From: an uncultured Pelagibacteraceae bacterium
Lineage (GTDB): Bacteria > Pseudomonadota > Alphaproteobacteria > Pelagibacterales > Pelagibacteraceae
NCBI GenBank assembly: GCA_902579285.1
Contig: CACHGA010000001.1
Coordinates: forward strand, 1-64,000
DNA: 64,000 bases
Direction of reading: 5' to 3'
Positions 1 through 64,000 of the stretch are shown piece by piece. Within the stretch, counting starts at the first letter, position 1. Every line of letters starts with the position of its first letter. The notes beneath the pieces were generated by a model, which worked only from the letters and a program-made list of their open reading frames with translations, was not told the DNA's origin and made no database searches. Made by a program: the position numbers and the translations under genes.

Positions 1-38
1 GATTTGTATATATTTTGTTAACTTTGTGGCAAATTAAC

Positions 39-359
39 CTAGTTAGAAGGTTTGTAGTAATTAGAGCCCCTCTTTTCAGAAAAAACCTCATTAACAAGAG
101 GGTGCCGAATTGGGTCTCCTGAATTATCCTCAATTAAATTTTGTTCGGAAACATATGCTTCGTATGTAACTTCGTTATTCTCAGCAAGGAGATGATAGAA
201 AGGTTGATTTTTTCTTGGTCTCACATCTTTAGGGATAGATTGGTACCATTCCTCGGAATTATTAAATTCAAAATCAACATCGTAAATTACTCCCCTAAAA
301 TTAAAGTGCTTGTGCTTAACTATTTCACCAATTGAAAACTTGGCTTTTTTTGAATTCAT
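39..359 (-). CDS. hspQ: Heat shock protein HspQ / YccV-like
   Basis: The 106-residue protein is a full-length member of the HspQ (YccV, hemimethylated-DNA-binding) family; E. coli HspQ has about 105 residues. Recognised from the N-terminal 'GEIVKHKHFNFRGVIYDVD' block (residues 11-29), the central 'QPFYHLLAE' strand and the C-terminal 'HPLVNEVF' motif. HspQ is a small cytosolic beta-barrel protein that in enterobacteria stimulates Lon proteolysis and affects DnaA stability. It is divergent from yciB, and the 79-nt AT-rich spacer must hold both promoters. Family assignment is firm; the physiological role is inferred from enterobacteria. Confidence 0.93.
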   Translation of the reverse strand: MNSKKAKFSIGEIVKHKHFNFRGVIYDVDFEFNNSEEWYQSIPKDVRPRKNQPFYHLLAENNEVTYEAYVSEQNLIEDNSGDPIRHPLVNEVFSEKRGSNYYKPSN

Positions 360-438
360 ATTCTTTAAAGATAGTAAAATTTTTTATAAAATCAATAAAA
401 AAATATGAATCAAAAATCTTTTGTGATAACTTTTAACT

Positions 439-993
439 GTGAATAAATCATTTATAAAGTTTGCAACAGATTTCGGACCATTACTAGCTTTCTTTATAAT
501 CTATTACAAGAACGATAAAGATTTAGTATCTGCTATACCTGCTTTAATAATTGCAACATTAATTGCTATTTGTGTCATCTACATGCTTGAAAAAAGAATA
601 CCTATTCTGCCTCTTATGGGAGCAGTACTTGTTTGTTTGTTTGGTGGACTCACAATTTTTTTTGATAATCCAATATTTATATACCTAAAGCCTACTATAA
701 TAAATCTAATTTTTGCATTTGCTTTGTTTTTTGGAAAAGTTGTTTTAAACAAAAATTTTTTAAAAAAGTTATTTGAAAGCTCAATAAAATTAGAAGAAGC
801 TGGATGGGACAAGCTAATAATAAGATGGGTAGGTTTTTTTATTTTCTTAGCTATACTTAATGAAGCAGTGTGGAGAACACAAACAGAAGAGTTTTGGATA
901 AATTTTAAAGTTTGGGGGATACTGCCTATAACTTTCGTATTCACAGCATTCCAATTACCTTTAATACAAAAGTATAAAAAAAGTGAAGAATAA
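439..993 (+). CDS. yciB: Inner-membrane septation protein A (YciB/IspZ family)
   Basis: This 184-residue, five-helix membrane protein opens with the family signature 'FATDFGPLLAFFIIYY' (residues 8-23) and has the conserved 'RWVGFFIFLAILNEAVWRT' segment near residues 129-147. The length matches E. coli YciB (about 179). YciB is implicated in cell-envelope synthesis and septation, but its biochemical activity is not settled. The start is GTG. The stop overlaps the GTG start of the following DUF2794 gene by 11 nt, so the two are probably co-translated. Confidence 0.93.
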   Translation: MNKSFIKFATDFGPLLAFFIIYYKNDKDLVSAIPALIIATLIAICVIYMLEKRIPILPLMGAVLVCLFGGLTIFFDNPIFIYLKPTIINLIFAFALFFGKVVLNKNFLKKLFESSIKLEEAGWDKLIIRWVGFFIFLAILNEAVWRTQTEEFWINFKVWGILPITFVFTAFQLPLIQKYKKSEE

Positions 994-1327
994 ATTTAGG
1001 CTTATAATAAATAATAAATTTTCAAAAAATGAAAATTTTTTTGTTAAAAAAGAGTTGCGTATAATACTAAATCTTTATGCAAAAAAAGTATCTTCTGGTG
1101 ATTGGAAAGACTATGGTTTAACAATAAATAAAAAAGAAATTACATTTGATATTTATCAAAGAGCATCTGAGAAGCCGGTTTTAAGAATATCAAAAAATTT
1201 GCATCCAAAAAGTAAATCAGAAAAATTTTATATTCTGGATGCTAATGGTTACAAAATTAAAAAATCTGAAAATCTTAGTGTGTTAATTAACAAAATTGAT
1301 TGGTCTGGTCTTAAATTGGTTAAATAA
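983..1327 (+). CDS. DUF2794 family protein
   Basis: The 114-residue basic protein matches the alphaproteobacterial DUF2794 family as I recall it: 'ELRIILNLYAKKVSSGDWKDYGL' around residues 25-47, then a beta-rich segment ending 'ENLSVLINKID'. No enzymatic motif is visible and the function is unknown. The GTG start lies inside the end of yciB (11-nt overlap), so expression is tied to that septation gene. The stop is only 2 nt from the end of the convergent Bax-inhibitor gene, leaving no room for a terminator. Confidence 0.8.
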   Translation: MKNKFRLIINNKFSKNENFFVKKELRIILNLYAKKVSSGDWKDYGLTINKKEITFDIYQRASEKPVLRISKNLHPKSKSEKFYILDANGYKIKKSENLSVLINKIDWSGLKLVK

Positions 1328-1329
1328 TA

Positions 1330-2094
1330 TTATCTTCTTTGTCCAAAGAGTCTTAACAGCATAATAAATAAATTAATAAAGTCTAAATATAGTGTCAAAG
1401 CTCCCATAACAGCTTTTTTGCCAGATATCTCGCTGTCGTCGCTAGAAAGATACATGTTCTTGATTTTTTGTGTATCATAAGCTGTTAAACCAACAAATAT
1501 TAAAACGCCTAAAACTGAAATTACAAAGTACATCATGCTTGATTTCATGAAAATATTTACGATTGATGCAATTATAATGCCTATTAATCCCATCATTAAA
1601 AAAGAACCAAATTTTGTTAGATCTCTCTTAGTTGTGTAACCATAAATACTCATTGCTCCAAACGTTCCGGCAGTTATAAAAAATACCCTAGTAATACTAG
1701 CTCCGGTGTAAACTAAAAATATTGATGCTAAAGATGCTCCCATTAAACCTGCAAAAATCCAGAAAGTTGTTTGTGCTTTAGCTGCACTCATTTTTCGAAT
1801 TCCAAAACTCATATAAAAAACAATCCCTAATGGTGCCAACATTATTACCCACATCAATGGAGACGCAAAAAGAGCCTGGCCAATTCCTGTCAAACCTGTG
1901 ATACCATTAGCAGTAACTTGGATATCATAACCACCTGATAATCTAAATAAAACTAGTGATACTATTCCTGTAAGAAAAACTCCTGAGGCCATATAGTTGT
2001 AAACTTTTAGCATGTAGCTTCTTAAGCCTTGATCTATAATATGAGCTTCGGTTGAGGTTGATTTTATATTTGTGTTTTGTCGATTTAATTGCAT
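1330..2094 (-). CDS. Bax inhibitor-1 / YccA family membrane protein
   Basis: The 254-residue protein has seven predicted membrane helices after a short polar N-terminus. It ends with the family hallmark 'LYLDFINLFIMLLRLFG' (about residues 235-251) and carries 'YDTQKIK' before the last helix. BI-1/YbhL/YccA proteins are inner-membrane proteins. Some members conduct Ca2+ or protons, and YccA modulates FtsH proteolysis. The gene is transcribed away from the following aldo/keto reductase gene. The precise role here is not deducible. Confidence 0.93.
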   Translation of the reverse strand: MQLNRQNTNIKSTSTEAHIIDQGLRSYMLKVYNYMASGVFLTGIVSLVLFRLSGGYDIQVTANGITGLTGIGQALFASPLMWVIMLAPLGIVFYMSFGIRKMSAAKAQTTFWIFAGLMGASLASIFLVYTGASITRVFFITAGTFGAMSIYGYTTKRDLTKFGSFLMMGLIGIIIASIVNIFMKSSMMYFVISVLGVLIFVGLTAYDTQKIKNMYLSSDDSEISGKKAVMGALTLYLDFINLFIMLLRLFGQRR

Positions 2095-2162
2095 TACTAA
2101 AATATAATCATTTTTTTTATGTTTTCAATGGTACATATATCGCCTAAAAACATTAGATTTTT

Positions 2163-3203
2163 ATGAAATACAAAAAGTTAGGAAATACAAAACTTAATGT
2201 AAGTCTCATTTGTCTGGGGACTATGACCTATGGCGAGCAAAATACCGCAGAGGAGGGTTTTGAACAAATGGATTACGCATTAGATAAAGGAATTAATTTT
2301 TTTGATACAGCTGAGCTTTACGCAATTCCCCCAAAAGAAAAAACATATGGAAAAACAGAGGAGATAATTGGAAACTGGTTTCAAAAAAGAAAAAACAGAG
2401 AAAAAATTATTTTAGCATCAAAAATTGCTGGGCCAGGATTAAAATGGATCAGAGGTGGGGGTGAACAGTACTCGGCAAAAAGTATAGAGGACGCTGTAAA
2501 TAGTAGTTTAAAAAGATTAAAAACTGACTACATTGATTTGTATCAACTTCACTGGCCTGAGAGAAACACTAATTACTTTGGAGATTTAGATTATGGCCAC
2601 GATGCTAATGAAAAAAAGTGGAATAGATTTGAAAATATTCTAAAAGTTTTTAAAAAAATAATTGATCAAGGCAAAATAAGATACATAGGATTATCAAATG
2701 AAACGCCGTGGGGTTTTTCTAGTTTTATTAAGATTGCTGAAAAAGAAAAACTTCCAAAAGTAGTTTCTGTTCAAAATCCCTACAGTTTAATTAATAGAAC
2801 CTATGAAATTGGAATGTCTGAAATATCAATGAGAGAAAACGCCGGTCTTTTAGCTTACTCACCTCTAGGAATAGGTTATCTTACGGGTAAATACAGAAAC
2901 AAACAAATACCTAAAAATTCAAGGTTGGATTTATTTTATGAAAATTATCCAAGATATCATAATGAAAGAACTTATGATGCTGTTGAGAAATATTATGAAA
3001 TTGCAAAAAAACACAACATATCATTTTCAAAGTTAGCCCTGGCTTTTGTTAACTCAAGAGATTTTGTAACTAGTAATATAATCGGTGCAACTAAAATGGA
3101 TCAACTTAAAGAAAATATTGAGAGTATTAATATTTCACTTGATGAAAACATAATTAGTGACATTAATTTAGTGCATGAAAACAATCCTAACCCAGCACCT
3201 TAA
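2163..3203 (+). CDS. tas: NADP(H)-dependent aldo/keto reductase, Tas type
   Basis: The 346-residue aldo-keto reductase has the tetrad visible as D48, Y53, K87 and H130. It follows E. coli Tas closely from 'LGTMTYGEQNTAEEG' (residues 18-32) through 'IRYIGLSNET' to the C-terminal 'NNPNPAP'. It should reduce carbonyl substrates with NADPH in the cytosol, but the physiological substrate of Tas proteins is unknown. The gene stands alone with its own 68-nt upstream spacer. Subfamily assignment is good, substrate unknown. Confidence 0.92.
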   Translation: MKYKKLGNTKLNVSLICLGTMTYGEQNTAEEGFEQMDYALDKGINFFDTAELYAIPPKEKTYGKTEEIIGNWFQKRKNREKIILASKIAGPGLKWIRGGGEQYSAKSIEDAVNSSLKRLKTDYIDLYQLHWPERNTNYFGDLDYGHDANEKKWNRFENILKVFKKIIDQGKIRYIGLSNETPWGFSSFIKIAEKEKLPKVVSVQNPYSLINRTYEIGMSEISMRENAGLLAYSPLGIGYLTGKYRNKQIPKNSRLDLFYENYPRYHNERTYDAVEKYYEIAKKHNISFSKLALAFVNSRDFVTSNIIGATKMDQLKENIESINISLDENIISDINLVHENNPNPAP

Positions 3204-3261
3204 ATATAACTCAGCTGTTGAAAAGATGTTAATATTGTATAAATTGCCTAAATAAACCGGA

Positions 3262-3759
3262 ATGAAAAAAATTATTTTTATAAATTTAATTAGCTTATTT
3301 TTTTTAAGTTTTGCAAATGCAAATGATCCTAAGAGTGTTGGAAAATTTAAAAATTGGGAAACTTTTACCTATAATGACGGAAAAGGTAAAGTTTGTTTTG
3401 CTCAAACAATACCTCTAGAAAGATCCCCGAATAACTTTGTGAGGAAACCTTCAAGATTATTTGTAACATTTAGGAGCTCTGAAAAAATTAAAGACGAGAT
3501 AAGTGTAACAAGTGGACACGAATATAAATCCGAGTCAGTAACAGCAACAAGTGGAAAAAATGAATTCTCAATGTTTTCTAAAGGAAGCTTTGCGTGGTTA
3601 ATTGACGGAGAAGAAGAAGCTAATTTAATTAAAACAATGAAGAAAGCATCAAGACTGTCTATACTTGCAAAAGCAAATAATGGCAGACAAACTAAAGATC
3701 TTTACTCAATGATGGGTTTTACAAAAGCCTATAATGCTGCCAAAAAAAATTGTGCTTAA
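3262..3759 (+). CDS. Invasion-associated locus B (IalB)-like exported protein
   Basis: The 165-residue protein starts with a clear signal peptide (MKK, then a hydrophobic stretch, with cleavage near ANA/NDP at residues 19-22). The mature part resembles the IalB family: a '[19 protein letters not shown]' region and two cysteines (in 'GKVCFAQ' and at the C-terminal 'NCA') that could form a disulfide. IalB-like proteins are common periplasmic proteins of free-living Alphaproteobacteria, so the name does not imply invasion. The final 26 nt overlap the start of argG in another frame. Confidence 0.85.
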
Positions 3760-4948
3760 AAATAAAAAAAAAAATAAAATTGTCCTTGCTTATTCAGGAG
3801 GACTAGATACCTCCATTATCCTTAAATGGCTTCAGGAAAATTATAAAGCTGAAGTAATCGCCTACACTGCAGATATTGGTCAAGTAATGAATAAAAATAA
3901 AATTGTTAAAAATGCAAAAAAATTGGGTGTCAAAAATATAATTATCGAGGACTTAAAAAATCTTTTTGTAAAAGATTATGTTTATCCAATGATAAGAGGA
4001 CATGCATTGTATGAGGGTGTCTATTTGCTGGGAACTTCTATAGCAAGACCTTTAATTGCAAAAAGACAAATTGCTGTTGCAAAAAAATTTAAAGCATTTG
4101 CAGTTTCTCATGGATCAACAGGTAAGGGTAATGATCAAGTTAGATTTGAACTTGGATATTATTATTTTGGACCCAGTATTAAAGTTATTGCTCCTTGGAG
4201 AATATGGAAGTTAAAATCAAGAACGGACTTAATTAGATACGCAAAAAAAAATAAAATACCAATACCAAAAGATAAAAAAGGTGCGCCACCATTTTCTGTG
4301 GATGACAATCTTTACCATACTTCTACGGAAGGTAAAATTTTAGAAGATCCGAAAAAATCAGCTCCAGAATATATTTTTCAAAGAACAGTTGCACCCGAAA
4401 AAGCTCCCAACAAAGCATCTTTTGTTACTATAGGATTTAAAAAAGGTGATCCAGTATCAGTTAATAATAAAAAACTATCTCCAGCAAAGCTTTTACAAAA
4501 ATTAAATTTAGTCGCTGGTAAAAATGGAATTGGAAGAGTAGATCTAGTTGAAAATAGATTTATAGGAATTAAATCAAGAGGAGTTTACGAAACACCTGGT
4601 GGAACACTTTTAGTAGTAGCTCACAGGGCTATGGAGTCGGTAACTTTAGATAAAAAAACTATGCATAAAAAAGATGAAATCATGCCAAAATATGCAGAGC
4701 TAATTTATAATGGTTTTTGGTTTTCAAAAGCGAGATTTAAATTGCAAAAAATTGTTGATCTTAAAAGAAATCAAGTAAGTGGCTCGATCAAACTAAGATT
4801 ATACAAAGGAAATATTACAATTGTTTCCAGAAATAGTAAGAATAAGGCGTACTCAATCAAAAAAGTCTCTTTTGAAGAAAATAAATCTTTCAAAAAGTCA
4901 AAAGTTGAGAAATTTATATTAGGTGCGGCAAGAAAGCTTAAGTCTTAA
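3734..4948 (+). CDS. argG: Argininosuccinate synthase
   Basis: This 404-residue enzyme joins citrulline and aspartate with ATP hydrolysis to AMP in arginine biosynthesis. The N-type ATP-pyrophosphatase motif 'AYSGGLDTS' is at residues 19-27. '[15 protein letters not shown]' (citrulline/ATP loop) and '[11 protein letters not shown]' follow. The ATG at 3734 lies inside the preceding exported-protein gene (26-nt overlap). It adds a lysine-rich lead of about 14 residues before the first beta strand. No closer ATG exists before the P-loop, although a non-ATG start nearer 3750 is possible. argH is not adjacent. Confidence 0.97.
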
Positions 4949-4975
4949 AAAAAATTTGTATATATAAAAATATTT

Positions 4976-5371
4976 ATGAAATTGAACTCCGTAATAAGAA
5001 ACATTCAGCTAGTTGGCGTGATATTCATTCTCGTGGGAACCGTCCTTGCATTTGGATTTGAAATAAATGAAATGTATAAAATTAAGCGAGTAACTTTAGC
5101 AGATCTTCTTTTGATGTTTATCTATATTGAGGTAATCGGAATGATTGGAGTTTTTTGGGCTAGTAAAACAATTAGAATTACATATCCTGTGCTAATTGCA
5201 ATTACCGCACTGGCTAGACTTATAATTTTACAAGATAAAGACAGCGCATCGATAAATTTAATTTATCAAGGTGCCGCGATACTACTGCTAGCTTTAGCAG
5301 TATTCTTTTTAACATTAAGATATAGCAAAAAACTAGGGATGGATAAAAAAAATCCTGGCGAAGAAGCTTAA
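4976..5371 (+). CDS. psiE: PsiE family membrane protein
   Basis: The 131-residue protein has four predicted membrane helices and matches the phosphate-starvation-inducible PsiE family in its pattern: 'FEINEMYKIKRVTLADLLLMFIYIEVIGM' (residues 28-56) and 'RITYPVLIAITALARLII' (residues 68-85). PsiE function is unknown; in E. coli it is under PhoB and CRP control. I see no obvious Pho box in the 27-nt spacer after argG. It is followed after 4 nt by an unknown membrane protein gene, suggesting an operon that continues into the SDR gene. Confidence 0.85.
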   Translation: MKLNSVIRNIQLVGVIFILVGTVLAFGFEINEMYKIKRVTLADLLLMFIYIEVIGMIGVFWASKTIRITYPVLIAITALARLIILQDKDSASINLIYQGAAILLLALAVFFLTLRYSKKLGMDKKNPGEEA

Positions 5372-5375
5372 TAAA

Positions 5376-5795
5376 ATGAAACAACTTTTTGCAATAGTAT
5401 CTTATTATTTATTTGGTTATTTAATTTTCTGGACGTTTTTACATGAAACAAACCTTTTTCCTAAAATTTGGGTTGAACAAAACTTTACAATTGCAATCTA
5501 CTTGTGGGTTTTCTTTTTTATTATTCCATTATTTTTAATAGCTATAAGTACTGATTACATCAAGAGACGTATAATGGACTTTAAGTCTTTAAATCAAAAT
5601 ACTAGATGGCCACTTTATATCTTATTATTTGGGGTTTGGGATCTAATGATTGCATTTGCGTATTTACTTTTTTCTTATTTTGAAATCAGCCATGTAACAA
5701 TGATCTTGGCAAATGGTCTCTTTATAACCGGTACTTATCTAACTTTTCTTAGCTTCTCGATTGCTAGAAAATTACAAATCTCAAAAAAAAGCTAA
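5376..5795 (+). CDS. Unknown four-helix membrane protein
   Basis: I do not recognise this 139-residue protein. It has four hydrophobic segments (about residues 8-24, 38-60, 80-103 and 107-128), a short basic loop 'DYIKRRIMDFK' between the second and third, and a polar basic C-terminus. The gene sits 4 nt after psiE and 3 nt before an SDR gene, so it is probably co-transcribed with both. No catalytic or ligand-binding motif is visible. Confidence 0.75.
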   Translation: MKQLFAIVSYYLFGYLIFWTFLHETNLFPKIWVEQNFTIAIYLWVFFFIIPLFLIAISTDYIKRRIMDFKSLNQNTRWPLYILLFGVWDLMIAFAYLLFSYFEISHVTMILANGLFITGTYLTFLSFSIARKLQISKKS

Positions 5796-5798
5796 TTT

Positions 5799-6515
5799 AT
5801 GTCAAAAAAAATTTTAATATTTGGTGCAACTGGATCAGTAGGTAGTTCTTTGGCAAAATTAGTAAAAGACTCCTCTATGGATGCTCATTTAATTGGAAAA
5901 AATGAAGGTGAAATTTCTAATCTAAAAGATCTAACAGGCTTTAGTTATAGTATAGCAGATGTAACTGATCCAAATTTTATAGAGACAATTGACAAAGATT
6001 TAGATGGTTCAGAAATTTCAGGTATTGCTTATTGTGTTGGCTCGATTGATTTAAAACCTATAAATTTAGTTTCAAAAAAAGATTATTTAAAAAGTTTTGA
6101 GTTAAATCTTTTTCCAATAGTTGAAATTATCAAAAAATTTAAAGATAACTTAAAAAAAAATAAATCTTCAGTAGTTCTTTTTTCAACCATAGCAGTAAAA
6201 CAAGGGTTTCCTAATCACAGCATAATATCTCCAGTTAAAGCATCTTTGGAAGGTCTCACAGTTTCACTTGCTGCAGAATTGGCGCCTAATGTTAGGGTTA
6301 ATTGTATTGCTCCAAGTTTAAGTAAATCTAAAATGGCTGGAAAAATTTTAAGCAACCCAAAAATAGCAGATGGAATAGCAAAACAACATCCTCTAAAAAG
6401 AGTTGGTGAAGGAAACGACTCAGCGGCCTTAGCAAAATTTTTATTATCTGATGAAAGTTCTTGGATTACAGGACAAATTATTGGCGTTGATGGTGGAAGA
6501 TCTAACGTTGGATAG
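5799..6515 (+). CDS. SDR-family protein lacking the catalytic tyrosine
   Basis: The 238-residue protein has a Rossmann fold with the nucleotide-binding loop 'GATGSVGSS' (residues 9-17) and the C-terminal SDR signature 'GQIIGVDGG' (residues 225-233). The catalytic serine is present (S129 in 'LFSTIAV') and so is the lysine (K147 in 'SPVKASLEG'). The expected YxxxK tyrosine is isoleucine (I143). It may therefore bind NAD(P) without classical dehydrogenase chemistry, or use another residue. SDR genes often accompany photolyase genes in marine bacteria, and a photolyase locus starts 1 kb downstream. Confidence 0.87.
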   Translation: MSKKILIFGATGSVGSSLAKLVKDSSMDAHLIGKNEGEISNLKDLTGFSYSIADVTDPNFIETIDKDLDGSEISGIAYCVGSIDLKPINLVSKKDYLKSFELNLFPIVEIIKKFKDNLKKNKSSVVLFSTIAVKQGFPNHSIISPVKASLEGLTVSLAAELAPNVRVNCIAPSLSKSKMAGKILSNPKIADGIAKQHPLKRVGEGNDSAALAKFLLSDESSWITGQIIGVDGGRSNVG

Positions 6516-6524
6516 AATTTTTAT

Positions 6525-6851
6525 TTAGTGTTCGTGTTTTTCAATTCCGTGTTTCTCAAGTAAGTCGTGCATTCTTTCATGTTCTTTATAAGTTAAGCTA
6601 TAAAAAACTATTGCAGTAACGAAAGATCCAAGAACAACACCTTGTAAAAATCTAAAAATTGTACGTCTATTTCTAGCTTTTGTTTCATCACTCATTTTAT
6701 TTCCTCTTTTTTTTGCTTCATAAAATTTGTAAGCAGCATAAGCAATCAATAATATACTTAATATCCATGATATGGGATGATTAACTACTGCTATTAATGA
6801 TCCACCAAAAATGGCTGCAATAAAACCTGATATCCAACAAATTGGGCACAT
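6525..6851 (-). CDS. Small Cys/His-rich membrane protein, function unknown
   Basis: The 108-residue protein begins with MCPIC, a CxxC pair right at the N-terminus. It has two or three hydrophobic segments (about 5-22, 27-42 and 68-86) separated by a basic loop. The C-terminal tail is histidine-rich, with five histidines in the last 20 residues. The Cys pair plus His tail suggests metal binding or redox sensing, but this is inference. It converges on the SDR gene and lies 49 nt downstream of the histidine-phosphatase gene on the same strand. Confidence 0.7.
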   Translation of the reverse strand: MCPICWISGFIAAIFGGSLIAVVNHPISWILSILLIAYAAYKFYEAKKRGNKMSDETKARNRRTIFRFLQGVVLGSFVTAIVFYSLTYKEHERMHDLLEKHGIEKHEH

Positions 6852-6900
6852 AATAATTATATATCCTAAAAAATTTTAAATTTAAGTGTGACAAACATTC

Positions 6901-7452
6901 TTAATAATCAGTAATTGAGCCTAGTAAATTTAATTTTGAGTCAGTAATTAATATTTCTCCAGAAGATGAAGATTTATTTATAATTTCCAAAATAGTAACA
7001 TAGTGCGTAACTAAAATTAAATTTTTATCACTTCTCCAAGATTTTAAATATTCTCGCAAATCGCGCATTTGAGTGTTTTTATTTTTTTGATACTTGTTTG
7101 AATAAAAGGAATTTAAAGCGCTAAAAGTTTTGTAATTTTCAAATGCATATTTTGCTGTATCTTTGCATCGACACCACTCACTTGATAAAACTACATCAAT
7201 AGGAATTTGGTTTTTTAAAAAAAATATGCCTAATCTTTCAGACTGTTTAATGCCCTGATTACTTAGATTTCTCTGAGTATTACAGTTATTTAAATCGAAA
7301 TTTTCTGGATCACCACTTCCAGGTGCTAATGCGTGTCTTATAAAAATAATGTTTCCGCCCTTTTTTAAGTTTTTAATAATATTTTTATTTGCATTGACTT
7401 CTGAAATACTAAGAAAAAGTATTGTAAAAATTGATAAAAGCGTTTTGTACAT
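6901..7452 (-). CDS. Exported histidine phosphatase family protein
   Basis: The 183-residue protein starts with a hydrophobic signal peptide (residues 1 to about 21, cleavage after 'SEVNA'). The catalytic RHA motif follows at R39-H40 in 'IIFIRHALAPGSGDP'. A second catalytic histidine sits in 'LVTHYVT' near residue 150, and 'SSEWCRCKDTA' carries the conserved S-x-x-x-R-C pattern of SixA-like members. It should hydrolyse phosphate esters in the periplasm; the substrate is not predictable. It is divergent from the short photolyase-like gene across a 56-nt spacer. Confidence 0.88.
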   Translation of the reverse strand: MYKTLLSIFTILFLSISEVNANKNIIKNLKKGGNIIFIRHALAPGSGDPENFDLNNCNTQRNLSNQGIKQSERLGIFFLKNQIPIDVVLSSEWCRCKDTAKYAFENYKTFSALNSFYSNKYQKNKNTQMRDLREYLKSWRSDKNLILVTHYVTILEIINKSSSSGEILITDSKLNLLGSITDY

Positions 7453-7508
7453 GTGTCTAAATTAATAATATCAAACTACAATATAAAGTATTAAATAAAA
7501 AAATAAGT

Positions 7509-8648
7509 ATGAAATTTGAAACTACCAGACTAGGTGCATTGAGTAAATTAGATCATTTCATAGAAAATGAGATTACAAACTATAATTTTAAAAGAAATTT
7601 TGATTTAGGACCCAAAAAAAGAGAGAACGTTTCATGCTTATCTCCTTATATAACCCACAGATTGATAAACGAGTACGAGACGGTAAAAATAGTTTTAAAG
7701 AAATATCCTTACCAAAAAGTAGAAAAGTTTATCCAAGAAGTATTTTGGCGTGTTTACTGGAAGGGATGGCTCGAATTAAGACCAAAGGTATGGACAGATT
7801 TTGTAGAGGACTTAAAAATTATAGAAGATGATGAAAAACTTGATCAAGCTAAAAATGGAGAAACAGAAATTGATTGTTTTAATGATTGGGTAAAAGAATT
7901 AAAAGAATTTAATTATCTTCACAATCATACACGAATGTGGTTTGCAAGTATCTGGATTTTCACATTAAAGCTACCTTGGCAAAAAGGTGCAGAGTTTTTT
8001 TTAAAACATCTTTATGATGGTGATGCAGCTTCGAATACTTTGGGTTGGAGGTGGGTTGCTGGAATTCAAACTAAAGGCAAAAATTATGTAGCTCAATCTT
8101 GGAATATTGAAAAATTTACGAATAACAGATATCAAAAAATTAAATTAAATGATAATGCGGTTCCATTAGTTGATAAACGTGAATATAATTTAAATCAAAT
8201 TGAGAATACTGATAATAAATTATCCTCAAAAAATCTGATTTTTTTCGAAAATGACTTAAATCTTGAAAAATTCAATTTAGATAAGTATCAAAATATTTAT
8301 AGTATATTACTTGATAACGAACACAGAAAAATTAAACTTGATGGAAAAGTATTGGAATTTAAAAAAAAATTAATTGCAAATACTGTCAAGACTTTTTCAA
8401 AAAATATTAAATTAATATCTAATTCGAGTTATTTTGATTTACTAAATGAAAAAAGAGACTTTGATGTTATCTATCCTTCAATTGGAGAAAATAAATCTTT
8501 TTTGAATAATTTAATAAAAAAAGCAGATTTAAAAGTTAATTTTTTAAAGGATGAAAGGGATATTTTTTGTTGGAAGTTCTCTAATAAAGGATACTTTAAT
8601 TTTAAGTCAAATATACCAAAGATAATTGCTAGTTTTAAGCTATCCTAA
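7509..8648 (+). CDS. Short photolyase-like FAD protein with C-terminal alpha/beta domain
   Basis: The protein has 379 residues. The FAD-binding helical domain of the cryptochrome/photolyase family begins almost at residue 1: 'CLSPYI' (43-48), 'QEVFWR' (76-81), 'HNHTRMW' (138-144), 'DGDAASN' (170-176) and 'WRWVAGIQTKG' (180-190). The usual N-terminal alpha/beta antenna domain is missing in front. Instead residues from about 240 to the end alternate strand and helix, start with 'KNLIFFENDLNL' (like the first photolyase strand) and finish 'GYFNFKSNIPKII'. This suggests the antenna domain sits at the C-terminus. Light-dependent DNA repair or signalling is inferred. The 3' end overlaps the DUF2256 gene by 14 nt. 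Confidence 0.85.
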   Translation: MKFETTRLGALSKLDHFIENEITNYNFKRNFDLGPKKRENVSCLSPYITHRLINEYETVKIVLKKYPYQKVEKFIQEVFWRVYWKGWLELRPKVWTDFVEDLKIIEDDEKLDQAKNGETEIDCFNDWVKELKEFNYLHNHTRMWFASIWIFTLKLPWQKGAEFFLKHLYDGDAASNTLGWRWVAGIQTKGKNYVAQSWNIEKFTNNRYQKIKLNDNAVPLVDKREYNLNQIENTDNKLSSKNLIFFENDLNLEKFNLDKYQNIYSILLDNEHRKIKLDGKVLEFKKKLIANTVKTFSKNIKLISNSSYFDLLNEKRDFDVIYPSIGENKSFLNNLIKKADLKVNFLKDERDIFCWKFSNKGYFNFKSNIPKIIASFKLS

Positions 8649-8772
8649 ATCTAGAACATTTTTTTGAACAGTATTTTACGTTTTCCCAGTTTAACTTCCA
8701 TTTCTTTCTCCATGAAAAAGGTCTTTTACATACTTTGCAGATTTTAGATGGTAGGTCTATTTTTTTCATCAT
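8635..8772 (-). CDS. DUF2256 mini-protein with four cysteines
   Basis: This 45-residue reading frame encodes a typical DUF2256 protein: 'KKIDLPSKICKVCKRPFSWRKKW', then 'VKYCSKKCSRFR'. Two CxxC/CxxxC pairs (C12/C15 and C35/C39) would make a small zinc-binding fold, and the protein is strongly basic. DUF2256 genes commonly sit beside PhrB-type photolyase genes, as here: the ATG shares one nucleotide with the photolyase stop (TAATG), so it is translationally coupled. Its last 14 nt overlap the end of the convergent short photolyase-like gene. The second ATG (8769) is an alternative start. Function is unknown. Confidence 0.88.
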   Translation of the reverse strand: MMKKIDLPSKICKVCKRPFSWRKKWKLNWENVKYCSKKCSRFRIA

Positions 8773-10250
8773 TAAATGGTATTTTGTTTTACAAACTTAT
8801 CTGCTGACTTAAGGATTAATTTTTTTCTATCTGGTTTCATTTTATCAAAAACCCTGACCATCATTGAAAGCCTTGGATTTTTTAAGAAAAATTTCCTATT
8901 TTTATTTATAAAGTTCCAATAAAGCCCGTCCATTACATTGCACCACTCACCTTTTTTAAAATCCATCATCTTTAGAAAATAACTAGATCCACAAATATAA
9001 GGTTTTGTTGCAAATATTCCTCCATCACTAAAAAGGCCCATACCATAAACATTTGGGGCCATTACCCAGTCAGAAGAGTCAACAAACATTTCCATGAACC
9101 ATTTATAAACTTGCTTTGGATGAATCTGGCAAAGATTCATTATGTTCGCCAAAATCATCAATCTTTCTATGTGATGTGACCATCCAAAATTTAATGCATT
9201 TTTTATTGAATGATCTAATGGGTCAAGCCCAGTTGTTCCATTATACCAAGATGCTTTCATTTTATTTTTATGATTAAAGAAATTAGTATCACCAAGACGT
9301 TTATCATAATTTTGATATATGCCTCTCATAAATTCTCTCCAACCAATTACTTGTCTAACGTAACCTTCTAAAGAATTAATTCTTACTTTATTTTCTACCT
9401 TTTTAACCTTTTCTATAATTTCTCCAGGAGTAATTAGTCCAATATTTATTAAAGGACTTAATGCGCTATGAAATAGAATATTCGATTTTTTACTTACAGC
9501 ATCCTCATAATCTCCAAATAAATCTATTTTGGTCTTGAGAAATTGATCAAATAATTTTTGAGTTTGATCTCTTGTAGTTGGAAACCAAAAATTATTAGTA
9601 GACCCTGGATGATTTTTAAAATTTACTTCAATGAATTTTTTAAGATCTTCCGTGTGAGATGTATTTTTAAATTTTAAATTTTTTGGTATATCAATTTTGT
9701 CTGGTAACTTTTTTCTGTTGTCTTCATCAAAGCTCCATTTACCTCCTTTAGGAGTTCCGTTTTTATTCATTAAAATATTTGTTCTGGACCTATTAATTTT
9801 ATAAAAATTTGCCATAAATGGTTTCTTGGTACTTTCAAGATATTCTTTAAATTCCATCCTAGAAGTTATAAACATAGGTGATTTTATTTCATTAAATTTT
9901 ATATTATTTTTCTTAAAAAATTGTTTAATTTTTTTTTCAAAAAAAATATCTTCTATTTCAAAAAAACTTATTTCATTAATTTTTTTATCTTTTATCGTTC
10001 TCTCTAATTTTTTTTCGTAGGAAAGATTAAAGTCTTTATGGCAGTCCTTGTAGATAATATTAAACTTTTTAGATTTAAGTTCATCCTTGAAAGATCTCAT
10101 CGATGAAAGAAAAAGTAATATCTTAAGTTTGTGATGTTTTTGAAAGGTACATAAACCTAAATCTTCCGCCATATAAAAAGTATGATCAGAAAATTTATTA
10201 AGATACTTTGGGTTAAATAGTTGATTTCCCAGAATTAAAAATAATTTCAT
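8772..10250 (-). CDS. Cryptochrome/photolyase, PhrB (FeS-BCP) lineage
   Basis: The 492-residue protein is full length: N-terminal 'LILGNQLF' alpha/beta domain, then the FAD domain with 'PTTRDQTQKLFDQFL', 'HSALSPLINIGLI', 'GWREFMRGIY' and 'HHIERLMILAN', and 'FSDGGIFATKPY' near residues 407-418. This is the bacterial (6-4) photolyase/cryptochrome lineage that usually carries a 4Fe-4S cluster. After 'KPY' the usual Y-C-x-x-C pair is replaced by 'MMDFKKGEWC' (428-437), so at least two of four cluster ligands are absent. The remaining cysteines C374 and C437 fall near the other two ligand positions. Role inferred: light-driven repair of UV lesions. Confidence 0.9.
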   Translation of the reverse strand: MKLFLILGNQLFNPKYLNKFSDHTFYMAEDLGLCTFQKHHKLKILLFLSSMRSFKDELKSKKFNIIYKDCHKDFNLSYEKKLERTIKDKKINEISFFEIEDIFFEKKIKQFFKKNNIKFNEIKSPMFITSRMEFKEYLESTKKPFMANFYKINRSRTNILMNKNGTPKGGKWSFDEDNRKKLPDKIDIPKNLKFKNTSHTEDLKKFIEVNFKNHPGSTNNFWFPTTRDQTQKLFDQFLKTKIDLFGDYEDAVSKKSNILFHSALSPLINIGLITPGEIIEKVKKVENKVRINSLEGYVRQVIGWREFMRGIYQNYDKRLGDTNFFNHKNKMKASWYNGTTGLDPLDHSIKNALNFGWSHHIERLMILANIMNLCQIHPKQVYKWFMEMFVDSSDWVMAPNVYGMGLFSDGGIFATKPYICGSSYFLKMMDFKKGEWCNVMDGLYWNFINKNRKFFLKNPRLSMMVRVFDKMKPDRKKLILKSADKFVKQNTI

Positions 10251-10278
10251 TCAAATAAATTATATAAATTAGTATTTT

Positions 10279-11121
10279 TTAAGAATTGGCTCTTTTGAAG
10301 CACTCAATTGTATTACTCAATAAGCAAGCGATTGTCATTGGTCCTACACCTCCAGGAACGGGTGTTATTGCTTGTGCAACTTTTGAAACTTCCTTAAAAT
10401 CTACGTCACCCTCTAAACCGTTTTCAGTTTTGTTTATTCCGACATCAATGACGATTGCACCTTTTTTTACCCAGTCACCTTTAACCAGTTTTGGTTGTCC
10501 AACTGCAGCTATAATAATATCCGCTCTTTTGCACTCATTTTTTAAATCTTTTGTTTTGGAGTGTGTAATTGTTACAGTACAATTTTCTTTTAATAGAAGT
10601 TGTGCCATTGGTTTTCCATTTAAATTTGATCTTCCTATAATAACTGCATGTTTGCCCTTTAAATCTTTTTCCACTTTTCGTAAAAGCAAGTAACAGCCTA
10701 AAGGAGTACAAGGAACTTTGCTTTCATAACCTGAAGATAAATTTCCAACATTAACTGGATGGAAACCATCTACATCCTTATCAGGAAGAATAGCATCGAT
10801 AATTTTTTTTTTATTAATGTGCTTTGGTAAAGGCAATTGAACTAAAATACCTGAAATTTTTTTATCCTTATTTAGTTCTGAAATTTTTTCTAAAACAGTT
10901 TTTTCATCTACACTATCTGGATATTTAATAACTTCTGAATTAATTCCAATATCCTTGGCATATTTCTGTTTATTTTTAACATAAATTTTACTTGCAGGAT
11001 CTTCTCCGATTAAAATAACTGTGAGACCTGGAACGGATCTATAGGTCGATTTGAATTTAGTAATTTTTTTTTTTAATTCTTCTCTTAGTTCTGCGGCTAT
11101 TTTATTTCCATCAATTATCAT
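10279..11121 (-). CDS. folD: Bifunctional methylenetetrahydrofolate dehydrogenase/cyclohydrolase
   Basis: The 280-residue cytosolic enzyme interconverts 5,10-methylene-THF and 10-formyl-THF. The catalytic Y47-x3-K51 pair is in 'IYVKNK'. 'GRSNLNGKPMAQLL' gives the NADP-binding loop and 'PVPGGVGPMTIACLL' the C-terminal signature. It is the last classical gene of the leftward run hemC-hemD-mscS-yggT-folD; its start is 2 nt after the yggT stop. The photolyase gene begins 28 nt further on, so folate one-carbon metabolism and photolyase expression may share a transcript. Confidence 0.97.
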   Translation of the reverse strand: MIIDGNKIAAELREELKKKITKFKSTYRSVPGLTVILIGEDPASKIYVKNKQKYAKDIGINSEVIKYPDSVDEKTVLEKISELNKDKKISGILVQLPLPKHINKKKIIDAILPDKDVDGFHPVNVGNLSSGYESKVPCTPLGCYLLLRKVEKDLKGKHAVIIGRSNLNGKPMAQLLLKENCTVTITHSKTKDLKNECKRADIIIAAVGQPKLVKGDWVKKGAIVIDVGINKTENGLEGDVDFKEVSKVAQAITPVPGGVGPMTIACLLSNTIECFKRANS

Positions 11122-11123
11122 AT

Positions 11124-11414
11124 TTAAAACATAGAAGGTGCTAAAAATTCAAAAACTAAATTCCTTCCGAACATTAAAAGTAATATTAAAACTACTGGCG
11201 AAATATCTACACTTCCAAGATTAGGCAAAAAATTTCTTATGGGTCTTAAAAGAGGATCGGTTAATTTATAGCTAATATCTAACAAAGAATAAACTAAACG
11301 ATTTGATGTATTTAAAACGCTGAATGCAATCAGCCAGCTAAGAATTGCATTTATAATTAAAATCCAAATATAGATACTTACTATGCTATCTAATAAAATT
11401 AAAATAGATTTCAT
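11124..11414 (-). CDS. YggT family membrane protein
   Basis: The 96-residue protein has two membrane helices flanking the family signature 'LTDPLLRPIRNFLPNLGSVD' (residues 51-70). YggT proteins are inner-membrane proteins of unclear function, linked to osmotic tolerance and, in Gram-positives (YlmG), to division. The start overlaps the stop of the mechanosensitive-channel gene by 1 nt. That pairing makes a role in membrane tension or ion balance attractive, though it remains inference. Confidence 0.9.
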   Translation of the reverse strand: MKSILILLDSIVSIYIWILIINAILSWLIAFSVLNTSNRLVYSLLDISYKLTDPLLRPIRNFLPNLGSVDISPVVLILLLMFGRNLVFEFLAPSMF

Positions 11415-12505
11415 TATTTTTTCTCCACATAAATAGATTGGCTAGGGAAAGCAAATGAGGCTTTATTTTTTTCAACAATTTCTTTAATAGCAATTGCAAG
11501 TCTTTCTTTTACTTTGAGCCATTCTGACCATTTATCAGTATTGGTAAAACATCTTACATACATATCAATAGAACTGTCAGAAAATTTATCAATTCTAACT
11601 GCATGCATTGTATTGTCGCTAATTTTATAATCTTTAGATGTTGAAATATATTTATCTATTTCATCTCGAATTTTCTTTAACTGATCAATTGTTGTATCGT
11701 ACTGTAAAGTAATTATCCAACTGATTCTCCAATTTGTGGTTTCACTAACATTTATAACTGCATTTTCTGCAAATTGAAAATTTGGGATGATAGCAACTGA
11801 TTTATCAAATTTTCTTACGACTGTTGATCTGAAGCCAATACGTTCAACTATTCCCTCAATTATATCTTCGACTATTATCCAGTCTCCAACTTTAAATCTT
11901 TTTTCAACTAATACTAAAATACCTGATATTAAATTCTTAAATAAGTCTTGGGCACCTAATGCAACTGCTACACCAAATAAACCTAAACCTGCAATGATTG
12001 GACCAATCTTGATTCCCCAAAGCTCCAAAACTGCAGCTGCACCTAAAATTAAAATTAAAATTTTGAAAGCTTTAATAATCCAATTTAACAAATCTTTCGA
12101 CAGAAGGTCTTCTACAGTTTTTATCAAAACAGAAATAGGACCGATTATTTGATGTAGTGACCAAAATATTAATATTGTGATTAATGTTCTATTGGCATTG
12201 TCTATAAAGTTTTCAGTACTTGATCCAAAAGATACATAGCTAGTAGATATAAAAAAACCAATTACAATAGGGAAAAATTTTAGTGGTCCTTTTAATGAAT
12301 CAACCAAAGAGTTATCGAAACGATTTGAGGTTTTTGAAACATATTTTTCAAGCCTTTTGATAAAAAATTTTGCGAATAAACCTCTCAATAGTAGGAATAA
12401 AAGAAATATAAATAGTGCAATTATAATTTCAGAAATATTAATGCCTGAAATTCCATTTCTCCAAACTTCTAAAAATAATTTTATAAATTGTTCTATTTTA
12501 TCCAT
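11414..12505 (-). CDS. MscS family mechanosensitive ion channel
   Basis: The 363-residue protein has an N-terminal set of about four membrane helices and then the pore-lining helix 'GLGLFGVAVALGAQDLFKNLISGI' (near residues 173-196), with the alternating Gly/Ala pattern of MscS. 'LVEKRFKVGDWI' begins the cytoplasmic beta domain. The C-terminal alpha/beta region is complete. It releases solutes during hypo-osmotic shock. The start overlaps the end of hemD by 8 nt and the stop overlaps yggT by 1 nt. Confidence 0.93.
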   Translation of the reverse strand: MDKIEQFIKLFLEVWRNGISGINISEIIIALFIFLLFLLLRGLFAKFFIKRLEKYVSKTSNRFDNSLVDSLKGPLKFFPIVIGFFISTSYVSFGSSTENFIDNANRTLITILIFWSLHQIIGPISVLIKTVEDLLSKDLLNWIIKAFKILILILGAAAVLELWGIKIGPIIAGLGLFGVAVALGAQDLFKNLISGILVLVEKRFKVGDWIIVEDIIEGIVERIGFRSTVVRKFDKSVAIIPNFQFAENAVINVSETTNWRISWIITLQYDTTIDQLKKIRDEIDKYISTSKDYKISDNTMHAVRIDKFSDSSIDMYVRCFTNTDKWSEWLKVKERLAIAIKEIVEKNKASFAFPSQSIYVEKK

Positions 12506-13199
12506 GTTTTATTTGATCTATTTTGTTTAACTCTTCGCCAGGTGAAAAAACTATTGTTTTCCAGCCTTTTGATTTTAAATAAATTTCAATTTTTTTACTT
12601 ATACACATAACTGTGCATTGTGTCATTAATTCTGCAAGGGAATATTTTTTGACAATTTCATCAAAACTTTCTGCGCTTCTATTTGAGTAAATAAGAGCAA
12701 TATTAGGAGGATATTTTTTAATTATCTCTATACTTTCAATATTTATATCCGTAATTTTAGTTGAGTTATAGTTTACAATTTTATTTATGCTAAAACCGCT
12801 TTTTTTAAGCTCAGCATCCAAATCAATAGAAGTTATATCTCCGCATAAATAAGCTAACTTTTTTGCTGAATTTTCAGAACTAATGATTAAATTCTTTAAT
12901 GCGTTTACTGTTCCCGAAGCCGCAATAGTATTGTTGTAGCCTTTCAGTCTCAAAGATCTCTCAGTTAGATTTCCCACACAAAAACATTTTATACTTTTAT
13001 CTTCGTTTTCTATTTTTAAAAATCTTACTGCATTTGCACTTGTGAAAATAAGTCCATCGTAGTCTTTTGTGTTAATCGGTTCCATATTTGATGATTTGAT
13101 GCTTAAAGTTGGCATATGAATAATTTTATGTTCTGATGATATAAAATTACTCATTAAATCTTCTGAGTCTATTAATGGTCTTGTAAAAATTATATTCAT
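12498..13199 (-). CDS. hemD: Uroporphyrinogen-III synthase
   Basis: This 233-residue protein is recognised from its two-lobed pattern ('IIFTRPLIDSEDL' at the start, 'DGLIFTSANAVRF' at residues 44-56, 'ALIYSNRSAESF' in the second lobe) and its position directly after hemC. It cyclises hydroxymethylbilane to uroporphyrinogen III with ring-D inversion. Sequence conservation in this family is low, so the context matters. The start overlaps the hemC stop by 4 nt (ATGA) and the end overlaps the mscS-like gene by 8 nt. Confidence 0.9.
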   Translation of the reverse strand: MNIIFTRPLIDSEDLMSNFISSEHKIIHMPTLSIKSSNMEPINTKDYDGLIFTSANAVRFLKIENEDKSIKCFCVGNLTERSLRLKGYNNTIAASGTVNALKNLIISSENSAKKLAYLCGDITSIDLDAELKKSGFSINKIVNYNSTKITDINIESIEIIKKYPPNIALIYSNRSAESFDEIVKKYSLAELMTQCTVMCISKKIEIYLKSKGWKTIVFSPGEELNKIDQIKHG

Positions 13200-14116
13200 C
13201 TTTTTTTTATAAAGTTTTTTCCTGACTGTTTAAGAATTTCTTCGCCAGCAAGTTTGCCTAATATTTCTGGCTCATTTTCTTTTCCTGTTTTCGTTATGTT
13301 AAAAACCTTGGTGCCATCATCAGAGAATAGTTGAGCTTTTAATTCTATATCTTTTTTATTAAGAATTGCAGTACACCCAACTGCGGTATCACAATCACCG
13401 CCTAATGTTTTTAAAAAACTTCTTTCTGCTAATGCACATGTTTCGGTCTCTTTATGATTTATTTCTTTTAGAATTTTTATTATATAATCATCTTGAGCTC
13501 TGCATTGAACTGCGACTATTCCTTGTCCTGCTGTTGGTAGAAAATCTTTTAATGAAAATACTTCTTTAGCATATTTTTCAAGATTTAACACTTTTAGACC
13601 TGCATAAGCTAAAATGGCTCCATCATATTCACCGTTTTCTATCTTTTTAATTCTAGTATCTATATTTCCTCTAATGCTCTCCACTTTAATATTTCTATTT
13701 AATTGTTTTAATTGAAGTTCCCTTCTTCTTGAGCTTGATCCAATTTTCTGCCCATTAAATTCAGATAATTTTTTGAATTTTGAGGAAACTAAAGTATCCC
13801 GTGGATCATTTCTTTTTAAATATGCTTGAATAACAAGACCATCTGTTTCTACTGAGTCCAAATCCTTTAAAGAATGCACTGCGATGTCTATCTCTTTAGA
13901 AATTAATTTATCCTCTATTTCTTTGCAAAATAAATTTTTACCTCCGATTTCTGATATTTTTTTTTTTTCAAATAAATCACCAGATGTTTTTATGGTCTTT
14001 AATATAACTTCTTTGTCCAATGCTGGCTTAATGTTTGTTAATAAACTAAGAACCTTATTTGCATAAGCTATGGAAAGTTTACTTCCTCTAGATCCCAAAA
14101 TTATTTTATTACTCAT
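13196..14116 (-). CDS. hemC: Hydroxymethylbilane synthase (porphobilinogen deaminase)
   Basis: The 306-residue enzyme condenses four porphobilinogen molecules. The dipyrromethane cofactor cysteine is C242 in 'LGGDCDTAVGC', the same number as in E. coli. The substrate arginines lie in 'GSSSRRRELQL' and 'SIRGNIDTR', and 'DIAVHSLKDL' (residues 77-86) holds the catalytic aspartate. It is the first gene of the leftward hemC-hemD-mscS-yggT-folD operon, divergent from tsaD across 37 nt. Confidence 0.97.
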   Translation of the reverse strand: MSNKIILGSRGSKLSIAYANKVLSLLTNIKPALDKEVILKTIKTSGDLFEKKKISEIGGKNLFCKEIEDKLISKEIDIAVHSLKDLDSVETDGLVIQAYLKRNDPRDTLVSSKFKKLSEFNGQKIGSSSRRRELQLKQLNRNIKVESIRGNIDTRIKKIENGEYDGAILAYAGLKVLNLEKYAKEVFSLKDFLPTAGQGIVAVQCRAQDDYIIKILKEINHKETETCALAERSFLKTLGGDCDTAVGCTAILNKKDIELKAQLFSDDGTKVFNITKTGKENEPEILGKLAGEEILKQSGKNFIKKR

Positions 14117-14153
14117 TTATATATATAGATTTATATTTTATAATATCTAATTA

Positions 14154-15230
14154 ATGAAAAAAAAACTTACTTTTTTAGGAATTGAAACCAGCTGTGACGA
14201 AACTGCTGCATCAGTTGTGCAGGAAAACGATGAAGGAACTGCCTCAGTTTTATCAAATATTGTTTCCAGTCAAATAAAAGAACATAAAAAATTTGGAGGA
14301 ATAGTTCCTGAAATTGCGGCTAGAGCACATATAGAAAATATCGATTTAATAATCCAAGAGGCAATTTATAAAAGTAAAAAGAAAATTAAAGATTTTGATG
14401 GTGTAGCCGCTACAAGAGGACCTGGTTTAGTTGTTTGTTTAAATGTTGGTTTCAGCATTGGAAAGAGCATCTCTGCTTTCGCTGGTAAAAAATTTTTTCC
14501 TATAAACCATTTAGAAGGACATGTTTTAAGTCCCAGTATTGAAAATAAAATATCTTTTCCTTATTTGGTTTTATTAGTTTCGGGTGGGCATTCTCAATTT
14601 TTAATTGCCAAGGGATTAAATAACTATAAACAAATTGGAACAACTATAGATGATGCTGTGGGAGAGGCTTTTGATAAGACTTCTAAAATTTTAGATTTAG
14701 GTTACCCCGGTGGACCAAATGTTGAAAAATTTGCAAAAAAAGGAAATAAAGATAGTTACAAACTCCCTCTTCCAATTATAAATAAAGGTGGTTGTAATTT
14801 GTCTTTAGCGGGCCTTAAAACTGATGTTTTGAGAAAATCAAAAAATATAAAAACAAATCAAGATAGATATGACTTAGCAGCATCTTTCCAAGAAACTATA
14901 AATAAAATTCTGGTAAAAAAAACTGAAATTGCAATGAGGGAATTTGATAAGGAAATTTCAAACAAAACTTTGAAATCATTTGTTGTAGTTGGGGGTGTTG
15001 CTGCAAATGAAAGTATAAGAAATAATTTAAAAAAAATATCAAAAAAAATGAATTATAGATGTATTTTTCCATCAAAAGAATTTTGTGGTGACAACGCAGC
15101 AATGATTGCGTGGGCTGGGATACAAAGATTTAAAAAAAAATTATATGAAAAAGAAAATGGGATTGTAAAATCAAGATGGCCCTTGGACAAGAATGCTCCT
15201 TTTCTTAAAGGGCCCGGTCTTAAACTCTAA
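14154..15230 (+). CDS. tsaD: tRNA N6-threonylcarbamoyladenosine synthase subunit TsaD
   Basis: The 358-residue protein transfers the threonylcarbamoyl group to A37 of ANN-decoding tRNAs, with TsaB and TsaE as partners. The start 'GIETSCDETAASVV' (residues 9-22), the metal-binding histidines H119 and H123 in 'INHLEGH', the 'LLVSGGHSQ' ATP loop and 'VVGGVAANESIR' are all typical. The stop shares one nucleotide with the ATG of the EVE-domain gene (TAATG), so the two are coupled. Divergent from hemC. Confidence 0.97.
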   Translation: MKKKLTFLGIETSCDETAASVVQENDEGTASVLSNIVSSQIKEHKKFGGIVPEIAARAHIENIDLIIQEAIYKSKKKIKDFDGVAATRGPGLVVCLNVGFSIGKSISAFAGKKFFPINHLEGHVLSPSIENKISFPYLVLLVSGGHSQFLIAKGLNNYKQIGTTIDDAVGEAFDKTSKILDLGYPGGPNVEKFAKKGNKDSYKLPLPIINKGGCNLSLAGLKTDVLRKSKNIKTNQDRYDLAASFQETINKILVKKTEIAMREFDKEISNKTLKSFVVVGGVAANESIRNNLKKISKKMNYRCIFPSKEFCGDNAAMIAWAGIQRFKKKLYEKENGIVKSRWPLDKNAPFLKGPGLKL

Positions 15231-15649
15231 TGCAATATTGGTTATTAAAATCTGAACCAAATGTTTGGTCAATAGAACAGCAAAGGAAATCTGGGTCAAA
15301 GGGTGTGTCTTGGGATGGTGTTAGAAATTATCAAGCAGCTAATAATCTAAAAAAAATGAGATTGAATGATCTATGTTTTTTTTATCATTCAAATATTGGT
15401 AAAGAGATTGTTGGGACTGTTAAAGTTATTAAAGAAGCATTTATTGATAAAACTGACAAGAAAAAAAGATTTGTAGCTGTTCAGGTCAGGTTTGTTGAAA
15501 AATTTAATTCTACAATTTCTCTTGAAAAGATTAAAAAAAACAAGGCTATTTCTCATCTTCCCCTTATAAAACAGAGCAGATTATCTGTAATGCCTATAGA
15601 CTATAAAAGCTGGAAAATTATATGCAAGATGGGTAAGATAAATTCTTAA
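15230..15649 (+). CDS. EVE domain-containing protein
   Basis: The 139-residue protein is a single EVE domain: 'YWLLKSEPNVWSIEQ' (residues 3-17), 'SWDGVRNYQAANNLKKM' (28-44) and 'CFFYHSNIGKEIVGTV'. EVE/PUA-like domains bind modified bases, and a nucleic-acid-binding role is inferred. Alphaproteobacteria often keep this gene close to tsaD; here it overlaps tsaD by one nucleotide. The start is fixed by the overlap and by the conserved N-terminal MxYWLxKSEP pattern. Confidence 0.93.
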   Translation: MQYWLLKSEPNVWSIEQQRKSGSKGVSWDGVRNYQAANNLKKMRLNDLCFFYHSNIGKEIVGTVKVIKEAFIDKTDKKKRFVAVQVRFVEKFNSTISLEKIKKNKAISHLPLIKQSRLSVMPIDYKSWKIICKMGKINS

Positions 15650-15669
15650 TTTCATAAATGGAATAAAAG

Positions 15670-17751
15670 ATGGCAAAAAGAAGCAAAAAGAAAAAGTCAA
15701 AAAAAAGACGTAAAAAACTTTTTAAAAAAAGAAAACTTAATAGTAAAAAGAAAAAATCTTTAAAAAAAAGAAAAATAACAAGAAAAAAAGTTTCTAAAGA
15801 AACAAAAGATGTTGATGGTAATTTGGTTTTCAAAGTTTCAGAAAAATGGTCTAAGCAAGCTTATGCAAATAAATCACAGTATGAAAAGAAATATAAATTT
15901 TCTATAAAAAATAACGAAGATTTTTGGGCAAAAGAAGGTAGAAGAATAAATTGGATAAAGCCTTATACAAAAATAAAAGATGTAAAATATAGTAAAGAAG
16001 ATGTTCATATCAAATGGTATTATGATGGAACTTTAAATGCCTCAGCAAATTGTATTGATAGGCATCTGGAAAAAAAGAGTAACAAGCCAGCTATAATTTG
16101 GGTGGGTGATGATCCAAGTGACTCAAAGAAAATATCGTACAAAGAGTTACATAAAAATGTTTGCAAAGTTGCAAATGGTTTAAGAAGTTTGGGTATACAA
16201 AAAGGTGATCGAGTAACGATTTATCTTACTATGATACCTGAACTGGCTTATACGATGTTAGCTTGTACAAGAATTGGTGCTATTCACTCTATAATCTTTG
16301 GTGGATTTTCTCCCGATTCAATAGCAACAAGGATAAATGACTGTGAGTCAGACTACGTCATAACTGCGGATGAGGGTGTGAGAGGTGGCAAAATAATTCC
16401 ACTTAAGAAAATTGCAGATGAAGCGATGATGCAATGTCCAAACGTAAAAAAGTGTGTTGTGGTAAAAAGGACTGGGAATTCCGTAAACTGGGATGACGAA
16501 AGGGATATATCTTATGATGAAATGATTAAAAATGTTTCTGACAAATGTCCTCCAGAAGAAATGAATGCTGAAGATCCAATGTTTATTCTTTATACCTCTG
16601 GTTCAACTGGAAAGCCAAAAGGAGTTTTACATACTACGGGCGGTTATATGGTCTATGCATCTATGACTCATCAATACATATTTGATTATAAACCAAAAGA
16701 TATTTATTTTTGTAGCGCGGATATTGGGTGGGTAACTGGTCATAGTTATATTATTTATGGTCCGCTCTCGAATGGTGCAACGACTATTATGTTTGAAGGG
16801 GTTCCTACTTATCCTGACAGTTCAAGATGGTGGCAAATAATAGATAAATATAAAGTTAATATTTTTTATACAGCTCCAACGGCAATTCGAGCACTGATGC
16901 GAGAAGGCAATGGTCCTGTAAAAAAAACAAGCAGAAAATCATTGAAATTGCTTGGTACTGTTGGTGAACCGATAAATCCAGAAGCTTGGATGTGGTACTA
17001 CAAAGTCGTTGGAGATTCTAAATGCCCAATCGTTGACACATGGTGGCAAACTGAAACCGGTGGAATATTAATTTCACCGCAGCCTGGAGCAATCAATTTG
17101 AAACCAGGGTCTGCTACAAAACCTTTTTATGGGATTAAACCAGCTATTGTCGACGAAAATGGAAAAGTAATAAAAGGAGCAGGCAAAGGCAGACTTTGTA
17201 TGCTTCAATCCTGGCCAGGTCAGATGAGAACAGTTTATGGAGACCATGAAAGATTTATAAAAACATATTTTTCACAATTTGATGGAAAGTACTTTACTGG
17301 TGATGGGTGTAGACGTGATAAAGATGGATATTATTGGATAACAGGAAGAGTTGATGATGTAATTATAGTTTCAGGTCATAATTTAGGAACCGCAGAAATC
17401 GAAAGTGCGTTTGTTGCTCACACAAAAGTTGCTGAAGCTGCGGTTGTTGGATTTCCTCATGATATTAAAGGAAACGGACTTTATTGCTACGTTACTCTTA
17501 ACGCTGGAGAAAACCCAGATGGAGATTTAGAGAGAGAACTAAAATTGTGGGTCCGAAAACAAATCGGTCCAATAGCTACACCAGATCATATTCAATTTTC
17601 ACCAGGACTACCAAAAACAAGGTCGGGAAAAATTATGAGAAGAATTTTAAGAAAAATTGCTGCCAACGAACATCATGATTTAGGAGACACAACAACACTG
17701 GCAGATCCTTCTGTAGTGGAGTCATTAGTTGAAAATAGAAAGAATAAATAA
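15670..17751 (+). CDS. acs: Acetyl-CoA synthetase with poly-lysine N-terminal extension
   Basis: The 693-residue AMP-forming enzyme converts acetate, ATP and CoA to acetyl-CoA. The adenylation loop '[11 protein letters not shown]', 'TWWQTETGG' and the C-terminal catalytic/regulatory lysine in '[11 protein letters not shown]' are present. Family members have about 650 residues. The extra N-terminal segment (residues 1-46) is more than half Lys/Arg, with runs such as [11 protein letters not shown]. No downstream ATG lies between this tail and the first domain, so the tail belongs to the ORF unless a non-ATG start is used. A symporter of the acetate type lies 1 kb downstream. Confidence 0.95.
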
Positions 17752-17753
17752 TT

Positions 17754-18386
17754 CTAGGTGTTACTAAATTTATTAGTTAATCTCTTAAACTCGTTTTGAA
17801 CATTATTCCACTTTAAAAACATAGAATTAATTACTATTTTTTTGTCTAACTTTTTTAATTCGTCTGCAATAGGAGACCAGTTATAAAGTTCGTTGCAGCA
17901 ATACTCAAATGGTTTTGAGTTACAATAACTTGACCAATCAATATTAGGATATCTTGAATTAAATTCCTTTGTTGCACCTTCATATGCATCCAAAATCATT
18001 CCATTTGCTTTTTCTGAATTTAAAATTTCAAAAAAAACCTTATTTGCATCCTCTATTTTTTCAATTTTTTTTTCTTTATATAAAAAAGAGAAACAAAAAA
18101 AAGTGCAATCAATCAAACAGGCAGCATAAATATGCCATTTGGCAATATTAATTGAGTTTAAAAAATCTTTATCCTCAAACATAATTACATGCTTTGCTCC
18201 CATTCTTGTTTTTAGATATCCATACAAAGTCATTTGGCTAACTTGTGCTGACTGTTCTTGAATAAAATTTTTAACTTGCTCAACAGACCTTATCGGACGA
18301 TATTTCGTGAAGAGACGCTTCAGAGGAAACAGGTATTTTTGTATATCTTTTAGATTCAATTTCACGTTGTATTTACCATTTATCAA
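17754..18386 (-). CDS. Conserved alphaproteobacterial protein of unknown function
   Basis: The 210-residue soluble protein has no domain I can name. Its best conserved-looking core is 'LYGYLKTRMGAKHVIMFED' followed by 'SINIAKWHIYAACLIDCTFF' (about residues 54-97); I have a loose recollection of similar hypothetical proteins in other Alphaproteobacteria. It has seven cysteines, including a CC pair in 'EYCCNELYNW'. No ATG is available near the start: TTG at 18386 or GTG at 18365 must be used. It is convergent with acs (2-nt gap) and divergent from the symporter pair. Confidence 0.75.
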   Translation of the reverse strand: MINGKYNVKLNLKDIQKYLFPLKRLFTKYRPIRSVEQVKNFIQEQSAQVSQMTLYGYLKTRMGAKHVIMFEDKDFLNSINIAKWHIYAACLIDCTFFCFSFLYKEKKIEKIEDANKVFFEILNSEKANGMILDAYEGATKEFNSRYPNIDWSSYCNSKPFEYCCNELYNWSPIADELKKLDKKIVINSMFLKWNNVQNEFKRLTNKFSNT

Positions 18387-18454
18387 ACTATTTTACCCAT
18401 TAAAAGGGTGGGATTTTGTTATTTCAAGAGATTTTTTGACTTTTAATTGACGTT

Positions 18455-18478
18455 GTTTTGGGTATGCTTCCCCAAAAC
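18455..18478 (+). promoter_or_regulatory. Hairpin in leader of the symporter operon
   Basis: A perfect 8-bp inverted repeat (GTTTTGGG ... CCCAAAAC) with an 8-nt loop lies 28 nt upstream of the DUF4212 start codon, within the only sizeable leader in this region. It has no following T-run, so it is not an intrinsic terminator. It could be an operator palindrome or an RNA element controlling translation from the strong Shine-Dalgarno just downstream. Confidence 0.5.
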
Positions 18479-18493
18479 TCTTAACAAATTAAA

Positions 18494-18499
18494 GGGAGG
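18494..18499 (+). promoter_or_regulatory. Strong ribosome binding site for the DUF4212 gene
   Basis: GGGAGG lies 6 nt before the ATG at 18506. Such a full Shine-Dalgarno is rare in this window, where most starts have none or are coupled. A second one (AAGGAGG at 18752-18758) precedes the symporter start at 18766. Together they suggest high translation of both genes. Confidence 0.75.
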
Positions 18500-18505
18500 A
18501 AAGAC

Positions 18506-18766
18506 ATGTCAAACAAAGAAGCACATTGGCAAAAGACCAAAAACCATATGTTTATAACATTGGCTATTTGGTTCTTTTTCTCAATAGTAATATTTATGTT
18601 CGGCGAGGCGGTAAATCAGGGATCGTTTCTTGGTTACCCATTAGCTTATTATATGTCGGCACAAGGATCTCTTGCTGCTTTCGTAATTTTAATCTTTTGG
18701 TTTGCTAACAAACAGGAGAAAATCGACGACGAACACGGATATGGTGGCGAAAAGGAGGATGACTAA
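18506..18766 (+). CDS. DUF4212 small subunit of sodium/solute symporter
   Basis: The 86-residue protein has two membrane helices (about residues 14-35 and 45-69) and a charged C-terminus, as in DUF4212. The family is almost always encoded directly before a VC_2705-type sodium:solute symporter and is considered its small partner. Here the stop and the symporter ATG share one nucleotide (TAATG). It has its own strong RBS and a hairpin-bearing leader. Confidence 0.92.
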   Translation: MSNKEAHWQKTKNHMFITLAIWFFFSIVIFMFGEAVNQGSFLGYPLAYYMSAQGSLAAFVILIFWFANKQEKIDDEHGYGGEKEDD

Positions 18767-20601
18767 TGTTTAAAGGTGGTTTTATACAAAACCTTCCTAA
18801 GATCTACGGTCTATACACCGGAGGTTTCTTAGTATTCATCTTATTGATGGCAGTACTAGAATCTGCAGGTGTTAGCGCAGCAAGCATAGGAATTATGTTT
18901 GTAGCTTTTACAGTGCTTATCTACGCACTTATCGGTTACTTATCTAGAACTATACAAGTTGACGCTTACTACGTAGCGGGAAGACAAGTACCAACTGTAT
19001 TTAACGGAATGGCGACGGCAGCTGACTGGATGTCAGGTGCATCGTTTGTTGCGATGGCAGGTGGTATTTATTTTGGTGGCTATACTTACATGGCATTCTT
19101 AGTTGGATGGACTGGTGGATACGTATTAGTGTCTACTCTGTTAGCACCATATTTAAGAAAATTTGGTTGTTATACTGTACCGGACTTTATTGGAACTAGA
19201 TACGGCGGAAATCTTCCAAGATTTTGCGCGACTTTAGTTTTAGTATTAGCTTCATTCACTTACGTGACGGCACAAATTAATGCGACTGGAACAATTGCAT
19301 CAAGAGCTTTACAAATTCCATTTGAACTTGGAGTTTGGGTTGGTCTAGTTAGTATTTTAATGTGTTCAATGTTAGGTGGTATGAGAGCTGTTACTTGGAC
19401 CCAAGTAGCCCAGTACATCGTACTTATAACAGCATACTTGATTCCAGTATTTTGGATGGGAAGTAAATTAGGTAATCCTTTCCCACACTTTATGCTTGGT
19501 GATGAAGTACAACGTTTAGCGGAGCTTGAAGCTTCGGCTGGCCTAGTAAAAAATAGCGCTGCAGACATTAAAGCTGCTGGTGTACCAGGTGGATTGAAAT
19601 ATATTTCTAATCCTCACTCTGCTGTACCTGCGGGTGGAATGGCTGTATGGAAATACTTATCGCTTGCGATTTGTATGATGGTAGGAACTGCATCGTTACC
19701 TCATATTTTAATGAGATACTTTACGACTCCTTCTGTTAAATCAGCGAGAAAATCAGTGGCTTGGTCACTGTTCTTTATATTCTTGCTTTATTTCTCTGCG
19801 CCAATGCTAGCAACACTATCTAAACTACAGTTAATGGATCCAAACTTACCTACTGCGATTATTGGAAAATCAATTGCAGAAGTGCAGAGTATACCATGGG
19901 TTCAAAACTGGTCTGCAGTAAAACAAGTGTTTATTGCTGACTTCAACGGTGATGGAATATTACAGTTGAACGAATGGTTTATGAGAGGTGACGTAGTAGT
20001 ATTAGCGACTCCTGAAGTTGCTGGTTTACCTTACGTTATTTCTGGATTAGTTGCTGCGGGTGGTATGGCTGCTGCCATGTCAACTGCCGATGGATTAGTT
20101 TTAGCGATATCAAACTGTTTATCACATGATATCTACTACAAAATAATCGATCCAAAAGCTGACGTTAAGAAAAGGCTAATCGTAGCTCGTGTACTTCTAG
20201 TAGTAATTGGTGCTGCCGCTGCTTACATCTCTTCAATGAGATTGACAAGCATTCTGGGAGCAGTAGCTTGGGCATTCGACTTTGCGATGTCAGGCTTATT
20301 CTTCCCACTTGTACTTGGTGTATGGTGGAAGAGAGCTACTAAAGAAGGTGCGGTTGCAGGAATACTTGGAGGTCTAATCTCTGGTACGGCATATCTTATT
20401 TATGTTGGACCTAAGTTTATGGCAAACACTCCATGGCTTGGAATTGACCACTTAAGATTTGGTATTATAGGGGCATCAGTAAGCTTAGTTGCAATGGTTG
20501 TAGTAAGCTTAATGACTAAAGAACCTAGTAGTTCCATTCAGAAGATGGTTGATGACGTTAGAATACCTAGCGGAAGAGCTATTCTTGGAAAACAACACTA
20601 A
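18766..20601 (+). CDS. Sodium:solute symporter, ActP/VC_2705 type
   Basis: The 611-residue protein is a large SSS-family transporter with about 13 helices. 'DAYYVAGRQVPTVFNGMATAADWMSGASF' begins at residue 66, near the Na+-site region, and 'AAAMSTADGLVLAISNCL' is the conserved helix later in the protein. Na+-coupled uptake of acetate or another short carboxylate is inferred from the family, its DUF4212 partner and acs 1 kb upstream. The codon choice looks less AT-biased than neighbouring genes, consistent with high expression. A strong terminator follows. Confidence 0.93.
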   Translation: MFKGGFIQNLPKIYGLYTGGFLVFILLMAVLESAGVSAASIGIMFVAFTVLIYALIGYLSRTIQVDAYYVAGRQVPTVFNGMATAADWMSGASFVAMAGGIYFGGYTYMAFLVGWTGGYVLVSTLLAPYLRKFGCYTVPDFIGTRYGGNLPRFCATLVLVLASFTYVTAQINATGTIASRALQIPFELGVWVGLVSILMCSMLGGMRAVTWTQVAQYIVLITAYLIPVFWMGSKLGNPFPHFMLGDEVQRLAELEASAGLVKNSAADIKAAGVPGGLKYISNPHSAVPAGGMAVWKYLSLAICMMVGTASLPHILMRYFTTPSVKSARKSVAWSLFFIFLLYFSAPMLATLSKLQLMDPNLPTAIIGKSIAEVQSIPWVQNWSAVKQVFIADFNGDGILQLNEWFMRGDVVVLATPEVAGLPYVISGLVAAGGMAAAMSTADGLVLAISNCLSHDIYYKIIDPKADVKKRLIVARVLLVVIGAAAAYISSMRLTSILGAVAWAFDFAMSGLFFPLVLGVWWKRATKEGAVAGILGGLISGTAYLIYVGPKFMANTPWLGIDHLRFGIIGASVSLVAMVVVSLMTKEPSSSIQKMVDDVRIPSGRAILGKQH

Positions 20602-20621
20602 ATAAATATTTTATTTATAAG

Positions 20622-20651
20622 AAGGGGCGATTTATTCGCCCCTTTTTTTTT
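20622..20651 (+). terminator. Rho-independent terminator after the symporter operon
   Basis: GGGGCGA (20624-20630) pairs with TCGCCCC (20636-20642) around a 5-nt loop. It is extended by AA/TT and followed by a run of nine T residues. This GC-rich hairpin stands out sharply from its AT-rich surroundings and lies 20 nt after the symporter stop. Confidence 0.93.
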
Positions 20652-20687
20652 GCTTTTAGCATTCTATTTCCCATGCTAGTTTAGTTA

Positions 20688-21023
20688 ATGCCAATTTGGG
20701 TATTAATTTTAGATTACATATTAGGAATTATCATGTGGACTTTAATAGGAAGATCCGCGATGAATATTTTTCAAAGAGAAGATTCAAATTTCTTTTTTAT
20801 GAAAGCTTTTGTTAAATTGACAAATCCAATATTAAAAGTGTTTAGATTTATTACTCCAAGTTTCATTATTCCACTTTTCATTCCTTTGTATGTCGCTTGG
20901 TTTTTTTATATGTTTCGTTTCTATGCTATGCCTTATATGCTTGGATATGATGTGATGGGCATGCTTTCATTTCCTTTAGAAAGTGATATTGCGAAAGAAA
21001 TTTATAGACTGTTCAGCAAATAA
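20688..21023 (+). CDS. YggT-like small membrane protein
   Basis: The 111-residue protein has helices at about residues 3-22 and 60-78 around the segment 'KLTNPILKVFRFITPSFI' (43-60). That resembles the L-t-x-P-i-L-x-p-f-R pattern of YggT proteins but is divergent. The function is unknown. It starts 36 nt after the symporter terminator and ends 6 nt before a second symporter gene, so it probably forms an operon with that one. It is a paralogue-like counterpart of the canonical YggT at 11124-11414. Confidence 0.72.
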   Translation: MPIWVLILDYILGIIMWTLIGRSAMNIFQREDSNFFFMKAFVKLTNPILKVFRFITPSFIIPLFIPLYVAWFFYMFRFYAMPYMLGYDVMGMLSFPLESDIAKEIYRLFSK

Positions 21024-21029
21024 TTTAAA

Positions 21030-22955
21030 ATGAGTGGAAAACTTTATACATTAATATCTTTTTTAACGGTTTTTTGGTTTTTTTGCTTGTATGTTGGCTT
21101 TAGAAACCAAAAAAAAATTGTAACACCGGTTGATTTTTTTATATTTGGCAGACAACTTCCTAGCTGGTCATATTTTGCCATTATTACTAGTTTGTTATTT
21201 TCTGGTTTAATATTTTTTTTTCATCCAAGCTTAATTTTTTTAAATGGTTTGCCATTTTCAGTAACATCTCTTTTTGTAATTACGATTCCACTCGTAGGAG
21301 TTATCTTTTCAAAAAGACAATGGATACTTTCAAAAAAATATGGATATTTAACACCATCTGAAATGATTTCGGACTACTTTAAAAGTAACATCTTAAGGAT
21401 ATTAATTGTGATAATTGCATTAGGTTTTTCAATTCCCTTTATAGCTATGCAACTTTCTTTTGGAGGATTGCTTTTAAATATTATTAGTGACGGTATTATT
21501 GGTAGAGGCTCTGCTTCAATTTTAATAGGCGCAGTGGTTTGTGTTTATTTAAGTACAGGAGGGATAAGATCGTTAATAATCATAGATTCTATCCAATTTC
21601 TTTTAATAATTTTTGGAATTTTTTGCATTGGTTTTATTGCTTATGACTTAGTAGGTGGCTGGAGTTTGCTAAATGAGAGTATGTCAAGAATAGCAAATAT
21701 AAAAGAAAATTTATTTAATATAAAAGAAAATTATAGTTCTTATCTTTCAATACCAGGAACTATTAAATCTGTTAATTTGCTGAATGATGAACTTCCTTAT
21801 AATGGTATTTGGACTTCTTCGATGATACTAACATTTGTTTTGGCTTTAAGCGGAATACAATTAGCTCCTAATGTTTCTATGATGACATATGCAAGTAAGG
21901 ATCCAGGATATTTTGCTACTCAGCAGATTTGGTTTTCAGGTTTTTTAATTGGCTTTGTATTAATTTTTTTCGTAACTGGAATTGGTATAGGTTCTTCATT
22001 GCTAGGGGCAAATAGCATTATAAATGAAACTGGTAATAATATTTCAAATATTTTACCGCCTGATATTTATCCAAATAATTTTATGGCTTTGGTTCCAAAT
22101 ATTATTAATATTGTTGGCGACTATTCATACATATTTTTTGGAATTTTAGGTCTTTGTGCAATAGCCGCAATACAATCAATGGCAAGTTTAATTCTTACTT
22201 CAAGCGCAATTTTTACTAGAGATATTATTAAAAGATTCTTTGTTAGTAATATAACTAATAAGATGGAAATTTTTTCTTCCAGGATTTTAATAATGCTAAT
22301 TTTTTTGATGTCTCTTATTTTGTCACTCATTGCAGACAAAAATATTTTTGATTTAGGTAGTTTTGCATTAGCCATTGCATGCCAAATGTTTGTACCTTTG
22401 TTGGCATTATGTTACTTTTCATGGTTTACAAAACAAGGTGTTGCATTTGGAATTATTATTGGAATTACCGCTGTTGTATTTACAGATGGAATTGGACAAA
22501 ATTTATTTGGGCACATAGTTCCTTGGAATAAGTGGCCGCTCACTATTCATTCTTCTGCTTGGGGTTTGCTTTTTAATCTAATAGGTACAACAGTAATTTC
22601 TTTTATTACTCAAGAAATTAAGGAAACTAAAATAAAAAAAAGAATTCATGAATTTCTAGATGAACATAAAAATTATTCGCTATCTAGAAGAAGTCTAAAA
22701 CCGAGTGCTTGGATTATATTAATAGTATGGATATTTTTCTCATTTGGACCTGGTTTAATGATTGGAAATGAGCTTTTTGGAAAACCTATTAACTTAGAAA
22801 GTTGGTCTTTCGGCATGCCCTCAATTTGGGTGTGGCAAGTAATTTTTTGGGGAATTGGTATTTTGTTAGTCTGGTTTTTGGCTGTAAAGATGGAAATGTC
22901 AACTTCATTAGAAAAAAACATAGTTTCACAAACAGAAGATATTAATAATTCATAG
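21030..22955 (+). CDS. Sodium:solute symporter family transporter
   Basis: The 641-residue SSS-family protein has about 14 hydrophobic helices, with 'FFIFGRQLPSWSYFAIITSLLFSGLIFF' near residues 36-63 and 'STGGIRSLIIIDSIQFLLI' around 175-193. These match the Na+/proline-type fold. The C-terminal extension of roughly 100 residues includes two further helices, as in symporters of the PutP/PanF-like lineage with long tails. Substrate is not predictable. The gene is distinct from the ActP-like symporter upstream and lacks a DUF4212 partner; a YggT-like gene takes that place. Confidence 0.88.
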   Translation: MSGKLYTLISFLTVFWFFCLYVGFRNQKKIVTPVDFFIFGRQLPSWSYFAIITSLLFSGLIFFFHPSLIFLNGLPFSVTSLFVITIPLVGVIFSKRQWILSKKYGYLTPSEMISDYFKSNILRILIVIIALGFSIPFIAMQLSFGGLLLNIISDGIIGRGSASILIGAVVCVYLSTGGIRSLIIIDSIQFLLIIFGIFCIGFIAYDLVGGWSLLNESMSRIANIKENLFNIKENYSSYLSIPGTIKSVNLLNDELPYNGIWTSSMILTFVLALSGIQLAPNVSMMTYASKDPGYFATQQIWFSGFLIGFVLIFFVTGIGIGSSLLGANSIINETGNNISNILPPDIYPNNFMALVPNIINIVGDYSYIFFGILGLCAIAAIQSMASLILTSSAIFTRDIIKRFFVSNITNKMEIFSSRILIMLIFLMSLILSLIADKNIFDLGSFALAIACQMFVPLLALCYFSWFTKQGVAFGIIIGITAVVFTDGIGQNLFGHIVPWNKWPLTIHSSAWGLLFNLIGTTVISFITQEIKETKIKKRIHEFLDEHKNYSLSRRSLKPSAWIILIVWIFFSFGPGLMIGNELFGKPINLESWSFGMPSIWVWQVIFWGIGILLVWFLAVKMEMSTSLEKNIVSQTEDINNS

Positions 22956-22972
22956 ATATAGTAAAATATTTT

Positions 22973-23000
22973 TTGACATATAATTATTTAAAACTATAAA
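22973..23000 (+). promoter_or_regulatory. Sigma70-type promoter of rpe
   Basis: TTGACA (22973-22978, perfect -35) is followed after 16 nt by TATAAA (22995-23000, one mismatch to the -10). The expected transcription start at about 23006-23008 is only 2-4 nt before the rpe ATG at 23010. No Shine-Dalgarno is present. The mRNA would be leaderless or nearly so. Confidence 0.72.
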
Positions 23001-23009
23001 TAATTAGAT

Positions 23010-23672
23010 ATGTCTAGATCAATTAAGATTTCTCCTTCTATACTCTCATGTGATTTTAGTAAAATTGGCAAAGAAGTAGAGTCCTTAGAGAAGGCTGGTG
23101 CTGACTATATTCACGTAGATGTTATGGATGGGCATTTTGTTCCAAATCTTACTATTGGTCCTGATGTCATAAAGAATATAAGGCCTTTCAGCAAAAAAAT
23201 TTTTGATGTCCATTTAATGATTTCGCCAGTTGACAAATATATTAAACAATTTGCTGATGCTGGATCAGATATAATAACTTTCCATCCCGAAGCAACAGAG
23301 AATATGGGAAAAACCATTGATTTAATAAAAAAATGTAAGAAAAAAGTTGGTGTTTCTCTAAAACCAAAAAGTAAAATTGAATTAATAAAAGACTACCTGA
23401 AACAAATTGATTTAGTATTAATAATGAGCGTTGAACCAGGTTTTGGTGGCCAAAAATTTATGCCAGAAGTTCTTCCGAAATTAACAGAGTTAAAAAAAAT
23501 TATTGAGAGAGAAAAATTGAATGTTGACCTTGAAATAGATGGAGGTATTAACTTTGAAAACTCAAAAATTGCTAAAGAGGCAGGTGCAAACATATTAGTT
23601 TCTGGTTCTACAATATTCAAAAAGAATAATGGTGATTTAAAAAAAAACATCAATTTGTTGCGTCAAAACTAA
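23010..23672 (+). CDS. rpe: Ribulose-phosphate 3-epimerase
   Basis: The 220-residue TIM-barrel enzyme interconverts ribulose 5-phosphate and xylulose 5-phosphate. Metal ligands H35 and D37 are in 'HVDVMDGHFVPN' (35-46), H68 is in 'FDVHLM', and the second catalytic aspartate is in 'LEIDGGIN'. 'SVEPGFGGQKF' is the phosphate loop. It begins the order rpe, heparinase-like, purH, with 3-nt spacers, which I recognise as a common alphaproteobacterial arrangement. Its own promoter lies immediately upstream. Confidence 0.97.
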   Translation: MSRSIKISPSILSCDFSKIGKEVESLEKAGADYIHVDVMDGHFVPNLTIGPDVIKNIRPFSKKIFDVHLMISPVDKYIKQFADAGSDIITFHPEATENMGKTIDLIKKCKKKVGVSLKPKSKIELIKDYLKQIDLVLIMSVEPGFGGQKFMPEVLPKLTELKKIIEREKLNVDLEIDGGINFENSKIAKEAGANILVSGSTIFKKNNGDLKKNINLLRQN

Positions 23673-23675
23673 TTA

Positions 23676-25322
23676 ATGATTAGATTAAAAAGTATTTATA
23701 TTTATTTTTTAGCAATTAAAAAAGTTTTAATTAGATCGCTAAAAGAACTTTTTTTTGGATCAAATTATTATAATAAATTACTAGATTCAGATGTTCCATC
23801 GAGTTTTTTATTTAATCCAAATCCGTATTTATTGTCTCCTTTTTTAAACCATAAAGATTTATTAATTAAAATATCAAACGAAGATGTTAGAAACTTCAGA
23901 ATAAGTCTTTTTGAAAATAAAGAAAAAAAAAGTATTCATAATTTTTTGTGGTTAAATTTAATTGATAGAAAAAATGAAAATGAAATAATCCAAAAAATTA
24001 TAGGAGAGTGGATAAAAAAATACAGCAAATATACGAAAGGTATCTGGGATGAGGATCTAACAAGTCTTAGAGTAATAAGTTGGATTTCAAACGCCGATTT
24101 AATTTTAAATACAAATGACAAAGATTTTAATAAGTTATTTTATAAAAATATAATAAGACAAACAAATTTTGTAAAAAAAAATATAAACAATTTGAATGAT
24201 GAAAATAAAAAAATATCTTCTATAAGTTTGTTGGTGCTTTCTGGCTTAGTTTTTAAAGAATATTATGTTTATTATAAGATTGGTTTAAAAGAGCTTAAAA
24301 AATTTATAGAGGATTATTTTGATGAAAATGGTTTTCCAAAAAATAGGAATTTTGAAAATTTACTAACATTCGTTCAATATTTTATACTTGTAAAAGAATG
24401 GATTAAGAATGCTCAGGAGGTCGTACCGGAATATTTAGAAAATATTGTAGAAAAAAATTTAGTTTGTCTTAACTCTGTAAATAACCCATTAAAAAAACTT
24501 CCTTTGTTTAACGGTTCTACAGATAAAAGTTTAAGCAATTTTTTTTTATACCTTGATAAACTTAATTATAGTTCAAAGAAAAATCTTAAATCGGTTGGCC
24601 AAGTTCAAATAGTTAAAAACAAAAAAACCGCCTTATATTTTGATTCCGGGGAACCACCAAATTACCAACTTTCAAAAGATTATCAGTCAGGTCCTTTGTC
24701 TTTCGAATACTCGAGTGACAAGGATAAAATTATAACAAACTGTGGTTATGGAAGAAGAATATCAAAAAAGTTTCAAATTTTGAGTAAATTTACATCGGGT
24801 CAATCAACACTTTGTATTGATGATACATCTGTTGTTAAGTTCAAGCAAAGTAATTTAATAAATAAAGCTTATGGCTCAACAATTAGCAATTCCTTTAAAA
24901 TTTTTGATGTAGAAAGAAAAGAAGATAAGATTAATATTGTTATATCTGCAACTCATAATGCATATCTTGAAAAATTTGGATATCTTCATAAAAGAAAAAT
25001 TAATTTTTTAAAGAAAAGTAATTCTATCGAAGGAAGTGATTATCTAATAAAAAAAAATGAGGGAATAAATGTCGGCTTTTCAATTAGGTTTCATCTATAT
25101 CCAGGTATTAACACGGTAAGGACTTTAAGTGGAAAGAGTATTCTTTTACAAACGAACGGTAATAAATCATGGGTTTTTTCTTCTGATGAGCTAGCAATTG
25201 ATTTAGAAAAAAGTCTATTTTTTGGGAGAAACAAAGCGTTAAAAAATAAATGTATTGTTATTTATGGAAAGACAATGCACCAAGATGTTAACGTTAATTG
25301 GAAACTAAAGAAAGCCAGCTAG
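23676..25322 (+). CDS. Heparinase II/III family protein
   Basis: The 548-residue protein has an alpha-helical first half and a beta-sandwich second half. The second half begins near 'VGQVQIVKNKKTALYFDSGEPP' (about residue 308) and carries 'GYGRRISKKFQ' and 'ATHNAYLEKFGYLHKRKI', which fit the heparinase II/III-like C-terminal domain. In Alphaproteobacteria this gene sits between rpe and purH even in species that do not use glycosaminoglycans, so a housekeeping envelope polysaccharide role is more likely than heparin degradation. No signal peptide is evident. Confidence 0.85.
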   Translation: MIRLKSIYIYFLAIKKVLIRSLKELFFGSNYYNKLLDSDVPSSFLFNPNPYLLSPFLNHKDLLIKISNEDVRNFRISLFENKEKKSIHNFLWLNLIDRKNENEIIQKIIGEWIKKYSKYTKGIWDEDLTSLRVISWISNADLILNTNDKDFNKLFYKNIIRQTNFVKKNINNLNDENKKISSISLLVLSGLVFKEYYVYYKIGLKELKKFIEDYFDENGFPKNRNFENLLTFVQYFILVKEWIKNAQEVVPEYLENIVEKNLVCLNSVNNPLKKLPLFNGSTDKSLSNFFLYLDKLNYSSKKNLKSVGQVQIVKNKKTALYFDSGEPPNYQLSKDYQSGPLSFEYSSDKDKIITNCGYGRRISKKFQILSKFTSGQSTLCIDDTSVVKFKQSNLINKAYGSTISNSFKIFDVERKEDKINIVISATHNAYLEKFGYLHKRKINFLKKSNSIEGSDYLIKKNEGINVGFSIRFHLYPGINTVRTLSGKSILLQTNGNKSWVFSSDELAIDLEKSLFFGRNKALKNKCIVIYGKTMHQDVNVNWKLKKAS

Positions 25323-25325
25323 GCA

Positions 25326-26873
25326 ATGCCATTGAAAATTAAAAATGCTCTAATTTCACTTTCGGATAAAAATGAATTAGATAAATTACTTAAAATTCTC
25401 CAAAAGTTCAAAATAAATATTATCAGCTCTGGTGGAACTTTTAGAGAAATAAAAAAACTTGGGTATAAATGCACCGAAGTTTCTGAATTTACAAAATTTA
25501 AAGAAATGCTTGATGGCAGAGTAAAAACTCTTCATCCAAAAATACATGCTGGAATTTTAAGCAAAAGGGCAGACAAAAAACACCGCAGAGAAATGAGAAA
25601 AACTAGATTTCAATACATAGATTTAGTTGTCGTTAACTTTTATCCTTTTCAAGAAACGATTCAAAAAACAAAAAATTTTAAGAAAATTATTGAGAATATT
25701 GATATAGGTGGCCCAACTTTAGTCAGAGCTGCAGCAAAAAACTTTAGTGATGTTACTGTTATTACTGATAAAAAAGATTATAAAAAATTTATTGATGAAC
25801 TGAATAAAAATAATGGCTCTACTAGTCTCAAGTTTAGACAAGAAATGTCTTGTAAAGCTTTTAGTTTAACAGCGTATTACGACTCGGTATTATCAAATTG
25901 GTTCAATAAAAGATTAGATATTCTATTTCCAGAAAAAAAAACAATATTTGGAAATAAAATTTCTGAGTTGCGATATGGTGAAAATCCACATCAAAAAAGT
26001 TCTGTCTATCTAAACGATCTTTTTAAACCAGAAATGGGTCTTAAAAAAATTAAAGGTAAGGCCCTAAGCTATAATAATTTTAATGACATATATACTGGTT
26101 TAGAAATATTAAATTCTTTTAAAAAAAAGGGGACTGTAATAATAAAACATGCCAACCCATCGGGTGTATCATTAAATGGAACACCGATAGAAACATTTAA
26201 AGAATCTTATTTGTCAGATCCTGTAAGTGCTTTTGGTGGAATTGTTGCTTGTAACTTTAAAATTAGTGAAAGTATTGCCAAGGAGATGACTAAAATATTT
26301 TTTGAAGTTATTCTAGCTAGAAGCTTTGACAGTAAAGCTTTAAAAATATTTGAAAAGAAGAAAAATTTAATACTCATTGATATATCTAAATTTAAGATTA
26401 GTAAAAATTATGAGATAAGGAGCTTTAACAATGCTTTTTTAATGCAAGAAAAAAATAAAATTATATTTAATAGAAAGAATTTAAAGTTTGTTACAAATCT
26501 CAAGCCCTCTAAAAAAGATATTGCTCAAGCTGAATTTGCTTTCAATGTTTGTAAATATGTAAAATCAAATTCAATTGTAATATCAAATTCGTTTTCAACT
26601 ATTGGTATAGGCGCTGGACAACCAAGCAGGGTCGATAGTTGTGAAATCGCTGTTAAAAAAGCAAAAAAATTTCAGAAGAAAAAATTAAAAAATTCAGTTG
26701 CTGCATCTGATGCGTTCTTTCCTTTTCCGGATGGTGTAAAAAATTTAATTAAGGCTGGTGTTAAAGTTATTGTTCAACCTGGCGGATCTATAAGAGACTC
26801 TGAAGCCATTAAGTTAGCCAACAAGTCAAAAGTGAAAATGATTTTCACTGGAGTGAGGCATTTTTATCATTAA
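25326..26873 (+). CDS. purH: Bifunctional AICAR formyltransferase/IMP cyclohydrolase
   Basis: The 515-residue enzyme catalyses the last two steps of IMP synthesis. The N-terminal MGS-like cyclohydrolase domain shows 'SSGGTFREIKKLGY' and 'GRVKTLHPKIHAGIL' (residues 69-83). The formyltransferase domain shows 'RYGENPHQKSSVY', the catalytic 'KHANPSGV' (usually KHANPCG; serine replaces cysteine) and 'GAGQPSRVDS'. The start codon is 3 nt after the heparinase-like stop. It converges on the pterin dehydratase gene with a 4-nt overlap at the 3' ends. Confidence 0.97.
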   Translation: MPLKIKNALISLSDKNELDKLLKILQKFKINIISSGGTFREIKKLGYKCTEVSEFTKFKEMLDGRVKTLHPKIHAGILSKRADKKHRREMRKTRFQYIDLVVVNFYPFQETIQKTKNFKKIIENIDIGGPTLVRAAAKNFSDVTVITDKKDYKKFIDELNKNNGSTSLKFRQEMSCKAFSLTAYYDSVLSNWFNKRLDILFPEKKTIFGNKISELRYGENPHQKSSVYLNDLFKPEMGLKKIKGKALSYNNFNDIYTGLEILNSFKKKGTVIIKHANPSGVSLNGTPIETFKESYLSDPVSAFGGIVACNFKISESIAKEMTKIFFEVILARSFDSKALKIFEKKKNLILIDISKFKISKNYEIRSFNNAFLMQEKNKIIFNRKNLKFVTNLKPSKKDIAQAEFAFNVCKYVKSNSIVISNSFSTIGIGAGQPSRVDSCEIAVKKAKKFQKKKLKNSVAASDAFFPFPDGVKNLIKAGVKVIVQPGGSIRDSEAIKLANKSKVKMIFTGVRHFYH

Positions 26874-27208
26874 TTAATCTTATCAACTTTAGCTGCTAAA
26901 ACAAAATCACTCTCATGCAATCCTTTTATAGCATGAGTAAAAATTTTTATTTTAGCATACCCCCAACCAAACCAAATATCAGGATGATGTCCTTCTTTTT
27001 CAGCTATTACACCTACTTTGTTTACAAAATTTTGACTTTCTATGAAATTTTTAAATTTAAAATTTTTAATTAAATAGTAAATTTTATCCTCGTCAGCCTT
27101 AACCTCCCAGCCATCTACCATTTTGAGATACTTGTGAATTTCAGTTAATTCAAAACCCGGAATTCCACCTTCACAAGGAATGCACTTTTTATCAGCTAAA
27201 TCAACCAT
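26870..27208 (-). CDS. phhB: 4a-hydroxytetrahydrobiopterin dehydratase
   Basis: The 112-residue protein is a complete pterin-4a-carbinolamine dehydratase. The catalytic 'EGHHPDIWFGWGYAKI' (residues 71-86) and 'FTHAIKGLHESDFVLA' (89-104) are typical. It recycles the pterin cofactor of aromatic amino-acid hydroxylases; in bacteria without such a hydroxylase it may handle other pterins or molybdopterin intermediates. No phenylalanine hydroxylase gene is in this window. Confidence 0.93.
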   Translation of the reverse strand: MVDLADKKCIPCEGGIPGFELTEIHKYLKMVDGWEVKADEDKIYYLIKNFKFKNFIESQNFVNKVGVIAEKEGHHPDIWFGWGYAKIKIFTHAIKGLHESDFVLAAKVDKIN

Positions 27209-27255
27209 GAAAAATTATAACACATAAAAATTAATAAGAAAGCTATGTGACAATA

Positions 27256-28059
27256 TTATATTTTATAATTCGACAAATAATAATCATGTCCACCTTTGTC
27301 AATATCATGAAGTAGTTGAAAATTGTATTCTTTTAAAAGTTTTAGAACTTTTTCTTTCATATGATCAACTATTTCGACTTGTAAAAATATTTTATTCGAA
27401 GTTTTAGAGAAAAAATTTACTGCACCTTTAAGGACTTCGAATTCGTGTCTTTCTACATCTATCTTAACGTATACAAATTTATTTTCAAACTTAAATATTT
27501 CATCAAAGATTTTAGTTTTTATTTTTCTATAAGATATTTTTTCTATATTATATTTATTTTCGTTAACTTCTCTTTTTAAATCTTTATCATCAAGTAATGC
27601 AAATCCACTTTTCTTTTTAAGATCAGTTACCCAAAAATTTTTTTCTGCATTTTCATTTGATAGTGCGAATTGGTATATTTCCATTTTATCAAAATTGTTT
27701 ACCTCTTTACTTTTTTTAATTTGATTAAAACTTTCTAATATAGGCTCAAAAGAAATTACTTTTAAATTTTTATATTTAGATGCAAGATAAAGAGAGTAGT
27801 AACCTATGTACGATCCAATATCTAAAAATAAATCAAATTTTTTAAGATCGACTTTATTTTCTGTAAAATCGATTTTTTCTTTGTCATAATAGCCTTTTAA
27901 ATATATTTCTCTATCTATTGATGACTCTATGTTTAGGAATATTTGGAATTTTTCCAGTTGAATAAATAGTTTTTTTTTAGAGTAAAAACGTCTAACAATT
28001 GAGGGTACGGCTCTTTTAAAAATTTTAAATTTATATAGAAAAATAAATAGATCTCTCAT
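27256..28059 (-). CDS. FkbM family methyltransferase
   Basis: The 267-residue protein has the SAM-binding signature 'LFLDIGSYIGYYSLYLA' (near residues 91-107). 'VISFEPILESFNQI' is the acidic ribose-binding strand. The C-terminal 'KIDVERHEFEVLKGA' block is the FkbM hallmark. Such enzymes O-methylate sugars or small molecules, often in surface polysaccharide pathways. The gene starts 2 nt from the 3' end of the tRNA-Gly gene and lies downstream of it on the same strand, an arrangement sometimes left by gene insertion. Confidence 0.9.
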   Translation of the reverse strand: MRDLFIFLYKFKIFKRAVPSIVRRFYSKKKLFIQLEKFQIFLNIESSIDREIYLKGYYDKEKIDFTENKVDLKKFDLFLDIGSYIGYYSLYLASKYKNLKVISFEPILESFNQIKKSKEVNNFDKMEIYQFALSNENAEKNFWVTDLKKKSGFALLDDKDLKREVNENKYNIEKISYRKIKTKIFDEIFKFENKFVYVKIDVERHEFEVLKGAVNFFSKTSNKIFLQVEIVDHMKEKVLKLLKEYNFQLLHDIDKGGHDYYLSNYKI

Positions 28060-28061
28060 TA

Positions 28062-28136
28062 TGGAGCGGGAGAAGGGAATTGAACCCTCGGCCTAAACGT
28101 TGGCAACGTTTCGCTCTACCACTGAGCTACTCCCGC
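28062..28136 (-). tRNA. tRNA-Gly (GCC)
   Basis: The minus strand folds into a standard cloverleaf. The acceptor arm GCGGGAG pairs with the CTCCCGC-type 3' strand, the D-arm is AGCTCAGTGGTAGAGC, and the anticodon loop has GCC centred in ACGTTGCCAACGT. The T-arm contains GGTTCAATTCC, and CCA is encoded at the 3' end. Length is 75 nt including CCA. It is the only tRNA gene in the window. Confidence 0.97.
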
Positions 28137-28147
28137 ATTTAAAAGAG

Positions 28148-28176
28148 ATTATAAATACAGCTTTTTTGTAATGCAA
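28148..28176 (-). promoter_or_regulatory. Promoter of tRNA-Gly
   Basis: On the minus strand TTGCAT (-35, at 28176-28171) is followed by a 17-nt spacer and a perfect TATAAT (-10, at 28153-28148). The expected start is about 5 nt before the mature 5' end of the tRNA at 28136. The spacing is ideal for the housekeeping sigma factor. Confidence 0.75.
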
Positions 28177-28238
28177 GAGGTAATAAAAAATAGGTATTCT
28201 TTCTAACTTACGAACTGTAGAATATTAATTTAAAAATT

Positions 28239-29822
28239 ATGAGCAAAGTACGCAATATTTTATTTATTATGGCTGACCAATTGAGATGGGATTATCTATC
28301 TTGTTATGGCCATCCTCACTTAAAAACACCTAATATTGATAGTCTTGCAAAAAAAGGAGTCTTGTTTGAATCTTCTTATGTTCAATCTCCTGTTTGTGGA
28401 CCATCAAGAGCCTCCTATTATACAGGTCGAACTGTCTTCAGTCATGGTTCTACCTGGAACCAAGTTCCTTTGCCTATTGGCGAATTAACTATTGGTGACT
28501 ATTTAAGAAAATCTGGAATAAGAACAGGAATTGTTGGCAAGACTCATATGAAACCCGATGCCGAAGGCATGGCGCGTTTAGGCATAAACAAGGATACTGA
28601 GATTGGTTTAATTGTAAGTGAACCAGGTTTTGAACCATACGAGAGGGATGACGGTCTTCATCCAAACAATCATGTCAAAAAATATAAAAAAAAATTATCT
28701 TATAATGATTGGCTCAATAAACTTGGATATGAAGGTGACAATCCATGGGATAGTTGGGCAAACTCTGCTGAGGGGAAAAATGGTGAAATACTTAGTGGTT
28801 GGAAATTGAGAAATTCTAATAAAGCTGCAAGAATTTCTGAAAAGCATTCAGAAACTGCTTTTATGACAAATAGAGCAATGGAGTTCATAGAAGAAAGTTC
28901 TAATAACCCATGGTTTTTGCATTTATCGTATATAAAACCACATTGGCCCTATATTGCACCAGCACCTTATCATAATATGTTTTCGCAGAACCAATTTAGT
29001 CCTGTTCAAAGAAGTGAAAGTCAAAAAAGAAATATGAATCCAGTTTATAGAGCTTTTGTTGAGACTAGGGTATCAAAAACTTTTTCTAAAGACGAAGTTC
29101 GCAACACTGTATTGTCAGGTTATATGGGTTTGATAAAACAAATTGATGATAATCTTGGAAGGCTTTTTGAATTTCTTAATAAAAAAGGAAATATGAAAGA
29201 TACAATGATAGTGTTTACTTCTGATCATGGTGATTATCTTGGAGATCATTGGTTGGGAGATAAAGAATTATTTCATGAACAAATAGTTAGAGTTCCAATG
29301 ATTATTTATGATCCAAGGGAACCGGCTGATAAAACACGAGGAAAAAAAGAAAAACGTTTCATTGAAGCAATCGATCTTTTGCCTACTTTTTTGGACGCAG
29401 TTGAGAGCAAAGAAAGCAGGCACCGGCTTGAGGGAAAATCATTAAAACCAATTATCAACGGCGATAAAATAAATAAATGGAAAGATACAGTGTTTAGCGA
29501 GATTGATTATTCATTTAATGAGGCAAGAAAATTACTTAAACTTGGTCCAACAGACGCAAGAGGGTATATGTTGAGAACATCGAAATGGAAGTATATTTAT
29601 TTTAAAGGTTTTCCAGCACAATTATTTGATTTAGAAAAAGATCCAGAGGAATTTATAGACCTTGGACAGTCTATTGATCACATTAAGATAAGAGACGAAA
29701 TGAAAGAATTACTTTTAAAAAGATTGGTAAATAGAAAAAATAGAGTAGCAGCAACAGATGAGTTTGTTTTGGAAGACAGAGATTACTCTAAAGAAGACGA
29801 TATAATGATTGGGGTCTGGTAA
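28239..29822 (+). CDS. Sulfatase-fold phosphonate monoester hydrolase / arylsulfatase-like enzyme
   Basis: The 527-residue alkaline-phosphatase-superfamily enzyme has C53 in 'VCGPSRASYYTGR' (52-64). This is the C-x-P-S-R site that is converted to formylglycine. D13/Q14 in 'IMADQLRWD' and 'TSDHGDYLGDHWL' supply metal ligands. The long conserved N-terminal block is closest to phosphonate monoester/phosphodiester hydrolases rather than classical sulfatases, by my recollection. There is no signal peptide, so it is cytosolic. No formylglycine-generating enzyme gene is in the window. The exact substrate remains open. Confidence 0.9.
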   Translation: MSKVRNILFIMADQLRWDYLSCYGHPHLKTPNIDSLAKKGVLFESSYVQSPVCGPSRASYYTGRTVFSHGSTWNQVPLPIGELTIGDYLRKSGIRTGIVGKTHMKPDAEGMARLGINKDTEIGLIVSEPGFEPYERDDGLHPNNHVKKYKKKLSYNDWLNKLGYEGDNPWDSWANSAEGKNGEILSGWKLRNSNKAARISEKHSETAFMTNRAMEFIEESSNNPWFLHLSYIKPHWPYIAPAPYHNMFSQNQFSPVQRSESQKRNMNPVYRAFVETRVSKTFSKDEVRNTVLSGYMGLIKQIDDNLGRLFEFLNKKGNMKDTMIVFTSDHGDYLGDHWLGDKELFHEQIVRVPMIIYDPREPADKTRGKKEKRFIEAIDLLPTFLDAVESKESRHRLEGKSLKPIINGDKINKWKDTVFSEIDYSFNEARKLLKLGPTDARGYMLRTSKWKYIYFKGFPAQLFDLEKDPEEFIDLGQSIDHIKIRDEMKELLLKRLVNRKNRVAATDEFVLEDRDYSKEDDIMIGVW

Positions 29823-29887
29823 TATAGTTTTATTCTGCGGCCTATTATCTTATATTGTTTTATCCAATATTATTTTAATTTAAGATT

Positions 29888-30730
29888 ATGAAAAATACCG
29901 AAGTTGAAAAAATAATTCAACCTATATCAGCATCAGATGGTGCTGGGGTTAAATTAAAAAGAAGCATTGGTGTTGATCCAAACTATTTTGACCCTTTCTT
30001 AATGCTAGATGAATTTGGATCAGAAAATAAAGATGACTATGTTGCTGGTTTTCCAGCACATCCACATCGAGGTATTGAAACGGTAACTTACATGTTGGCT
30101 GGGGAGTTTGAACATAAAGACAGCACTGGTGGTAAAGGACGGATGACAGCAGGTGATGTCCAATGGATGAAAACAGGGAGCGGAATAATTCATTCTGAAA
30201 TGCCTGCAATGAAAGAAGGTAAATTACATGGTTTTCAACTTTGGATAAATATGCCAGCTAAATATAAAATGAATAAACCAGAATATATTTATATAGACTC
30301 AAAAAAAATGAGTGTTCATAAAGATCAAGAAAAGCAAATAAAAGTTATTGCCGGAAAGTTTAAAAAGGCAGAAGGTCCGGTCAAGAAACATAATGTTGAT
30401 CCAATTTATTTTGATGTAGAACTAGGTGAAAAGAAAAATTTTAGCTTTAAACTTCCTAAAACTCATAATTCATTTATTTATTTAATCGAAGGAGAAATTA
30501 AAATTGGGCAAAACAAACATAGCCAAATTAAAGGGTCGACCTTAATCCTATTAAACAATGGCGAAGAGTTAAATATTTGTGCGGTAACCAAAGCTAAATT
30601 TTTATTAATTTCAGGAAAACCAATTGGCGAACAGATTGCGAGAGGTGGTCCGTTTGTTATGAATACAAAAGAAGAAATTACTCAAGCTATTAGTGATTAC
30701 CAAAGTGGTAAATTCGTTAAGCAAAACTAA
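29888..30730 (+). CDS. Pirin family protein
   Basis: The 280-residue bicupin has metal ligands H58, H60, H102 and E104 in 'FPAHPHRGIETVTYML' and 'SGIIHSEMP', the standard pirin set. Some bacterial pirins have quercetin 2,3-dioxygenase activity or modulate pyruvate dehydrogenase; which applies here cannot be told. It is separated by 65 nt from the upstream hydrolase and converges on the TRAP permease gene (4-nt gap). Confidence 0.93.
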   Translation: MKNTEVEKIIQPISASDGAGVKLKRSIGVDPNYFDPFLMLDEFGSENKDDYVAGFPAHPHRGIETVTYMLAGEFEHKDSTGGKGRMTAGDVQWMKTGSGIIHSEMPAMKEGKLHGFQLWINMPAKYKMNKPEYIYIDSKKMSVHKDQEKQIKVIAGKFKKAEGPVKKHNVDPIYFDVELGEKKNFSFKLPKTHNSFIYLIEGEIKIGQNKHSQIKGSTLILLNNGEELNICAVTKAKFLLISGKPIGEQIARGGPFVMNTKEEITQAISDYQSGKFVKQN

Positions 30731-30734
30731 TATA

Positions 30735-32045
30735 TTAGCGCATCAGTAAACTAGGAAGATATAGGCATATCGCTGGAAAGGCAATTATTAGTACAAGTCT
30801 AATTACATCTGTTATCAGAAAAGGAACAGTGCCAAACCAAATTGTTTGAAGTGGTGTCTTCTGCATTACACCTTTAATTACAAATAAGTTCATACCAATT
30901 GGTGGAGAGATCAATCCAAATTCTACAACGATCACAGCAAAAATTCCAAACCATATTGGATCTATCCCGGCATCAGCAATAACTGGATAAAATACTGGGA
31001 TTGTTAAAAATAACATTGCGAGCGAGTCCATAACAGTTCCAAGAACTAGATAAATTACACAGATAACTAAAATGATACCAATTTGGGTAAGTTGTAAGTC
31101 GTTTATAAAATCAACAACCGTAAAAGGCAGCTGTGTAACAGTAATCAAAACATTAAATACTGCTGCTCCAACAACAATAAGATACAAAGCGCCAACAGTT
31201 TTTATAGTATCCCAAATAGAATTTTTTAGCATTTCCAATGTAAGTTGGCGTCTTAAAAAAATAAAAATCAATACTAATATTACTCCAACAGCTGCACTTT
31301 CAGTTGCAGTGAAAAAACCTAAATAAAGGCCTCCCATAATAATTGCGAAAATAAGAAATATTGGAAATACTTTCCAAATTGCAGCTAATCTTTCGTTCAA
31401 TGGCATTTTCTCTCCATAACCACCTTGCTTTGGAAATATTAAAAGATAAACACGAATTGCGATCATATACAGGACTACTGCAATTATTCCGGGGATTAAT
31501 GCAGCAAAAAAAAGTTTTTGGACAGATTGCTCAGTTAAGTATGCGTAAATTACTAAAATAACACTTGGGGGAATTATAATTCCTAATGTTCCTCCTGACG
31601 CGATTGAGCCACTGATTAATGCATCGCTATAACCATGCCTTCTCATTTCTGGAGCGGCCATTTGAGACATAGTCGCTGCTGTTGCAATAGATGAACCGCA
31701 TATCATTCCAAATCCAGCACAAGCCCCAACTGTTGACATGGCGAGGCCACCCTTGTAGTGCCCAACAATTGCGTAAGCTGCATCATATAAATTCCTTGAA
31801 AGATTTGCTCTATTAGCAAGGTTCCCCATAAGAACAAAAAAAGGTAATACGGAGAGACTGTATTTTGAAACTGCCTCATAGGGAGCTGTGCCTAAAATAA
31901 AAAATGCTTGTTCAAATCCTACAATTAATCCAAATCCAGTAAATCCAACTATAAGCATAGAGATACCTATAGGAATATTAAGTGCCATCAAAATTAAAAC
32001 AGCAAGAAATGCTAAAGCTCCGCTAGTGATGGGATCAAATATCAT
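30735..32045 (-). CDS. dctM: TRAP transporter large permease (DctM)
   Basis: The 436-residue protein has about 12 hydrophobic helices and the DctM signatures 'GTAPYEAVSKYSLSVLPFFVLMGNLA' (from about residue 52), 'GGTLGIIIPPSVILVIYAYLTEQSV' and 'EFGLISPPIGMNLFVIKGV'. It forms the Na+-driven transport channel with DctQ. The start overlaps the dctQ stop by 4 nt (ATGA). The binding protein gene dctP lies 1.4 kb away on the opposite strand, with an FAH-family gene in between. Confidence 0.96.
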   Translation of the reverse strand: MIFDPITSGALAFLAVLILMALNIPIGISMLIVGFTGFGLIVGFEQAFFILGTAPYEAVSKYSLSVLPFFVLMGNLANRANLSRNLYDAAYAIVGHYKGGLAMSTVGACAGFGMICGSSIATAATMSQMAAPEMRRHGYSDALISGSIASGGTLGIIIPPSVILVIYAYLTEQSVQKLFFAALIPGIIAVVLYMIAIRVYLLIFPKQGGYGEKMPLNERLAAIWKVFPIFLIFAIIMGGLYLGFFTATESAAVGVILVLIFIFLRRQLTLEMLKNSIWDTIKTVGALYLIVVGAAVFNVLITVTQLPFTVVDFINDLQLTQIGIILVICVIYLVLGTVMDSLAMLFLTIPVFYPVIADAGIDPIWFGIFAVIVVEFGLISPPIGMNLFVIKGVMQKTPLQTIWFGTVPFLITDVIRLVLIIAFPAICLYLPSLLMR

Positions 32046-32521
32046 AATTTATTTTTTTCAAAAATTGTTTTTAAAAACCAAAGAATTATCGCTATTACGC
32101 TTAACCACATGGCTAATGCAGATGCAAAATAAAATGGGTAAAAACTTAGCTCCAAATCAATAGTTACTCTTCCGTTTTTAAAAAAAGCAAATGCTTCTTT
32201 GGTAGTTCCATATGCTACAAAAGACATGACTATTAACATTAATAAAAATCTAAAAAATGTTATAAAGTTTTGAAGTGTCTTATTATCTATATTCTTAATA
32301 AAATCAGCTGAAACGTGAGCGTTTAAAAAAAAAGCCCTAGGCATAGCTAAAAAAGCCACTAGGGCAATACCAAACTCAACAATTTCAATTGTACCTGCAA
32401 CAGGAGAATTAAAAAATCTTCTGCCAAAAACATCACAAAAAGTTAATATAGCAAGTGAAAACAAAATTAAGCCGGATGCTATGGCCGCATAATCAAATAT
32501 TTTATTTATTTTAATTTGCAT
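32042..32521 (-). CDS. dctQ: TRAP transporter small permease (DctQ)
   Basis: The 159-residue, four-helix protein has the DctQ pattern 'CDVFGRRFFNSPVAGTIEIVEFGIALVAFLAMPRAF'-like over helices one to three (first part near residues 29-46). I place the start at the ATG at 32521. An in-frame TTG at 32566 would add 15 residues but leave only 8 nt to the divergent FAH-family gene. With dctM it forms the membrane part of a tripartite ATP-independent carboxylate importer. Confidence 0.9.
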   Translation of the reverse strand: MQIKINKIFDYAAIASGLILFSLAILTFCDVFGRRFFNSPVAGTIEIVEFGIALVAFLAMPRAFFLNAHVSADFIKNIDNKTLQNFITFFRFLLMLIVMSFVAYGTTKEAFAFFKNGRVTIDLELSFYPFYFASALAMWLSVIAIILWFLKTIFEKNKL

Positions 32522-32574
32522 AAGAATATTGTAGCCTAACAGAGTTTTATAGATAAAGGCACTCAAAATAGATT

Positions 32575-33426
32575 ATGAAATTTGTTTCTTTTTTACAAAA
32601 TAACCAAGCTAAATTTGGAATTTCTGATGGAAAAAACATCACAGATCTAACTGGCAAAATAAAGGGGGCTAATACTTTAAAAGAGTTAATTGCTAACAAA
32701 TTAATTCAGGAAGCAAAAGAATTTTCAAAAAAAAATCCAGGAAAAATAAATCTTGATGAAATTGAATATCTGCCTGTGATTCCGAATCCTGGCAAAATTG
32801 TTTGTGTTGGTCTAAATTATAGTGAGCATGTGAAAGAGACCGGTAGAACAGTGGAGCAAAATCCGGTAATTTTTCTTAGAGTGCCTGAGAGCCAAACTGC
32901 ACATAAACAACCAATACAAAGACCCAAAGTGTCAGAAAGTTTAGATTATGAGTGTGAGATGGCTGTTATAATGGGCGATGCGGGCAAGCACATTGAACCT
33001 GAAGACGCTCTCAAACATATAATTGGCTATTCTTGTTATAATGAGTGCACCGTTAGGGAATGGCAACAGCATACTAGGCAATTCGGGATGGGTAAGAATT
33101 TTGAAAAGACTGGAAGTTTTGGACCTCACATGATTTTGGCTGAAAATATTTCTGATTACACAAAATTATCAATTCAAACACGTTTAAATGGCAAAGTTAT
33201 GCAAAGTGCTAAATTAAGCCAGCTTATTTTCGATATCCCAAGTTTAATTTCATACGTTTCTAAAGCCATACCATGGAGAGCTGGCGATGTATTAGTTACA
33301 GGTACACCAGGGGGTGTCGGCTTCAAAAGAAAACCTCCAATATTTATGAAAGAAGGGGACCAAGTAGAGGTGGAGATATCAGAAATTGGTATACTTTCAA
33401 ACATAATTAAGGATGAAAAAATCTAA
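32575..33426 (+). CDS. Fumarylacetoacetate hydrolase (FAH) family protein
   Basis: The 283-residue protein has the FAH fold: 'KIVCVGLNYSEHVKE' (about residues 77-91), metal-binding 'LDYECEMAVIMG' (E-x-E), 'GYSCYNECTVREWQ', 'GPHMI' and 'VTGTPGGVGFKRKPP'. Family members hydrolyse, decarboxylate or hydrate beta-diketo and 2-oxo acids, including meta-cleavage products of catechols. Set between TRAP transporter genes and near a ring-cleavage dioxygenase, it probably acts on the product of that pathway. Exact reaction unknown. Confidence 0.92.
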   Translation: MKFVSFLQNNQAKFGISDGKNITDLTGKIKGANTLKELIANKLIQEAKEFSKKNPGKINLDEIEYLPVIPNPGKIVCVGLNYSEHVKETGRTVEQNPVIFLRVPESQTAHKQPIQRPKVSESLDYECEMAVIMGDAGKHIEPEDALKHIIGYSCYNECTVREWQQHTRQFGMGKNFEKTGSFGPHMILAENISDYTKLSIQTRLNGKVMQSAKLSQLIFDIPSLISYVSKAIPWRAGDVLVTGTPGGVGFKRKPPIFMKEGDQVEVEISEIGILSNIIKDEKI

Positions 33427-33462
33427 AATTAGCGCTAAGCTTAAAAATAAATTAATTTATTT

Positions 33463-33467
33463 GGGGG
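33463..33467 (+). promoter_or_regulatory. Ribosome binding site fixing the dctP start
   Basis: GGGGG followed by AAAAA sits 5 nt before the ATG at 33473. This supports that codon rather than the in-frame ATG at 33413, which lies inside the FAH-family gene and would put 20 polar residues ahead of the signal peptide. Confidence 0.7.
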
Positions 33468-33472
33468 AAAAA

Positions 33473-34489
33473 ATGATTAAGAAAAAACTAATTGGTTTCT
33501 TGTTTGGGGTTTTCTCTTTAAGTTTAATCAGTTCAGCATCCGCTACTGAGCTTAAATTGGCAACTTTCGAACCACCAAAAGCCTTCATCGCTAGTAAAAT
33601 TCTAGGAGCGTGGGCTGAAAAAGTTAATAAATGTGCAAATGGTAAATTGAATGTAAAAATGTATGCTGGTGGAGTTCTAGGTAGCCCACCTAAGCAATAT
33701 GACATAGTTACAAAAGGTGTTGCTGATATTTCATGGACTGTTTTAGGTTACATTGGGGGTCAGTTTCCATTGAGTTCAGTAATTGAGTTGCCATTTTTAA
33801 CAAGAACATCTGCAGCAGGTTCAACTGCTTTAAATACTTTATATGATGAAGGGTATCTTGATAAAGAAATGTCAGGAATTCATTTAATCGGATTGCACTC
33901 TAATCCTGGTTATCAAATTCATATGAAAGACACTAAAGTTATGGATCCGTCTGATTTTAAAGGTAAAAAAATGAGAGTTCCTAGCAAAATTGCAGGGACG
34001 ATTCTTAAAACTTTAGGAGCTACTGGAGTAAAGGTCCCAGCACCTGGAACTTACGAAGCTCTTAACAAGGGTGTGTTAGACGGAACACCTTTTCCTTACA
34101 CGGCTGTAGGTTCATTTAAATTATTTGAAGTAACAAAATATCACACAGAAGTTAATATCACGAATGCCACTTTTGGTTTGATTATGAATAAGGATAAATA
34201 CAAAAGTTTGGACTCAGTACAGAAAAAATGTATTGATAAGTTTAGTGGTCATGCTTTTAGTGGTTGGGCTTCAAATTTAATTGATAGACAAAATGCTAAA
34301 ATGAAAGAAGTTGTTGCAAACACTCCAGGTCATGAGATTGCAGTTGCTTCACCTGCTGTCCTTGCTAAATATAAAAAAATACTAAAACCTATTGAGAAAA
34401 ATTGGTTAGCTGAAATGAAGGGCAAAGGTCTTGATGGTGATGGTGTGTTAAAAAGAGCCAGACAAATCATTAAGAAAATTGACGGTTAA
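33473..34489 (+). CDS. dctP: TRAP transporter solute-binding protein (DctP)
   Basis: The 338-residue protein has a signal peptide of 24 residues (MIKKK, hydrophobic core, cleavage after 'SSASA'). The DctP/TeaA-like periplasmic fold follows: 'KLATFEPPKAFIASKILGAWAEKV', 'FKGKKMRVPSKIAGTILKTLGATGVKVP' and a C-terminal helical region. The arginine in 'MRVPS' is the carboxylate-binding residue of the family, so the ligand should be an organic acid. It pairs with dctQ and dctM on the opposite strand. A strong terminator follows directly. Confidence 0.95.
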   Translation: MIKKKLIGFLFGVFSLSLISSASATELKLATFEPPKAFIASKILGAWAEKVNKCANGKLNVKMYAGGVLGSPPKQYDIVTKGVADISWTVLGYIGGQFPLSSVIELPFLTRTSAAGSTALNTLYDEGYLDKEMSGIHLIGLHSNPGYQIHMKDTKVMDPSDFKGKKMRVPSKIAGTILKTLGATGVKVPAPGTYEALNKGVLDGTPFPYTAVGSFKLFEVTKYHTEVNITNATFGLIMNKDKYKSLDSVQKKCIDKFSGHAFSGWASNLIDRQNAKMKEVVANTPGHEIAVASPAVLAKYKKILKPIEKNWLAEMKGKGLDGDGVLKRARQIIKKIDG

Positions 34490-34503
34490 TAATAATTAAA
34501 CAT

Positions 34504-34541
34504 ATTGAGCCCGCGTTATGTATAGCGGGCTCAATCTTTTT
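34504..34541 (+). terminator. Rho-independent terminator after dctP
   Basis: ATTGAGCCCGC (34504-34514) pairs perfectly with GCGGGCTCAAT (34525-34535) over 11 bp with a 10-nt loop and is followed by CTTTTTC. It separates the FAH-dctP unit from the dioxygenase gene, which starts 17 nt later and so needs its own promoter or read-through. Confidence 0.92.
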
Positions 34542-34557
34542 CTAGTATATTAAATTC

Positions 34558-35532
34558 ATGGCAGTAAAAGCATTAAGCTATATTGGGGTAAACTCTGATA
34601 AACTTGAAGATTGGTCTGACTATTCAGAAAAATGTTTAGGCATGCAAAGAGTTGATAGAGGCAAGGGCGCTCTTTCATTTCGAATGGATGACCATAAGCA
34701 AAGGTTAGCTATAACTGGAGATACAGGGGACAGCTTGGCATTTGTGGGCTTTGAGGTAGATAATAAAGATGATCTTCAAACTTACGCAGCAAAACTTGAG
34801 ACTAATGGTATAAAAGTAAATATTGGAAACTCATCTTATTCTGATAAACGATTTGTCGAAGAATTAATTCATTTTAATGATCCTCAGGGTAACAGGGTTG
34901 AAATGGTTTATAATCCAATGAAAGACACAGAGCCCTTCAAACCTTCTCGACCTATTTCTGGATTTAAAACTGGAGCTTTGGGTATGGGCCACGTAGTTTT
35001 ACATGTTAAAGATTTTAATAAGGTAGTTCCTTTTTATAGAGATATATTGGGTTTCAAAATAAGTGATTATAGCAATACACCAATCTCATTATGTTTTTTT
35101 CATATTAATGGTCGTCACCACAGTTTAGCTTTGTTTGGTTCGGGAAAAATTGGTTTTCACCATTTTATGGTTGAGTACAACAGTCTCGATGATGTTGGGC
35201 AAGGTTATGATCTTGTGCAATACAAAGACAACGCTATTGCATATACAATGGGTCGTCACACAAACGATTACATGACGTCTTTTTACTCGATTACACCTTC
35301 TGGTTTTTTTGTAGAGAATGGTTGGGGAGGAAGAATAATTGATCCAAGTACTTGGAAATCTCACGAGACTTTTGAGGGACCAAGCTTTTGGGGCCACGAG
35401 AGACTTTATCTCCCAGAAGATGAGAGGATGAAGTTTAGAAATAAAAGATTAGATACAGCTTCGAAAGGAAAACAAGCTCCATTATTAGTTGATTGCCCTT
35501 GGTTATATTCAAAAATTAATAGTAAAAAATAA
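34558..35532 (+). CDS. Type I extradiol ring-cleavage dioxygenase (BphC/HsaC-like, VOC fold)
   Basis: The 324-residue, two-module VOC protein keeps every residue known for the BphC family: iron ligands H145 ('GMGHVVLHV'), H202 ('HHFMVEY') and E253 ('FFVENGWGG'); second-sphere H187/H188 in 'GRHHSLALF'; H234 in 'GRHTNDYMTSFYS' and Y243. It should be an active Fe(II) enzyme that opens a catechol-type ring next to the diol. The natural substrate is unknown. The MhpA-like hydroxylase 20 nt downstream would supply the diol. Confidence 0.92.
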   Translation: MAVKALSYIGVNSDKLEDWSDYSEKCLGMQRVDRGKGALSFRMDDHKQRLAITGDTGDSLAFVGFEVDNKDDLQTYAAKLETNGIKVNIGNSSYSDKRFVEELIHFNDPQGNRVEMVYNPMKDTEPFKPSRPISGFKTGALGMGHVVLHVKDFNKVVPFYRDILGFKISDYSNTPISLCFFHINGRHHSLALFGSGKIGFHHFMVEYNSLDDVGQGYDLVQYKDNAIAYTMGRHTNDYMTSFYSITPSGFFVENGWGGRIIDPSTWKSHETFEGPSFWGHERLYLPEDERMKFRNKRLDTASKGKQAPLLVDCPWLYSKINSKK

Positions 35533-35552
35533 AATCAGTTTAATTTAAATTA

Positions 35553-36998
35553 ATGAATCAATATGACGTTATAATAGTAGGTTTGGGTCCAACTGGGGGC
35601 ACCCTTGCTAATTTATTGGCTCTTAATGGATTTTCAATACTAATTTTAGAAAGAGAGAAAAACTTGTACGCTTTGCCTAGAGCAGTTCACTTTGACGATG
35701 AAATCATGAGGGTTTTTCAAACCATAGGAATTACAAAAAAATTTTTAAAAAATACCATAATCAATAAAGGTACGAAGTTTGTAAACTCTGATGGTAAAGT
35801 TTTACTTGATTGGCCGCGTCCAAAGTCGATTACTGAAAATGGATGGTATCCTAGTTATAGGTTTCACCAACCAGATTTAGAAAAAAATCTTCGAAATCGA
35901 CTTAAAAATTTTAAAAAAGTAAAGTTGATGCAAAACACTGAAGTAATAAGAATTAAAAACAATAAAGATTCAGTTAATTTATTATTTAAGAGTAAAAATA
36001 AACTACAAAAAGTTCGCTCAAAGTATGTAATTGGTTGTGATGGTGCAAGATCTACTACAAGAGATCAAATGGGTTCGGTTTTAGATAACTTGGGCTTCAC
36101 TCAAAAGTGGGCAGTGGTTGACTTAATATTAAGGAAAAATAAAAACAAATTGCCAGATAGAACAATCCAATACTCAAACTCAGAAAGACCAGCTACTTAT
36201 TGTAGAAATGTTGGAAAAAGAAGACGATGGGAATTTGCTATTCAAGATAATGAAGATGAAAAAGAAATATTATCGGATGAATACATTTGGAATTTTCTAA
36301 AACCTTGGCTTAACCCAAAAGATGCATATTTAGAAAGAAAAGCAATTTATATTTTTCAATCGGCTATTGCGAGAAAGTGGAGAAAGGGTAGGATTTTTAT
36401 TGCTGGGGATGCTGCTCATCTTATGCCGCCATTTATGGGTCAAGGTATGTGCGCTGGCATAAGAGATGTATCTAACCTGGCTTGGAAAATTAGTTGGTGT
36501 ATTAAAAATAATCATAATGAGAAATTTTTAGATACCTATCAATCCGAAAGATTCTCAAACGCAAAAGAGTATATCGAGACAACAATGCGGATGGGAGAAT
36601 TTGTTAATGCGGTAGGATCAGAGAATATTACTGATAATATTATTTCTGGTCCGAACGGTACTAAGAGCATGCAATCGATTAAGCCAAAGCTAGGACTTGG
36701 GCTTGGTAGTAACAAAGATAAAAATAGGGGTAAAATTTTTCCTCAACTTATAATGAAAAATGGAAAAACTTTAGATGAGAAGTTTTCAATGTCTCCCTTG
36801 TTACTTACTTCATCTAAATTAAGCAAAAAGATTTCTTTAAATAAAATTCAGTCCATTACAGACAAAGACATCAAAGGTCTTAATAACTTATTAAAATCTT
36901 ATAATGCAAAGGCAATTATTGTCAGACCAGACAGGTTTATTCTTAAGACATGTAAGAAAGTAAAAGATTTTAACCAAATAGAGTCTTTGCCGCTTTAA
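35553..36998 (+). CDS. MhpA-type FAD-dependent aromatic hydroxylase
   Basis: This 481-residue class A flavoprotein monooxygenase has the dinucleotide loop 'GLGPTGGTLAN' (10-20) and 'PRAVHFDDE' (42-50), a hallmark of 3-(3-hydroxyphenyl)propionate hydroxylases and relatives. 'GCDGARS' (160-166), 'GDAAHLMPPFMGQGMCAGIRD' (284 onward) and a C-terminal thioredoxin-like tail with 'AIIVRPDRF' complete it. It should hydroxylate a phenolic acid to a catechol with NAD(P)H and O2. It is co-directional with the extradiol dioxygenase. The 3' end overlaps the convergent BKACE gene by 29 nt. Confidence 0.92.
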   Translation: MNQYDVIIVGLGPTGGTLANLLALNGFSILILEREKNLYALPRAVHFDDEIMRVFQTIGITKKFLKNTIINKGTKFVNSDGKVLLDWPRPKSITENGWYPSYRFHQPDLEKNLRNRLKNFKKVKLMQNTEVIRIKNNKDSVNLLFKSKNKLQKVRSKYVIGCDGARSTTRDQMGSVLDNLGFTQKWAVVDLILRKNKNKLPDRTIQYSNSERPATYCRNVGKRRRWEFAIQDNEDEKEILSDEYIWNFLKPWLNPKDAYLERKAIYIFQSAIARKWRKGRIFIAGDAAHLMPPFMGQGMCAGIRDVSNLAWKISWCIKNNHNEKFLDTYQSERFSNAKEYIETTMRMGEFVNAVGSENITDNIISGPNGTKSMQSIKPKLGLGLGSNKDKNRGKIFPQLIMKNGKTLDEKFSMSPLLLTSSKLSKKISLNKIQSITDKDIKGLNNLLKSYNAKAIIVRPDRFILKTCKKVKDFNQIESLPL

Positions 36999-37749
36999 CT
37001 TTAGTTTCATTATCTGGGGCTATACTTCCATCTGGCATTAAAAGAGAATTTTCAAAACCAACTCTAATTTTACCACCGAGTTTAATTGCTGTTTTTAGGC
37101 ACGGTATTTCTTCTTTTGAAAAAGCACATACGGCCCAGTCTGCGATTATATTGTGATCTTTAAGTTTTCTTAAAAAAAAAGGAATTTTTTCAGGATCACT
37201 TACTTTGCCTGAGTAGTGACCTATTGTAAACATGCACCAAACTCTTGTATCTAAGAGTTTTGATTTTTTTAAAACATCTGAGAGAAGATCTAAATCCTCT
37301 GGCTCATAACATATGTGTTGAACTTTTGTACCCACTTCGTGCAGTTTCTGATAGATCCTGATATCATCTAATTCGGGTTTCCTTGATGGTATCATTTCCC
37401 TTACAGCAATCGAGATACCTGGTGGTAACACTTCGTAGGCTAACTTTCGCATTTCAGGTGGAGAATATTTTCCAACAGCTTCTGTTGTTATTTGTAAATG
37501 CATTTTAGGAACTTTTTTTTGAAGTTCGCTCAATGCTTCCTTGCACAACCCAGAGTCTAGAATATGTTGTCCATTTTCATTTCTGATGTGAAAGTGAATA
37601 GCATCTGCTCCTGAGTTGTAACAAGCTTGACCTGTTTTTACAATTTCTGGGATTGTCATTGGAACTTTGGGATGGTCTTTTTTCATTGGTCTCGCTCCAT
37701 TCGGGGCTACCATCAGACTAGGCAAGTTTTTTGGCTTATAATAATCCAA
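36970..37749 (-). CDS. Beta-keto acid cleavage enzyme (BKACE, DUF849)
   Basis: The 259-residue TIM-barrel protein belongs to the BKACE family (3-keto-5-aminohexanoate cleavage enzyme-like). Zn ligands are in 'DAIHFHIRNENGQH', the N-terminal 'APNGARPMKKDHPKVPMT' is conserved, and the glutamate is in 'RVGFENSLL'. These enzymes cleave a beta-keto acid with acetyl-CoA to acetoacetate and a CoA ester. The start is TTG one nucleotide after the UbiH-like stop; an ATG 12 codons later is too far in. The 3' end overlaps the hydroxylase gene by 29 nt. Confidence 0.92.
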   Translation of the reverse strand: MDYYKPKNLPSLMVAPNGARPMKKDHPKVPMTIPEIVKTGQACYNSGADAIHFHIRNENGQHILDSGLCKEALSELQKKVPKMHLQITTEAVGKYSPPEMRKLAYEVLPPGISIAVREMIPSRKPELDDIRIYQKLHEVGTKVQHICYEPEDLDLLSDVLKKSKLLDTRVWCMFTIGHYSGKVSDPEKIPFFLRKLKDHNIIADWAVCAFSKEEIPCLKTAIKLGGKIRVGFENSLLMPDGSIAPDNETKVKAAKTLFG

Positions 37750-37750
37750 A

Positions 37751-38881
37751 TTAAAATATTCCCTTGTTAGAAACTCTCAAACTAATATCTTTAAGGATAT
37801 TAAATTTATTTATATCTTTTAGTATAACTTTTTTAATAGGCTCAGTAATTTTATTAAATTTAAAAAAATTATTTATAAAGTTTATTCCTAAACCGAAAAG
37901 AAGGTTTTCTGGTTTCCTTTGTTTTAAATATTCGTCTATAAATAATGAGTCTTTAATTTGAATGCCATTTTTTATGTATTCATTAATTTTTCTATTTAAA
38001 TAAAAAATATCTCTCAAAATTAAGTTAAACCCTTGTCCTGCAACTGGATGCACATTATATGAGCCTTCTCCGAGTAACAAAATATTTTTTTTATTAAAGC
38101 TTGATCGGAATTTAAATGATATTGGAAAACAATCTACTTTAGAGATTCTTAAATCGCTTTGGATTTTCAGAATTTCTTTAAGTTTCTTAGTTATAATAAG
38201 GGCTGCGTTTTTATTTTTAAATTTACTTCCTACACTCCACACGAAAGAAAATTTGTTTTTGTTTAAAGGAAGTATGGCCATTGGTCCTTCCTTTAAGAAA
38301 AATTGCTTTGCATTTATTATATTCGAAGTGTGATTAACAATTGATGTAAAGGCGATCTCATCTGTTTTTCTCTCAATAAATCTGTCCTTAAATATATTTT
38401 GAATAATTTCTGATTTGCTGCCTGTACAAACAAATATAGCATCATAACTGAAATTTTTATTTGCAAAAAAAACCTTATTTTTTTCAACGTCTATTTCACT
38501 AACTTTTTTATTAAATATTTTTAAATTCTTGTATGTATTTATTTTTTTTTTAATTAATTTCTTTAAAATTTCATTTTGGAACAAAAACATTAAATTTTTA
38601 CGTTTATTTGATAAATTCATAAAGTGTTTGATTTCTTTTGAATGTTCTTTGTAAAGATCTATCTCCTTAGATTCAAAAAAGATTTTCGATTTTTTTTTGC
38701 CAATAAAACTGATTAAGCCTTTATGATTACTTTCAGAAATAGCTGTAGTTCTTATATCTCTCCTTCTTTTTTTATCAGGCGCTGCAATTAAATGGACGTC
38801 TAAATTGAGTTTTCCCAGAATTAATGCAGCTGTAAGCCCAGTTAACCCGTTTCCAATTATGCATATTTTTTGTTTAATCAT
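37751..38881 (-). CDS. UbiH/UbiF/COQ6-family FAD monooxygenase
   Basis: The 376-residue flavoprotein has 'IIGNGLTGLTAALILG' (about 8-23), 'RTTAIS' and the family signature 'VHPVAGQGFNLILRD' after 'ILLLGEGSYN'. It probably hydroxylates the ubiquinone ring in the inner membrane. The usual GD motif reads 'LLLGEGSYNVHP', an E-for-D change that is unusual in this family. The start overlaps the hemE stop by 8 nt, so it belongs to a hemE-ubiH-BKACE transcription unit. Confidence 0.88.
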   Translation of the reverse strand: MIKQKICIIGNGLTGLTAALILGKLNLDVHLIAAPDKKRRRDIRTTAISESNHKGLISFIGKKKSKIFFESKEIDLYKEHSKEIKHFMNLSNKRKNLMFLFQNEILKKLIKKKINTYKNLKIFNKKVSEIDVEKNKVFFANKNFSYDAIFVCTGSKSEIIQNIFKDRFIERKTDEIAFTSIVNHTSNIINAKQFFLKEGPMAILPLNKNKFSFVWSVGSKFKNKNAALIITKKLKEILKIQSDLRISKVDCFPISFKFRSSFNKKNILLLGEGSYNVHPVAGQGFNLILRDIFYLNRKINEYIKNGIQIKDSLFIDEYLKQRKPENLLFGLGINFINNFFKFNKITEPIKKVILKDINKFNILKDISLRVSNKGIF

Positions 38882-39884
38882 TTTTTTCTCTTATAAATTT
38901 AACAATGAAATCTATAGTCTCTGGTTTTGTTTCTGGTAACACTCCGTGTCCTAAATTAAAAATATATGGATAATTTGAAAAGATTGAGATGTATTTCATA
39001 ATGTTCTTTTTTAAATCTTCTGTGGATCCCAATAAAATTTTGGGGTCCAAACCTCCTTGTATTGGTATTCCACTAGCTTTTTCTAAAATCCAGGATGGCT
39101 CAACATCGTAGTCGATGCTTATACAATCTGGTTTGACTACTTTGCAAAATTCTTCATATTTTTTATTTATTCCTCTCGGAAAACAAATGATTGGTTTACC
39201 CAGCTTCTTCAACCTTGCAACAATTCTTTTTGTTGGCTCAAAACAGAACTTTTTAATTTTATTTGCTGGGAGCAATCCTGCCCATGAATCAAATATTTGT
39301 ACCGTATCTGCCCCTGCCTCTATTTGATTTTTTAAATGTAAATATATAAAGCTTTCAATTTTGTTCATTAATTTTTCTATTTTTTTTTCGTCTTCAAGAA
39401 GGTTTTCTATATTAAAATTTTTCTTTGGTGACTCTCTATTAATCATATAAACCAAAAGAGTCCATGGAGCTCCAGCAAAACCAATAAGGTTTGTGTTTTT
39501 AAGTTTTTCTTTTGTTTTTTTTATTCCTTTATAAACCGGATATACTCGCTCTACAAAATCACTTTCCTTACAATTTATTATTTTTTCAATATCTATTTCT
39601 CCTAATATAGGTCCATGTCCTTTTTTAAACTCTACTTTCTGGTTAAGACCGTAGGGTATTATTAAAATATCAGAAAAAATTATTGCAGCATCTAATTTAA
39701 ATCTATTTATTGGTTGTAATGTAATTTCTTTTACTAAGTCTGGGTTTAAACATAACTTTATAAAATCTTTATTTTCACTTCTAATTTTTCTAAATTCAGG
39801 AAGGTATCTTCCAGCTTGTCTCATAAACCATATAGGTTTGCTAGAAACTTTTTTATTTATTATACAGTCTGATAATTTACTCAT
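38874..39884 (-). CDS. hemE: Uroporphyrinogen decarboxylase
   Basis: The 336-residue enzyme decarboxylates uroporphyrinogen III to coproporphyrinogen III. 'PIWFMRQAGRYLPEFR' (residues 17-32) holds the substrate arginines, 'AAIIFSDILIIP' the catalytic aspartate, and 'IFNLGHGVLPET' the C-terminal signature. In many Alphaproteobacteria hemE flanks the replication origin, and the gap upstream of this start has origin features. Confidence 0.97.
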   Translation of the reverse strand: MSKLSDCIINKKVSSKPIWFMRQAGRYLPEFRKIRSENKDFIKLCLNPDLVKEITLQPINRFKLDAAIIFSDILIIPYGLNQKVEFKKGHGPILGEIDIEKIINCKESDFVERVYPVYKGIKKTKEKLKNTNLIGFAGAPWTLLVYMINRESPKKNFNIENLLEDEKKIEKLMNKIESFIYLHLKNQIEAGADTVQIFDSWAGLLPANKIKKFCFEPTKRIVARLKKLGKPIICFPRGINKKYEEFCKVVKPDCISIDYDVEPSWILEKASGIPIQGGLDPKILLGSTEDLKKNIMKYISIFSNYPYIFNLGHGVLPETKPETIDFIVKFIREKND

Positions 39885-39959
39885 AATATATATTATAAAT
39901 TTAAATTATAATTGATGTAATAGGTTATGTTAGTTACTATGATTAGTATAATTCACCAT

Positions 39960-39968
39960 TTATCTACA
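39960..39968 (+). promoter_or_regulatory. DnaA box, one mismatch
   Basis: TTATCTACA differs from TTATCCACA at one position. It lies in the hemE-ppsR gap, 45 nt before the consensus box and in the same orientation. Confidence 0.6.
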
Positions 39969-39992
39969 TTTTTATACATTTAAGAAGCTGTA

Positions 39993-40012
39993 AATTAAGT
40001 AAAATTAAGTAA
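39993..40012 (+). repeat. Tandem 10-bp direct repeat beside DnaA box
   Basis: AATTAAGTAA occurs twice head-to-tail (39993-40002 and 40003-40012), ending exactly where the consensus DnaA box begins. TTAA half-sites spaced by 6 nt recall a CtrA site (TTAA-N7-TTAA) but the spacing is off by one. It may serve as an unwinding element or regulator site. Confidence 0.65.
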
Positions 40013-40021
40013 TTATGCACA
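40013..40021 (+). promoter_or_regulatory. DnaA box, consensus
   Basis: TTATGCACA is a full match to TTATNCACA and abuts the tandem repeat. It is the best DnaA site I found in the hemE-ppsR gap. Confidence 0.75.
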
Positions 40022-40157
40022 ATCTTGAATAAAAGTTATAAAATTATAAACATAGGATAAATTGTTTGTAATTTGTTAATCTAGTATGAATAAAAAAAGT
40101 AGTTTTATTAATCTATACTTATATCTACTAATTATTATAAATTAATTAACAGAGTTA

Positions 40158-40979
40158 ATGACAAGAAAATATCAGATAATTTTAATATCAGACTCAACCG
40201 GAGAAACACTTGGCAGAATTTTCCTTGCGATACAATCTCAATTTGCAAGCTTCGAGTATGATAAAAAAGAGTATGTTTTTATTAGAACAGAACAACAGAT
40301 AGATAAGGTTTTAAACGAGTATAAAGGAAAAAAAAATACAATTGTTTTATACACGGTCGTAGATACCAAATTAGCAAAATATTTGGCTTCAGAAAGCCTC
40401 AAAAGTAATATTCCTTGTTTCGGAGTTTTAGGAAACCTAATTCTAAGTTTCTCAAAATTACTTAACCAGAAAGCTATACACAAACCTAGCGCTCAGCACG
40501 TTTTGGATGAAGATTATTATAAAAGAATAGAAGCAATACAATTTACAATGTCTCATGACGATGGGAAGAAAACAGAGGATATAAATCAAGCTGATATTAT
40601 TTTATTAGGTGTAAGCAGAACCAGCAAAACACCAACATCAATTTATTTAGCGAATCGAGGTTACAAAACTTTAAATATACCTTTGGTGCTTGACCAAAAA
40701 ATCCCTCAAATTCTTAAGGAAAATTTTTCTAAATTTTGTGTTATTGGTTTAGTAGCTGATCCGGAAAGATTGTCTGAAATAAGAAGAACACGTGCAAGCG
40801 TTAATCAATCAATAGACCTAAAGGCCTACACAGACGTAGAAGCAATAAAAGAAGAAGTTGAAAATTCAAAGAAAATGTTCAAACAACATGGTTGGCCCAC
40901 AATTGACGTAACACGAAGATCTGTCGAGGAAACCGCTGCATCTATAATTAAAATATTTGAAATAAAAAAGAACAAATGA
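40158..40979 (+). CDS. ppsR: Pyruvate, phosphate dikinase/PEP synthase regulatory protein
   Basis: The 273-residue bifunctional kinase/pyrophosphorylase (DUF299) switches PPDK or PEP synthase on and off by threonine phosphorylation. 'LISDSTGETLGR' (residues 9-20), the P-loop-like 'GVSRTSKTPTSIYLANRG' (151-168) and the C-terminal 'IDVTRRSVEETAASI' are diagnostic. It is the first gene rightward from the origin and opens a five-gene chain joined by 4-nt overlaps. The target dikinase is not in this window. Confidence 0.96.
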   Translation: MTRKYQIILISDSTGETLGRIFLAIQSQFASFEYDKKEYVFIRTEQQIDKVLNEYKGKKNTIVLYTVVDTKLAKYLASESLKSNIPCFGVLGNLILSFSKLLNQKAIHKPSAQHVLDEDYYKRIEAIQFTMSHDDGKKTEDINQADIILLGVSRTSKTPTSIYLANRGYKTLNIPLVLDQKIPQILKENFSKFCVIGLVADPERLSEIRRTRASVNQSIDLKAYTDVEAIKEEVENSKKMFKQHGWPTIDVTRRSVEETAASIIKIFEIKKNK

Positions 40980-41557
40980 AAATTATTTTAGCTTCAAAAA
41001 GCGCTGTGAGAAAAAAAATTTTAGATCAAAATAATATCAAAAACGAAGTTATAGGATCAAATGTGAATGAAGATGAGGTAAAAGTATCTTTGTTAGCAGA
41101 AGGGGCGAATCCAATGCTTATATCTAAAAATTTAGCAGAATTGAAAGCAAACAAAGTAAGCTCAAAAGCACCTGATCGAATAGTTCTGGGGGCAGATAGC
41201 GTAATAGATTACAATGGCGAGCTTATTTCTAAACCCAAAAATAGAGATGAGGCTTTAAACATATTGAAAAAATTAAACGGCAATAATCACAATCTCATTA
41301 GTTCCGTATGTATATCTAAAAACGCCTCAATGATTTGGAATTATACAGATACATCATCACTAACCATGAAAAAACTTGAAGAGAGCAAATTAAAATCTTA
41401 TCTAGATAAAATCAAAGATGAAATCTTATTTGCTTATGGCGTGTATCAAATCGAAGCGGATGGAAGATCTTTATTTTCTAAAATTGAGGGAGATGAAAAC
41501 TCAATAATGGGGCTTCCGGTTAAAAAAATTAAGGAGTATCTCGATAATCTAAAATGA
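40976..41557 (+). CDS. maf: Maf family nucleotide pyrophosphatase
   Basis: The 193-residue protein has the Maf start 'IILASKSAVRKKIL' (residues 2-15) and 'VLGADSVIDYNGELISKP' with the catalytic aspartate, followed by 'FAYGVYQIEADGRSLFSKIEG'. Maf proteins hydrolyse non-canonical or modified NTPs to keep them out of nucleic acids. The start overlaps ppsR by 4 nt (ATGA) and the stop overlaps aroE by 4 nt. Confidence 0.94.
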   Translation: MKIILASKSAVRKKILDQNNIKNEVIGSNVNEDEVKVSLLAEGANPMLISKNLAELKANKVSSKAPDRIVLGADSVIDYNGELISKPKNRDEALNILKKLNGNNHNLISSVCISKNASMIWNYTDTSSLTMKKLEESKLKSYLDKIKDEILFAYGVYQIEADGRSLFSKIEGDENSIMGLPVKKIKEYLDNLK

Positions 41558-42342
41558 AAAACTACTTGGTAATAGGAAATCCAATAGAGCACTCTTTGTC
41601 GCCTTTGTTGCACAATTTTTGGATTAAAAAATATCATATATCTGCAATTTATAAAAAGATGGAGCTCGAAAGAAATAATATTGCAAAAATCATTTCTGAT
41701 TTAAGGGAAGACAAAATCAATGGAGTCAATGTAACTGTACCTTTCAAAAAAGATGTTATTCCATTTTTAGATGGAATGTCAGATATTGCTAAAGAGACTA
41801 ATTCTGTAAACACAATTTACAAAAAAGAAGCAAAAGTAATCGGAGATAACACAGATGTATATGGGTTCACTACAGCAATAAAATTATCTAATTTTCATCC
41901 AAAAAACAAAAAGGCATTAATTTTAGGTGCTGGTGGGGTCTCGCCGTCTATTATATTTGCTTTAAAAAAAATGGGTATCTCAGAAATTATTTTGTCCAAC
42001 AGAACAAAACAGAAAGCCGAGTCTTTAAAAAAGCTATTTCCTTATGTAAAAATAATTAATTGGGGAGAAACAGCTAAATTTGATTTAATAGTAAATACAA
42101 CAAGCGTAGGTATTAAAAACAATGAAGAAATTAAATTGGACCTCTCAGAATTAGGGGGGGATCTATTTTATGATTTAATTTATAACCCGTCTCAGACCAA
42201 TTTTTTAAAAAAAGCGAAAAAACTTGGAAAAAAAACGGAAAATGGAAAAAATATGTTTATCTATCAAGCTGCGAGAGCTTTCAAAATTTGGCACAATATA
42301 GACCCAGAAGTTAATAGCGAGGTGGAAGATCTGATTAAATGA
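41554..42342 (+). CDS. aroE: Shikimate dehydrogenase
   Basis: The 262-residue enzyme reduces 3-dehydroshikimate with NADPH. The substrate motif 'GNPIEHSLSPLLHNF' (residues 6-20) and the catalytic lysine in 'NVTVPFKKDVIPFLD' are present. The NADP loop 'LILGAGGVSPSIIFAL' and 'NTTSVGIKNN' follow. The family often has GAGGA at the loop. Linked by ATGA overlaps to maf and coaE. Confidence 0.96.
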   Translation: MKNYLVIGNPIEHSLSPLLHNFWIKKYHISAIYKKMELERNNIAKIISDLREDKINGVNVTVPFKKDVIPFLDGMSDIAKETNSVNTIYKKEAKVIGDNTDVYGFTTAIKLSNFHPKNKKALILGAGGVSPSIIFALKKMGISEIILSNRTKQKAESLKKLFPYVKIINWGETAKFDLIVNTTSVGIKNNEEIKLDLSELGGDLFYDLIYNPSQTNFLKKAKKLGKKTENGKNMFIYQAARAFKIWHNIDPEVNSEVEDLIK

Positions 42343-42902
42343 TCAAAATAGGAATAACTGGCTCTTTGGCCTCTGGAAAATCTACGGTAGCAAGAATCTT
42401 TGCGGGGACTAAATATCCATTATTTAATGCAGATCTACAAGTAAGCAAGATCTATAGGCAAAAAATGTTTGCTAATAAAACTTTTAAAGTATTTAGGTTA
42501 AACAATAAAAAAAATATTAAATTTAAAATAAAAAATATTATTAAGAAGAATAAGGGAGAAATAAATAAGTTAGAAAAAATAATACATCCACTTATTAGAA
42601 ATCAAATTAAAATTTTTACAAGAAAAAATAAAAACAAGAAATTTATTTTCTTTGAAATACCACTTCTTATTGAGAGCAAACTTATGAAAAATTATGATGT
42701 GATTATATTTGTAAATTCTATAAGAAAAATAAGACTTAAGAGATATCTTAAAAGGGGCAAAAACAAAGAAATGTTTAATTTACTTGATAAAAGGCAACTT
42801 CCACCCCAAAAAAAAATTAAGTTTTGTGATTATGTTATCAACAATAACGGGTCTTTAAAAAAATTGAAAATAAAAATTAAATCTATAAAAAATAAACTAT
42901 GA
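42339..42902 (+). CDS. coaE: Dephospho-CoA kinase
   Basis: This 187-residue kinase phosphorylates dephospho-CoA in the last step of CoA synthesis. The P-loop 'GITGSLASGKSTVARIF' is at residues 4-20. 'FNADLQV' holds the substrate-binding aspartate and 'IHPLIRNQI' the family His-Pro. The protein is lysine-rich and slightly shorter than the usual 200 residues, mainly in the CoA-domain region, but looks complete. 4-nt overlaps on both sides. Confidence 0.93.
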   Translation: MIKIGITGSLASGKSTVARIFAGTKYPLFNADLQVSKIYRQKMFANKTFKVFRLNNKKNIKFKIKNIIKKNKGEINKLEKIIHPLIRNQIKIFTRKNKNKKFIFFEIPLLIESKLMKNYDVIIFVNSIRKIRLKRYLKRGKNKEMFNLLDKRQLPPQKKIKFCDYVINNNGSLKKLKIKIKSIKNKL

Positions 42903-43567
42903 ACGAAATAATTCTCGATACAGAGACTACCGGTCTATCTATAAAAGATGATCATAGGATTATAGAAATTGCGTGCATTGAAACACAAAATCTCATTCCA
43001 ACAAAAAGGATTTTTTATAAACTTATAAATCCTGAAAGAGATGTATCTGTAGAGGCGCTTAAGATCCATGGATATTCAAATGACGTTTTAAAAAATAAGG
43101 AAAAATTTGCTGATATCGTTAAAGAGTTTAAAAACTTTATTTCAGGAAAAAAACTTATTATCCATAATGCGCCTTTTGATATTTCATTTATTAATCATGA
43201 ATTAAAGAAATTGAATATTGAGGGTATTGATATTAAAAAAAATGTAATTGATAGTTTAGAGGTCGCAAGATCAAAATTTCCTGGTTCTTCTAATTCTTTA
43301 GATAATCTCTGTAAAAAATTCAACATTGATCTATCAACAAGAACAAAACATAATGCTTTATTAGATTGTGAATTGTTAAGGCAGGTTTATATTAATCTTG
43401 TTGGAGAGAAAGAGCCTTCATTACAATTTAAACAAGCAGAGATTCTAAATCAAAATCAAAATAATATTATAAAAAAATACTCAAAAGACGTAATCAAGCC
43501 TTCTCAAATAGAAATTAATTATCATGCAGAATTTTTAAAGAAAGAAATTAAAAAAAACTACTTTTGA
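42899..43567 (+). CDS. dnaQ: DNA polymerase III epsilon subunit (3'-5' exonuclease)
   Basis: The 222-residue DEDDh exonuclease proofreads for the replicative polymerase. Exo I is 'ILDTETTGLS' (residues 4-13), Exo II is 'LIIHNAPFDISFINHEL' and Exo III is 'TKHNALLDCELLRQVYINL'. It ends the chain from ppsR, overlapping coaE by 4 nt. The 3' end overlaps the convergent secB by 10 nt. The C-terminal tail probably carries the alpha-subunit binding region. Confidence 0.95.
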   Translation: MNEIILDTETTGLSIKDDHRIIEIACIETQNLIPTKRIFYKLINPERDVSVEALKIHGYSNDVLKNKEKFADIVKEFKNFISGKKLIIHNAPFDISFINHELKKLNIEGIDIKKNVIDSLEVARSKFPGSSNSLDNLCKKFNIDLSTRTKHNALLDCELLRQVYINLVGEKEPSLQFKQAEILNQNQNNIIKKYSKDVIKPSQIEINYHAEFLKKEIKKNYF

Positions 43568-43980
43568 TTTTTTCTACTTTCATACAGTCTTTTAAAATCA
43601 ATTTTTTCAGGAATATTAATCTTATTAAAACCAGAATTCTTAAATAAAAATATTATTACTTCTCTCATACTTGGATATACTTCTTCAGGTACATTAATAA
43701 GTATAATTTTTTCCATTTCATCTTTACTTCCAATCTTATTGAATTGAATTATAGATGACAGCTCAACTTTAACATCTAAGTTACTTTTAGATGTATTATT
43801 AACAGGTATTAATCTTAAATTAATGTCAGCTTGAATAATTTTTTCTTTTAGTTTTATGCTCTTGATGTCACACACAAAAGTATAATTTTTTATATCTTTT
43901 TCTAAAAGAAAATAGGATTTTGCGTCTTTTATTTTAAAACTTAAATCCTTTATGTATTTTGTTACAATTTCATATGTCAT
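43558..43980 (-). CDS. secB: SecB protein-export chaperone
   Basis: The 140-residue protein matches alphaproteobacterial SecB in length and pattern: 'YIKDLSFKIKDAKSYF' near the start, 'IILINVPEEVYPSMREVIIFLFKNSGF' and the C-terminal 'INIPEKIDFKRLYESR'. The ATG at 43980 has an AAGGA 8 nt upstream. An in-frame ATG at 44031 would add 17 residues and a 62-nt overlap with the fxsA-like gene, and is less likely. SecB delivers unfolded preproteins to SecA. Confidence 0.87.
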   Translation of the reverse strand: MTYEIVTKYIKDLSFKIKDAKSYFLLEKDIKNYTFVCDIKSIKLKEKIIQADINLRLIPVNNTSKSNLDVKVELSSIIQFNKIGSKDEMEKIILINVPEEVYPSMREVIIFLFKNSGFNKINIPEKIDFKRLYESRKNQK

Positions 43981-44386
43981 CTTTATCCTTGTCCAAAATC
44001 TCTCCCTCAATATAATCTTTTTTCTCATCAATTGGTTTTCTTTTTTTCTTAATAAATAAATTAATTATTTTTCTCCTTGTAAAAGGAACAAGCAAAAGAA
44101 ATCCAAAGAAATCAGTCATGAAACCTGGAATTATCAGTAACAACGCTGCAAAAGCTATCGAAGCACCAGATATCATCTCGTACATAGGTATTTTATTTTT
44201 GTATAAGTTATTAATGCCCGATTTCAAAGTGTTGAGCCCTTCTAGTCTTGCAAAAAATATCCCTATAAACGCTGTAAGAAATATAAGAGCAATTGTATTT
44301 AAAGCACCGATATTTTGGCCTATTTTTATCATTAAAAATATTTCTATGGCTGGAACTGCGATTATTAGTAATAGCACTGTGTTCAT
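43970..44386 (-). CDS. fxsA: FxsA family membrane protein
   Basis: The 138-residue protein has three membrane helices. 'PAIEIFLMIKIGQNIGALNTIALIFLTAFIG' starts near residue 12, and 'GMFAAALLLIIPGFMTDFFG'-type residues follow ('IAFAALLLIIPGFMTDFFGFLLLVP' in part). This is the FxsA signature. In E. coli FxsA affects F-plasmid exclusion of phage T7; the housekeeping role is unknown. The stop overlaps the secB start by 11 nt, and it is divergent from the Tim44-like gene. Confidence 0.9.
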   Translation of the reverse strand: MNTVLLLIIAVPAIEIFLMIKIGQNIGALNTIALIFLTAFIGIFFARLEGLNTLKSGINNLYKNKIPMYEMISGASIAFAALLLIIPGFMTDFFGFLLLVPFTRRKIINLFIKKKRKPIDEKKDYIEGEILDKDKDDI

Positions 44387-44430
44387 TTGACGGTTTCCAA
44401 ATTATATTATTAATGTATATTTATCAAACA

Positions 44431-45036
44431 ATGAGTAATAGTTTTGGATATTTAGACATTATACTTCTGGCTATGATTGCTGGTTTCATAATTTTGAGAC
44501 TAAGAAACATTCTGGGCAGAAAAACCGGACATCAAGAAAAAGCTTTTTCTGATTTTGCCGACAAAAAATTTGAACAATTTAAAAAAGCGTCTACTGCGAG
44601 AGACACAAAACCAAAAAATGAATTTGATGCAAAAGACAAGAAGCAATTTTTAAAAGGTGCAGAAATAGCTTACGAAACAATTTTGACATCTTTTTCGAAA
44701 GGTGACAAAGAAAATCTAAAAACTCTCTTAACAGAAAAAATGCAAAATAATTTTTCATCAGCTATTGAAGATAGAAACGCAAAAAAAATTAAGTCTGAAT
44801 TAACTTTTGTAGGTATAAAATCTTCTGCTATTGAAAATTTTGAAAAAACAGCAGAGGCTTTATACTTTACTGTGAAATTTGTTAGCGAAATAATTTCAGT
44901 TAAAAAAGACAAAGATAATAAAGTGGTCGAGGGAGACCCAAACAAAATTAGAACAGTAATAGATCACTGGAAGTTTACAAAAAAAATATCAAGCCCAAGC
45001 CCAAATTGGTATCTTGCCGAAATTAAAAATTCTTGA
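44431..45036 (+). CDS. Tim44/TimA-like domain protein
   Basis: The 201-residue protein has one N-terminal membrane helix (residues 8-24, 'DIILLAMIAGFIILRLR') and then a Tim44-like domain ('FLKGAEIAYETILTSFSKGDKENLKTLL' starting near residue 72). Alphaproteobacterial Tim44 homologues sit on the inner membrane and are thought to aid membrane protein handling. I chose the ATG at 44431 because upstream ATGs would extend the ORF through the divergent fxsA coding region. The stop overlaps the Smr gene TTG start. Confidence 0.93.
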   Translation: MSNSFGYLDIILLAMIAGFIILRLRNILGRKTGHQEKAFSDFADKKFEQFKKASTARDTKPKNEFDAKDKKQFLKGAEIAYETILTSFSKGDKENLKTLLTEKMQNNFSSAIEDRNAKKIKSELTFVGIKSSAIENFEKTAEALYFTVKFVSEIISVKKDKDNKVVEGDPNKIRTVIDHWKFTKKISSPSPNWYLAEIKNS

Positions 45037-45455
45037 TTAAAAATTTAGAAGAAAAAGATTCAGACCTTAAAGATTGGGAGAAATTTTTAGAAGAACCTGG
45101 AAATATTCAGAACAAAGACAATGATGGAACAATTGATTTAAAATATAATAAAAAATTTAAATTTGATTTCCATGGTTATACGATAGAAAAAGCGAACTTA
45201 ACAATAGAAAAAATAATATCAAAATGTTACGAAAATGGTATTAATGAAATTTTAGTAATAACAGGAAAAGGAATTCACTCTAAAGATAACGACGTGTACA
45301 GCTCTTCAGAATACAATAAGCTTAAAAGCACAATACCATTATTCATAAAAAATGAACCAAGTTTATCGTCAAAAATTAAAAATATTAAATCTGCGCCAAG
45401 GGACAAAGGAGGAGAAGGTGCATTGATAATTAAATTTAAGAAATCTATAAAATAA
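45033..45455 (+). CDS. Smr/MutS2-type nuclease domain protein
   Basis: The 140-residue protein is an Smr-domain protein: '[19 protein letters not shown]' (D/L-x-H-G motif near residue 48), '[12 protein letters not shown]' and '[17 protein letters not shown]'. Smr domains nick branched DNA or cleave RNA. The start is a TTG within the TGA-overlap of the Tim44-like gene (TTGA); no ATG is available nearby. The 3' end overlaps hslU by 11 nt. Alphaproteobacteria often have mltA between Tim44 and Smr; it is absent here. Confidence 0.92.
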
Positions 45456-46815
45456 ATTTTGATAAATCAGTATCTTTAACTAGGTCGCCCAAATTTTTCT
45501 TAACATAATCCTTATTTATCGTAATCTTTTGTCCTGATTTATCTGAGGCTGTAAAACTAATTTCATCTAAAACTTTTTCTATAATCGTATGCAATCTTCT
45601 TGCGCCAATGTTTTCCACAGTAGAATTTATTTCAGTTGATAATTTAGCAAGCATATCAATTCCATCATCTGAAAACTCTAAGTCAACATTCTCGGTTTTC
45701 AGTAATGCTTTGTACTGTTTAATCAAACTATTATCTGGTTCCTTTAAAATTCTTTTAAAATCTTCCTCTGTAAGAGCACGTAGCTCAACTCTTATTGGAA
45801 GACGACCTTGTAATTCAGGTAATAAGTCCGATGGCTTCGCAAGTTGAAATGCTCCGGATGCTATAAATAAAACGTGATCTGTTTTTACAGGTCCATATTT
45901 TGTATTTACAGTTGTTCCCTCTATAAGAGGAAGAAGGTCCCTTTGGACTCCTTCTCTAGACACATCGCCACCAGCTCTATCTGTTCTTGCTGAAACTTTG
46001 TCTATTTCGTCCAAGAAAACTATGCCATTATTTTCTGTAGACTCCATGGCTTCTTTTATTATTTTGTCCTGCTCAATCATTTTATCTGACTCTTGAGCTA
46101 TTAGAATTTCATGGGATTCTTTAACGCTCATTTTCTTCTTCTTTCCCTTTTGGCCAATAGATTTACCTAGCATTTCTCCTAAGTTTACCATTCCAATATT
46201 TGCTCCAGGCATTCCTGGTATTTCAAAGCTTGGCATTCCAGATTTGGTTTCATTAACCTCTATTTCAATTTCATTTTTATCTAAATCACCTGAACGAAGT
46301 CTTTTTCTAAAACTTTCTCTCGTAGCTAAACTTGCTTTTTTGCCAACAAGCGCATCTAAAACTTTTTCTTCGGCAGCCTGCTGAGCCTTTGCATGAACTT
46401 CTTTCCTCTTTTTCTCCTTTTCCATTGCAATCGCAATTTCAATTAAATCTCTTATAATCTGTTCAACATCTCTACCCACATATCCTACTTCAGTAAATCT
46501 TGTTGCTTCAACTTTAATAAATGGTGCTTGAGCTAACCTAGAGAGTCTCCTAGAAATTTCTGTTTTTCCAACACCTGTTGGGCCAATCATTAAAATATTT
46601 TTTGGTAACACTTCTTCTTTCATATCGTCTGTTAGCGCTTGTCTTCTCCATCTGTTTCTTAATGCTACAGCAACAGCCCTTTTGGCTTCGGTTTGTCCAA
46701 TTACATATCTGTCTAATTCAGAAACTATTTCTCTAGGCGAAAGTGCGCTTGTTTTTGATGATTTTTTACTATCACTATCTTTGACAACTTTCAGATTTGG
46801 AGCTTTTTGTATCAT
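45445..46815 (-). CDS. hslU: ATP-dependent protease ATPase subunit HslU
   Basis: The 456-residue AAA+ unfoldase partners HslV. '[34 protein letters not shown]'-type N-domain begins at residue 25. Walker A is 'GPTGVGKT' (78-85) and Walker B is '[10 protein letters not shown]'. The C-terminus ends 'DLSKFIL', the tail that docks into HslV. About 20 extra residues precede the usual start. hslV lies 2 nt upstream on the same strand. Confidence 0.97.
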
Positions 46816-46817
46816 TA

Positions 46818-47357
46818 TTAGACTTTCTCGGTTGTGATATTGTTATTTGTGAATACACAAATCTCTGATGCAACTTTTAATGACTTTTTAGCAATTTCTT
46901 CTGCTGTCATCTTTGTTTCAATTAAAACTTTAGCTGCAGCAAGGGCATAATTGCCACCTGAGCCGATACCAATTAATCCATCTTCTGGTTCTAGAACATC
47001 TCCTGTTCCAGAAATTATAAAGCTTTTCTCTTTATCAGCCACAGCCATTAGCGCCTCAAGTCTTCTCAAATATTTATCTGTTCTCCAGTCTTTAGCAAGT
47101 TCAACAGCTGCCCGAGTTAAATTTCCTGCATGTTTTTCTAATTTTGCTTCCAATCTCTCAAAAAGGGTTAAAGCATCTGCCGTTGATCCCGCAAATCCAG
47201 CAATCACATTTCTTTTCTCAATCTTTCTTACTTTTTTTGCTTTACTTTTTAGGACTGTGTTTCCCAAACTAACCTGGCCATCACCAGCAACAATGGTTTG
47301 TCCATCTTTTCTTATTAAAACAATGGTAGTTCCATGCCAATTTTTGTTTGTATCCAT
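46818..47357 (-). CDS. hslV: ATP-dependent protease proteolytic subunit HslV
   Basis: The 179-residue threonine peptidase begins MDTNKNWHG before the mature '[23 protein letters not shown]', so the catalytic Thr is residue 10 after removal of a short propeptide, as in other Alphaproteobacteria. '[21 protein letters not shown]' and '[13 protein letters not shown]' are conserved. It forms the HslUV (ClpQY) protease. First gene of the hslVU pair, divergent from hisB. Confidence 0.97.
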
Positions 47358-47459
47358 GACTCCTATGTGGAGATTTAATTTGAATCTTCAAGAGCTGAAA
47401 CAGGATTTATTGCCAAAATCATAATTTAGCTATATATCTTAGTTTTAATCTTGGTAGAT

Positions 47460-48050
47460 ATGAGCAGAAAAGCTAAAATTTTAAGAAAAACCAAAGAAAC
47501 AAACATCGCAGCCGAAGTTAATTTAGACGGCAAAGGCAAATACCAAATAAAAACAAAAATAGGCTTTCTAGATCATATGCTAGAGCAGCTATCAAAACAT
47601 TCCCTCATAGATATCAAATTAACCGCAAAAGGCGACACTCATATAGATTTACATCACACTACTGAGGACTCAGGCATCGTACTTGGTGAAGCAATAAAGA
47701 AAGCTGCAGGAAACCGGAAAGGCATAAGAAGATACGCAAGCGCAGTCATCCCAATGGATGAAACTTTGACTAGGGTTTCGGTTGATATTTCAAATAGACC
47801 TTACCTAATATGGAAAGTTGACCTTAAGGTAGAGAAATTAGGTGAAATGGACACTGAACTATTTAAAGAATGGTTCCAAGCCTTTTCACAGTCAGCAGGT
47901 ATAACATTACATGTTGAAAATATTTATGGCGAAAACAGTCATCACAAAATTGAATCTTGTTTTAAAGCACTGGCGCGATCTTTAAGAGAAGCTTTAGAAT
48001 TGGACAAACGGGTCAAAAATATTCTTCCTTCGACAAAAGGAAAACTTTAA
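47460..48050 (+). CDS. hisB: Imidazoleglycerol-phosphate dehydratase
   Basis: The 196-residue monofunctional enzyme has two repeated metal-binding motifs: '[13 protein letters not shown]' with '[10 protein letters not shown]' in the first half and '[15 protein letters not shown]' after 'NSHHKIE' in the second. I use the ATG at 47460; a TTG at 47451 would add three residues. It opens the cluster hisB-hisA-(small ORF)-hisF-hisE-hinT. hisH, expected between hisB and hisA, is missing. Confidence 0.96.
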
Positions 48051-48058
48051 ATAAAAAG

Positions 48059-48781
48059 ATGAAAATATTTCCTGCTATAGACATTAGAGGGGGAAAGTGT
48101 GTTCGGCTCCAAAAAGGTGATTTTGAAAAATCTACTGAATATAAAAAATCTCCTGCAGATCAAGCAAAAGAGTTCTTAGACCTAGGCTTTAAAGACTTAC
48201 ACATTGTTGATTTAGATGGCGCTTTAAAAGGCAGCACAGTAAACTTAGATATAATTCGAGAAATAATAATTAATTATAATTTAAAAATTGAAGTAGGTGG
48301 CGGCATCAGATCTCTTAATAGCATCAAGCAATATATTGATGTGGGTGTAGATAAAGTTATTTTAGGGAGTGGTGCAATTAAAAATAAAGAATTCTTAAAA
48401 GATGCATGCATGAACTTTAAAAATAAAATTGCCTTAGGGTTAGATGCCAAGAATGGCTACTTATCTATTTCAGGCTGGAAAGAAAATTTGAATATAAAAA
48501 CTATAGATTATCTTAAAGAGGTAAATAGTTTTGGTGTTAGTAGAATTATCTATACAGACATTAATAGGGATGGGATGAAAATGAGCCCTAACTTACAGGA
48601 GACAATAAAAATTGCGGAAATTTCAAATTGCCCTGTTGTAATTTCAGGTGGAGTTTCTTCAATTAATGACATTACAAAATGTAAAGAGTTAAATAATAAA
48701 AAAATTGAGGGTATAATAGTAGGTAAAGCTATTTTTGATGGTGATATTAAACTTGAAGAGTTAGTCAAAGAAATCGATTAA
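48059..48781 (+). CDS. hisA: Phosphoribosylformimino-AICAR ribotide isomerase
   Basis: The 240-residue TIM-barrel enzyme has catalytic D8 in 'FPAIDIRGGKCVRL', 'VDLDGALKG', 'EVGGGIRSL' and the second catalytic aspartate in 'YTDINRDGM'. 'ISGGVSS' is the C-terminal phosphate loop. It opens the ribose ring of ProFAR for HisF. The spacer after hisB is only 8 nt, so nothing else fits between the two. Confidence 0.96.
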   Translation: MKIFPAIDIRGGKCVRLQKGDFEKSTEYKKSPADQAKEFLDLGFKDLHIVDLDGALKGSTVNLDIIREIIINYNLKIEVGGGIRSLNSIKQYIDVGVDKVILGSGAIKNKEFLKDACMNFKNKIALGLDAKNGYLSISGWKENLNIKTIDYLKEVNSFGVSRIIYTDINRDGMKMSPNLQETIKIAEISNCPVVISGGVSSINDITKCKELNNKKIEGIIVGKAIFDGDIKLEELVKEID

Positions 48782-48784
48782 GTT

Positions 48785-48919
48785 ATGGTTGCAAAACTAT
48801 CTACTATAAGAAGAAAAATTAAAAATGGAGACAAACTAGGATTTTCCGAAAGAGCTAGAGCTGTGAATAAGGGATTATTGCCCAGTAAAACAAAAAAAAA
48901 GAAAAATGTTAAAAAATAG
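48785..48919 (+). CDS. Small strongly basic protein between hisA and hisF
   Basis: This 44-codon frame ([17 protein letters not shown] at the start, KKKKNVKK at the end) begins 3 nt after the hisA stop and overlaps hisF by 14 nt. That spacing is typical of a translated operon member. About 40% of residues are Lys or Arg. I do not recognise it. It could be a small RNA-binding protein or simply a coupling frame carrying ribosomes to hisF. Confidence 0.55.
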
Positions 48920-49664
48920 AATTATACCTTGTTTAGATGTTAAAAATGGAAGAGTTGTTAAAGGAATTAATTTTGTTGAATTAAAAGATGCTGGTGACCC
49001 AGTTGAACAAGCCAAGATTTATAGTGATGGTGGTGCAGATGAGATTTGTTTTTTAGATATAACAGCATCAAACGAGAATAGAGATACTATTTTAGATGTG
49101 GTTAAAAAAACATCACAAGAGTGTTTTGTGCCTTTGACGGTCGGAGGAGGAGTAAGAAATATTGAAGATATTTCTAATTTACTTAAATCAGGTGCAGATA
49201 AAGTATCTATTAATACAGCTGCAGTGACAAATAAAAAAATTATTACAGAATCAGCAGAAAGTTTTGGGTCACAGTGCATAGTTATCGCAATAGATGCCAA
49301 AAAAAAAAGCGAAAAAAGGTGGGAGGTATTCACTCATGGAGGCAGAAACTCTACTGGTCTTGACGTTCTCAATTACGCAAAAGAAGTTGAAGAATTAGGA
49401 GCAGGAGAAATTTTATTAACTTCAATGGATAGAGACGGAACAAAAAAAGGTTATGATTTGGAGCTAACCGAGTTAGTTTCTAATTCTGTTAATATTCCAG
49501 TTATTGCATCTGGTGGCGTTGGAAAACTCGATCACTTATATGATGGTCTGAAAAAAGGTAAAGCGAGCGCTGTATTGGCTGCATCTATATTTCATTTTGG
49601 TGAATTTTCTATAAATGACGCAAAAAAATATTTAGAATCAAAGGGAATTCCTGTAAGAATTTAA
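48906..49664 (+). CDS. hisF: Imidazole glycerol phosphate synthase cyclase subunit
   Basis: The 252-residue TIM barrel has catalytic D11 in '[14 protein letters not shown]' and D130-region 'IAIDAKK', with '[14 protein letters not shown]' and '[11 protein letters not shown]' near the C-terminal face. It needs ammonia from the glutaminase HisH, whose gene is not in this cluster. The start overlaps the preceding small basic ORF by 14 nt; hisE follows after 5 nt. Confidence 0.96.
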
Positions 49665-49669
49665 TAATA

Positions 49670-49945
49670 ATGTTTAAAACTTTAGAAGAATTAATAAAAA
49701 CTATTCGTCAAAGGAAAAATTCATCTAACGAAAACTCTTACACAAATAAATTGTTAAGCGATAAAAAATTAAGCGTAGATAAAATTAAAGAGGAAATCTC
49801 AGAGCTTCTTGAATCTATAGAAAAAAATTCAAATAAAGTACACGAAACAGCCGATGTCTTATATCATTTAATGGTTCTTTTGGAGGCAAACAATATTAAA
49901 ATTGAAGATGTTATGGATGAATTAAAAAAAAGACAAAAAAAATAA
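49670..49945 (+). CDS. hisE: Phosphoribosyl-ATP pyrophosphohydrolase
   Basis: The 91-residue all-alpha MazG-like protein contains 'SYTNKLLSD' and the metal-binding helix pair 'KIKEEISELLES' and 'ETADVLYHLMVLLEANNI'. It hydrolyses PR-ATP to PR-AMP in the second step of histidine synthesis. Monofunctional, as usual in Alphaproteobacteria; hisI is elsewhere. It ends 1 nt before the HIT gene. Confidence 0.95.
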   Translation: MFKTLEELIKTIRQRKNSSNENSYTNKLLSDKKLSVDKIKEEISELLESIEKNSNKVHETADVLYHLMVLLEANNIKIEDVMDELKKRQKK

Positions 49946-49946
49946 T

Positions 49947-50312
49947 ATGAAATACGATAACGATAATATATTTGCTAAAATTTTAAAAGGTGAAATACCT
50001 TGTAAAAAAATTTTTGAAAATGAATTTGTGCTTTCTTTTTATGATATAAATCCTCAAAAAAAAATTCACGCTTTAATTATTCCTAAAGGTTCATACATTG
50101 ATTTGGACGACTTTATTAAAAATGCCAAAGAAAAAGAAATTTTAGAATTTTTTAAGGCAATATCACATGTTGCTAAATTATTGAAAATATCAAATATTGA
50201 AGGCGGGTACAGAACTTTATCTAATATAGCTAAAAATGGCGGGCAAGAAGTTCCTCACCTTCATTTCCATTTATTTGGAGGAGAAAACGTTGGTAAAATG
50301 GTATCTAATTAG
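49947..50312 (+). CDS. hinT: HIT family nucleotide-binding protein (HinT-like)
   Basis: The 121-residue protein has the histidine triad in 'VPHLHFHLFGG' (near residues 104-114) and the N-terminal 'NIFAKILKGEIPCKKIFE'. HinT proteins hydrolyse adenosine phosphoramidates and aminoacyl-AMP. It follows hisE by 1 nt; this his-hinT link is common in Alphaproteobacteria. The end overlaps the convergent lolA by 8 nt. Confidence 0.95.
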   Translation: MKYDNDNIFAKILKGEIPCKKIFENEFVLSFYDINPQKKIHALIIPKGSYIDLDDFIKNAKEKEILEFFKAISHVAKLLKISNIEGGYRTLSNIAKNGGQEVPHLHFHLFGGENVGKMVSN

Positions 50313-50871
50313 GATTTGGGATCTGAAATAACTTTTTATCAATTTCTTGATTTTTAAAAATATTTTTCAATATAAAAGTTGTTTTACTTCCATCTAAATT
50401 TACAATTTCCCATCTTTCTAAATCAAAGCTAATCAAATCAAAAAAAAATACTATTTCACCCTTATTTTTATTTGAATATATAATTTTAAAATGATTATTA
50501 TTTTGAGTTATTGACGCAGATAAAATTAAATTTTCAAATTTTTTTTTATCTAAAATATCCAAAAAATAAGATGTTTTTGTTGGATAAAAATAGCTCTTAT
50601 TATACCTTGCTTGATGAACAATTAAGGTATTTTTATTTATTATTAATTGTTTTTGATTTTTATCCTCGTAAATGCATTTTAAAAAATGAGGTCTTTTCAA
50701 AAAACATTTACCAGATTCTTGTTTGTCATGAGAAATTTGGTTAAAATCAAATTTTAAAGTGTTAATACTATTAAAATTTTCTGTTATTTTCTGTTTCTCA
50801 TTAGCACTTAGAGTTTTATTAAATATAAATAGTAAAATAATTGTTAAAATTAATGTAGATTTTCTAATCAA
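50305..50871 (-). CDS. lolA: Outer-membrane lipoprotein carrier protein LolA
   Basis: The 188-residue protein has a signal peptide (residues 1 to about 23, cleavage after 'KTLSA'). The LolA-like half-barrel follows, with 'TLKFDFNQISHDKQESGKCFLKRP' near residues 38-61. It shuttles lipoproteins across the periplasm. The start is TTG 3 nt after the ftsK stop; no ATG would preserve the signal peptide. ftsK-lolA adjacency is a known alphaproteobacterial arrangement. Confidence 0.87.
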   Translation of the reverse strand: MIRKSTLILTIILLFIFNKTLSANEKQKITENFNSINTLKFDFNQISHDKQESGKCFLKRPHFLKCIYEDKNQKQLIINKNTLIVHQARYNKSYFYPTKTSYFLDILDKKKFENLILSASITQNNNHFKIIYSNKNKGEIVFFFDLISFDLERWEIVNLDGSKTTFILKNIFKNQEIDKKLFQIPNPN

Positions 50872-50874
50872 AAA

Positions 50875-52947
50875 CTACAGAACCTCTCTCTTACCGGTAT
50901 GATTGGCTTTACTAACGATCCCATTTTCTTCCATTTGATCAATCATTCTAGCTGCTCTATTGTATCCAATTTGAAGTTTCCTTTGTAAAAAACTAGTAGA
51001 TGCTTTTTTTTCATTTTTTACAATTTGAATTGCTGTTTGGTATAAGTCGTCATCTGAATCATTGATATTTGTCTCGCTAGCCTCATTTCTTTTCTCCAAT
51101 GTAATTTCCTCAATATAATCAGGATCTCCTTGTGCTCTAAGAAAACTTGTGATCTTTTCTATCTCACTTTCAGACATGTATGGACCATGGATCCTAAATA
51201 TTTTGTTTGCGGACGACATGAAGAGCATATCACCTTTCCCTAAAAGTTGTTCTGCACCCTGTTCACCCAAAATAGTTTTGCTGTCTATTTTTGAGCTTAC
51301 CTGAAACGAAATTCTAGTTGGAAAATTTGCTTTTATAGTTCCAGTTATAACGTCCACACTCGGTCTTTGCGTAGCCATTATTATATGAATTCCAGCAGCT
51401 CTTGCCATTGCAGATAATTTTTGGACATAATTTTCAATTTCTTTTCCTGATATGAGCATTAAATCTGACATCTCATCTACAACAACAACTATGTAAGGCA
51501 TTTTAATTTTGTGTTTTTGGTTATAGCCATCAATATTTCTTACACCAACCGAACTCATGAGTTTATATCTATTTTCCATCTCTCGCACAGTCCAGCCAAG
51601 AGCGGCAGTTGCTTTTTTGGAGTCAGTTATAACCGGTGTTAATAAATGTGGTATACCTTCGTAGGATGATAATTCCAACATTTTTGGGTCAATTAAAATA
51701 AATTTACAAATATTTGGATTATGTTTGAATAATAATGACGATATGATTGTATTAATACAGACTGATTTTCCGGATCCAGTTGTTCCCGCAATTAACAAAT
51801 GAGGCATAGCAGTTAAATCAACAATAATTGGAGACCCGGATATACTTTTTCCGAGAGCTATAGGAAGCTTTATATCATTTTTATTAAAATTTTCAGATTG
51901 TAAAATTTCTGAAAGAACTACTCCGTCTCTTTTTTCATTGGGTATTTCTATGCCGACAGTATTTTTTCCAGGCATGATAGCAACTCTAGCTGATAAAGAA
52001 CTTGTATTTCTCGCAATATCTTCTGACAAATTTATAATTTTAGACACCTTAACACCAGCAGCAGGTTCAAACTCATATAAACTAACCACAGGCCCATTGC
52101 TAACTTTTTTAATTTTTCCATTAATTCCAAAATCTAAAAGAATTTTTTCAATAAATTCAGTACTAGGATTTTTTGAATTTAAATTTTTTGAAGGCTGTTT
52201 TTTTTCTAATAACCTCAAAGAAGGTATTTCAAAAATACTTTTTTTATCGTTCACAGTTTCTATTGTATTTTTAAATAAAAAGGACTGTTGTTTTGTTTCG
52301 ATATTATTAGAATCATTTTCTGTATCTGACTCTAAAGAAATAACTTTTTCGTCAGAAGCCACCTTTTTTTTAAAAATTTTAATTAAAATGTATTTTATAT
52401 TTATATTTGAAGCTAAAACAAAAAAAGTTAAAGTCAGAAGTAAAAGGAAAACTTTTGAAAAATTACTCTCGATTACTGGTTCAAATTTACTTAATAATGA
52501 GTAACTTTTCTCCCCAATAAAACCAGAATTTCCGTTATCAATTAGCCAAAAAGAGTTATTGAATGTGATATATACAAACAAGCATCCAAAAATTGTGTAA
52601 ATTATCGTATAAAATAATTTGCTTAAAAAATTATTTATTTTTTTATTAAAAATCAAATTAATTCCCCATGACAAAATACTTAAAGCAATTAAAAAAGATA
52701 TTAGACCAAAAGATTGTAGAAAAAAATCAGCTGATATATTTGAATAAATCTCAAAAAAACCACTGGTCCCATGTTCGTCTATTTTATAAATAAGTGTCTG
52801 GTTTTTTGGGGAATAATTAATTAGAGAATATGAAAAAACCCCAAAAATGCTTATTAATATGAGACCACATACCTCAACCATCCTTTTTTTAAAAAAGTTT
52901 AAAGTATGGCTATAAATGTCTTTATTTATTTTAAGTTTACGAATCAT
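50875..52947 (-). CDS. ftsK: DNA translocase FtsK
   Basis: The 690-residue protein has four to five N-terminal membrane helices (within residues 24-190) and a short acidic linker (about 200-260). The RecA-like motor has Walker A 'GTTGSGKS' (388-395) and 'VVVVDEMSDLM'. The C-terminal gamma winged helix 'KASTSFLQRKLQIGYNRAARMID' reads KOPS DNA. It pumps the terminus DNA through the septum and activates XerCD. The linker is much shorter than in E. coli, as in other streamlined genomes. Confidence 0.97.
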   Translation of the reverse strand: MIRKLKINKDIYSHTLNFFKKRMVEVCGLILISIFGVFSYSLINYSPKNQTLIYKIDEHGTSGFFEIYSNISADFFLQSFGLISFLIALSILSWGINLIFNKKINNFLSKLFYTIIYTIFGCLFVYITFNNSFWLIDNGNSGFIGEKSYSLLSKFEPVIESNFSKVFLLLLTLTFFVLASNINIKYILIKIFKKKVASDEKVISLESDTENDSNNIETKQQSFLFKNTIETVNDKKSIFEIPSLRLLEKKQPSKNLNSKNPSTEFIEKILLDFGINGKIKKVSNGPVVSLYEFEPAAGVKVSKIINLSEDIARNTSSLSARVAIMPGKNTVGIEIPNEKRDGVVLSEILQSENFNKNDIKLPIALGKSISGSPIIVDLTAMPHLLIAGTTGSGKSVCINTIISSLLFKHNPNICKFILIDPKMLELSSYEGIPHLLTPVITDSKKATAALGWTVREMENRYKLMSSVGVRNIDGYNQKHKIKMPYIVVVVDEMSDLMLISGKEIENYVQKLSAMARAAGIHIIMATQRPSVDVITGTIKANFPTRISFQVSSKIDSKTILGEQGAEQLLGKGDMLFMSSANKIFRIHGPYMSESEIEKITSFLRAQGDPDYIEEITLEKRNEASETNINDSDDDLYQTAIQIVKNEKKASTSFLQRKLQIGYNRAARMIDQMEENGIVSKANHTGKREVL

Positions 52948-53008
52948 TTTCTTTACTTTGTATCATTATTAAAAAATTGATAAAGTTTTTAAAAAAGATG
53001 AAAAAATC

Positions 53009-54013
53009 ATGGAAAAAAACCATCCAAAAGTAAATTACGGCAAAACAGGTATTTTGTTAATAAATCTAGGCACACCTGACTCAACAAACTGGCTGGATAT
53101 TCGAAAATATTTAAAAGAATTTTTATCTGATAGAAGAGTGATAGAAGTAAATCCTTTAATTTGGCAGATAATTTTAAATGTATTTATTCTAACTTTTAGG
53201 CCTTCAAAAACAGCAAAAGCATACAAGAAAATTTGGATGCACAAAGAAAATATGTCACCGTTAAGACATTACACAATCATGCAAGCAAAAAAACTCGGAG
53301 ATAAAATTAAAGGTGAAAATACAATTGTAGATTATGCAATGCGTTATGGAAAGCCAAGCATAAAAGATAAAATATACAGTTTGCAAAAAAAAGGATGTGA
53401 AAATTTAATAGTTTTACCACTCTATCCACAATACGCTGCAGCCACAACTGCTACGGTTTGCGACGAGGTTTACAGATGTTTAACTCAGATGAGATGGCAA
53501 CCAAGTTTACAAATTATACCACACTATGAGTCTGAACCTTTGTACATAAAAGCACTAGTTAAAAGTCTTGATAAAAAAATTTCACAATTAAGTTGGAAGC
53601 CAGATACAATCGTAGCATCTTATCATGGTATCCCAAAAAAATATTTTGAAAAAGGTGATCCTTATCATTGTTACTGCCAGAAAACTACTCGCTTGATAAA
53701 AGAAAATTTTAAGAGTGATGTGCCTATTATAACAACTTTTCAATCTAGATTTGGACCACAAGAGTGGTTGACTCCTTATACTGATAAGACTTTTGAAAAA
53801 CTTCCTCAAGAAGGAAAGAAAAATATTTTAGTTATTTGTCCGGGTTTTTCGTCTGACTGCGTAGAAACTTTGGAAGAAATTTCAATACAAGGAAAAGAAA
53901 CTTTTTTAGAAAAAGGAGGTAAAAACTTTGAAGCAGTTTCTTGTTTAAATGACAATGAAGATCATATTAATTTGTTATTACATCTAACTAATAAATTTTT
54001 ATCTAACAAATAA
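53009..54013 (+). CDS. hemH: Ferrochelatase
   Basis: The 334-residue enzyme inserts Fe2+ into protoporphyrin IX. 'GILLINLGTPDS' (residues 14-25), 'MRYGKPSI', the catalytic histidine in 'VASYHGIPKKYFEKGDPYHCYCQKTT' (first part) and 'VICPGFSSDCVETLEEI' are diagnostic. The stop abuts hemJ with a 1-nt overlap (TAATG). Divergent from ftsK across 61 nt. Confidence 0.97.
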   Translation: MEKNHPKVNYGKTGILLINLGTPDSTNWLDIRKYLKEFLSDRRVIEVNPLIWQIILNVFILTFRPSKTAKAYKKIWMHKENMSPLRHYTIMQAKKLGDKIKGENTIVDYAMRYGKPSIKDKIYSLQKKGCENLIVLPLYPQYAAATTATVCDEVYRCLTQMRWQPSLQIIPHYESEPLYIKALVKSLDKKISQLSWKPDTIVASYHGIPKKYFEKGDPYHCYCQKTTRLIKENFKSDVPIITTFQSRFGPQEWLTPYTDKTFEKLPQEGKKNILVICPGFSSDCVETLEEISIQGKETFLEKGGKNFEAVSCLNDNEDHINLLLHLTNKFLSNK

Positions 54014-54447
54014 TGAATACTTACTTATTATTTAAATCACTACATTTAATAGCTGTTATATCTTGGATGGCTGGATTGTTATACTTACCAAGAATTTTTG
54101 TTTATCACGCTGAAACGTCTAATAACAAGGATAAATATGATACTTTTTTAACTATGGAAAGAAGATTACTACTCTATATTATGAATCCTTCAATGATACT
54201 TTCATGGATATTTGGTCTATTACTTTTACATTCAGTTGGTTTAAGCACTTTAAAAGAGTCCTGGTTAATTATTAAAATAGTTTTAGTTTTAGCTTTAACT
54301 TTTTACCATTTTTTCTTATTTAGTTGCCACAAAAGTTTTAGTGAAAATGAAAACATACATTCATCGAAATTTTTTAGATTTATCAATGAGGTTCCAACTA
54401 TATTGTTAATTTTTATAATATTTATCGTAGTTTTTAAGCCTATTTAG
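54013..54447 (+). CDS. hemJ: Protoporphyrinogen oxidase HemJ
   Basis: The 144-residue, four-helix membrane protein has 'LFKSLHLIAVISWMAGLLYLPRIFVYH' (from residue 6) with the conserved histidine and a second histidine in 'FYHFFLFSCHKSF'. HemJ replaces HemG/HemY in most Alphaproteobacteria and oxidises protoporphyrinogen IX just before HemH. Coupled to hemH by a 1-nt overlap. rho follows after 60 nt. Confidence 0.95.
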   Translation: MNTYLLFKSLHLIAVISWMAGLLYLPRIFVYHAETSNNKDKYDTFLTMERRLLLYIMNPSMILSWIFGLLLLHSVGLSTLKESWLIIKIVLVLALTFYHFFLFSCHKSFSENENIHSSKFFRFINEVPTILLIFIIFIVVFKPI

Positions 54448-54507
54448 GCTTGAATAATAATTATAAATCACTATATTTAAAATACTTACCTAATCAAAAA
54501 AATCATT

Positions 54508-55779
54508 ATGAATTTACAAGAACTAAAGCAAAAATCGCCTTCAGAGTTAATTACCCAAGCAGAGAAACTTGGAATCGAAAACCCAAGCACTTTAAGAAAA
54601 CAGGAAATTCTGTTTTCAATTTTAAAGAAGCTAGCAGATAAAAAAGAGCAAATCACAGGAGGCGGAGTTTTAGAAGTTTTACAGGATGGTTTCGGTTTTT
54701 TAAGAGCAATAGAGTCTAATTATCTTCCTGGTCCAGATGATATTTACGTAAGTCCAAGTCAGATCAGAAAGTTTGGATTAAGAACGGGAGACTCAGTTGA
54801 AGGTGAAATTAGAGCCCCAAAAGATGCAGAAAGATATTTTGCATTACTGAAAGTAAGTCAAATTAATTTCGAAGATCCCGACAAAGGAAGAAATAAAATT
54901 GCTTTTGATAACTTGACCCCGTTATACCCTGATCAACAACTTAAAATGGAAGTTGAAAAAAATACTGTAGAAAAAAAACCTGACCAAACAGCAAGACTGA
55001 TTGATTTAGTTAGTCCTATTGGTAAAGGACAAAGATCATTAATAATTTCTCCACCCAAAGCTGGAAAAACAATAATTTTACAAAATATTGCAAATTCTTT
55101 AGCAATAAATCATCCTGAGTGCTATCTCATGGTTTTATTGATCGATGAAAGACCAGAAGAAGTTACCGATATGCAGAGAACAGTTAAGGGAGAGGTTATT
55201 AGTTCAACATTTGATGAACCTGCGTCTAGGCACGTTGCTGTGGCAGAGATGGTAATAGAAAAAGCTAAAAGGCTTGTTGAACACAAAAAAGATGTAGTCA
55301 TTCTATTAGACTCAATAACACGACTTGGTAGAGCTTATAATGCTGTAGTACCGAGCTCTGGGAAGGTTTTAACTGGAGGTGTAGATGCAAATGCTTTACA
55401 GCGTCCAAAAAGATTCTTTGGAGCAGCCAGAAATGTTGAGCAAGGAGGATCCCTGACAATTATATCGACTGCTCTTGTTGATACCGGTAGTAGAATGGAT
55501 GAAGTTATATTTGAGGAGTTTAAAGGCACAGGTAATTCAGAGTTAATACTTGATAGAAAGATTGCAGATAAAAGAATCTACCCAGCTATTGATATTACAA
55601 GGTCAGGCACAAGAAGAGAAGAATTATTATTTAAAAAAGAAGATTTGACCAAAGTGAATGTACTAAGGAGAATTATTAGTCCAATGGGAACTATGGATGG
55701 AATAGAATTTTTAATGTCGAAATTAAAAAATACAAAAAATAACGCAGATTTTTTTATTTCAATGAACAAACCGGGATAA
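54508..55779 (+). CDS. rho: Transcription termination factor Rho
   Basis: The 423-residue hexameric RNA helicase has the N-terminal Rho domain (1-45), the cold-shock-like primary RNA site '[14 protein letters not shown]' (54-67), Walker A in 'SPPKAGKTI' (181-189), '[13 protein letters not shown]' and '[13 protein letters not shown]'. Length matches E. coli (419). Positioned after hemJ as in other Alphaproteobacteria, where mnmE usually follows directly; here three extra genes intervene. Confidence 0.98.
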
Positions 55780-55801
55780 CTGTTACCAATTAATTAAAAT
55801 T

Positions 55802-56491
55802 ATGATTTTAAGTATTATAATTCCCGTTTATAATGAAGAAAAAACAGTACTTAAATCACTACAATCACTCAAAGATTTAAATAAAAATTTGTTTCAACAT
55901 GAAGTAATAGTTGTAAATGATGGTTCACAAGATAGCACAAGTAAAATTTTAAATGAAAATAAAAATTTGTATGACAAACTTTTAACAAATGAAACAAATA
56001 AAGGTAAAGGTTTTTCAATTAAAAAAGGAATAATCGAGGCAAAAGGCACACATATAATCTGTCATGATGCAGATTTAGAATATAATCCAAAAGATATTTT
56101 AAAATTTGAAAAAATTTTTGCAGATTTTGATGCCGATGGAGTTTTAGGTTCTAGATTTAATTATTCTGATTATACAAGATCCCACAATATACTAAATAAA
56201 TTCGCCAACCATTTAATTACCTTAGCTTTTAATCTTTTGTACAACACAACTTTTACTGATGTTTATTCATGCTATTTTGCATTTAAAAAAGAACTCATAG
56301 ACCCTAATTTACTTCAAACATCTGGATTCGAACAACACGCAGAAATACTTTGCAAAGTTGTAAAAAGTGGAAAAAAATTTTATGAAGTTCCAATAAATTA
56401 CAGCGGCAGATCATACTCCGAAGGAAAGAAAATCAGACCTCACCATTTTTTTTCTGTTATATACCAAATTTTTTTAAGACGTTTTATTTAA
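55802..56491 (+). CDS. Family 2 glycosyltransferase (polyprenyl-phosphate type)
   Basis: The 229-residue GT-A protein has 'SIIIPVYNEEKTVLKSLQ' (4-21), 'VVNDGSQDST' and the D-x-D metal site in 'CHDADLEY' (D93, D95). 'GSRF' and the C-terminal 'YSGRSYSEGKKI' resemble dolichyl-phosphate mannose synthases. No trailing membrane helices exist. It likely transfers a sugar to a polyprenyl phosphate used by a membrane transferase; the next gene is a candidate. It overlaps that convergent gene by 18 nt. Confidence 0.9.
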   Translation: MILSIIIPVYNEEKTVLKSLQSLKDLNKNLFQHEVIVVNDGSQDSTSKILNENKNLYDKLLTNETNKGKGFSIKKGIIEAKGTHIICHDADLEYNPKDILKFEKIFADFDADGVLGSRFNYSDYTRSHNILNKFANHLITLAFNLLYNTTFTDVYSCYFAFKKELIDPNLLQTSGFEQHAEILCKVVKSGKKFYEVPINYSGRSYSEGKKIRPHHFFSVIYQIFLRRFI

Positions 56492-57667
56492 AATATCTAA
56501 ATTACATAATGAAAAGAAGCCCAGAAGAAGTGTGAGAGACTCTACAACTCTATTGGCACTTGTTTCTAGATGATAATTTATATCATACGGTGTTGAGAAA
56601 TAAATTATCAGCAATAAAGCCAAATATGAGCTAAATAAAAAAATTACAAAATAAAATAATTTCTTATTAAAATTAAAATAAAATGAAAAAGCAAAGAATA
56701 GTAAAGCAATAATTACTTTTTCATTTGATATTATTAGATATTGAAAGAAGAGTAAAAAATTTTCTAGAACTACTAATCTTTCCAATAAATTTTCATTTAA
56801 TAAACTAAAAGTAAAGTCTGTATTTGAAATACCATTTTTGTAACAAAATATTTTCCAAACTATGAAAGGTAAAAAAGAAAAACAAAGTATTAATATTCTC
56901 CTTAAATTAAAAAGTAATTTTTTTTCAAAAAGACTTACAAATGAAGCAGTAAGGAAGATTAATACCAATAATGCAAATCCTTCATTTTTCAATAATGAAA
57001 GACAAACGCAAAATAAAAATGTTGAAAAAATAAAAATTGGATTATTATTTTCATTTTTTCTAGAAAAAAATATTTCATATATACAATATGCTGTAGTAAT
57101 AAAATAAATAGCTACCAACCCATCAATTCCACCATCATACAAATGGGTTCCTAAAAAAAATATTATTAAAGATAATAAAATTAAGTATTTTTTTTTATCA
57201 ATATGGCTAGATAAAAAAATTAGTGGGGCGAGATAAAAAAATGTATAGGCACTTTTGGGGAATACTTCGTGCCAATAGCCACTTAAAAAAGCAAATGAAG
57301 CTGAAAAAGCGTGTGGTAATAATGGATAATCGTTATGGCTAAAAACTGCATAGTTATCTGCTACAGAATAAAGTGACTGATCAAAAAAAATTCTTTTTGC
57401 ATGAAATAAGTATAAACTTCTAAGATCCCAACCTTCTGCAGCAGTACCCAAACAAATTATAACTATTAATAAAAAATAAATTTTTAGTGATAAATTATTT
57501 TTAAAATTTTTTGTGTAAAAATATATAATTGATACAAAAAATAAAATTATATTAATTTTTAAAATTAAATTAAAAAAACCCAAACTCATAAAAAAATAAT
57601 TACTAAGAATTAGCAACAAAAGGATTATTGAGATCTTATTATTAAAACTTTTTAATTCTATGGGCAT
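56474..57667 (-). CDS. Multi-pass membrane protein, possible GT-C glycosyltransferase
   Basis: The 397-residue protein has about ten hydrophobic helices. After the third helix comes a loop with 'GTAAEGWDLRSLYLFHAKRIF' (near residues 73-93), where an acidic residue sits as in ArnT/GT39-like enzymes, and 'YDGGIDGLVAIYFI' further on. The whole is consistent with a GT-C transferase using a lipid-linked sugar, but I cannot assign a family. It overlaps the next gene upstream (126 aa) by 10 nt and the GT2 gene by 18 nt, so all three are packed as a unit. Confidence 0.72.
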   Translation of the reverse strand: MPIELKSFNNKISIILLLLILSNYFFMSLGFFNLILKINIILFFVSIIYFYTKNFKNNLSLKIYFLLIVIICLGTAAEGWDLRSLYLFHAKRIFFDQSLYSVADNYAVFSHNDYPLLPHAFSASFAFLSGYWHEVFPKSAYTFFYLAPLIFLSSHIDKKKYLILLSLIIFFLGTHLYDGGIDGLVAIYFITTAYCIYEIFFSRKNENNNPIFIFSTFLFCVCLSLLKNEGFALLVLIFLTASFVSLFEKKLLFNLRRILILCFSFLPFIVWKIFCYKNGISNTDFTFSLLNENLLERLVVLENFLLFFQYLIISNEKVIIALLFFAFSFYFNFNKKLFYFVIFLFSSYLALLLIIYFSTPYDINYHLETSANRVVESLTLLLGFFSLCNLDILNKTS

Positions 57668-58038
57668 TTTTGTAGTTCTATGTATTGTCCTTTAAATATA
57701 CTTTCACAATTTTGATTTTCTTCTAAAGACACTAAGATATATTTTGATTTAGGATCAAATCTGATTGGATAATTTAATTCAATAACTCTTTGAAAGAAAT
57801 ACATTTCATTTCTTAATTTTGTACTTAAGTTAAATTTATTTATATCGTTTGAAATTAGTATTTTTCTAGTTTCAATTATTCTCTCAGGCAAAAAATAGGA
57901 CAAATAAGAATTTTTTTTAAACGGATTACTTAGTATCTGAAGCTTAAAATTGCTTCTTTCACTCCAATAATAAAGAATTTGGAGAATTCCTAGTATAAAA
58001 AAAAAAATTATTAATTTGTTTTTTTTTAAATAAGTCAT
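57658..58038 (-). CDS. Unknown membrane-anchored protein
   Basis: The 126-residue protein has one N-terminal helix (residues 9-24) and a polar extracytoplasmic part of about 100 residues with two cysteines near the end ('NCESIFKGQYIELQKCP'). I do not recognise it. Its 3' end overlaps the multi-pass membrane protein by 10 nt, so they probably act together. It begins 49 nt from the divergent mnmE start. Confidence 0.65.
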   Translation of the reverse strand: MTYLKKNKLIIFFFILGILQILYYWSERSNFKLQILSNPFKKNSYLSYFLPERIIETRKILISNDINKFNLSTKLRNEMYFFQRVIELNYPIRFDPKSKYILVSLEENQNCESIFKGQYIELQKCP

Positions 58039-58087
58039 CTAAAAACTTATATATTATATGATATCAATAATATAAAACCTAGTTAAT

Positions 58088-59422
58088 ATGAACATTTTTG
58101 CATTATCCTCTGGAAAAGGCCCAAGCGGCATAGCTATAGTTAGAATATCTGGTCCGCAGACACTCAATATTTGCAAAGCATTAACAAATGAAAAAAATAT
58201 TAAATCAAATCAGATAAATTTATGTAAATTTATAGATCCAAAAAATAAAAAAATCATCGATCCTGAAGCACTACTTTTATGGTTTCCAAAGCCACACAGT
58301 TTCACAGGTGATGATTTAGCTGAACTACACATACATGGAAGTAATGCAGTAATAACTTATCTTTTAAAGGTCTTGTCTGATCAAAAAAATTGTAGATTAG
58401 CTGAGCCTGGTGAATTCACTAAAATTGCCTTTCAAAATAATAAGATTGATTTAGTTAAGGCAGAAAGTATCGGGGATTTAATACATTCCGAAACAGAATT
58501 ACAGAGGGAACAAGCAGCAAATTTAGTTCAAGGACATGCATCCAAATATTATGAAAACTTAAGAGAAAAATTAGTTAAATCATTATCGTATATAGAGGCT
58601 AAAATAGACTTTGCAGAAGATGATCTTCCTGGAAGTGTTTTAAAGGAAGTTCAGAAATCAATCAAACAAGTTCACAATGATATTAAACAGATTTTAGAGG
58701 ACCAAAAAGTTGGGGAAAAAATAAGAGATGGTTTTAGAATATCTATAATAGGAGACGTTAATGCTGGCAAGTCATCTTTATTAAATCTTCTTTCAAAAAG
58801 AGATGCTGCAATCGTCTCGGAGGAGGAAGGTACCACAAGAGATGTGGTCGAAACCTATTTAAATATAGATGGATATCCTGTTATTTTGGCTGATACTGCG
58901 GGTATAAGAAAAGCTAAAAATAAGGTCGAAAAAGAGGGTATTAAAAGAGCTATTAAAAAAGCAAAAGAAGCTGATTTAACTTTAGTCATGATCGATGTAT
59001 CAAAAAAAACAATCAATACTGACGTTAAAAAATTAATTAATAAAGACTGTATATTAGTTTTTAATAAATCCGATTTAAGTAAAAAAACCCCAAAAAATGA
59101 ATTTAAGAAGAATGATCAAATTTTAATATCTGTTAAAAATAGTAAAAACATCGATAGGCTCATAAAGACAATAAAAGAGAAGCTAAGTAAAAAATTTATG
59201 AAAGCGAACAATATTTTAGTTACAAGAGAGAGGCATCGAGTAAAACTTAATGCAGCGTTAAAGGAAATAGAAAAATTTTTAAAGAAAGATCAAAAAAAAG
59301 AGATAGAGACAGCTGCAGAAGATCTTAGACTTGCCACAAGACATCTTGGAAGCATAGTAGGCAAGGTTGATGTTGAAGAAATACTGGGATCTATATTCCA
59401 GGACTTTTGTATCGGTAAATAA
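58088..59422 (+). CDS. mnmE: tRNA modification GTPase MnmE
   Basis: The 444-residue protein, with MnmG, makes the (carboxymethyl)aminomethyl group at U34 of tRNAs. The N-terminal folate-binding domain starts 'IFALSSGKGPSGIAIVRISG'. P-loop 'GDVNAGKSS' is at residues 222-230, 'EEGTTRDVVE' and 'DTAGIRK' follow, and the C-terminal C-x-G-K motif is 'FCIGK' at the very end. It is followed 47 nt later by its partner mnmG. Confidence 0.97.
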   Translation: MNIFALSSGKGPSGIAIVRISGPQTLNICKALTNEKNIKSNQINLCKFIDPKNKKIIDPEALLLWFPKPHSFTGDDLAELHIHGSNAVITYLLKVLSDQKNCRLAEPGEFTKIAFQNNKIDLVKAESIGDLIHSETELQREQAANLVQGHASKYYENLREKLVKSLSYIEAKIDFAEDDLPGSVLKEVQKSIKQVHNDIKQILEDQKVGEKIRDGFRISIIGDVNAGKSSLLNLLSKRDAAIVSEEEGTTRDVVETYLNIDGYPVILADTAGIRKAKNKVEKEGIKRAIKKAKEADLTLVMIDVSKKTINTDVKKLINKDCILVFNKSDLSKKTPKNEFKKNDQILISVKNSKNIDRLIKTIKEKLSKKFMKANNILVTRERHRVKLNAALKEIEKFLKKDQKKEIETAAEDLRLATRHLGSIVGKVDVEEILGSIFQDFCIGK

Positions 59423-59469
59423 CTCATCTTTGAGCTTGTAAAATCATATTTCATCGATACATTCTCTAA

Positions 59470-61341
59470 ATGAACAATAAAATGACCTTTGATGTGGCTG
59501 TAATAGGCGGTGGACACGCTGGATGTGAGGCTGCAGCAGCATCGGCCAGAATTGGCGTAAATACTGGTCTTTTTACACATAAAATAGAGACTATAGGTGA
59601 AATGTCGTGCAATCCTGCCATCGGAGGACTAGGCAAGGGTCACTTGGTTCGTGAAATTGATGCCCTGGATGGTGTCATGGGTGATGTAGCTGACAAATCA
59701 GGCATTCAGTTTAGATTGTTGAATAGAAGTAGAGGTCCAGCAGTCCGAGGACCACGAACTCAATCAGACAGAAAGCTTTACAAGAAATATATGCAGGAAC
59801 TATTGCTCAACTATCAAAATTTAGAGGTGATAGCTGATCCTGTTGTGAAATTCATCTTCGAGAAAGATAAAATTAAAGGTTTCATTTGTCAAAGCGGAAA
59901 AGTGGTAGAGTGTAGTCAGCTAATTCTTACCACAGGAACTTTTTTAAATGGTTTAATACACATAGGGGAAAAACAGATACCAGCTGGTAGATATGATGAA
60001 AAACCCTCTACAGGATTAAGTGAACAATTAGAAAAATTTAACATCAAAATTGGAAGACTTAAAACTGGTACACCTCCAAGGCTAGATGGTAGAACTATTA
60101 ATTATAAAAATCTGGAAATGCAGCCAGCCGATGAGGAACCGTATTTTTTTTCATTTCTAACTACTAAAGCTATCAATAAACAAATTAGTTGTGGTATGAC
60201 TTATACTAACGACGCCGTTCATAAAATTATAAGTGATAACATTTCAAGAAGCGCTATGTACTCTGGTAACATCAAAGGGGTAGGCCCGAGATACTGTCCG
60301 TCCATTGAAGACAAAATTGTTAAATTTAAGGAAAAACAAAAACATCAAATTTTTTTAGAACCCGAAGGATTAGATGATCATACAGTTTATCCTAATGGGA
60401 TTTCGACCTCTCTACCAGAGGACGTACAGCTTAAAATATTGGCCAAAATTAAGGGTCTAGAAGACGTTAAAATGGTGAGATCTGGATACGCTATAGAGTA
60501 TGATTATGTTGATCCAAGGGAGCTAAAAGCGAGTCTAGAAGCCAAAAAAATAGGCTCTCTTTTTCTTGCGGGTCAAATTAATGGTACAACAGGTTATGAG
60601 GAAGCAGCGGCCCAAGGATTGATAGCAGGAATTAATGCTGCTCTAAAAATTAAAAAGGCTGAAGAATTTATCTTAGACAGATCTAGTTCATATATTGGAG
60701 TTATGATAGATGATCTTATTACGAAGGGTGTAACTGAACCTTATAGGATGTTTACTTCAAGGGCTGAATACCGACTTTCATTGAGAGCAGATAATGCAGA
60801 TCAAAGGCTCACATCTTTAGGCATAAAAATAAATTTGGTCAAAGACAAACGAAAAAAATTATTTAATGAGAAAAGAAAAAAAATTAATGCTCTTGAAATG
60901 TCTTTATCTAATAAATTTTTAACACCAAATGCTGCCGCGAAGCATTCCATTAAAATTGCAATGGATGGTGTCAAAAGATCTGGATTAGATATCTTAGGAA
61001 TAAAAAATGTGACTTTAAATAAGTTAAGATCAATTTGGGCTGATATACCCTACTATGGACATAATATTGAAGAGCAGGTTGAAATAAACGCTCACTACTC
61101 AGGTTATTTACCTAGGCAAGAGAGTGATATTGAAACTTTTAAAAAAGATGAGGGTTTGTTGATACCAACCGAGATTGATTACGATTCCTTTAGTGGTCTG
61201 TCTAATGAAGTTAAGTCAAAATTAAAACTAATTAGACCAAAGACCCTAGGACAAGCCTTAAGGATCGATGGAGTCACCCCTGCCGCTGCAATAATATTAT
61301 TAGGAGCAATAAAAAAGGCAAAAAGCAGAATATCAGCCTAG
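59470..61341 (+). CDS. mnmG: tRNA modification enzyme MnmG (GidA)
   Basis: The 623-residue FAD protein has '[17 protein letters not shown]' (residues 10-26), '[23 protein letters not shown]' region and the double-cysteine motif in '[10 protein letters not shown]', plus '[16 protein letters not shown]'. It works with MnmE at the wobble uridine. ATG at 59470; an in-frame ATG four codons later is equally possible. rsmG begins 7 nt after the stop. Confidence 0.97.
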
Positions 61342-61348
61342 AATCCTT

Positions 61349-61987
61349 ATGAATTCTAGTGAATTTAATTATAAATCAAAGCTGGTTTTGGTTAAAAGTC
61401 TAAATTTTAGTGATAAAAAAATTAAACTCATTGAAATTTTTGTTAAAGAAGTTCTAAATTTTAATAAAAAGTACAATTTAATCTCAAAAAGTTCAGAAAA
61501 GGATATTTGGAACAGGCACGTACTGGATTCTGCTCAGCTTATAAATTATATAGACCATAAAAATTTTAATAGTTTATCTGACCTTGGTACTGGTGGTGGG
61601 TTTCCTGGAATTATATTATCTATCTTCTATAATGATATTACCACGTTTCACGTGAAACTTTATGATAAATCAAAAGTTAAGGTTAAATTTATTAAATATA
61701 TTATTGATAAAATAAACCTTAATAATGTTGCTATATATGATAATGATTATCAATCTCATATAATAGATACACAATATATTGTTTGTCGTGCCTTCAAAAA
61801 ATTGCCAGAAATACTGAGAATTTCACGTGAAACTCATAAAAAACCACATAAACTTATCGTGATGCTTGGAAAGAGTGCACAGGACGAGATAAATAAAGCT
61901 TCAAAGGATTTAATTTATAAGTATAAGCTAGTTAATAGCATCACTAGTACTGATTCTAAAATTTTACTGGTGGATGTAAAAAAATAA
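61349..61987 (+). CDS. rsmG: 16S rRNA (guanine-527-N7)-methyltransferase
   Basis: The 212-residue methyltransferase has the SAM loop 'SDLGTGGGFPGIILSIF' (about residues 76-92) and 'WNRHVLDSAQL' upstream, both typical RsmG. It methylates G527 of 16S rRNA. Two parS-like palindromes lie inside the coding sequence. parA starts 3 nt after the stop, so mnmG-rsmG-parA-parB forms one block. Confidence 0.96.
   Translation: MNSSEFNYKSKLVLVKSLNFSDKKIKLIEIFVKEVLNFNKKYNLISKSSEKDIWNRHVLDSAQLINYIDHKNFNSLSDLGTGGGFPGIILSIFYNDITTFHVKLYDKSKVKVKFIKYIIDKINLNNVAIYDNDYQSHIIDTQYIVCRAFKKLPEILRISRETHKKPHKLIVMLGKSAQDEINKASKDLIYKYKLVNSITSTDSKILLVDVKK
61645..61658. other. parS: parS-like centromere site (perfect palindrome)
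   Basis: GTTTCACGTGAAAC is the inner 14 nt of the parS consensus TGTTTCACGTGAAACA. It is perfectly palindromic, with outer bases C and T deviating. It is read in frame as part of rsmG (residues T-F-H-V-K), 0.3 kb upstream of parA. Confidence 0.9.
61820..61833. other. parS: Second parS-like site
   Basis: ATTTCACGTGAAAC matches the core parS palindrome with one mismatch at its first base. It lies 175 nt after the first site, also inside rsmG. Paired sites close together next to parAB support a ParB-loading centre. Confidence 0.85.
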
Positions 61988-61990
61988 ATT

Positions 61991-62791
61991 GTGGCTAGAT
62001 CTGTAATATCAGTAATAAATCAAAAAGGTGGAGTCGGAAAGACAACGACGGTAATAAATCTTGCTAGCGCTTTAGCCCAAAAAGGCAAAAGGATTTTAGT
62101 GGTAGACCTAGACCCGCAAGGGAACGCTACTACTGGCTTAGGCAAATCTAACAATGATGAGTCTAAAAGTATTTACAACGTGCTAATCGGTAAAACTTCA
62201 GTTCAAAACGCAATCCAGGAAAGTAACATAAAAAATTTAGACTTAATCGGATCCAACGTGAATCTATCCGGTCTGGAAGTTGAAACAGCTAATGATGCAA
62301 ATAAAGCTTTTCTTTTAAAGAAGATTTTATTAGAGGAAAATAAATCATTAATAAGAAGATACGAGAACATCTTTATTGACTGCCCACCCTCACTGAGTCT
62401 CTTAACAATTATGTCATTAGTCTTAGCTGATGACTTATTAATACCACTGCAAACAGAATTTTTCGCTTTAGAGGGAATTTCCCAATTAGTTAAAACAATT
62501 GATAGAATTAAGGTTAACCTAAATCCTGAACTTGGGATTAGAGGTGTGTTACTTACTATGTATGACAAGCGAAATAAGCTGTCATCTCAAGTTGATTTGG
62601 AGGCAAGAAAACATTTTGAGGATAAAGTTTATAAGACAGTAGTTCCAAGAAATGTCAGATTGTCAGAGGCACCTTCACATGGAATGCCATGTATTGTTTA
62701 TGACAAGAACTGTTCAGGCAGTAAATCATATATCAAACTCGCAGAAGAGTTTCTTGAACAAAATGATGAAAAAATAGGAAGTGCTGCATGA
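61991..62791 (+). CDS. parA: Chromosome partitioning ATPase ParA
   Basis: The 266-residue deviant-Walker ATPase has 'KGGVGKTTTVINLASAL' from residue 12 (signature lysine at K12) and 'DLDPQGNATTGLG'. It forms a nucleoid gradient that moves ParB-parS complexes. The start is GTG. The stop overlaps the parB ATG by 4 nt. Confidence 0.97.
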   Translation: MARSVISVINQKGGVGKTTTVINLASALAQKGKRILVVDLDPQGNATTGLGKSNNDESKSIYNVLIGKTSVQNAIQESNIKNLDLIGSNVNLSGLEVETANDANKAFLLKKILLEENKSLIRRYENIFIDCPPSLSLLTIMSLVLADDLLIPLQTEFFALEGISQLVKTIDRIKVNLNPELGIRGVLLTMYDKRNKLSSQVDLEARKHFEDKVYKTVVPRNVRLSEAPSHGMPCIVYDKNCSGSKSYIKLAEEFLEQNDEKIGSAA

Positions 62792-63633
62792 GTGCTCAAA
62801 AAAAAGGACTCGGAAAAGGCTTATCGGCTTTATTTGGTGAAATAGAAAATAAAATTGATAATAAAAGAAATCAAAAAAATACCATTGCGATTTCAGACAT
62901 TGAAAGAAATAAATATCAGCCAAGAATGATTTTCGATGAAGAAAAATTGGAAGAGCTGAGTTTGTCCATAAAAGAAAATGGAATAATACAGCCAATAGCT
63001 GTAAGACCAAATAAATATGATCCAGGAAAATTTGAAATTGTAGCTGGAGAACGAAGGTGGCTTGCCGCACAAAAAGCTGGATTAAATGAAGTTCCAGTTA
63101 TAGTTTTGAATATAGACGATCAAAAAAGTTTGGAAATTGCAATTGTTGAGAATGTTCAAAGACAGGATCTAAATATCATTGAGGAGGCAAAAGGATATCA
63201 AAGACTTAGTCAAGAGTTTGGATATGATCAAGATAAAATTTCAAAATTAATGTCTAAAAGCAGAAGTCATGTAAGCAACACTCTTAGACTATTAACCTTG
63301 CCAGGTGATGTAATCGGTCTGATAGAGGAAGGCAAATTGACGGCTGGTCAAGCTAGACCCTTAGTTGGGATGCCAAATGCTTCAGAAGTCGCAGAAAATA
63401 TAGCAAAAAAGAAGGTAGCTGCAAGACAAGTCGAGTCTATGGTGAAGGGAAAAAAAGGCAAAAAGACCGACACAATCGAAGATCCAAATATTATTTTCGT
63501 GAGAAATGAATTAGAAAGCAAGCTAGGGCTGAATGTCGAAATAATGAATAAAAAAAATAACTCAGGTAAGGTAGTTATCAAATATAAAACGTTAGACCAA
63601 TTTGAATTGATTTCTAAGCTTCTCACTAAGTAG
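62788..63633 (+). CDS. parB: Chromosome partitioning protein ParB
   Basis: The 281-residue CTPase clamp starts with 'KKGLGKGLSALFG' (5-17). It has 'AGERRWLAAQKAGL' (86-99), 'VENVQRQDLNIIEEA' and the helix-turn-helix 'QDKISKLMSKSRSHVSNTLRLL'. It loads at parS, two candidates for which lie about 1 kb upstream. Overlaps parA by 4 nt (ATGA) and the convergent holA by 8 nt. Confidence 0.97.
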   Translation: MSAQKKGLGKGLSALFGEIENKIDNKRNQKNTIAISDIERNKYQPRMIFDEEKLEELSLSIKENGIIQPIAVRPNKYDPGKFEIVAGERRWLAAQKAGLNEVPVIVLNIDDQKSLEIAIVENVQRQDLNIIEEAKGYQRLSQEFGYDQDKISKLMSKSRSHVSNTLRLLTLPGDVIGLIEEGKLTAGQARPLVGMPNASEVAENIAKKKVAARQVESMVKGKKGKKTDTIEDPNIIFVRNELESKLGLNVEIMNKKNNSGKVVIKYKTLDQFELISKLLTK

Positions 63634-64000
63634 AATTAGCGATTTTAAAAATTTTCACCAGTAAATTTTTTAACAAAATAGTGTTATAATTGCTCATTTT
63701 TGTTTTCATAATTATCTCGACATCTAAGATTGATTTTCTAACAACTTCAAGCTTGCTATAATTCCACTTGCTTGCTTGTCTCAAAATCACTGGTTTATCT
63801 TTCCAAAATACTTTTGGTTTTAAATTATCCAAAGCATAATTAATATTTTTTTCTTTTTCATTTTGTTTAATTAACATTGACAATTTCTGAACTCTTTGAT
63901 TTAGGCTATTTAAATAAAAAAAAATATTTTCATTTTGTAACGAGATAATACCGAGGCTTTTATTTAGTTTTCTTGCATCACCTTCCAAACAAGAATCTCT
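63626..64000 (-). CDS. holA: DNA polymerase III delta subunit, C-terminal part
   Basis: The visible 124 codons form the C-terminal clamp-loader collar domain of HolA: 'EGDARKLNKSLGIIS', then 'PKVFWKDKPVILRQASKWNYSKLE' and a final helix. The gene is cut by the window edge; the reading frame stays open to the last base. Position after parB on the opposite strand is the usual alphaproteobacterial one. Without the N-terminal domain the call rests on these motifs and context. Confidence 0.82.
   Translation of the reverse strand, partial: RDSCLEGDARKLNKSLGIISLQNENIFFYLNSLNQRVQKLSMLIKQNEKEKNINYALDNLKPKVFWKDKPVILRQASKWNYSKLEVVRKSILDVEIIMKTKMSNYNTILLKNLLVKIFKIANST

Follow-up and report, generated by a model that had tools for sequence, protein, structure and literature searches.

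The replication origin of Caulobacter lies between hemE and a COG1806 gene, and that of Rickettsia has been predicted at the same place (PMC1914354). The Caulobacter crescentus origin, Cori, is a compact region flanked by hemE and the COG1806 (DUF299) gene, with DnaA sites of which a few are moderate and several weak (PMC1914354, PMC4468827), and it also carries five CtrA sites together with G-/W-boxes (TGATCCACA, TCCCCA; PMC4285127). The origin predicted in Rickettsia prowazekii is an A+T-rich hemE/COG1806 gap (82.6%, 384 nt; PMC1914354) for which CtrA and IHF sites have been claimed, and Escherichia coli oriC, which has other flanking genes, contains two opposed arrays of DnaA sites (PMC4285127). 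We found no paper in the open-licence literature describing an experimentally mapped SAR11 origin.

The window analysed here is a 64,000-nt stretch of an uncultured Pelagibacteraceae genome (G000, genus g1), and belongs to a contig of 351,410 bases from an incomplete assembly (892,566 bases, 80% complete). Within it, an intergenic gap of 273 nt (39885–40157) separates hemE, assigned to uroporphyrinogen decarboxylase from its ORF and sequence (38874–39884, minus strand), from ppsR (DUF299/COG1806; 40158–40979, plus strand), the same pair of flanks as at Cori and in Rickettsia. The initial annotation read this gap as a compact oriC, and we agree that it is very probably the chromosomal origin of this SAR11 genome, at the ancestral alphaproteobacterial place, with conserved DnaA sites, no contribution from CtrA, and a tandem repeat that is most likely neutral. 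That the gap is an origin is well supported by the flanking genes, the conserved length and DnaA sites, a switch in strand asymmetry, nearby parS and parB, and, in two complete relatives, the co-orientation of genes.

The gap is 83.5% A+T, compared with 70.1% for the contig, and is the fifth longest on a contig where the median gap is 22 nt; it is some 110 nt shorter than its counterpart in R. prowazekii. Its length is 261–296 nt in almost all of the approximately 110 Pelagibacteraceae gaps read (a number that includes some genomes entered under two handles), with genus g2 at 356 nt. Beyond ppsR are ORFs that we take, from their sequences and from the gene neighbourhood of this locus, to be maf, aroE, coaE, and dnaQ. 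An order-wide search gave a ppsR match in 151 of 198 genomes; all listed genomes of family f2 lack one, and the sole f2 genome tested (G002) has both dnaA and parB.

Three DnaA-type sites lie in forward orientation within the gap. Site 1 (TTATCTACA, 39960–39968) has one mismatch to the consensus, is 98% identical among 11 congeners, and ranks second in conservation among the 265 9-mers of the gap; it is the additional one-mismatch box that had been reported ahead of the consensus box. Site 2 (TTATGCACA, 40013–40021) is the consensus box itself and is 88% identical among the same congeners, with TTATGCACA present in four of the 12 g1 genomes and TTATACACA in another four; it aligns with TTATAAACA in genus g6. 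Site 3 (TTATAAACA, 40044–40052; one mismatch, 92% identity) begins 31 nt past the start of site 2 in three aligned g1 genomes, and G152 has TAATTAACA there. Sites 1 and 2 are separated by 44 nt, or 53 nt start to start, giving a conserved layout in which forward sites at intervals of 53 and 31 nt are followed by an opposed array of half-sites at an 11/10-nt pitch. The array consists of putative weak DnaA-like units on the minus strand, TTACAAACA (40063–40071), the half-site AGATTAACA (40074–40082), and TTATTCATA (40085–40093), each displaced by 11 nt from the last; the second is recognised from its sequence and the TGTT pitch, the third from its sequence and comparison with congeners. The 9-mer ATTTGTTAA, at the second unit, ranks among the most conserved in the gap. 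On the right side of the gap, successive TGTT motifs are 11 nt apart in g1; in g6 an 11-nt step is followed by one of 10 nt. TGTT pairs at the array pitch number about 10 in the 12 g1 genomes and 60 in 68 genomes. The expectation of few DnaA boxes thus holds for consensus boxes, which are indeed scarce, but not for the locus as a whole, in which conserved weak sites make up a longer array. Two opposed arrays are also the arrangement at E. coli oriC, although strong boxes of the R1/R2/R4 type are mostly missing in SAR11.

We compared the numbers of TTATNNACA sites with those in shuffled gaps, using named relatives that are nearly all uncultured Pelagibacteraceae represented by single cells and assemblies, which bears out the placement of this genome in SAR11. 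There are 32 against 4.0 expected in g1 and 36 against 3.4 in g3, and the other named relatives have 151 where 20.5 would be expected, an excess of 7 to 11 times across the three sets, with the caveat that these counts span related genomes and hence are not independent. Almost every such site is on the plus strand, both in g1 and in the other named relatives. Outside g1 the sites are mostly TTATNAACA rather than the consensus TTATNCACA. The consensus does not exceed chance among the 68 other named relatives (2 sites, with 1.9 expected), and genus g3 retains some (8 against 0.2 in 11 genomes). For the gap in the window, one TTATNCACA is found in 2.3% of shuffles and three TTATNNACA in 0.4%. An altered DnaA recognition helix was considered as the cause of the TTATNAACA sites but was not seen: the domain IV recognition motif RDHTT is unchanged in the 11 genomes, of 14 rows, in which that region is readable. 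In the g3, g4, and g5 gaps, TTATNNACA sites are often 11 or 22 nt apart (offsets 60/71, 74/85, and 41/63), which suggests that helical phasing may extend to the left side too.

Strand asymmetry was measured at fourfold-degenerate sites with the coding strands separated. The A–T asymmetry is -0.061 (z -3.5) to the left of 40 kb, where the contig offers only 40 kb of left arm, and +0.051 (z 8.3) to the right. On the 351-kb contig the best single breakpoint is at 40,000 for AT and 46,000 for GC; the AT optimum is broad, extending to about 70 kb with an almost equal fit at 62 kb, and the breakpoint is resolved to about 25 kb. Switches of the same sense are present at hemE–ppsR in G085, of the same genus, and in G161, of genus g6. 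In the complete genomes G011 and G146, of which roughly a third of the bases were sampled, AT switches at the locus and genes mostly diverge from it on both sides, with forward/reverse totals of 127/57 kb on the right and 61/123 kb on the left in G011, and 108/65 kb and 60/120 kb, respectively, in G146. Cumulative GC skew had been suggested as a check, with a minimum elsewhere counting against an origin here, and the raw minimum of the contig does fall away from the gap, at 284 kb. This failure has no bearing on the origin: raw skew would wrongly refute it because gene orientation dominates the signal and fourfold-site GC asymmetry is inverted in the clade, and we therefore dropped it as evidence. 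Raw GC skew serves poorly for locating origins in this clade. HTCC1062 has earlier been listed among the chromosomes with unequal skew-based arms (PMC2099444).

Partition elements are also nearby. Two parS-like sites, CGTTTCACGTGAAACT (61644–61659, 21.5 kb from the gap) and AATTTCACGTGAAACT (61819–61834), precede a parB whose matched stretch of TIGR00180 lies at 62872–63408 on the plus strand (E 5.7e-55, over the curated cut-off), placing all three at 21.5–23 kb from the gap. G085 has the same pair, also 175 nt apart, with the first site at 68905, and in g1 the palindrome pair is about 20–22 kb from the locus and 1–1.3 kb before the parB match. These g1 sites were found only once up to three mismatches to the parS pattern were allowed, there being no g1 match with one mismatch or fewer. 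Five complete genomes have a single parS 9–19 kb from the locus, parB is syntenic among relatives, and dnaA lies about 74 kb from the gap in a neighbourhood that is kept. Several SAR11 genomes encode, near parB, a winged-helix (Trans_reg_C) protein whose receiver domain is degenerate or missing; in G000 it lies 8 kb to the right of parB (G000:C1:71527-71736), and in G085 and G011 it occupies the same place.

The gap could instead be nothing but a divergent hemE/ppsR promoter region, with the origin elsewhere within about 30 kb. The AT breakpoint fits almost as well at 62–68 kb, and a promoter-like match for hemE (CTAACA-17-TATAAT, minus strand, 39933–39905) shares positions with the best-conserved stretch of the gap, GATGTAATAGGTTATGTT (39914–39931), where none of the 12 g1 genomes departs from TGTAATAGG. 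We regard this explanation as improbable: DnaA-type sites are far above shuffles in the lineages tested, the gap is the only one of the 28 contig gaps of at least 100 nt with three TTATNNACA sites while none of the others has more than one, and in Caulobacter this gap has been proven to be the origin (PMC1914354). Divergent promoters could nevertheless account for part of the conservation of the gap. The GATGTAATAGG..ATGTT block is conserved above most of the DnaA sites, and could represent the promoter of hemE or else a protein-binding site. Duplex stability was also considered as a guide to a constant unwinding element, and was rejected, since the least stable 40-mer differs in place between g1 and g6; in g3 it adjoins hemE.

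A second alternative, raised by the initial annotation, is that a tandem repeat and the adjoining box form a functional unit, with the repeat serving either as an unwinding element or as a CtrA-like site with 6-nt spacing. The repeat is present as described, with AATTAAGTAA at 39993–40002 and 40003–40012 on the plus strand running directly into TTATGCACA, and these are the only exact copies in the window; its TTAA motifs (39995–39998 and 40005–40008) are 6 nt apart. The repeat is exact and adjoins the box, dinucleotide shuffling of the gap yields an exact tandem unit of at least 10 nt in just 0.9% of cases, and the closest relative keeps it as AATTAAGTAT AATTAAGCAA, with two substitutions in 20. 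For a single gap such a repeat is slightly out of the ordinary, and similar ones occur elsewhere, there being four exact tandem 10-mers in the 351-kb contig. Across the 11 congeners, however, its 20 bases are 46% identical, compared with a mean of 72.5% for all 20-nt windows, making it the 12th least conserved of 254. Even in the closest relative its identity (90%) does not exceed that of the whole gap (93%). L156 retains one copy, and the majority of the remaining ten congeners have lost the repeat or show nothing recognisable. The proposed comparison among relatives therefore separates the two parts of the module, the box being conserved and the repeat not, and leaves the unwinding element unsupported.

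CtrA fares no better. Using the NCBIfam model NF045991 with a cut-off of 350 bits, no CtrA was found over the cut-off in nine SAR11 genomes (best score 148 bits), and one of 14 controls passed, presumably Caulobacter. G000 encodes four OmpR-type regulators; one exceeds the PhoB cut-off, and the CtrA cut-off is reached by none of them. We do not take TTAA-N6-TTAA as a CtrA site because no CtrA exceeds the cut-off, and in addition the spacing is 6 rather than the required 7 and the site is not conserved. Neither component of a Caulobacter-type, CtrA-regulated origin, an encoded CtrA and a conserved TTAA-N7-TTAA, was thus found in this search, and TTATNNACA sites are present here where Cori has CtrA sites and G-/W-boxes. 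We consider a functional repeat-box unit very improbable; most likely the tandem AATTAAGTAA is a neutral feature of the rapidly changing DNA that separates site 1 from site 2. For motifs seen in one genome in A+T-rich origins, relatives should be compared before a function is assigned.

The sign of the GC asymmetry requires comment. At the locus it turns from plus to minus in G000, G152, and G161, opposite to G011, and G146 is weakly on the inverted side, so that in g1 and g6 the GC bias is inverted around the origin (C over G on the leading strand) and the AT sign is as in G011. That the locus instead lies near the terminus, the origin having moved in the clade, would explain this usual terminus sign, which G085 shares in sense (its left side is not significant), but is exceedingly improbable, as the AT sign matches complete genomes whose gene orientation marks the origin, the forward/reverse gene totals on the left side of the locus (30/62 kb in G161, 19/28 kb in G085) are those expected of an origin, and the parS/parB and dnaA neighbourhood is kept. 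We favour an inverted GC bias because the AT sign, the gene orientation, and parS all fit an origin.

With the gap as origin, a plausible mechanism can be drawn by analogy with E. coli, a parallel that we do not count as evidence for the class of this origin. Most likely DnaA would nucleate on the forward sites TTATCTACA, TTATGCACA, and TTATAAACA, whose spacings of 53 and 31 nt approximate to five and three helical turns, and would then spread to the weak half-sites that face the other way and recur every 11 nt (40063–40093). Filling of the array would presumably strain and open the very A+T-rich flanking DNA, CtrA taking no part in initiation. DnaA occupancy, the order of assembly, and the place of unwinding are all predicted rather than observed features of this scheme.

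It is possible, although we advance it tentatively and with more doubt than conviction, that SAR11 origins in general are CtrA-free and in most lineages lack a consensus box, with a DnaA of canonical recognition motif acting on weak TTATNAACA sites of conserved position and on helically phased, opposed half-sites such that initiation proceeds by low-affinity cooperativity alone. Few cell types on Earth outnumber SAR11 bacteria, and their cell-cycle control is poorly understood. A pinned-down origin would allow growth to be read from metagenomic coverage, and the hemE–ppsR gap offers a compact, CtrA-free alphaproteobacterial origin to test.
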